Assembly (NCBI GenBank): GCA_024643785.1 | Contig: JAHEMI010000009.1 | Coordinates: forward strand, 1 to 40,238 | Reading direction: 5' to 3' | Source of the DNA: Burkholderiaceae bacterium | Lineage (GTDB): Bacteria > Pseudomonadota > Gammaproteobacteria > Burkholderiales > Burkholderiaceae_E | DNA: 40,238 nucleotides | Shown here: one piece after another, positions 1 to 40,238 of the stretch | Position numbering within the stretch: position 1 is the first letter of the stretch | How the letters are laid out: each line of letters opens with the position of its first letter | Made by a program: the position numbers and the translations under genes | The notes under the pieces: model-generated | The model's database searches: none | Told to the model about the DNA's origin: nothing | The model's input: the letters and a program-made list of their open reading frames with translations, nothing else

Positions 1-230
1 CGCAGCATGCTCAGGTTCATGCTCAGCCACTGCTCGACCGCACGCATGTCCTTCAGGCGCCGCTCCAGCTCCGCCGGGTCGAAGGCCGGCGCGAGTCCGG
101 CGGGAGTCGCCATGTTCATCCAGGCCTGCCTGGTCATTTCCAGCGCATCGAATATCCCGCCGCCCAGGGGCTGGGTTGCGCCTGGCTGTCCGGCGGGGTC
201 TTGTTTGGGGGAGCGGCCCGTGCCTGTCAT
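1..230 (-). CDS. PhaM-like polyhydroxyalkanoate granule protein, N-terminal fragment
   Basis: This minus-strand frame opens at an ATG at 230 behind a good Shine-Dalgarno (CGGAGG, 5 bases before the start) and runs off the left edge after 76 codons. The N-terminal 50 residues are Gly/Pro-rich. Residues 61-76 read DMRAVEQWLSMNLSML, which I recognise as the conserved segment of PhaM-type proteins of Betaproteobacteria. These bind polyhydroxybutyrate granules, activate PHA synthase and tether granules to the nucleoid. The usual C-terminal basic tail lies outside the window, so the assignment rests on one motif. It is transcribed away from the tRNA operon. If right, the organism probably stores PHA. 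Confidence 0.62.
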   Translation of the reverse strand, partial: MTGTGRSPKQDPAGQPGATQPLGGGIFDALEMTRQAWMNMATPAGLAPAFDPAELERRLKDMRAVEQWLSMNLSML

Positions 231-357
231 GACGCCTCCGGATGTCGTTGGCCAAGTGGGCGAGCGGCAGCCGGGAACCAGCCAGCGTCAAATCCCGGCC
301 GACTGCGCGCCATCTCCGGGCAAGATAGCAGAGAACGCGCCATTTCGGGTTGCCGCG

Positions 358-386
358 TTGACACGGGAAGCCGGTCGATGGATAAT
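358..386 (+). promoter_or_regulatory. Promoter of the tRNA-Tyr/Gly/Thr-tuf operon
   Basis: A perfect -35 TTGACA (358-363) is followed after 17 bases by GATAAT (381-386), five of six matches to the -10 consensus. Transcription would start near 393, a few bases before the mature 5' end of tRNA-Tyr at 399. This is the best sigma-70 promoter in the window, as expected for a tRNA/EF-Tu operon. The next three genes have no obvious promoter of their own. Confidence 0.85.
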
Positions 387-398
387 CCTTGGTTCCCT

Positions 399-484
399 GG
401 AGGGGTGCCCGAGTGGCTAAAGGGGGCAGACTGTAAATCTGTTGGCTTACGCCTACGTTGGTTCGAATCCAACCTCCTCCACCA
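399..484 (+). tRNA. tRNA-Tyr (anticodon GTA)
   Basis: An 86-base class II tRNA with a long variable arm. The acceptor strand 399-405 pairs with 474-480 (one G-U), the discriminator is A481 and CCA is encoded at 482-484. The anticodon GTA is at 433-435, and the T loop GTTCGAATC is intact. It is the first gene of the tRNA-tuf operon. Confidence 0.96.
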
Positions 485-574
485 GGATTGGGCTGTAAGT
501 GTGCGGCAGTGAAGTGCGGATCTGGTCGGAGTGGCGGTTCAGTCCGCATGGGCAATCGACGTGGTTGGACACAG

Positions 575-648
575 GCGGGTGTAGCTCAATGGTAGAGCAG
601 AAGCCTTCCAAGCTTATGACGAGGGTTCGATTCCCTTCACCCGCTCCA
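575..648 (+). tRNA. tRNA-Gly (anticodon TCC)
   Basis: The acceptor GCGGGTG (575-581) pairs perfectly with 638-644, with discriminator T645 and encoded CCA 646-648. The anticodon TCC is at 607-609 in the loop CTTCCAA, and the T arm is GAGGGTTCGATTCCCTT. The outermost anticodon-stem pair looks like a G-A mismatch; the other four pair normally. The 90-base spacer after tRNA-Tyr shows no gene. Confidence 0.95.
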
Positions 649-688
649 GTAGCAGTTGTCCGGATTGCAAGGTTTTTGTTGGCGTTTT

Positions 689-763
<75 letters not shown>

Positions 764-844
764 GATTTCGGATGAGCAGCCGCGCGAGCGTGATCGGCGC
801 CGCGGAGTCCGTCTACCAGCACTGATGAACAAGGAGTCCTCGAA

Positions 845-2035
<1,191 letters not shown>

Positions 2036-2066
2036 GTGAGCGTAGCGCCGGGAAATCGATTTGCGT

Positions 2067-2142
2067 AGGGGCATAGCTCAACTGGCAGAGCGTCGGTCTC
2101 CAAAACCGAAGGTTGGGGGTTCGATTCCCTCTGCCCCTGCCA
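2067..2142 (+). tRNA. tRNA-Trp (anticodon CCA)
   Basis: The acceptor AGGGGCA (2067-2073) pairs with TGCCCCT (2132-2138), with discriminator G2139 and encoded CCA 2140-2142. The anticodon CCA is at 2100-2102 in the loop CTCCAAA between stems TCGGT and ACCGA. It lies 31 bases after tuf and 30 before secE with no visible promoter, so it is probably processed out of a tuf-secE-nusG transcript. Confidence 0.96.
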
Positions 2143-2172
2143 CCGCGCCCGGCACCCGAAAGTAGGAAACAA

Positions 2173-2556
2173 ATGGCGAACCAGAACGTAGAGACGGTAA
2201 CCAGCATGGCAGATCGCGCCAAGGTCACGCTTGCGATCGCCCTGGTCATGGCGGGGCTGGCGGGCTTCTACATGCTCGACCAGTTGCCGACGATCGCGCG
2301 GGTGGGCTCGGTGCTCGGCGGCCTGGTGCTCGGCGCGCTGGTGGCGTATTCCTCGTCGCTGGGGCAGCGTTTCTTCGCCTTCGCGAAGGACTCGTGGTCG
2401 GAGACTCGCCGCGTGGTCTGGCCCGACCGCAAGGAAACCACCCAGATGACGATGATCGTCTTCGGGTTCGTGGTCGCCATGGCCCTGTTCCTCTGGGTGG
2501 TCGACAAGCTGCTCGAGTGGGGGCTGTACGATCTCGCCCTGGGCTGGAAGGGGTAG
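2173..2556 (+). CDS. secE: Preprotein translocase subunit SecE
   Basis: A 127-residue inner-membrane protein, the same size as the three-helix proteobacterial SecE. It clamps SecY in the SecYEG channel. Hydrophobic segments lie at about 18-34, 43-60 and 92-115. The conserved cytoplasmic amphipathic region with SWSETRRVVWPDRKET (74-89) precedes the last one. I chose the ATG at 2173 because the frame remains open upstream only through tRNA-Trp. The stop at 2554-2556 abuts the nusG start, so the two are translationally coupled. Confidence 0.93.
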   Translation: MANQNVETVTSMADRAKVTLAIALVMAGLAGFYMLDQLPTIARVGSVLGGLVLGALVAYSSSLGQRFFAFAKDSWSETRRVVWPDRKETTQMTMIVFGFVVAMALFLWVVDKLLEWGLYDLALGWKG

Positions 2557-3090
2557 ATGGGCATGCGCTGGTACGTGGTTCACGCCTACTCCGGGATGGA
2601 GAAAAGCGTCAGGCGGGCGATCCTGGAGCGGATTGCGCGCGCCGGGATGGAGGCCAAGTTCGGCCGGATCCTGGTGCCCACCGAGGAAGTCGTCGAGATG
2701 AAGAACGGGCAGCGCGCGGTCAGCGAGCGCAGCTTCTTCCCGGGCTACGTCTTCGTCGAAATGGAGATGGACGACGACAGCTGGCACCTGATCAAGCACA
2801 CCGCCAAGGTCACGGGTTTCGTCGGTGGCTCGGGGCATCGGCCGTCGCCGATTTCCGACAAGGAAGTCGAGAAGATCCTGGCCCAGATGCAGGAAGGGGT
2901 CGAGAAGCCCAAGCCCAAGGTGCTGTTCGAAGTCGGCGAAATGGTGCGCGTCAAGGACGGCCCGTTCAACGACTTCAACGGCAACGTCGAGGAAGTGAAT
3001 TACGAAAAGAGCCGCTTGCGGGTGTCGGTGACGATCTTTGGTCGTTCGACGCCGGTGGAGCTCGAGTTTTCCCAGGTCGAGAAGACCTGA
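2557..3090 (+). CDS. nusG: Transcription termination/antitermination protein NusG
   Basis: A 177-residue NusG. It binds the RNA polymerase clamp, suppresses pausing, supports Rho termination and links polymerase to the ribosome through S10. The N-terminal NGN domain begins with [10 protein letters not shown] and the C-terminal KOW motif starts near 126 with [17 protein letters not shown]. The start ATG directly follows the secE stop; a second ATG two codons later is possible. The 120-base gap before rplK holds a short hairpin (CGGGA/TCCCG) but no T-run. An L1 operator would be expected there, and I could not identify one. Confidence 0.97.
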
Positions 3091-3210
3091 GGAAACAAGG
3101 TTTCGGGACCGTCCCGGCGAGAGGCCGGCGGATTCCGGATGAGGAGCGTCAGTAGGTGTGCCAGCCGGTGCGCCGAGAGCGCGTTAGAACTCGCAACGAG
3201 GAGTAGGTAA

Positions 3211-3642
3211 ATGGCGAAGAAAATCGTCGGCTTTGTCAAGCTGCAAGTGCCAGCTGGCAAGGCCAATCCGGCGCCGCCGATCGGCCCGGCCCTGGGCCAG
3301 CGCGGCCTGAACATCATGGAATTCTGCAAGGCCTTCAACGCCCAGACCCAGGGTCTGGAGCCGGGCCTGCCGATTCCGGTGGTGATCACGGCTTATGCCG
3401 ACAAGAGCTTCACCTTCATCATGAAGACGCCGCCGGCGTCGATCCTGATCAAGAAGGCAGCCAAGATCGAAAAGGGTTCGGCGACGCCGCACACCGCCAA
3501 GGTGGGCACGATTACCCGCGCCCAGGCAGAAGAAATTGCCAAGACCAAGATGCCCGACCTGACTGCCGCCGATCTCGATGCCGCGGTACGCACCGTCGCC
3601 GGCTCGGCCCGCAGCATGGGCATCATCGTGGAGGGTGTATAA
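3211..3642 (+). CDS. rplK: 50S ribosomal protein L11
   Basis: A 143-residue L11 of the GTPase-associated centre of 23S rRNA, where it contacts EF-G, EF-Tu and RelA. The N-terminal domain carries the typical proline-rich [11 protein letters not shown] (27-37), and the C-terminal rRNA-binding domain ends with [10 protein letters not shown]. The Shine-Dalgarno GAGGAG lies about 10 bases before the ATG. The stop codon is directly followed by the rplA start, so L11 and L1 should be made in equal amounts. Confidence 0.98.
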
Positions 3643-4350
3643 ATGGCTCGGCTCTCCAAACGTGTAAAGGCCAACCAGGCCAAGGTCGACCGCAGCAAGG
3701 TGTTGCCGCTGGCTGAGGCGCTCAGCCTCGTCAAGGAATGCGCCAAGGCGAAGTTCGACGAATCGATCGACGTGGCAGTGCAGCTCGGCATCGACGCCCG
3801 CAAGTCGGACCAGGTGGTCCGCGGCGCCGTCGTGATGCCTGCCGGCACCGGCAAGTCGGTCCGGGTCGCAGTCTTCACCCAGGGCGAGAAGGCCGAGCAG
3901 GCCAAGGCCGCTGGCGCCGACATCGTCGGCATGGAAGACCTCGCCGAGCAGGTCAAGGCCGGCAACCTCAACTTCGACGTCGTGATCGCTTCGCCTGACG
4001 CGATGCGCGTGGTCGGCGGTCTCGGACAGATTCTCGGCCCTCGCGGCCTGATGCCAAACCCGAAAGTGGGCACGGTCACCCCCGACGTCGCCACCGCGGT
4101 GAAGAACGCCAAGGCCGGCCAGGTGCAGTACCGCACCGACAAGGCGGGCATCGTTCACGCGACTATTGGGCGGGCATCGTTCGACAACGAGGCTCTCGAG
4201 ACGAACCTGAAGGCGCTGGTTGGTGCGCTGAGCCGCGCCAAGCCGGCGAGCTCGAAAGGCATCTACCTGCGCAAGGTCGCGGTTTCGAGCACGATGGGCA
4301 TCGGCGTGCGCGTCGACCCCGGCGTGTTTGCCGCGTCCTCGGCGGGTTGA
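3643..4350 (+). CDS. rplA: 50S ribosomal protein L1
   Basis: A 235-residue L1, the mobile L1-stalk protein that helps release deacylated tRNA from the E site. In many bacteria it also represses its own operon by binding the rplK leader. The conserved block [19 protein letters not shown] lies near residues 127-145. The start abuts the rplK stop, and its Shine-Dalgarno (GGAGGGTG, 3630-3637) lies in the end of rplK, a coupled arrangement. The last codons carry a short Ala/Ser tail. Confidence 0.98.
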
Positions 4351-4715
4351 GAGGTCAGCAGGATTAGTAGGACTTTGGGCCGCTTGCGCGGCGCCACGCA
4401 GAACCCGACAAGGGTTTGAACGCGGTGCCGGGCGGGCGGGTTGTCAAAGACCGCAGGGAGGCTACGGACATCTTGTCCAAGGCCGTTAATCGGGACGAAG
4501 CGGCGGCTACCGGCCGGCGCGAACTCCACCCTGCGCAGATGGCGGTCCCGAAACAAGGGTTTCAGTTGCAATCTCGGTTCAATACTGTGGTGCTTCGTGA
4601 ACTCGGACTCGGTCGCCGTGTTGTAGCGGTCGGAAGTGTCGTCACCGTTGCCAGGGGCGCCCGCGCCCGGGGTATCGGCCAGACGGCGCCAACGACCATC
4701 ACCTGGAGGTAGACC
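4351..4715 (+). promoter_or_regulatory. rplA-rplJ leader, candidate L10(L12) autoregulatory region
   Basis: This 365-base gap contains no convincing gene. It is close to the length of the untranslated leader upstream of rplJ in other Proteobacteria, where L10-L12 represses translation. A compound stem-loop stands out: 4389-4398 pairs with 4421-4430 (one A-C mismatch, one G-U). An internal loop CAG/TGAA follows, then AACCC (4402-4406) with GGGTT (4412-4416) closing a GACAA loop. The A/G-rich asymmetric internal loop recalls a kink-turn. Smaller hairpins lie at 4379-4392 and 4466-4478; the first is mutually exclusive with the large stem. A weak -35-like TTGTCA at 4441 lacks a good -10. The regulatory role is inferred from position. 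Confidence 0.5.
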
Positions 4716-5246
4716 GTGGCTCTCAAACGTGAAGAGAAGGCTGCCGTCGTCGAGGAGATCTCCGCCGAAGTGGCGAAGGCTCAGGCGATTGTGGTCGCTG
4801 AGTACCGTGGTCTGGAAGTCGGTTCGATCACCGCACTGCGCAAGCAGGCGCGGGAGTCGGGCGTGTACCTGCGCGTGTTGAAGAACACGCTGGCACGTCG
4901 CGCGATTGCTGGCACCCCGTTCGAGAAGCTGACCGACCAACTGGTCGGGCCGCTGATCTACGGCATGTCGAGCGATCCCGTGTCGTGCGCGAAGGTGCTC
5001 AACAGCTTCGCCAAGGGGAACGACAAGCTGGTGTTGAAGGCCGGTGCCCTGCCAAACGTGTCAATGGATGCGAATGGCGTCAAGGCGCTGGCCATGCTGC
5101 CCAGCCGTGAAGAACTCCTGGCCAAACTGCTTGGCACCATGCAGGCACCAGTCGTCCAGTTTGTTCGCACGCTCAACGAAGTGCCGGGACGTTTTGTCCG
5201 GGTCCTCGCTGCAGTGCGTGACCAGAAGGAACAGACGGCGGCGTAA
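4716..5246 (+). CDS. rplJ: 50S ribosomal protein L10
   Basis: A 176-residue L10, the base of the ribosomal stalk. Its N-terminal domain binds 23S rRNA beside L11 and its C-terminal helix carries L7/L12 dimers. The start is a GTG at 4716 behind a strong GGAGGT (4705-4710); the protein begins [15 protein letters not shown], the normal family start. It is followed after 60 bases by rplL. L10 is normally a translational repressor of its own mRNA, which fits the long structured leader upstream. Confidence 0.98.
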
Positions 5247-5306
5247 GCCACCGTCCCCGAAACGATATCCAGACAACACCCAACTAGCATCGAACGGAGT
5301 ATTCAA

Positions 5307-5687
5307 ATGGCAATCAGCAAAGAAGACATCCTTGAAGCAGTCGCCAGCATGTCGGTTCTCGACCTGTCCGACCTGATCAAGCAGATGGAAGAGAAGTTTG
5401 GCGTGTCGGCGGCGGCTGCCGTCGCGGCTGCGGCTCCGGCCGCCGGTGGTGCTGCTGCGGCCCCGGCCGAAGAGCAGACCGAGTTCACCGTGATCCTCGC
5501 CTCCTGCGGCGAGCGCAAGGTCGAGGTCATCAAGGTTGTCCGGGCCGCCACCGCGCTGGGCCTGAAGGAAGCCAAGGACCTGGTCGACGGCGCTCCCAAG
5601 GCAGTCAAGGAAGGAATCAGCAAGGCCGACGCCGAGGCGCTCAAGAAACAACTCGAGGACGCAGGCGCGAAAGTCGAGCTCAAGTAA
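5307..5687 (+). CDS. rplL: 50S ribosomal protein L7/L12
   Basis: A 126-residue L7/L12, the multicopy stalk protein that recruits translation factors. The N-terminal dimerisation helices (about 1-32) are followed by an Ala/Pro/Gly hinge (about 33-55), then the factor-binding domain with [12 protein letters not shown] and [13 protein letters not shown]. The ATG at 5307 has GGAG (5296-5299) before it. A strong hairpin with a T-run follows, which would lower transcription into rpoB relative to this abundant protein. Confidence 0.98.
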
Positions 5688-5711
5688 CTTGTTTTATTGC
5701 TTTTCACGATC

Positions 5712-5753
5712 CCCGGCTGCCGCTCTCCCTGGAGAGCGGCTCCGCCGGGTTTT
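5712..5753 (+). terminator. rplL-rpoB attenuator hairpin
   Basis: A two-part GC-rich hairpin followed by TTTT. The inner stem GCCGCTCTC (5719-5727) pairs perfectly with GAGAGCGGC (5732-5740) across a CCTG loop. The outer stem CCCGGC (5712-5717) pairs with GCCGGG (5744-5749), separated by a T versus TCC internal loop, and 5750-5753 are T. It has the form of an intrinsic terminator but stands between rplL and rpoB, where E. coli has its partial attenuator. I read it as a leaky terminator that sets the ratio of stalk protein to polymerase; an RNase III site is also possible. Confidence 0.75.
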
Positions 5754-5885
5754 CGCGTCTGTTTCGCCGGGTCAGGCGGTGAAGCAGCGGGCGGGAACTG
5801 AAAACCGGGCGTTTGCGCGTGGTGCCGAGACGGCGCCGCCCCTGAGCGCCCCGCTTTCAGTCCCTGCATGACACATGGAGTGCTC

Positions 5886-10016
<4,131 letters not shown>

Positions 10017-10049
10017 TGACACCCGCACTAGCAGGGTAGGGAGCAGTTC

Positions 10050-14306
<4,257 letters not shown>

Positions 14307-14320
14307 GTTGGAGACCGGGC

Positions 14321-15082
14321 GTGAGTAAACCAGTCGCCGCCGTCGGCCCGCAGCAGCGCTGCGAGCCGCTGGCGCTCCGACGCTGGTTGACGCGCCTGGC
14401 CGCTGGCCTCGCCCTCGGGGCCGCGCTCGCTGGCTGCTCGACCACCGGCTCGTTGCCGGGCGGGCGCGACGCGATCGGCTCGGAGCCGGTTCCGGCGCCG
14501 AAGATCGCGGTTGGCGACCGCTGGGTCTACCAGGGCCTGGACGGTGAAAGCGGCAATCCGGTGGCGCTCGAGCGGGTCGTTACGCGTATCAGTGGCGACG
14601 TGGTCCAGATGCGCCAGCGCGGGCTCGACCGGCGGGGGCAGCCCGAATCCGGCGAGCGGATGCGCTCGATGAGCCGGACCACGCTCGCGCTGGACGTCCC
14701 CAACAAGGTGTCGGGGCAGATGCGTTACGCTGATTTCCCGCTCGCCCTGGGCAAGTCCTGGCAGTATGGTTATCAGCTCTCCGGCCGGACCGACAGTGTC
14801 ACCACTTACCGGGTTGGCGCCCGCGTCGACGCTCTGGAACGGGTCAGGGTGCCAGCCGGCGTCTTTGATGCGCTGCGCGTCGAGCACCAGGGCGACTGGG
14901 ACACCCCGGTGCTGGTCAATGGCGTGGTCAGTTCGCTCAGCGGCAAGATCAGTGCCACGTTCTGGTATGCGCCGGCCGTCAACGGCTGGGCGCGTATCGA
15001 CCTGACGCTCTACCGTCCCGATGGTTCGGTGCAGACCAGGCTCCAGCAGGAGCTGGTCAGTTACCACCCGGCGCAACGCTGA
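14321..15082 (+). CDS. Putative outer-membrane or periplasmic lipoprotein, function unknown
   Basis: A 253-residue protein (GTG start at 14321, with GGAGA 14310-14314 spaced 6 bases away; an in-frame GTG at 14303 overlapping the rpoC stop is less likely). The N-terminus has arginines RRWLTRLA and a hydrophobic stretch ending in the lipobox LAGC, with C39 the predicted lipidated cysteine. The mature part opens with a low-complexity linker, then a domain with GDRWVYQGLDG near 62 and a related-looking LGKSWQYGYQL segment, both typical of beta-rich envelope proteins. I do not recognise a named family. Its place between rpoC and the rpsL promoter suggests readthrough expression from rpoBC. No terminator is seen after it. 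Confidence 0.72.
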   Translation: MSKPVAAVGPQQRCEPLALRRWLTRLAAGLALGAALAGCSTTGSLPGGRDAIGSEPVPAPKIAVGDRWVYQGLDGESGNPVALERVVTRISGDVVQMRQRGLDRRGQPESGERMRSMSRTTLALDVPNKVSGQMRYADFPLALGKSWQYGYQLSGRTDSVTTYRVGARVDALERVRVPAGVFDALRVEHQGDWDTPVLVNGVVSSLSGKISATFWYAPAVNGWARIDLTLYRPDGSVQTRLQQELVSYHPAQR

Positions 15083-15094
15083 CAGGAGTTGTGC

Positions 15095-15124
15095 TTGCCG
15101 AACTCCAATGGCAAGGGATATAAT
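15095..15124 (+). promoter_or_regulatory. Promoter of the str operon (rpsL)
   Basis: TTGCCG (15095-15100) and a perfect TATAAT (15119-15124) are separated by 18 bases, placing the start near 15131 and leaving a leader of about 115 bases before rpsL. The 163-base gap between the lipoprotein gene and rpsL holds nothing else convincing. Confidence 0.78.
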
Positions 15125-15245
15125 GGTCGGCTTTTCGGCGCCATATGACTTGTCGGGTGCCGGGCGCGTGAGCGCGCAAGCAGCACGGCCCTGCGCAACC
15201 GAACGCAGGCCTGTACGAATTTTTCGAATAAACAAGGACTTATAG

Positions 15246-15623
15246 ATGCCAACCGTCAACCAACTCGTTCGTAGCGGCCGTGCCACGGCCGAAACGAAGA
15301 GCAAGAGTCCGGCTCTGGAGAACTGCCCGCAGCGCCGTGGTGTGTGCACCCGGGTGTACACCACGACCCCGAAAAAGCCGAACTCGGCATTGCGTAAGGT
15401 CGCCAAGGTGCGTCTTACCAACGGTTTCGAGGTCATCAGCTACATCGGCGGCGAAGGCCACAACCTCCAGGAACACTCGGTGGTGCTGATTCGCGGCGGC
15501 CGGGTCAAGGACCTGCCGGGCGTGCGCTACCACATCGTGCGCGGGTCGCTCGACCTGCAGGGTGTCAAGGACCGCAAGCAGTCGCGTTCGAAATACGGCG
15601 CGAAGCGGCCCAAGAAGGCCTGA
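15246..15623 (+). CDS. rpsL: 30S ribosomal protein S12
   Basis: A 125-residue S12 of the decoding centre. The streptomycin-relevant residues are wild type: K43 in [11 protein letters not shown] and K88 in RVKDLPG; D89 is the usual methylthiolation site. A good AAGGA (15234-15238) precedes the ATG. It is the first gene of the str cluster, with rpsG 230 bases downstream. Confidence 0.98.
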
Positions 15624-15853
15624 TCCGGCGCTGTCCGGACGGCGGACCGGCTGGCCGGTCCACCATGGTTTCAAGGCGGGGGCGCGCGCGAGCTGCGCCC
15701 CCGGTATGAAGAGGCGGCAGGACCATTGGTCGCTGCGCCTAGTAAGCGGTCACTCCCGGTCGTCGCGCCATCCCGGTGCGACGGGGCGAGTCGGGTGGCC
15801 AGGCACGGTGCCCGTGGCGGGTGCCAGGGCCAGCTGAATGAGAGAGGTATGAC
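15624..15853 (+). promoter_or_regulatory. rpsL-rpsG intercistronic region with three hairpins, candidate S7 operator
   Basis: The gap is 230 bases, longer than the roughly 100-base S7 target of E. coli. Three stems are visible. GGACCGG (15644-15650) pairs with CCGGTCC (15655-15661) across a CTGG loop. GGGGGCGC (15678-15685) pairs with GCGCCCCC (15695-15702). A bipartite stem pairs TGGCC and GGCAC (15796-15806) with GTGCC and GGCCA (15821-15832). The last ends 9 bases before the rpsG ribosome site. None is followed by a T-run, so they are not terminators. The S7 role is inferred from the E. coli precedent and position. Confidence 0.5.
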
Positions 15854-16324
15854 ATGCCACGTCGTCGTGAAGTTCCCAAACGCCTGATCCTGCCCGATCC
15901 TATCTACGGTAGCGTCGAGGTTTCCAAGTTCGTCAACGTCATGATGCTCGACGGCAAGAAGGCCGTGGCCGAGCGCATGCTCTATGGCGCGCTCGACCAG
16001 ATCAAGAGCAAGTCCGGCAAGGATCCGCTTGAAGTCTTCACCCAGGCGCTGCAGAACTGCCGCCCGATGGTCGAGGTCAAGAGCCGGCGCGTCGGCGGCG
16101 CGAACTACCAGGTGCCGGTCGAAGTCCGTCCCGTGCGCCGGAGCGCGCTGGCCATGCGCTGGTTGCGCGAAGCTGCCAAGAAGCGCGGCGAGAAGTCGAT
16201 GGGGCTGCGCCTTGCAAATGAATTGATTGAGGCGTCCGAGAATCGTGGCGGTGCGGTCAAGAAGCGCGATGAAGTCCATCGCATGGCCGAAGCCAACAAG
16301 GCGTTCTCTCACTTCCGATTCTGA
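15854..16324 (+). CDS. rpsG: 30S ribosomal protein S7
   Basis: A 156-residue S7, a primary binder of the 3' domain of 16S rRNA and part of the E site. The start [16 protein letters not shown] and the block [14 protein letters not shown] are typical. The Shine-Dalgarno AGAGAGG (15841-15847) lies just downstream of a hairpin that may be the S7 operator. fusA follows after 94 bases. Confidence 0.98.
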
Positions 16325-16329
16325 TCTCC

Positions 16330-16359
16330 GGCCAGGAGGCGCGACCCGCGCCGCTGGCC
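16330..16359 (+). other. Hairpin in the rpsG-fusA gap
   Basis: GGCCAG (16330-16335) pairs with CTGGCC (16354-16359), and GGCGCG (16338-16343) with CGCGCC (16347-16352), across a 3-base ACC loop with a GA/G internal loop. No T-run follows directly, so a full terminator is unlikely. It may be an mRNA processing or stability element that sets the ratio of S7 to EF-G. Confidence 0.45.
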
Positions 16360-16418
16360 TGTAATCAGCGGTTTGTTTCCCTGTAGGCGCGGATCCCCCG
16401 GATCCCAGAGGTTTAATC

Positions 16419-18524
<2,106 letters not shown>

Positions 18525-18595
18525 GCGACCCGAAGCTGACGGCAGGAGCCTGAAGCAGAGGTCATTCGACGTTCTTTAGATCCGGAGCAACAGAA

Positions 18596-19786
<1,191 letters not shown>

Positions 19787-19797
19787 GAATGGGTGGC

Positions 19798-19825
19798 GTC
19801 CGGGGTGCGAGTCTCGCCCCCGGAC
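19798..19825 (+). other. Hairpin between tuf and rpsJ
   Basis: GTCCGGGG (19798-19805) pairs with CCCCGGAC (19818-19825), and inside it GCGA (19807-19810) with TCGC (19814-19817), leaving a single bulged T and a 3-base loop. A T-rich stretch, GTTTTCTT, begins 9 bases later, so it could act as a weak attenuator ahead of S10. A poor promoter-like pair (TTGTCA 19828-19833, AAAAAT 19851-19856) follows it. In E. coli L4 controls the S10 leader at this point in gene order, but nothing here identifies an L4 site. Confidence 0.45.
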
Positions 19826-19895
19826 ACTTGTCAGTTTTCTTCGGCAGCAAAAAAATTCGCGGCCCTCGCCGCCACGCTCTTTTAAGGAACATGCG

Positions 19896-20216
19896 ATGAG
19901 CAACCAGAAAATCAGGATTCGGCTTAAGGCGTTCGATTACAAGCTGATCGACCAGTCGGCCGCCGAAATCGTCGATACCGCCAAGCGCACCGGCGCTGTG
20001 GTCCGGGGCCCGGTGCCCCTGCCCACCTCGATCGAGCGCTTTGACGTGCTGCGTTCGCCGCACGTCAACAAGACATCGCGCGACCAGTTTGAAATCCGCA
20101 CTCATCAGCGCCTGATGGACATCGTCGACCCGACCGACAAGACGATCGACGCACTGACCAAGCTGGACCTGCCGGCCGGCGTCGACGTCAAGATTTCGGT
20201 CAAGCAGGCTGGTTGA
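19896..20216 (+). CDS. rpsJ: 30S ribosomal protein S10
   Basis: A 106-residue S10 (the usual length is near 103), of the 30S head and also the NusE antitermination factor. I chose the ATG at 19896, 7 bases after AAGGA (19884-19888); the protein begins [19 protein letters not shown]. The conserved loop with [19 protein letters not shown] is present. It lies 109 bases after tuf and 142 before rplC. With a promoter in the second gap, it may be transcribed more with tuf than with the S10 genes. Confidence 0.97.
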
Positions 20217-20222
20217 CGTTTT

Positions 20223-20262
20223 GCGCCGCTGGCTTGTTGCGGCGCTGATGTAGTGTTACAAT
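20223..20262 (+). promoter_or_regulatory. Promoter upstream of rplC, overlapping a hairpin
   Basis: An extended -10, TGT then TACAAT (20254-20262), has TTGTTG (20234-20239) 17 bases upstream. That -35 lies mainly in the loop of an inverted repeat, GCGCCGC (20223-20229) with GCGGCGC (20239-20245). Transcripts would start near 20269 with about 90 bases of leader. The repeat has no T-run after it, so it may end tuf-rpsJ messages or serve as an operator. Confidence 0.6.
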
Positions 20263-20358
20263 TTACGGCTTTTCCGGCATCGCACCTGGCTTCGTGGCCG
20301 GACGCTGTGTCGAAACTAAATACACCTGGCCAATCGTAGCCGGGACGGGAGAAAAGAA

Positions 20359-21024
20359 ATGAGCCTTGGCCTTGTGGGACGCAAGGTCGGCATGATGCGC
20401 ATTTTCACGGACGACGGTGCTTCCGTTCCTGTGACAGTGCTCGACGTGTCGAATAATCGCGTCACCCAGATCAAGTCCGTCGAAACCGACGGCTATGTCG
20501 CGGTCCAGGTGGCCTACGGGACCCGTCGCGCATCCCGCGTGAACAAGCCCAGCGCCGGGCATTTCGCCAAAGCCGCCGTCGAAGCCGGCAGCGTTTTGCG
20601 CGAATTCCGGGTCGACCCCAATCAAACCAGCGAACTCCAGCCAGGCGCGGTTCTGCGCGCCGAGATCTTCGAGGTTGGACAACTCGTTGACGTGGTCGGG
20701 ACTTCGATCGGCAAGGGCTTTTCGGGGTCGATCAAGCGCCACAACTTCGCTTCGGGGCGCGCATCGCACGGTAACTCGCGCTCGCACAACACCCCCGGCT
20801 CGACCGGCATGGCGCAGGATCCGGGACGCGTGTTTCCCGGCAAGCGCATGCCTGGTCAATACGGTGCGACGCAGTGCACTGTCCAGAATCTCGTGATCGC
20901 GCGCGTCGACGCCGAGCGCCAGCTGTTGCTGGTGCGTGGTGCGGTGCCCGGTCACCGCAACGGCGACGTGGTCGTCACGCCTGCCGTGCGGGCATCAGCC
21001 GGCAAGCCCGGCGGCGCGAACTGA
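20359..21024 (+). CDS. rplC: 50S ribosomal protein L3
   Basis: A 221-residue L3, an early assembly protein near the peptidyl transferase centre. It begins [16 protein letters not shown], and the long loop with [20 protein letters not shown] and [14 protein letters not shown] is typical. The Gln of the latter is the usual methylation site. GGGAG (20347-20351) precedes the ATG. It starts the uninterrupted S10 gene string, with rplD 11 bases after its stop. Confidence 0.97.
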
Positions 21025-21035
21025 TAGGGGCGACG

Positions 21036-21656
21036 ATGGAACTGAAGCTTCTTGACGCGCAGGGACAGGCCGCATCGCGAATCGATGCGTTCGATACTGT
21101 CTTCGCGCGCGAATTCAACGAACCGCTGATCCACCAGGTCGTGGTCGCCTACCAGGCCAACGCCCGGAGCGCGAACCGCAAGCAGAAGGATCGCGGCGAA
21201 GTGCGCCACTCGACCAAAAAGCCGTTCAAGCAGAAAGGCACTGGTCGGGCCCGCGCCGGTATGACCTCGAGCCCGCTGTGGCGTGGCGGCGGCCGGATTT
21301 TCCCGAGTACGCCGGACGAGAATTTCAGCCACAAGGTAAACCGCAAGATGTATCGGGCCGGCATGTGCTCGATCCTCTCGCAACTCGCTCGCGAGGACCG
21401 GGTGGCAGTCATCGACGGCTTCTCGGTCGATGCCCCCAAGACCAAGCTGCTTGCCGCCAAGTTGAAGGCGATGGGCGATGGCTCGGTGCTGCTGATCACC
21501 GACACGTTCGATGAGAACCTGCACCTCGCCTCGCGCAACCTGCGCAACGTGATGATCGTTGAGCCCCGGCACGCCGACCCGGTGTCGCTGGTGCGCTACG
21601 ACAAGGTGCTGATCACCCGCGCTGCGCTGGCCCAAGTTCAGGAGATGCTGGCATGA
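21036..21656 (+). CDS. rplD: 50S ribosomal protein L4
   Basis: A 206-residue L4 lining the exit tunnel; in E. coli it also represses the S10 operon. The start at 21036 has AGGGG (21026-21030) before it. The open frame extends upstream inside rplC but that part is not plausible protein. The tunnel loop with [20 protein letters not shown] lies at about 63-82. It overlaps rplW by 4 bases (ATGA). Confidence 0.97.
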
Positions 21657-21949
21657 ACCAGGACCGTCTGATGAAGGTGCTGCTCGCGCCGATCGTGTCC
21701 GAGAAGGCGACCATGCTCGCGGACACCAGGAACCAGATCGCGTTTCGCGTGTTGCAGGACGCCACCCGGCCGGAAATCAAGGCCGCCGTCGAACTGCTCT
21801 TCAAGGTGCAGGTCGACTCGGTGCAGATCCTCAACCAGAAAGGCAAGACGAAGCGCTTCGGTCGCTTCTCCGGGCGTCGCGACAACGTTCGCAAGGCCTA
21901 TGTCTCCTTGGCCGAAGGTCAGGAGCTCAACTTCGGGGAGGCCCCGTAA
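21653..21949 (+). CDS. rplW: 50S ribosomal protein L23
   Basis: A 98-residue L23 at the tunnel exit, the docking site for trigger factor and SRP. It begins [20 protein letters not shown], with the normal APIVSEKAT block, and contains [19 protein letters not shown]. The start overlaps the rplD stop (ATGA), and the stop shares one base with the rplB start, so rplD, rplW and rplB are translationally coupled. Confidence 0.97.
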
Positions 21950-22767
21950 TGGCGGTAATCAAGCTCAAGCCGACCTCGCCGGGGCGCCGTGCGATGGTTC
22001 GGGTGGTCACCCCCGGCCTGCACAAAGGCCGGCCGGTCGACGCCCTGACCGTAAGCAAGAAGCGCAGCTCGGGTCGCAACAACAACGGTCACATCACGGT
22101 TCGCCATCGCGGCGGCGGTCATAAGGCCCACATCCGCCTGGTCGACTTCAAGCGCGACAAGGACGGAATCCCCGCCAAGGTCGAGCGCATCGAATACGAT
22201 CCGAACCGCAGCGCGCACCTCGCCCTGCTGCTCTACGCCGATGGCGAGCGCCGCTACATCCTGGCGCCGCGCGGCGTGGAAGTCGGCACCGCCCTGTTGA
22301 GCGGAGCCGAGGCCCCGATCAAGGCCGGCAACACGCTGCCGATCCGCAACATCCCGGTGGGCTCGACGATCCACGCGATCGAAATGTTCCCCGGCAAGGG
22401 CGCGCAAATGGTGCGCACTGCCGGCGGTTCGGCGCGACTGCTGGCACGCGAGGGAATCTACGCCCAGGTGAGGCTGCGTTCCGGCGAGATCCGGCGCATC
22501 CACATCGACTGCCGGGCGACGATTGGCGAAGTCGGCAACGAGGAGCACAGCCTGCGCCAGATCGGCAAGGCCGGCGCGACCCGTTGGCGCGGCATCCGCC
22601 CGACGGTGCGCGGCGAAGTTATGAACCCGGTCGACCATCCGCACGGTGGCCGCACGCGTGGCAACCGTCATCCGGTTTCGCCGTGGGGCCAGCCGACCAA
22701 GGGGTACAAGACCCGCAGCAGCAAACGCACCGACGGCATGATTGTTCAGCGTCGGAACAAGTCCTAA
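21949..22767 (+). CDS. rplB: 50S ribosomal protein L2
   Basis: A 272-residue L2, needed for subunit joining and peptidyl transfer. The conserved histidine equivalent to E. coli H229 is H230 in [20 protein letters not shown]. The start overlaps the rplW stop by one base, with GGGGAGG (21935-21941) as ribosome site inside rplW. Confidence 0.98.
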
Positions 22768-22777
22768 CGGGTAAGCC

Positions 22778-23059
22778 ATGGCACGCTCAGTCAAGAAAGG
22801 GCCGTTCGTCGACGCCCACCTTTTGAAGAAAGTCGACGCCGCCGTCGCTAGCCGCGACAAGCGACCGATCAAGACCTGGTCGCGACGCTCCACGGTGCTG
22901 CCCGAGTTCGTCGGCCTGACCATCGCTGTCCACAACGGCAAGCAGCACGTGCCGGTGTTCGTCAACGAGAACATGGTCGGCCACAAGCTCGGCGAGTTCG
23001 CCATGACCCGGACGTTCAAGGGTCATGCCGCGGGCAAGAAAGCCGCGGTTCGCAAGTAA
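22778..23059 (+). CDS. rpsS: 30S ribosomal protein S19
   Basis: A 93-residue S19 of the 30S head, which contacts S13 and the intersubunit bridge. [19 protein letters not shown] and the C-terminal [18 protein letters not shown] are family-typical. It lies 10 bases after rplB. Confidence 0.98.
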
Positions 23060-23072
23060 GGGATCCAGAGAT

Positions 23073-23402
23073 ATGGAAACTCAGGCAATCCTGCGTGGCG
23101 TCCGGATTTCAGCCCAGAAGGGCAGGCTCGTCGCCAACCTGGTGCGCGGCAAACCGGTCGAGCACGCGTTGAACATTCTCACGTTTTCTCCCAAGAAGGC
23201 AGCGCAGATCGTCAAGAAGGTGCTCGAGTCGGCGATCGCCAACGCCGAGCACAACGACGGCGCCGATGTCGATGAATTGCGCGTGAAGACGATCCACGTC
23301 GAAGAGGGAGCGTCGCTGCGGCGGTTCCGGGCGCGTGCCAAGGGGCGCGGGGCGCAGATCGAGAAGCAGACCTGTCACATCTACGTGACAGTCGGCAACT
23401 GA
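23073..23402 (+). CDS. rplV: 50S ribosomal protein L22
   Basis: A 109-residue L22 lining the exit tunnel opposite L4. I start it at the ATG at 23073 ([20 protein letters not shown]); the frame stays open upstream into rpsS but 109-110 residues is the family size. The Shine-Dalgarno is weak (AGAG before the ATG), so coupling with rpsS is likely. The tunnel hairpin with [20 protein letters not shown] is near 83-102. Confidence 0.97.
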
Positions 23403-23423
23403 GCGCGAGGCTGAAGGAAGACT

Positions 23424-24299
23424 ATGGGACAAAAAATTCATCCAGTCGGTTTCCGCCTCGCGGTGAGCCGCAACTGGGGCTCGCGCTGGTTCGCCGAGAG
23501 CGACCAGTTCGCAACCATGCTCAACAGCGACATCCGGGTGCGCGAGTACCTGCGGCGCAAGCTGAAGGCGGCCTCGGTGGGTCGCGTGCTGATCGAGCGG
23601 CCGGCCAAGAACGCGCGGATCACGATCTTCTCGTCGCGCCCCGGTGTGGTTATCGGCAAGAAGGGCGAGGACATCGAGGCATTGAAGCGTGACCTGCAGC
23701 GCCTGATGGGCGTGCCGGTGCACGTCAACATCGAGGAGATCCGCAAGCCCGAGGTCGATGCCCAGCTGATCGCCGATTCGATCACCCAGCAGCTCGAAAA
23801 ACGGATCATGTTCCGCCGCGCCATGAAGCGCGCGATGCAGAATGCGATGCGTCTCGGTGCCCAGGGCATCAAGATCATGAGTTCCGGGCGGCTCAACGGC
23901 AATGAAATCGCGCGGCGCGAATGGTATCGCGAGGGACGTGTGCCCCTCCAGACCCTGCGCGCTGACGTCGACTACGGCACCTCGGAAGCCCTGACCACGT
24001 ACGGCATCATTGGCGTGAAGGTCTGGGTCTACAAGGGCGACATGCTGGCGCGCGGCGATGCGCCCCACGCTGGCGAGAAGGAAGCGGCACCATCGCCTGA
24101 CCGCGATGACCGGCGCACCCGGCGCACTGCCCGTCCTGGCGCAGGACGCCCTGGTGCCCGCAACCGTGCAGAAGGCGAAGGAGCCCCGGGCGGCGAACGA
24201 GCGGCAGAGGCGCCCAAGGCGGCTGTGCGGCGCGTGCGTAAACCCGTCGCTGCCCCCACGAGCGGAGAAGAAGCCGCCAAACCGGATTCAGAGACCTGA
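23424..24299 (+). CDS. rpsC: 30S ribosomal protein S3 with long C-terminal extension
   Basis: A 291-residue S3, part of the mRNA entry channel with helicase activity. The KH-type RNA-binding segment has [17 protein letters not shown] with the GKKG loop, and the C-terminal domain ends at [12 protein letters not shown] (about residue 208). After that comes an 83-residue tail rich in Ala, Arg, Pro, Gly and Glu and lacking predicted structure. The E. coli tail is about 25 residues and that protein has 233, so this is unusually long. The tail frame is clean, without frameshift, and runs to a stop 11 bases before rplP. Confidence 0.96.
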
Positions 24300-24310
24300 A
24301 GGAGTGAGCG

Positions 24311-24727
24311 ATGCTGCAACCCGCTCGTCGGAAGTATCGTAAGGAACAGAAGGGCCGCAACAAGGGCAACGCCACGCGCGGCGCCTCTGTGGCTTTCGGT
24401 GATTTTGGGCTCAAGGCGGTTGGCCGTGGTCGTTTGACTGCGCGCCAGATCGAGGCGGCCCGGCGTGCGATGACCCGCCATATCAAGCGGGGCGGTCGCG
24501 TCTGGATCCGGATTTTCCCGGACAAGCCGATTTCCAAGAAGCCGGCCGAAGTCCGCATGGGCAACGGCAAGGGCAACCCGGAGTACTACGTAGCCGAGAT
24601 TCAGCCCGGCAAGGTGCTCTATGAAATGGATGGTGTGACCGAAGCCCTGGCGCGCGAAGCGTTTGCCCTGGCCGCTGCCAAGCTGCCGTTGCAGACCACC
24701 TTCGTGGCGCGCATGGTTGGCGCGTGA
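24311..24727 (+). CDS. rplP: 50S ribosomal protein L16
   Basis: A 138-residue L16, which organises the A-site tRNA region of the 50[20 protein letters not shown] is the usual start, and the arginine-rich [18 protein letters not shown] and [18 protein letters not shown] blocks are intact. It is followed by rpmC. Confidence 0.98.
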
Positions 24728-24755
24728 TCCGCACCCGACACGAGGTCTGATAAAG

Positions 24756-24950
24756 ATGAATGCCAAGGAACTGCGCGCCAAGGATGAAGCGGCGCTCAAC
24801 AAGGAGCTGACCGATCTGTTGCGGGCGCATTTCTCGCTGCGCATGCAGGTCGCGACCCAGCAGTTGTCGAATACCAGCCAGCTTCGCAAGACCCAGCGCG
24901 ATATCGCGCGGGTGCGGACCGTGCTCAGAGAGAAGGCGATCGCCCAATGA
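24756..24950 (+). CDS. rpmC: 50S ribosomal protein L29
   Basis: A 64-residue L29 of two helices near the tunnel exit. I chose the ATG at 24756 with GAGGT (24742-24746); the longer in-frame extension into rplP is not protein-like. The motif [20 protein letters not shown] is typical. It overlaps the rpsQ start by 4 bases (ATGA). Confidence 0.96.
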
Positions 24951-25216
24951 ACGCTCCCGCGAACGAGACTCCGCGCAGCCAGCGCACGCTGACCGGGCGC
25001 GTGGTCAGCAACAAGATGGACAAGACCGTGACGGTGCTGGTCGAGCGCACCGTCAAACACGACCTCTATGGCAAGTACATCGTGCGCTCGAAGAAGTATC
25101 ACGCCCACGCCGAAGCTGCCTACAACGAGGGCGATACGGTCGAAATCCAGGAGTGCCGCCCGCTTTCGAAGACGAAATCGTGGGTGGTGACCAAGGTCGT
25201 GCGGGCCGCCGCGTAA
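24947..25216 (+). CDS. rpsQ: 30S ribosomal protein S17
   Basis: An 89-residue S17, a primary 16S rRNA binder. The core [20 protein letters not shown] and the C-terminal [17 protein letters not shown] are normal. Its start overlaps the rpmC stop. It is the last gene of the S10 group, followed by a 189-base gap with a promoter. Confidence 0.98.
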
Positions 25217-25228
25217 TTCGCGGCGTTC

Positions 25229-25257
25229 TTGCACTATTGAAATAGCCGGGCTATACT
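25229..25257 (+). promoter_or_regulatory. Promoter of the spc operon (rplN)
   Basis: TTGCAC (25229-25234) and TATACT (25252-25257) are 17 bases apart, placing the start near 25264 and leaving a leader of about 140 bases. The rest of the 189-base rpsQ-rplN gap shows no gene and no clear terminator, so S10 readthrough probably adds to spc expression. Confidence 0.68.
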
Positions 25258-25405
25258 ATACGGCTTCGTGTTGTCAGGTGATGGCGGTTTCCGTGTCCGT
25301 TACCAGGCAGCCCGAATTCCCCCCGAACTACGGGACCAAGACTGACCGTTAGCGAACTGGAGCAGTTGCCAGGCGCGATGCGGGAAAAGTTGGGATAGGA
25401 CAAAC

Positions 25406-25774
25406 ATGATTCAGATGCAGTCGACGTTGAGCGTCGCCGACAACACCGGCGCGCGTTCTGTCATGTGTATCAAGGTGTTGGGCGGCTCCAAGCGGCGCTA
25501 CGCCGGTATTGGCGACGTCATCAAGGTGACCGTCAAGGAAGCCCAGCCCCGCGGTCGCGTGAAGAAGGGCGAAATCTATAGCGCCGTGGTGGTCCGGACG
25601 GCCAAGGGCGTACGTCGCCCTGACGGCTCGCTGGTGAAGTTCGATGGCAATGCGGCGGTGCTTCTGAATGCCAAGCTGGAGCCGATCGGAACCAGGATTT
25701 TTGGACCGGTTACCCGTGAACTGCGTACCGAGCGATTCATGAAGATCGTCTCGCTCGCGCCGGAAGTGCTCTGA
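25406..25774 (+). CDS. rplN: 50S ribosomal protein L14
   Basis: A 122-residue L14, exactly family length, at the subunit interface and the RsfS binding site. [20 protein letters not shown] and the C-terminal [18 protein letters not shown] are typical. AGGAC lies about 6 bases before the ATG. It is the first gene of the spc group. Confidence 0.98.
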
Positions 25775-25784
25775 GGAGGCGGCG

Positions 25785-26102
25785 ATGGAAAAGATCCGCA
25801 AGGGTGATGAAGTAGTGGTGATCGCTGGTCGCGACAAGGGCAAGCGCGGGACGGTATTGCGCCGTGTCGACGCGGCTCACCTGGTCGTCGAGGGCGTGAA
25901 TATCGTCAAGAAGCACCAGCGGCCCAACCCGATGAAGGGCGAGGCCGGTGGAATCGTCGACAAGACGATGCCGATTGACCAGTCCAACGTGATGCTGTTC
26001 AACCCGGTGACCGGCAAGGGTGACCGGGTCGGAATCAAGGTGCTCGAGGACGGCAAGAAGGCCCGCTTCTTCAAGTCGAACGGCGAAACGGTCAAGGCCT
26101 GA
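25785..26102 (+). CDS. rplX: 50S ribosomal protein L24
   Basis: A 105-residue L24, an assembly initiator bound to the 5' end of 23S rRNA. A KOW motif lies near the start ([20 protein letters not shown]), followed by [21 protein letters not shown] directly after the rplN stop serves as the ribosome site. Confidence 0.98.
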
Positions 26103-26125
26103 ACGCATCAACTAGGTGCCTGGCA

Positions 26126-26146
26126 GCCCGGTGAATGCCACTGGGC
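26126..26146 (+). promoter_or_regulatory. Hairpin before rplE, candidate S8 translational operator
   Basis: GCCCGGTG (26126-26133) pairs fully with CACTGGGC (26139-26146), one G-U, around a five-base AATGC loop. It ends 4 bases before the rplE Shine-Dalgarno (from 26150). In E. coli, S8 represses the spc operon by binding mRNA around the rplX-rplE junction. The bulged adenines of the known S8 site are not evident here, so the link rests on position only. Confidence 0.4.
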
Positions 26147-26160
26147 CGGAGAGGAACAAG

Positions 26161-26700
26161 ATGGCTCGTTTTCTAGAACAGTATCGCGAAAAGGTCACTC
26201 CCGACCTGATGGCCAAGTTTGGCTACAAGTCGGTGATGCAAGTGCCGCGGATTTCCAAGATCACGCTCAACATGGGCGTGGGCGAGGCGGTCGCGGACAA
26301 GAAGGTGCTCGAGTTCGCGGTTGGCGATCTGACCAAGATCGCCGGACAAAAGGTGGTGATCACCAAGGCGCGCAGGCCAATCGCCGGATTCAAGATCCGC
26401 GAAGGCTACGCGATCGGTTGCATGGTCACCCTGCGCGGCGTTCGGATGTACGAATTCCTCGATCGCCTGGTTACGGTTGCCCTCCCGCGGGTGCGTGACT
26501 TCCGCGGCGTTTCCGGCAAGGCGTTCGACGGGCGCGGCAACTACAACCTCGGGGTGAAGGAACAGATCATTTTCCCCGAGATCGAGTACGACAAGGTCGA
26601 CGTGTTGCGTGGCTTGAACATCAGCATCACCACGACGGCCAAAACCGACGCGGAAGCCAAGGCGCTGCTGGCAGCGTTCCGTTTCCCCTTCCGTAATTGA
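26161..26700 (+). CDS. rplE: 50S ribosomal protein L5
   Basis: A 179-residue L5, exactly family length, which binds 5S rRNA in the central protuberance. The start at 26161 ([20 protein letters not shown]) has GAGAGGAA (26150-26157); an in-frame ATG at 26116 adds 15 unlikely residues. [20 protein letters not shown] and the C-terminal [14 protein letters not shown] are typical. Confidence 0.98.
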
Positions 26701-26708
26701 GGTGACAG

Positions 26709-27014
26709 GTGGCGAAACTCGCAATGATCAATCGCGAACTCAAGCGCGAAAGAATGGTCAAGAAATACGCGGCGAAGCGTGCTGCGCTTCAGGCCGTGAT
26801 TCAGGACCAATCCAAGTCCGAAGAAGAGCGTTATCAAGCGCGGCTGCAACTCCAGCAGTTGCCGCGCGATGCGAGCCCGACGCGGCAGCGCAACCGGTGT
26901 GCAATCACCGGCCGCCCGCGCGGTACCTACCGCAAGTTCGGTCTGGCGCGAAGCAAGCTGCGCGAGATTGCACTTCGTGGCGAAGTCCCAGGCCTGGTCA
27001 AGGCGAGCTGGTAG
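26709..27014 (+). CDS. rpsN: 30S ribosomal protein S14 (long, zinc-free form)
   Basis: A 101-residue S14 starting at GTG 26709, with GAGGTGA overlapping the rplE stop as ribosome site. The single cysteine (in [11 protein letters not shown]) and full length mark the long form without the CxxC zinc ribbon. The core [20 protein letters not shown] is intact. Confidence 0.98.
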
Positions 27015-27027
27015 CGAGGAATAAACC

Positions 27028-27423
27028 ATGAGCATGAGCGATCCAGTCGCCGACATGTTCACGCGCATCCGCAACGCGCAGCGCGTGGAAAAACAAAGTG
27101 TGTCAATGCCCTCTTCGAAGCTGAAGGTGGCGATTGCCCAGGTCCTGCAGGACGAGGGCTACATCGACAGTTACGAGGTCAGCGCCGACGGCGCCAAGAG
27201 CGAACTGAAGGTGCAGCTTCGTTACTACGCCGGGCGTCCGGTCATCGAGCGCATCGAGCGCGTTTCGCGCCCCGGGCTGCGGGTTTATCGCAGCCAGCAC
27301 GAACTGCCCAAGGTGCTCAACGGACTGGGCGTGGCAATCGTGACTACCTCGCGTGGTGTGATGACTGACCGCAAGGCCCGGGCAACCGGCGTCGGCGGCG
27401 AAGTCATCGGCTACGTGGCCTGA
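27028..27423 (+). CDS. rpsH: 30S ribosomal protein S8
   Basis: A 131-residue S8, the central-domain 16S rRNA binder and the spc translational repressor in E. coli. [19 protein letters not shown] at the start and the C-terminal [20 protein letters not shown] are typical. GAGGA (27016-27020) precedes the ATG. Confidence 0.98.
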
Positions 27424-27433
27424 GGAGGACGCA

Positions 27434-27967
27434 ATGTCACGGATTGGAGATATGCCGGTTGCCGTGCCCTCTGGGGTCACGGTCGAGCTCGGCGACGGCG
27501 TCATCAGCGCCAAGGGCCCGCAGGGCGTGTTGTCGCGCAAGCTCAACTCGCTGATCAGCGTTGCCAAGGAAGGCGCCGAGTTGCGCATTTCGGCAACCAA
27601 CGAATCGCGCGAGGCCAACGCCATGAGCGGAACGTTCCGGGCGCTGATCGCCAACATGGTCCAGGGTGTTGCCAATGGTTTCGAGAAGCGCCTCAGCCTG
27701 GTTGGCGTGGGCTACCGGGCGCAGGCGCAAGGCAGCAACCTCAACCTGGCGCTGGGTTTTTCGCACCCCGTGGTGCACGCGATGCCCGAGGGTGTGCAGG
27801 TGCTGACGCCGACGCAGACCGAGATCGTGATCAAGGGCGCGGACAAGCAGAAGGTTGGACAGGTGGCCGCCGAAGTGCGCGCTTACCGTCCGCCGGAACC
27901 GTACAAGGGCAAGGGTATCCGTTACGTCGACGAAGTAGTCGTGCGTAAGGAAACCAAGAAGAAGTAA
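27434..27967 (+). CDS. rplF: 50S ribosomal protein L6
   Basis: A 177-residue L6 at the factor-binding site, with two related alpha/beta domains. Conserved features include VKGPQG-like [12 protein letters not shown] and the C-terminal [20 protein letters not shown] strong GAGGAGG overlaps the rpsH stop. Confidence 0.98.
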
Positions 27968-27997
27968 CGCTCGACCGTACCGATAGGACGATAGACG

Positions 27998-28363
27998 ATG
28001 GACAAGAATCAAGCCCGGCTGCGTCGCTCCAGACAAACGCGGCTGAAAATCCGCGAGCTGGGCGTCAACCGGCTGACGGTTTTCCGCAGCAGCCAGCACA
28101 TCTACGCGAATATCACTGCCGCCGACGGCTCGAAGGTGCTGGTGACGGCCTCGACGCTCGAGGCAGACGTGCGGGCCCAACTCGCCGGCGCAACCGGCAA
28201 GGGCGGCAACGCGAACGCGGCCAAGCTGGTCGGCAAGCTGATTGCCGAGAAGGCGCTGCAGGCTGGAATCGACAGCGTGGCATTCGACCGCAGCGGGTAT
28301 CGGTATCACGGGCGCGTTCGTGCGTTGGCCGATGCGGCCCGCGAAGCCGGCCTGAAGTTCTGA
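27998..28363 (+). CDS. rplR: 50S ribosomal protein L18
   Basis: A 121-residue L18, the 5S rRNA partner of L5. The basic N-terminus ([16 protein letters not shown]) is followed by [14 protein letters not shown] and the C-terminal [20 protein letters not shown]. The size is 4 residues above the E. coli protein. Confidence 0.98.
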
Positions 28364-28388
28364 CTCCGGCACTGGACAGGAATCGATA

Positions 28389-28916
28389 ATGGCGAAAATG
28401 CAAGCAAGAGGCCCACGCGGTGGCGGTGACGAGCGCGACGATGGTCTGCGCGAGAAGATGATCACCATCAACCGGGTCACCAAGGTGGTAAAGGGTGGCC
28501 GGATTCTCGGTTTCGCGGCGCTCGCGGTAGTGGGCGACGGCGACGGCCGCGTCGGGATGGGCAAGGGCAAGGCCCGCGAGGTGCCGGTTGCCGTCCAGAA
28601 GGCAATGGATGAGGCCCGCCGCAAGATGGTCAAGGTCAGCCTGCGTGAGGGCACGATCCAGCACGTGCTGACCGGGCGGCACGGCGCAGCCAATGTGTTT
28701 CTCGCTCCGGCTCCGGACGGTACTGGCGTGATCGCCGGCGGTCCGATGCGCGCGGTCTTCGACGTGATGGGTGTCACCAACGTCGTTGCCAAGAGCCACG
28801 GATCGAGCAATGCCTACAACATGGTCCGGGCGACCTTGAATGCATTCAAGAACATGAGCACCCCGGCCGAAATTGCTGCCAAGCGCGGCAAGACGGTCGA
28901 GGAGATCCTCGGCTAA
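28389..28916 (+). CDS. rpsE: 30S ribosomal protein S5
   Basis: A 175-residue S5, important for decoding fidelity and the mRNA entry site. The N-terminal dsRNA-binding-like domain has [20 protein letters not shown] and [16 protein letters not shown]; the C-terminal domain has [20 protein letters not shown]. The V/K/G loop linked to spectinomycin resistance (VVKGG) looks wild type. Confidence 0.98.
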
Positions 28917-28972
28917 GTCGCTGTCCTGTCGCCAGGAAGCGGCTCGGGGACCGAGCGGACGCGGAGAAAGAG

Positions 28973-29152
28973 ATGACGAAGAAGACTTTGAAAGTGACGC
29001 TGGTGAGGAGTCCGATCGGGACGCGCAGTGACCACCGCGCGACCGTGCTCGGTCTGGGACTGAAGTCGATCAGACAGACTCGTGAGCTCGAGGACACGCC
29101 CGCGGTTCGCGGCATGATTAACAAGGTCTCGTACCTGGTGAAAGTGAGCTGA
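28973..29152 (+). CDS. rpmD: 50S ribosomal protein L30
   Basis: A 59-residue L30 encoded between rpsE and rplO. It begins [20 protein letters not shown], continues with [20 protein letters not shown] and ends [12 protein letters not shown], the full bacterial form. GGAG (28963-28966) precedes the ATG at 28973 and GAGGAGG for rplO starts 6 bases after the stop. Confidence 0.97.
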
Positions 29153-29168
29153 GGCACGAGGAGGATCT

Positions 29169-29600
29169 ATGCGTCTGAACGATATCAAGCCCGCTGAGGG
29201 CAGCAAGAAACCGCGCCGGCGGGTTGGCCGCGGCATCGGCTCGGGTCTGGGCAAGACTGCCGGCCGGGGCCACAAGGGCCAGAAATCGCGGGCCGGCGGC
29301 TTCCACAAGGTCGGCTTCGAGGGCGGCCAGATGCCGTTGCAGCGGCGCCTGCCCAAGCGTGGCTTCCATTCGATGGCCTCGGAGTTCGCAGCCGAAGTGC
29401 GGCTTTCCGACCTCGAGAAGCTCACGGTCTCGGAAATCGACCTGCTGGCTCTCAAGCAGGCTGGCGTGGTCCCGCAGCTGGCGCTCAGCGCCAAGGTGAT
29501 GCTTTCGGGCGCGATCACCCGCAAGGTGGCGCTCAAGGGCATCGGCGCGACCAAGGGCGCGCGCGCCGCGATCGAAGCGGCCGGCGGCAGCGTCGAGTAA
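29169..29600 (+). CDS. rplO: 50S ribosomal protein L15
   Basis: A 143-residue L15, a late-assembly protein with a long extended N-terminus rich in Gly, Lys and Arg ([20 protein letters not shown], then [18 protein letters not shown]). GAGGAGG (29158-29164) precedes the ATG. It is followed by secY. Confidence 0.98.
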
Positions 29601-29649
29601 TTGCAGCGGCTATTGACGGCACGGACCATAGAACCGAGAACGGAACCAA

Positions 29650-30978
29650 GTGGCGACTAACCAGTCAGCATTGATGAAGGCAGGCAAGTCTGGCGACCTC
29701 AAGCAGCGCCTGCTTTTCCTGTTGATGGCCCTGGTGGTGTACCGGGTCGGCGCGCACATCCCGGTCCCGGGCATCGACCCGGACCAGCTGGCGTCGCTGT
29801 TCCGCAGCCAGCAGGGCGGCATCCTGGGCATGTTCAACATGTTCTCGGGCGGCGCGCTGTCGCGCTTCACGGTGTTCGCGCTGGGGATCATGCCCTACAT
29901 CTCGGCATCGATCATCATGCAGCTGCTCACCGTGGTGGTGCCCCAGCTCGAGGCGATCAAGAAGGAAGGCGAGGCTGGGCGCCGCACCATTACCAAGTAC
30001 ACGCGCTGGTTTACGCTCGCGCTGGCGCTGTTCCAGGCGCTGGGCATCGCGGTGGCGCTCGAGTCGCAGCAGGGCCTGGTCATCGAGCCGGGTTTGGTGT
30101 TCCGCTTCACCGCGGTGGTTTCGCTGGTCACCGGGACAATGTTCCTGATGTGGCTCGGCGAGCAGATCACCGAACGCGGTCTGGGCAACGGCATCTCGAT
30201 CATCATTTTCGCCGGCATCGTCGCGGGTCTGCCGAACGCGATCGGCGGCATGGGTGAACTGGTTCGGACCGGCTCGATGCACGCCTTCGCCGCGCTGGTG
30301 ATCGTCGCGCTGGTGATCCTGGTGACCGGGTTCGTGGTATTCGTCGAACGCGGCCAGCGCAAGATAACGGTCAACTATGCCAAGCGTCAGGTCGGCAACC
30401 GGGTTTATGGCGGACAGACTTCGCACCTGCCCCTGAAGCTCAACATGTCGGGTGTGATCCCGCCGATATTTGCCTCGTCGATCATCCTGTTCCCGGCAAC
30501 CCTGGCGCAGTGGTTCACCTCCGGAGAGTCGAACTCGGCGGTGATAACCGCACTCAAGGACATGGCGGCGACGCTCTCTCCCGGGCAGCCGGTTTACGTG
30601 CTGATGTACGCGGCCGCGATCATCTTCTTCTGCTTCTTCTACACGGCCCTGGTTTTCAACAGCCGGGAGACCGCGGAGAACCTCAAGAAGAGCGGCGCGT
30701 TCGTACCGGGAATCCGGCCGGGCGAGCAGACCGCGCGCTACATCGACAAGATTCTCATGCGGCTGACCCTGTCGGGCGCGATCTACATCACCGCGGTTTG
30801 TCTGTTGCCGGAGTTCATGCGCCTGCAGTGGAACGTACCGTTCTACTTCGGCGGCACTTCGCTGCTGATCATCGTGGTGGTGACGATGGATTTCATGGCC
30901 CAGGTGCAGGCCTACATGATGTCGCACCAGTATGAAAGTTTGATGCGCAAGTCAGGGGCGAAGGGTTTGGGGGCCTGA
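29650..30978 (+). CDS. secY: Preprotein translocase subunit SecY
   Basis: A 442-residue inner-membrane channel with about ten hydrophobic segments. It starts at GTG 29650 (an ATG at 29674 is the alternative). The first helix region reads [20 protein letters not shown] and the plug and pore region [16 protein letters not shown] is present. The cytoplasmic loop [20 protein letters not shown] is typical. It works with SecE, encoded about 27 kb upstream. Confidence 0.98.
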
Positions 30979-31010
30979 GGGCGGGATTGCAGCCGGAGAC
31001 GACTTGAGCA

Positions 31011-31229
31011 ATGAGCAAGGAAGACGTTATCCAGATGCAGGGGGAGGTGATGGAAAACCTTCCCAACGCAACCTTCAGGGTAAAGCTGGAAAACGGACAT
31101 GTAGTGCTGGGGCACATCTCCGGCAAGATGCGGATGCACTACATAAAGATTTTGCCTGGCGACAAGGTGACCGTGGAACTCACGCCGTACGACCTCTCGC
31201 GGGCCAGGATCACATTCAGGGCCAGGTAG
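31011..31229 (+). CDS. infA: Translation initiation factor IF-1
   Basis: A 72-residue S1/OB-fold IF-1 that blocks the A site during initiation. The sequence [20 protein letters not shown] and the C-terminal [14 protein letters not shown] are full length for the family. It lies between secY and rpmJ, the usual place in many Betaproteobacteria. Confidence 0.97.
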
Positions 31230-31262
31230 TCGCGTAACAGGCGAAACCGAACGAGGTAACTC

Positions 31263-31376
31263 ATGAAAGTAATGGCATCAGTGAAGAAAATTTGCCGCAA
31301 TTGCAAGATCATCAAACGCGACGGAGTCGTGCGGGTGATCTGCAAGGACCCGCGCCACAAGCAGCGCCAGGGTTGA
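31263..31376 (+). CDS. rpmJ: 50S ribosomal protein L36
   Basis: A 37-residue L36 in the gap between infA and rpsM. Translation from ATG 31263 gives [20 protein letters not shown] then [17 protein letters not shown]. The zinc ligands C11, C14, C27 and H32 are all present, so this is the zinc-binding form. Only 26 bases separate it from rpsM, too little for an E. coli-style S4 operator. Confidence 0.97.
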
Positions 31377-31402
31377 GGCAACCGTCTTAATAGAGGACCA
31401 GC

Positions 31403-31768
31403 ATGGCACGTATTGCGGGCATCAACATTCCCGACCGTCAGCACACGGAAATCGGCCTGACGGCCATCTACGGTATCGGTCGCGCGCGCGCCCGTGCGAT
31501 CTGCGCGGCTGCCGGCATCGAATACAGCAAGAAGATCAAGGATCTCAACGACGCGGAGCTCGAGCGGATCCGCGAATCGCTGCTCCAGTTCACCGTAGAA
31601 GGTGACCTGCGCCGCGAGGTTTCGATGGCGGTCAAGCGGTTGATGGACCTGGGCTGCTATCGCGGCCTGCGCCATCGGCGCGGCCTGCCAGTGCGCGGCC
31701 AGCGTACGCGGACCAATGCCCGCACGCGCAAGGGCCCGAAAAAGGCCGGCATCGCGCTGAAGAAATAA
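31403..31768 (+). CDS. rpsM: 30S ribosomal protein S13
   Basis: A 121-residue S13 of the 30S head, contacting P-site tRNA and the B1 bridges. [20 protein letters not shown] with [16 protein letters not shown] (helix-hairpin-helix) and the C-terminal [19 protein letters not shown] are typical. It starts the alpha group. Confidence 0.98.
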
Positions 31769-31783
31769 TCGGAGAATCGGCAC

Positions 31784-32191
31784 ATGGCAAAGCAGGGTCA
31801 ACAGACCGCCGGAAAACGGGCGGTTCGCAAGAAGGTCAAGAAGAACGTTGCCGACGGCATCGCGCACGTCCACGCGTCCTTCAACAACACGATCATCACC
31901 ATTACCGATCGGCAGGGCAACGCGCTGTCGTGGGCATCGTCCGGCGGCGCCGGCTTCAAGGGTTCGCGCAAGTCGACGCCGTTCGCGGCGCAGATCGCTG
32001 CCGAGGCGGCGGGACGCAGCGCCCAGGAATGCGGGATCAAGAATCTCGAGGTGCTGATCAAAGGGCCTGGCCCGGGTCGCGAGTCGTCGGTGCGGGCGCT
32101 GAATGCGCTCGGTATCAAGATTCTCTCGATCTCCGACATCACGCCGATTCCGCACAACGGCTGCCGTCCGCCCAAGCGCCGGCGGATCTAG
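31784..32191 (+). CDS. rpsK: 30S ribosomal protein S11
   Basis: A 135-residue S11 of the 30S platform. The core [20 protein letters not shown] and the C-terminal [18 protein letters not shown] are family-typical; the basic N-terminal stretch ([13 protein letters not shown]) is a little longer than in E. coli. A 168-base structured gap follows. Confidence 0.98.
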
Positions 32192-32359
32192 TTTTCCGAA
32201 TCCGGGCGTGTCCCGGCGCCCGTATCGCGTGCCTTTGGCGCGCGATTGAATCGCCGGACGTAAGACCACTGTTCGACGCCGAGCGTCTGCTGCATGAGAC
32301 CGGGCCCATCAAGTCGGACTAACCGCGAAGCGATTCGCGTACAGACAGAAGGATAAAAC
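32192..32359 (+). promoter_or_regulatory. rpsK-rpsD structured gap, candidate S4 operator
   Basis: Three hairpins lie in this 168-base gap. CCGGG (32202-32206) pairs with CCCGG (32212-32216). ATCGCG-T-GCC (32224-32233) pairs with GGC-G-CGCGAT (32237-32246), one T-G, around a TTT loop. CGCGAA (32324-32329) pairs with TTCGCG (32334-32339) closing a GCGA (GNRA) tetraloop, about 8 bases before the rpsD ribosome site. No promoter or T-run terminator is evident. In E. coli, S4 represses the alpha operon through a pseudoknot before rpsM; here that gap is only 26 bases, so regulation may have moved to this site. That is inference. Confidence 0.45.
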
Positions 32360-32983
32360 GTGGCACGTTATATTGGACCAAAGGCCAAACTGTCCCGCCG
32401 TGAAGGGACGGACCTGTTTCTCAAGAGCGCGCGTCGCTCGCTGGAATCCAAGGCCAAGCTCGACAGCAAACCGGGCCAGCACGGCCGGATGTCCGGCGCC
32501 CGCACCTCGGACTACGGCGTGCAGTTGCGCGAGAAGCAGAAAGTCAAGCGCATGTATGGCGTTCTCGAGCGCGTTTTCCGCCGTTATTTTGCGGAGGCCC
32601 TGCGCCGCCGCGGCAACACCGGCGAGAATCTGCTGAAGCTGCTGGAGTGCCGGCTCGACAACGTCGTCTACCGGATGGGGTTCGGCTCGACCCGTGCCGA
32701 GGCTCGCCAGCTGGTAAGCCACCGGGCGATCGCGGTCAATGGCCGGGTCGTCAACATCGCATCGGCTGCCGTGCGGCCCGACGATGTCATCAGCGTTCGC
32801 GAGAAGTCGAAGAAGCAGGCGCGGATCGTCGATTCGCTCAACCTCGCCGAGCAGATCGGAATGCCGGGCTGGGTATCGGTTGACAAGACCAAGATGGAAG
32901 GCGTGCTGAAGTCGGTTCCCGACCGCAGCGACCTCGCGGGCGACATCAACGAAAGCTTGATCGTCGAGTTGTACTCGCGCTAA
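32360..32983 (+). CDS. rpsD: 30S ribosomal protein S4
   Basis: A 207-residue S4, the primary 16S rRNA 5'-domain binder and fidelity protein. It starts at GTG 32360 after AGAAGGAT (32347-32354). [20 protein letters not shown] starts the protein, and the S4 RNA-binding fold includes [20 protein letters not shown]. The zinc cysteines of the alternative form are missing, so it is zinc-free. Confidence 0.98.
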
Positions 32984-33000
32984 TCCTAGAGGAAATTGCA

Positions 33001-33987
33001 ATGCAGACAGCCATGCTGAAACCACGCATCGTCGAGGTCGAGAAACTCGGACCGTCGCACGCCCGCGTGGTCATGGAGCCGTTCGAGCGTGGCTATGGGC
33101 ACACGCTTGGCAACGCACTGCGCCGTGTCCTGCTGTCCTCGATGGTCGGCTATGCGCCGACCGAGGTACAGATCACCGGTGTGGTGCACGAGTACTCGAC
33201 GATCGACGGCCTTCGTGAGGACGTCGTAGACCTGTTGCTCAACCTGAAGGGCGTCGTGTTCAAGCTGCACAACCGCGACGAAGCCTTCTTCACGCTGCAC
33301 AAGGACACCCCGGGGTCGGTAACTGCCGCCGACATCGAGCTGTCGCATGACGCCGAGATCATCAATCCGGATCACGTCATCGGCACGCTGACCCAGGGCG
33401 GCAAGCTCGACATGACGATCAAGGTCGAGCGTGGTCGTGGCTACGTCCCCGGTACCCTGCGCGACATCGGCGAGACCAAATCGGTCGGCCGGATTGTGCT
33501 CGATGCCTCGTTTTCCCCGATCCGCCGGGTGAGCTACGTGGTCGAGAGCGCGCGCGTCGAGCAGCGCACCGACCTCGACCGGCTGGTGGTGGACGTCCAG
33601 ACCAACGGCGTGATCTTCCCCGAGGACGCAGTGCGCCAGTCGGCCCGCATCCTGGTGGAACAGCTGGCCGTGTTCTCGGCGCTCGAAGGCGGCGACCCGT
33701 CACAGGCGCCCGGACTGGAGCCCGATGGCGAACAGCCCGAACTGGATCCGCTCTACGTCCGTCCGGTCGATGACCTGGAGCTGACGGTCCGTTCGGCAAA
33801 CTGCCTCAAGGCCGAGAGCATCTATTACATCGGCGACCTGGTGCAGCGCACCGAGAACGAGCTGCTCAAGACTCCCAATCTTGGCCGCAAGTCGCTCAAC
33901 GAGATCAAGGAAGTGCTCGCAGCACGCGGACTCACGCTGGGGATGAAACTCGAGAACTGGCCGCCGGCCAATCTCGAACGCCCCTGA
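33001..33987 (+). CDS. rpoA: DNA-directed RNA polymerase subunit alpha
   Basis: A 328-residue alpha subunit. The N-terminal domain that dimerises and binds beta and beta' has [20 protein letters not shown] and [13 protein letters not shown] flexible linker near 235-245 leads to the C-terminal domain, which recognises UP elements and activators ([34 protein letters not shown]). AGAGGAA (32988-32994) precedes the ATG. Confidence 0.98.
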
Positions 33988-34054
33988 GAGTTGCCAGAGC
34001 TGTCTAATGAGTCTGCCGCGGTATGGACCGACGGCGGTGTGAAGAGGAAATGTC

Positions 34055-34450
34055 ATGCGTCACCGTAACGGACTTCGCAAACTGAATCGAACCAGCAGCC
34101 ATCGCCAGGCGATGCTGCGCAATCTGTGCAATGCGCTGCTGCGGCACGAACAGATCAAGACCACTCTGCCCAAGGCGAAGGAACTGCGCCGGGTAGTGGA
34201 GCCGCTCATCACCCTGGGCAAGAAGCCATCGCTCGCGAATCGCCGCCTGGCGTTCGACCGGCTGCGCGACCGGGAGATGGTGGTCAAGATCTTCAACGAA
34301 CTCGGACCCCGTTACGCGGTCCGCAACGGCGGCTACCTGCGGATCCTGAAGTTCGGTTTCCGGCTCGGTGACGCGGCGCCGATGGCGCTGGTGCAACTGA
34401 TGGATCGTCCGGAGACGGACGAGGAAGCGGGCGCGACAGCGGTTTCCTGA
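34055..34450 (+). CDS. rplQ: 50S ribosomal protein L17
   Basis: A 131-residue L17 near the tunnel exit. [20 protein letters not shown] and the C-terminal [20 protein letters not shown] are typical, with a short acidic tail. It is the last gene of the alpha group and is followed by a strong terminator. Confidence 0.98.
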
Positions 34451-34518
34451 ACGACGGTCGCTGCGATGGTGCGGGCGCTTCCGGTGACGGTATTGCGCGC
34501 GCCACGAAGCCGACCAGC

Positions 34519-34561
34519 AAGGGCGTGGCACGGCCATTGTGGCTGGTGCCCCGCCCTTTTT
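34519..34561 (+). terminator. Intrinsic terminator of the alpha operon
   Basis: AAGGGCG (34519-34525) pairs with CGCCCTT (34552-34558), GGCAC (34527-34531) with GTGCC (34546-34550), and GCCA (34533-34536) with TGGC (34540-34543) around a TTG loop, with small bulges between. Five T residues (34557-34561) follow. This closes the ribosomal cluster. Confidence 0.88.
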
Positions 34562-34624
34562 CATTGCAGCCTGGCGGGCGCACTCGCGCCCGGGCTGCGC
34601 GCCGCCTGACCCGAGGGCCTTGCG

Positions 34625-35548
<924 letters not shown>

Positions 35549-35561
35549 GGCTGCGGCGGCC

Positions 35562-36341
35562 ATGAAACGATTCCTGCCCGCTGCCCTCTCGCTGCGCTGG
35601 GTTGCCGTTTATCAGCGCAACCTGCTGGTCTGGCGCAAGCTGGCAGTCGAGAGCATCCTCGCCAACATCGCCGATCCCCTGATCATGTTCGTTGCCTTTG
35701 GCTTCGGCATCGGGCGCCTGGTCGGCGAGGTCGGGGAGATCTCCTACATCGCCTTCCTCGCTGGCGGGGCGATCCTGATGAGCGCGGCGATGGCGGCGAG
35801 CTTCGAGTCGCTGTACTCGGCGTTCTCACGGATGCACGTCCAGCGTACCTGGGAGTCGCTGCTCAACGCGCCGCTCGAACTCGACGACATCTTCATCGCC
35901 GAATGGCTCTGGGCCGCGAGCAAGGGGGTCTTCTCGGGATTGGCGATCCTGGCTGTCGCCTGGTCGCTGGGACTGTCCCATCACTGGTCCCTGCTGGCGG
36001 TGCTGCCGGTGCTGGTCGTCACCGGGATGTGCTTCTCGGCCCTGGGGCTGTGCTTCAATGCCCTGGCAAAAGGCTACGACTTCTTCGCCTACTATTTCAC
36101 GGTTATCCTGACCCCGATGACCTTCCTTTCCGGCGTCTACTTCCCGATCGATGCCCTGCCGCAATGGCTGCAGGTGATCGGGCGGGCACTGCCGCTGGCT
36201 GCGGCGGTTGACCTGGCCCGGCCGCTGGCCCTCGGTCAGGCGCCGACGGGGGCGTTAGGCAGCGCGGCGATCCTGCTCGGCTATACCATGGTGGCGCTGT
36301 GGGTGGCCCGCACCCTGACCCACCGGCGGTTTGCGACATGA
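35562..36341 (+). CDS. ABC-2 type exporter permease, NodJ-like
   Basis: A 259-residue inner-membrane protein with about six hydrophobic segments, paired with the ATPase upstream. The N-terminal RWVAVYQRNLLVWRKLAVES and SILANIADPLIMFVAFGFGI match the NodJ-type permease pattern. The later VILTPMTFLSGVYFPIDALP is the typical ABC-2 signature. It overlaps cutA by 4 bases (ATGA), so all three genes are one transcription unit. No promoter is evident in the 63 bases between the terminator and the ATPase gene. Confidence 0.86.
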   Translation: MKRFLPAALSLRWVAVYQRNLLVWRKLAVESILANIADPLIMFVAFGFGIGRLVGEVGEISYIAFLAGGAILMSAAMAASFESLYSAFSRMHVQRTWESLLNAPLELDDIFIAEWLWAASKGVFSGLAILAVAWSLGLSHHWSLLAVLPVLVVTGMCFSALGLCFNALAKGYDFFAYYFTVILTPMTFLSGVYFPIDALPQWLQVIGRALPLAAAVDLARPLALGQAPTGALGSAAILLGYTMVALWVARTLTHRRFAT

Positions 36342-36688
36342 ACGGCGCGCCCGACAGCGATGCCGTCGTGGTGGTGCTGACCACCTTGCCTGACGCTGCG
36401 AGCGCTGCCCTGATCGCCGAGACCGTGGTTGGCGAGCGCCTGGCGGCATGCGTCAACATCGGTGCGCCGGGAACTTCGATCTACCGCTGGCAAGGCGTCA
36501 TCGAGCGCGCCACCGAAGTACCGGCGCTGTTCAAGACCACCGCCGCGCAGCAGCCTGCGCTGCTCATCCGGCTGGCCGAATTGCATCCCTACGAGGTGCC
36601 GGAAATACTGGCGTGGACCCCGGGGCATGTCGCTGCAGACTACGCCCACTGGGTGCGCGCCCAGACTGGACCGGGCGGCGGGGACTGA
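36338..36688 (+). CDS. cutA: Divalent cation tolerance protein CutA
   Basis: A 116-residue CutA1-like protein, expected to form a trimer of ferredoxin-like fold. Conserved segments are ERLAACVNI, YRWQGVIERATEVPALFKTT, HPYEVPEILA and the C-terminal YAHWVRAQT. The start overlaps the permease stop. Its cellular role in metal tolerance is still uncertain for the family. It faces a minus-strand operon across a 17-base gap with a GCGGC/GCCGC hairpin (36689-36703) and no clear terminator. Confidence 0.92.
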   Translation: MNGAPDSDAVVVVLTTLPDAASAALIAETVVGERLAACVNIGAPGTSIYRWQGVIERATEVPALFKTTAAQQPALLIRLAELHPYEVPEILAWTPGHVAADYAHWVRAQTGPGGGD

Positions 36689-36705
36689 GCGGCTTGCTGC
36701 CGCCG

Positions 36706-37758
36706 TCAGTCCTTGTGCCGGCGATGTTTGCGGGGGTTTTCCGACAGGTAGCGGCGGGCGCTGAAGTAGCCCAGCAGACCCAGTGCGATGGCGGCCATCG
36801 CGGCCATGGTGATCCAGAAACCGAGCGGCGAGTGCAGGCCGGGGATGGCTTCGAAATTCATGCCGAAGATGCCGGTGATCAGCGTGAGCGGCAGGAAGAT
36901 CGCGGTGATCGTGGTCAGCGTCCGCACCACCTCGTTGGTACGGTGGGCGGTTGACGAGAAGTGCAGCTGGACTGCTGATTCCACCGAGGACTCCAACCGC
37001 CGGGCATGGACCAGGATGCGGTCGATGTGTTCGATGAGATCGGTAGCGCGCACCTGCAGGGCGTCGTTGAGCGGGGCAAAGCCGGTGGCGCCGGGTTCGG
37101 CCCTGCGCTCCAGGCGCTCGTCCAGCCACTCCTGGATCGCTGCCAGTTGCTCTTCGCAGAGTTGCTCGAGGCGGCGCGCCTCGCGCCGTCCATCGAGCAG
37201 CGTCAGCCAGTCGTTGAACGGGCGGCGGGGGTCGAGCAGCTCGCGCTGCCAGCGCTCGAGCTGCTCGCTGAGCGGGTCGCGCAAATCGAGATAGCGATCG
37301 ACCATGGCGCTCACGATGCGCAACATCAGTTCCTCGGGCCTGCTCGGCAGCCGCTGTCCGGGCGTCGTCAGCCGTTCGTGAATTGCCGGGACGACCTGGC
37401 TGTCGACGGAGCGGATCGAGACCAGGCAGCGCGGAAACATGAAGAACACGCTCGGCCGGGTCCGTAGCCGGATCACCGTACTGGCCTTGTCCGATGCCGA
37501 GCGCACGGCCAATCCCCGGAAGACGATCATCTCGTAGTCCTGGGTCGAGTCGAAAAACGAGCGGTGGGTGAGGTTCTCGAGATCGGAGAGGTGGTTCTCG
37601 AACACCCGCGCACCGGTTATCTCGGCCACCGGCTCGAGCCACGTCCTGGTGTCGTCGCGGTCACAGTCGATCCACAACAGCGCGCCTTCCGCAGGGGCGA
37701 CGAAGGGCGGCTCAACGACCCTTGCCACGCCCCCGGACAGGAGCAGCCCGCGGATCAA
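36706..37758 (-). CDS. CorA-family divalent metal ion transporter
   Basis: A 350-residue protein starting at TTG 37758, one base after the hemB stop, with GAGGG in the hemB end as ribosome site; the open frame extends further only inside hemB. The N-terminal soluble domain and a long acidic helical region precede two C-terminal membrane helices. The first ends in the family signature GMN (299-301), in FGMNFEAIPGL. The periplasmic loop is short. CorA and ZntB share this plan; GMNFE with a proline soon after favours CorA-like Mg uptake, but the substrate is not proven. It is the last gene of the engB-hemB operon. Confidence 0.85.
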   Translation of the reverse strand: MIRGLLLSGGVARVVEPPFVAPAEGALLWIDCDRDDTRTWLEPVAEITGARVFENHLSDLENLTHRSFFDSTQDYEMIVFRGLAVRSASDKASTVIRLRTRPSVFFMFPRCLVSIRSVDSQVVPAIHERLTTPGQRLPSRPEELMLRIVSAMVDRYLDLRDPLSEQLERWQRELLDPRRPFNDWLTLLDGRREARRLEQLCEEQLAAIQEWLDERLERRAEPGATGFAPLNDALQVRATDLIEHIDRILVHARRLESSVESAVQLHFSSTAHRTNEVVRTLTTITAIFLPLTLITGIFGMNFEAIPGLHSPLGFWITMAAMAAIALGLLGYFSARRYLSENPRKHRRHKD

Positions 37759-37759
37759 C

Positions 37760-39503
<1,744 letters not shown>

Positions 39504-39521
39504 GGTCTTCAGAAACCGTGT

Positions 39522-39530
39522 ATTGTACAA
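39522..39530 (-). promoter_or_regulatory. Possible -10 element for the engB operon in the divergent gap
   Basis: In the 66-base gap between engB and the cytochrome gene, the minus strand reads TACAAT (39527-39522), a five-of-six -10 match, inside the palindrome TTGTACAA (39523-39530). Transcription would begin about 12 bases before the engB ATG. No good -35 stands at the right distance, so it is weak evidence. Confidence 0.3.
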
Positions 39531-39569
39531 GCCGCGCCGGTCGGCAGCGGCACAGTGAGGGTAGTGACA

Positions 39570-40238
39570 ATGTCAAGATTGAAGCTGATTGAGGGATTCT
39601 TCAGGACTGCGGCCGGGACCGCAACGCTGATGCTGGTCCTGGGCGCATCTGCTCACGCTGCTGCTCCGGCGGCCGAGCCGGCCGCAGCGCCGAAAACCCC
39701 GCCGGCGATCGTGACCCAGGTCTGTGCCGGCTGCCATGGCCTCGATGGCAATGGAACCGCGCCGGCCAATCCGAAGCTGGCCGGCCAGAGCGAGCAATAC
39801 CTGATGCGTCAGCTGCAGAGTTTCCGGCTCAAGGAAGGCGGCGCTGCCGCCGATCGCCAGAACCAGCTGATGGCCGGTTTTGCGATGATGCTGACCCCCG
39901 AGACGATGCGCGACGTGGCCGCTTACTACGCAGCGCAGAAGTTCCAGCCATCGGCCGCCAGGAACAAGGACCTCGCCGTCGCCGGGCAGAAGATCTATCG
40001 CGCGGGGATCGCGGCGAAGAACATTCCGGCCTGTGCCGGTTGCCATGGCCCCAGCGGCGCGGGCATTCCGGTCCAGTACCCGCGGGTTGGCGGCCAGTAC
40101 GCCGAATACGTTGCCGCGCAACTGGTTGCGTTCCGGCAGGGCACGCGCACGAACAACGCGCAGATGAGCGCGATCGCGGCGCGGATGTCGGATGCCGAGA
40201 TCAGCGCGATATCGGAATATATCGCCGGCTTGCGCTGA
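39570..40238 (+). CDS. Cytochrome c4-type dihaem protein
   Basis: A 222-residue periplasmic protein with a signal peptide (about 1-30, cleavage after ASAHA) and two haem sites, CAGCH at 52-56 and 155-159. The two halves are related, as in cytochrome c4. Methionines in the halves (around 101-107 and 199-206) are candidates for the axial ligands. I use the ATG at 39570, 8 bases after GAGGG (39557-39561). The likely role is electron transfer to a terminal oxidase. Its stop is the last base of the window, so downstream context is not visible. Confidence 0.93.
   Translation: MSRLKLIEGFFRTAAGTATLMLVLGASAHAAAPAAEPAAAPKTPPAIVTQVCAGCHGLDGNGTAPANPKLAGQSEQYLMRQLQSFRLKEGGAAADRQNQLMAGFAMMLTPETMRDVAAYYAAQKFQPSAARNKDLAVAGQKIYRAGIAAKNIPACAGCHGPSGAGIPVQYPRVGGQYAEYVAAQLVAFRQGTRTNNAQMSAIAARMSDAEISAISEYIAGLR

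Follow-up and report, generated by a model that had tools for sequence, protein, structure and literature searches.

The window, that is, the whole stretch of 40,238 nucleotides that was analysed, carries the ribosomal genes rpmJ, rpsM, rpsK and rpsD followed by rpoA, with successive gaps of 26, 15, 168 and 17 bases. The 26-base gap lies between the end of rpmJ at 31376 and the start of rpsM at 31403, and the 168-base gap between the end of rpsK at 32191 and the GTG start of rpsD at 32360; the ORF coordinates thus bear out the two sizes (26 bases before rpsM and 168 bases between rpsK and rpsD) that had been given by an earlier reading made from the letters of this DNA alone (the sequence-only reading). 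The features of the long gap and of the adjoining genes are collected in Table 1.

Table 1. Features of the rpsK-rpsD gap and its neighbours, in positions of the window
Feature	Position	Strand	Basis
rpsK (S11), upstream neighbour of the leader	31784..32191	+	ORF and homology
Upstream hairpin A, outside the clade-wide element	32203..32222	+	fold
Upstream hairpin B, outside the clade-wide element	32224..32246	+	fold (shorter and longer)
Conserved 5' element AAGACCACU, family consensus AAGNCCAYY	32262..32270	+	alignments, gap sequences
P0 (probable), 5' strand CCAC, partner GUGG at 32360-32363	32266..32269	+	minimum-energy and centroid fold; tetramer and start-codon counts
P1, 5' strand GUUCGAC	32271..32277	+	covariation
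P1, 3' strand GUCGGAC	32313..32319	+	covariation
P1-P2 junction strand UAAC	32320..32323	+	conserved in the window's family f1; other families differ
P2, 5' strand CGCGAA	32324..32329	+	covariation, outer 5 pairs
P2 loop GCGA (GNRA), not conserved	32330..32333	+	GNRA in 8 of 33 parsed leaders
P2, 3' strand UUCGCG	32334..32339	+	covariation, outer 5 pairs
Shine-Dalgarno AAGGA	32349..32353	+	sequence
rpsD start GUG and following G, P0 3' strand (probable)	32360..32363	+	fold; start-codon counts
rpsD (ribosomal protein S4)	32360..32983	+	ORF and homologues
rpoA, the operon gene after rpsD (gap of 17 bases)	33001..33987	+	ORF and gap reading

In the window, 32203-32222, 32224-32246 and 32324-32339 fold into hairpins, the third being P2 with its GCGA loop, and the second and third appear also in a longer (199-nt) fold. 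Thus, the three hairpins that had been noted in the gap, one with a GNRA cap, are present in the window folds, but conservation does not extend to the two 5' hairpins or to the GNRA loop. The pairing of 32203-32246 is kept, as judged by eye, in the same-genus relatives L002 and L006. Hairpin P1 (32271-32277 with 32313-32319), absent from the hairpins noted earlier, is one of the two best supported elements. As to fold energy, the 199-nt fold has a z of -1.56, with 10 of 200 shuffles equally good, and the stretch with the two 5' hairpins a z of -2.69, a value matched by 1 of 200 shuffles; for the conserved 3' part, the fold energy is no better than that of shuffled sequence (z -0.39 and -0.12), and it is the comparison between relatives, not the fold energy, by which this part stands above chance.

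Conserved stems and the probable helix at the start codon

The S4 protein was found in 57 of 61 relatives, and the rpsK-rpsD gap was read in 30 loci and then in 20 more, with further readings covering 60 loci across the order, 32 of f1 (the family of the window), 5 loci of other families, and 46 of family f19 and genus g19. Nearly all f1 members and some others share the block AAGNCCAYYG before rpsD, after which the gaps read as a stem GUYCG...CGRAC, UAAC, a second stem, a Shine-Dalgarno sequence and a GUG start. The order of the conserved element is, accordingly, the 5' block AAGNCCAYY, hairpin P1, hairpin P2, the Shine-Dalgarno and the GUG start. The RNA is real and conserved, and it takes up the 100 bases at the 3' end of the gap before rpsD.

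The two stems were assessed on two alignments. In A2 (17 rows, made by MAFFT without structure and omitting L026, L027, L032 and L033, which MAFFT misaligned), 97.5% of the cells are paired, as against 88.7% in shuffles and at most 46% with the partner slid by 1-3 columns, and 6 of the 12 pairs show changes on both sides. The model R1 consists of 17 leaders of f1 only, with the coding and Shine-Dalgarno bases excluded. Its 63 aligned matches (A3, an alignment fitted to the structure, which favours the pairing figures, and including one chance match, L007 at 1015-1072) have 97.3% of the cells paired, as against 78.9% in shuffles and at most 43% when slid. In A3, 11 of the 12 pairs of P1 and P2 have changed on both sides and none of 500 shuffles reach these values, related leaders being counted as separate cells, so that the covariation figures and the start-codon figures given below overstate independence. 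U-G pairs are frequent (19 of 63 at one pair in A3), which speaks against a DNA site and for an RNA with the sequence of this strand. The sequence-only reading had suggested a search for covarying stems in the rpsD gaps of relatives, and such stems do exist: P1 and P2 covary across the aligned leaders, which provides the conserved secondary structure with covariation that marks a ribosomal leader.

Over 83 loci, R1 matched 62 of the 73 with the element, each time 10-64 bases before the rpsD start and including four families beyond f1 (f8, f17, f31 and f49), and none of the 10 loci without it; genera g13 and g19 were among the 11 element loci missed.

For 32260-32364, both the minimum-energy and the centroid folds are a three-way junction closed by CCAC-GUGG (P0). 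CCAC-GUGG was at first taken for a possible pseudoknot, which was rejected, since the pairing is nested outside P1 and P2 and is, therefore, a junction-closing helix. The mean pairing probability of P0, which is only 4 pairs long, is 0.29-0.69 by family versus 0.00-0.20 with a shuffled middle, and the RNAalifold consensus contains the helix for f17, f31 and f49 and comes without it for f1, f8 and two named sets.

The second strand of this helix would include the start codon, and the bases of its first strand were, accordingly, counted together with the start codon. Among 185 distinct leaders, in which 80 of the at least 119 loci of an RNA-only pattern scan are represented (75 distinct leaders, all pre-selected for CCAC by the pattern), CCAC occurs with GTG in 167 and with ATG in none. 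The three ATG leaders of the main clade (g13 twice, g19 once) all carry CCAU, and CCAU with GTG, which makes a U-G pair, is found in 11 distinct g19 leaders; CCGC with GTG, keeping the pairing, and CCCC with GTG, breaking a P0 pair (L031), occur once each. The association between tetramer and start codon has a Fisher p of 3.8e-4 with f19 excluded, the start-codon rule resting on two lineages. The counts as such include three f19 rows, namely CCAT/ATG (L345, where an upstream frame was matched by chance), CCGC/ATG and CCAC/GTG (L353, the leader of which resembles that of another family), the first two not being comparable with main-clade leaders, and L356, with CCAC and GTG by eye, stands outside the counts. 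By genera, GTG is the usual rpsD start in 37 of 38 with the element versus 10 of 42 without it (L022, L028 and f19 omitted); GTG across the clade could simply be inherited. The formation of P0 is likely but not proven, as it belongs to the best predicted fold and the pattern of changes fits pairing, and the leader is a concrete case where a pairing requirement of the RNA seems to limit which start codon is used.

Distribution in Burkholderiales and the neighbouring spacers

The RNA-only pattern scan of the genome collection returned at least 119 stretches, and all the 119 listed lie at most 260 bases 5' of an rpsD start located by tblastn, this start being GTG in every one of them. The 80 named matches are, among the matches listed, mainly of Paraburkholderia, Burkholderia, Caballeronia, Trinickia, Herbaspirillum, Undibacterium, Collimonas and Noviherbaspirillum. 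The position upstream of a ribosomal-protein gene, rpsD, is thus consistent, as in other ribosomal leaders. In a search of 349 genomes of the order with R1, 24 genomes matched, 18 of them before rpsD (10 of f1 and 8 of f31) and 6 at unrelated chance places. With the broader model R2, the best 23 matches in the order sample (at least 27.1 bits) all lie before rpsD, and 5 of the 30 loci returned are chance places; the weaker matches of R1 and R2 that exist away from rpsD look like chance. In the class sample (274 genomes), none of the 19 non-own matches, the best of 28.0 bits, was in a locus with an rpsD found by tblastn, and in the phylum sample (200 genomes) none of the 8 matches from outside the order was near rpsD. 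Both of these scans use strict filters, by which known members were missed (e.g., G084 and G127 of f49), and weak members outside the order are, therefore, not excluded.

Within the order, the element is present in f1, f8, f31, f49, two of the three f17 genera read and one f4 genus (g19, 16 of 16 genomes), and it is absent where rpsD closely follows rpsK. The median rpsK-rpsD gap is 134 with the element (range 68-425, 113 loci, one genome being contained twice as L034 and L369) and 16 without it (range 10-82, 50 loci), L022, L028 and f19 being left out of both counts. In a tree of S13 and S11 with 78 rows (6 of the 84 chosen rows were skipped because of missing, short or broken genes), a single branch, with a support of 99/93 and the bootstrap not settled, sets apart 47 rows that include all 35 element rows; the remaining 12 rows of this clade belong to f4 (6), f19 (5) and one f17 genus, and the 31 rows outside the clade are all without the element. 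The element is thus confined to one Burkholderiales clade in the genomes sampled, and, because the tree puts every element row in it, a single gain followed by losses is the simplest account. Inside the clade, the element is wanting in L022 of the window's own family, in the f4 genera read except g19, and in the f17 genus g138. Among the losses, L125, L128 and f4 have a short rpsK-rpsD gap and L022 a gap of 91.

The sister family f19 has a content of its own between rpsK and rpsD. In 13 of 30 f19 loci (L340, L342-L351, L358, L360), a tiny reading frame MG[LIFY]DNL... stands there, with a variant LGLDNI from TTG in L348, and a related frame VEYGTDNL is found in L352, L354, L355 and L357; judging by these letters, it appears to be a conserved upstream frame. 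In L361-L368, by eye, P1 and P2 are like those of the main element, with an ATG start, and seven of these eight loci (not L366) have a 5' strand AUCC able to pair with a GGAU just past P2 and not with the start codon. Apart from this, the S4 protein of many families of the order (L042-L049 and many genomes) is about 50-56% identical to that of the window and begins mostly with ARN[LT]DP versus ARYIGP/ARYTGP; from this low identity and the differing N-terminal start, there seem to be two S4 types within one order.

The long gap may be also read as a transcript boundary, with a terminator after rpsK and a separate rpsD-rpoA-rplQ unit that has its own promoter and the RNA at its 5' end. Terminator-like hairpins stand 5-110 bases 5' of the element in the rows listed, and a hairpin of this kind with a T run was counted in 10 of 10 loci of f8, 4 of 7 of f17, 3 of 8 of f49, 3 of 10 of f31 and 53 of the 80 named matches, where letter shuffles give 0.6, 0.1, 0.2, 0.5 and 2.9, respectively. 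However, the count is just 1 of 61 in f1 and 0 of 1 in f4, and the window between 31000 and 34500 holds two terminator-like sites versus 3.0 expected by chance, one at the rpsK end (32166-32187) and the other inside rpsD, with no promoter-like site found in that range and no stable hairpin with a T run found inside the window's gap. In addition, several members have about 6-20 bases between the rpsK stop and the element, too few for the gap to contain a promoter, and a boundary leaves the covarying stems beside the start codon unexplained. A boundary as the whole account of the gap is, on this evidence, improbable; from the 5' hairpins, rpsM-rpsK and rpsD-rpoA may be partly separate transcripts in some families. 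In L030, L075-L078, L081, L083 and many named Oxalobacteraceae, a closely alike hairpin CCCGCCA...TGGCGGG, then TTTTG or TTTTT, precedes AAGNCCAC.

The spacer before rpsM bears on the origin of the element. Seven families without it (f5, f13, f21, f27, f32, f44 and f51) have 54-75 bases before rpsM, and a promoter-like site was found in the rpmJ-rpsM spacer of 22 of their 23 loci versus 0 of 23 element loci, a comparison made without a shuffle control and with element-locus spacers mostly too short for such a site; the shorter rpsM spacers of f3, f22, f38 and most of f4, likewise without the element, lay outside this promoter scan. An anticorrelation between the rpmJ-rpsM and the rpsK-rpsD gaps was dropped as a sign of relocation because the longer spacers hold this promoter-like site. 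Of the 20 loci scanned for the Rfam family Alpha_RBS (RF00140), 17 give a score of 27-41 bits at rpsM, some carrying the element and some lacking it. In a rescan covering the window and the four loci with a score above the cut-off of 38 bits (L099, L085, L037 and L110), the match was gone once the rpsM coding bases were excluded, and it rests, therefore, on protein-coding letters.

The sequence-only reading had suggested that the rpsD gap may hold a relocated S4 site, namely the site of the alpha operon that lies at rpsM in E. coli. The operon and the presumed ligand are indeed shared, and at rpsM the cut-off of Alpha_RBS is passed by 4 of the 15 scanned loci without the element (38.3-41 bits), the five scanned loci with the element remaining below it (27.3-35.7 bits; the window, 35.7). 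However, beyond the dependence of these matches on coding letters (in the four loci and the window), Alpha_RBS has no match in the rpsD gap of the window at E <=10, the location is another one, with the 3' end of the element at the start of rpsD and not of rpsM, and its fold differs in being nested rather than a pseudoknot. In several sister families that lack the element, the spacer before rpsM is promoter-like and shows no site of the E. coli type. Relocation, already disfavoured, is thus highly improbable, and the promoter-like rpsM spacers and the coding-dependent Alpha_RBS matches agree better with an independent origin within this clade than with a moved site.

A probable S4-type leader and its relation to known systems

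We consider it probable that the rpsD-gap element is a structurally new, S4-type cis-acting ribosomal leader acting at rpsD, with S4 as its putative ligand. S4 would be the natural ligand because rpsD adjoins the element and S4 leaders precede rpsD or rpsM in other lineages, and the position over the start codon suggests a control of the translation start. In the proposed mechanism, the mRNA would fold into the three-way junction of P1, P2 and the short closing helix P0 over the rpsD start codon; surplus S4 would bind the junction and the conserved AAG and stabilise P0, and the stabilised P0 would hide the start codon, so that rpsD and, by coupling, the downstream rpoA and rplQ would be repressed, with rpsM and rpsK left under other control. 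The earlier suggestion that control acts at rpsD itself holds insofar as a conserved structured RNA, probably involving the start codon, lies directly at the rpsD start, which makes such control likely; the putative role of S4 as ligand is suggested by the gene context.

Alternatively, the conserved RNA may set the efficiency of rpsD translation or the processing of the mRNA, either without binding a ribosomal protein or by binding something other than S4, the long gap then breaking the coupling of rpsD to rpsK. What is established is the structure and the position, and the rRNA-like site in the element is a post hoc likeness. Nevertheless, the closest gene is rpsD itself, and several lineages have known or predicted S4 leaders, mostly dissimilar among themselves, in front of rpsD or rpsM, according to the main text of PMC7247131; we regard such an alternative as unlikely, though of real weight.

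The likeness in question was noticed after the fact and serves as a lead: AAGNCCACYG together with CUAAC resembles AAGCACCGGCUAAC at E. coli 16S position 498, a stretch which we take to be an S4 site. The 16S-like 5' block alone arises in 196 of 1000 shuffles and the joint pattern in 2 of 1000. A more far-reaching proposal joins these observations, and we put it forward as tentative, with considerable doubt. A new class of S4 leader would go back to a single origin at the base of a large Burkholderiales clade, would hide the start codon in the closing helix of a three-way junction, and would copy a part of the 16S S4 site (AAG..CACCG, CUAAC); it would hold rpsD to GUG because the RNA needs that base, the RNA having changed along where the start became AUG. 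In f19, the closing strand would apparently have switched to bases beside the Shine-Dalgarno, and in other members of that family a tiny upstream frame would stand in its place. If S4 binds the leader, a further RNA target unlike the others is added for this protein, and throughout a whole clade there would be a testable point of control for both S4 and the RNA polymerase alpha subunit.

As for described families, Rfam 15 holds no convincing match for the element: there was no match in the window's gap at the curated cut-offs, only the chance-level sX14 at E <=10 (32166-32251, 16.0 bits with a cut-off of 80, E 3.8), and, at E <=0.1 in 20 loci (5 with the element), no family except Alpha_RBS at rpsM. 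The literature searched, with supplements and most subscription papers outside the search, describes no rpsD leader in beta-proteobacteria, and the main text of PMC7247131 contains neither the word "Betaproteobacteria" nor the word "Burkholderiales". Beta-proteobacteria keep E. coli-like alpha operons, as is stated in the available text of a 2024 review (PMC10931766).

Several S4 leaders are, nevertheless, comparable by their placement. The S4 leader of Bacillus is located before rpsD (PMC10931766, available text), and for the S4 leaders of Firmicutes and Fusobacteriales the main text of PMC7247131 reports a proposed rRNA mimicry through GUAA. In the element, GUA at the P2 end is common in f1, with GUGA or other letters there in f31 and f8, as read from the bare letters, apart from their context. 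The predicted S4 leaders of Bacteroidia and Flavobacteria precede rpsD-rpoA-rplQ, with S4 as the likely ligand (PMC7247131, main text), and the element is like them in its placement before rpsD and in the likely ligand; they are, however, hairpins that resemble neither one another nor earlier S4 leaders nor rRNA in any meaningful way, as far as the same text goes, whereas the element is predicted to be a three-way junction. In E. coli, the alpha-operon S4 site at rpsM forms a pseudoknot, and S4 traps the initiation complex at rpsM (PMC10931766, available text). Alpha_RBS is likewise an RNA element located at a translation start of this operon, in E. coli a GTG, but it lies at rpsM and is, in E. 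coli, a pseudoknot, whereas the element of Burkholderiales lies at rpsD and is probably a nested junction.
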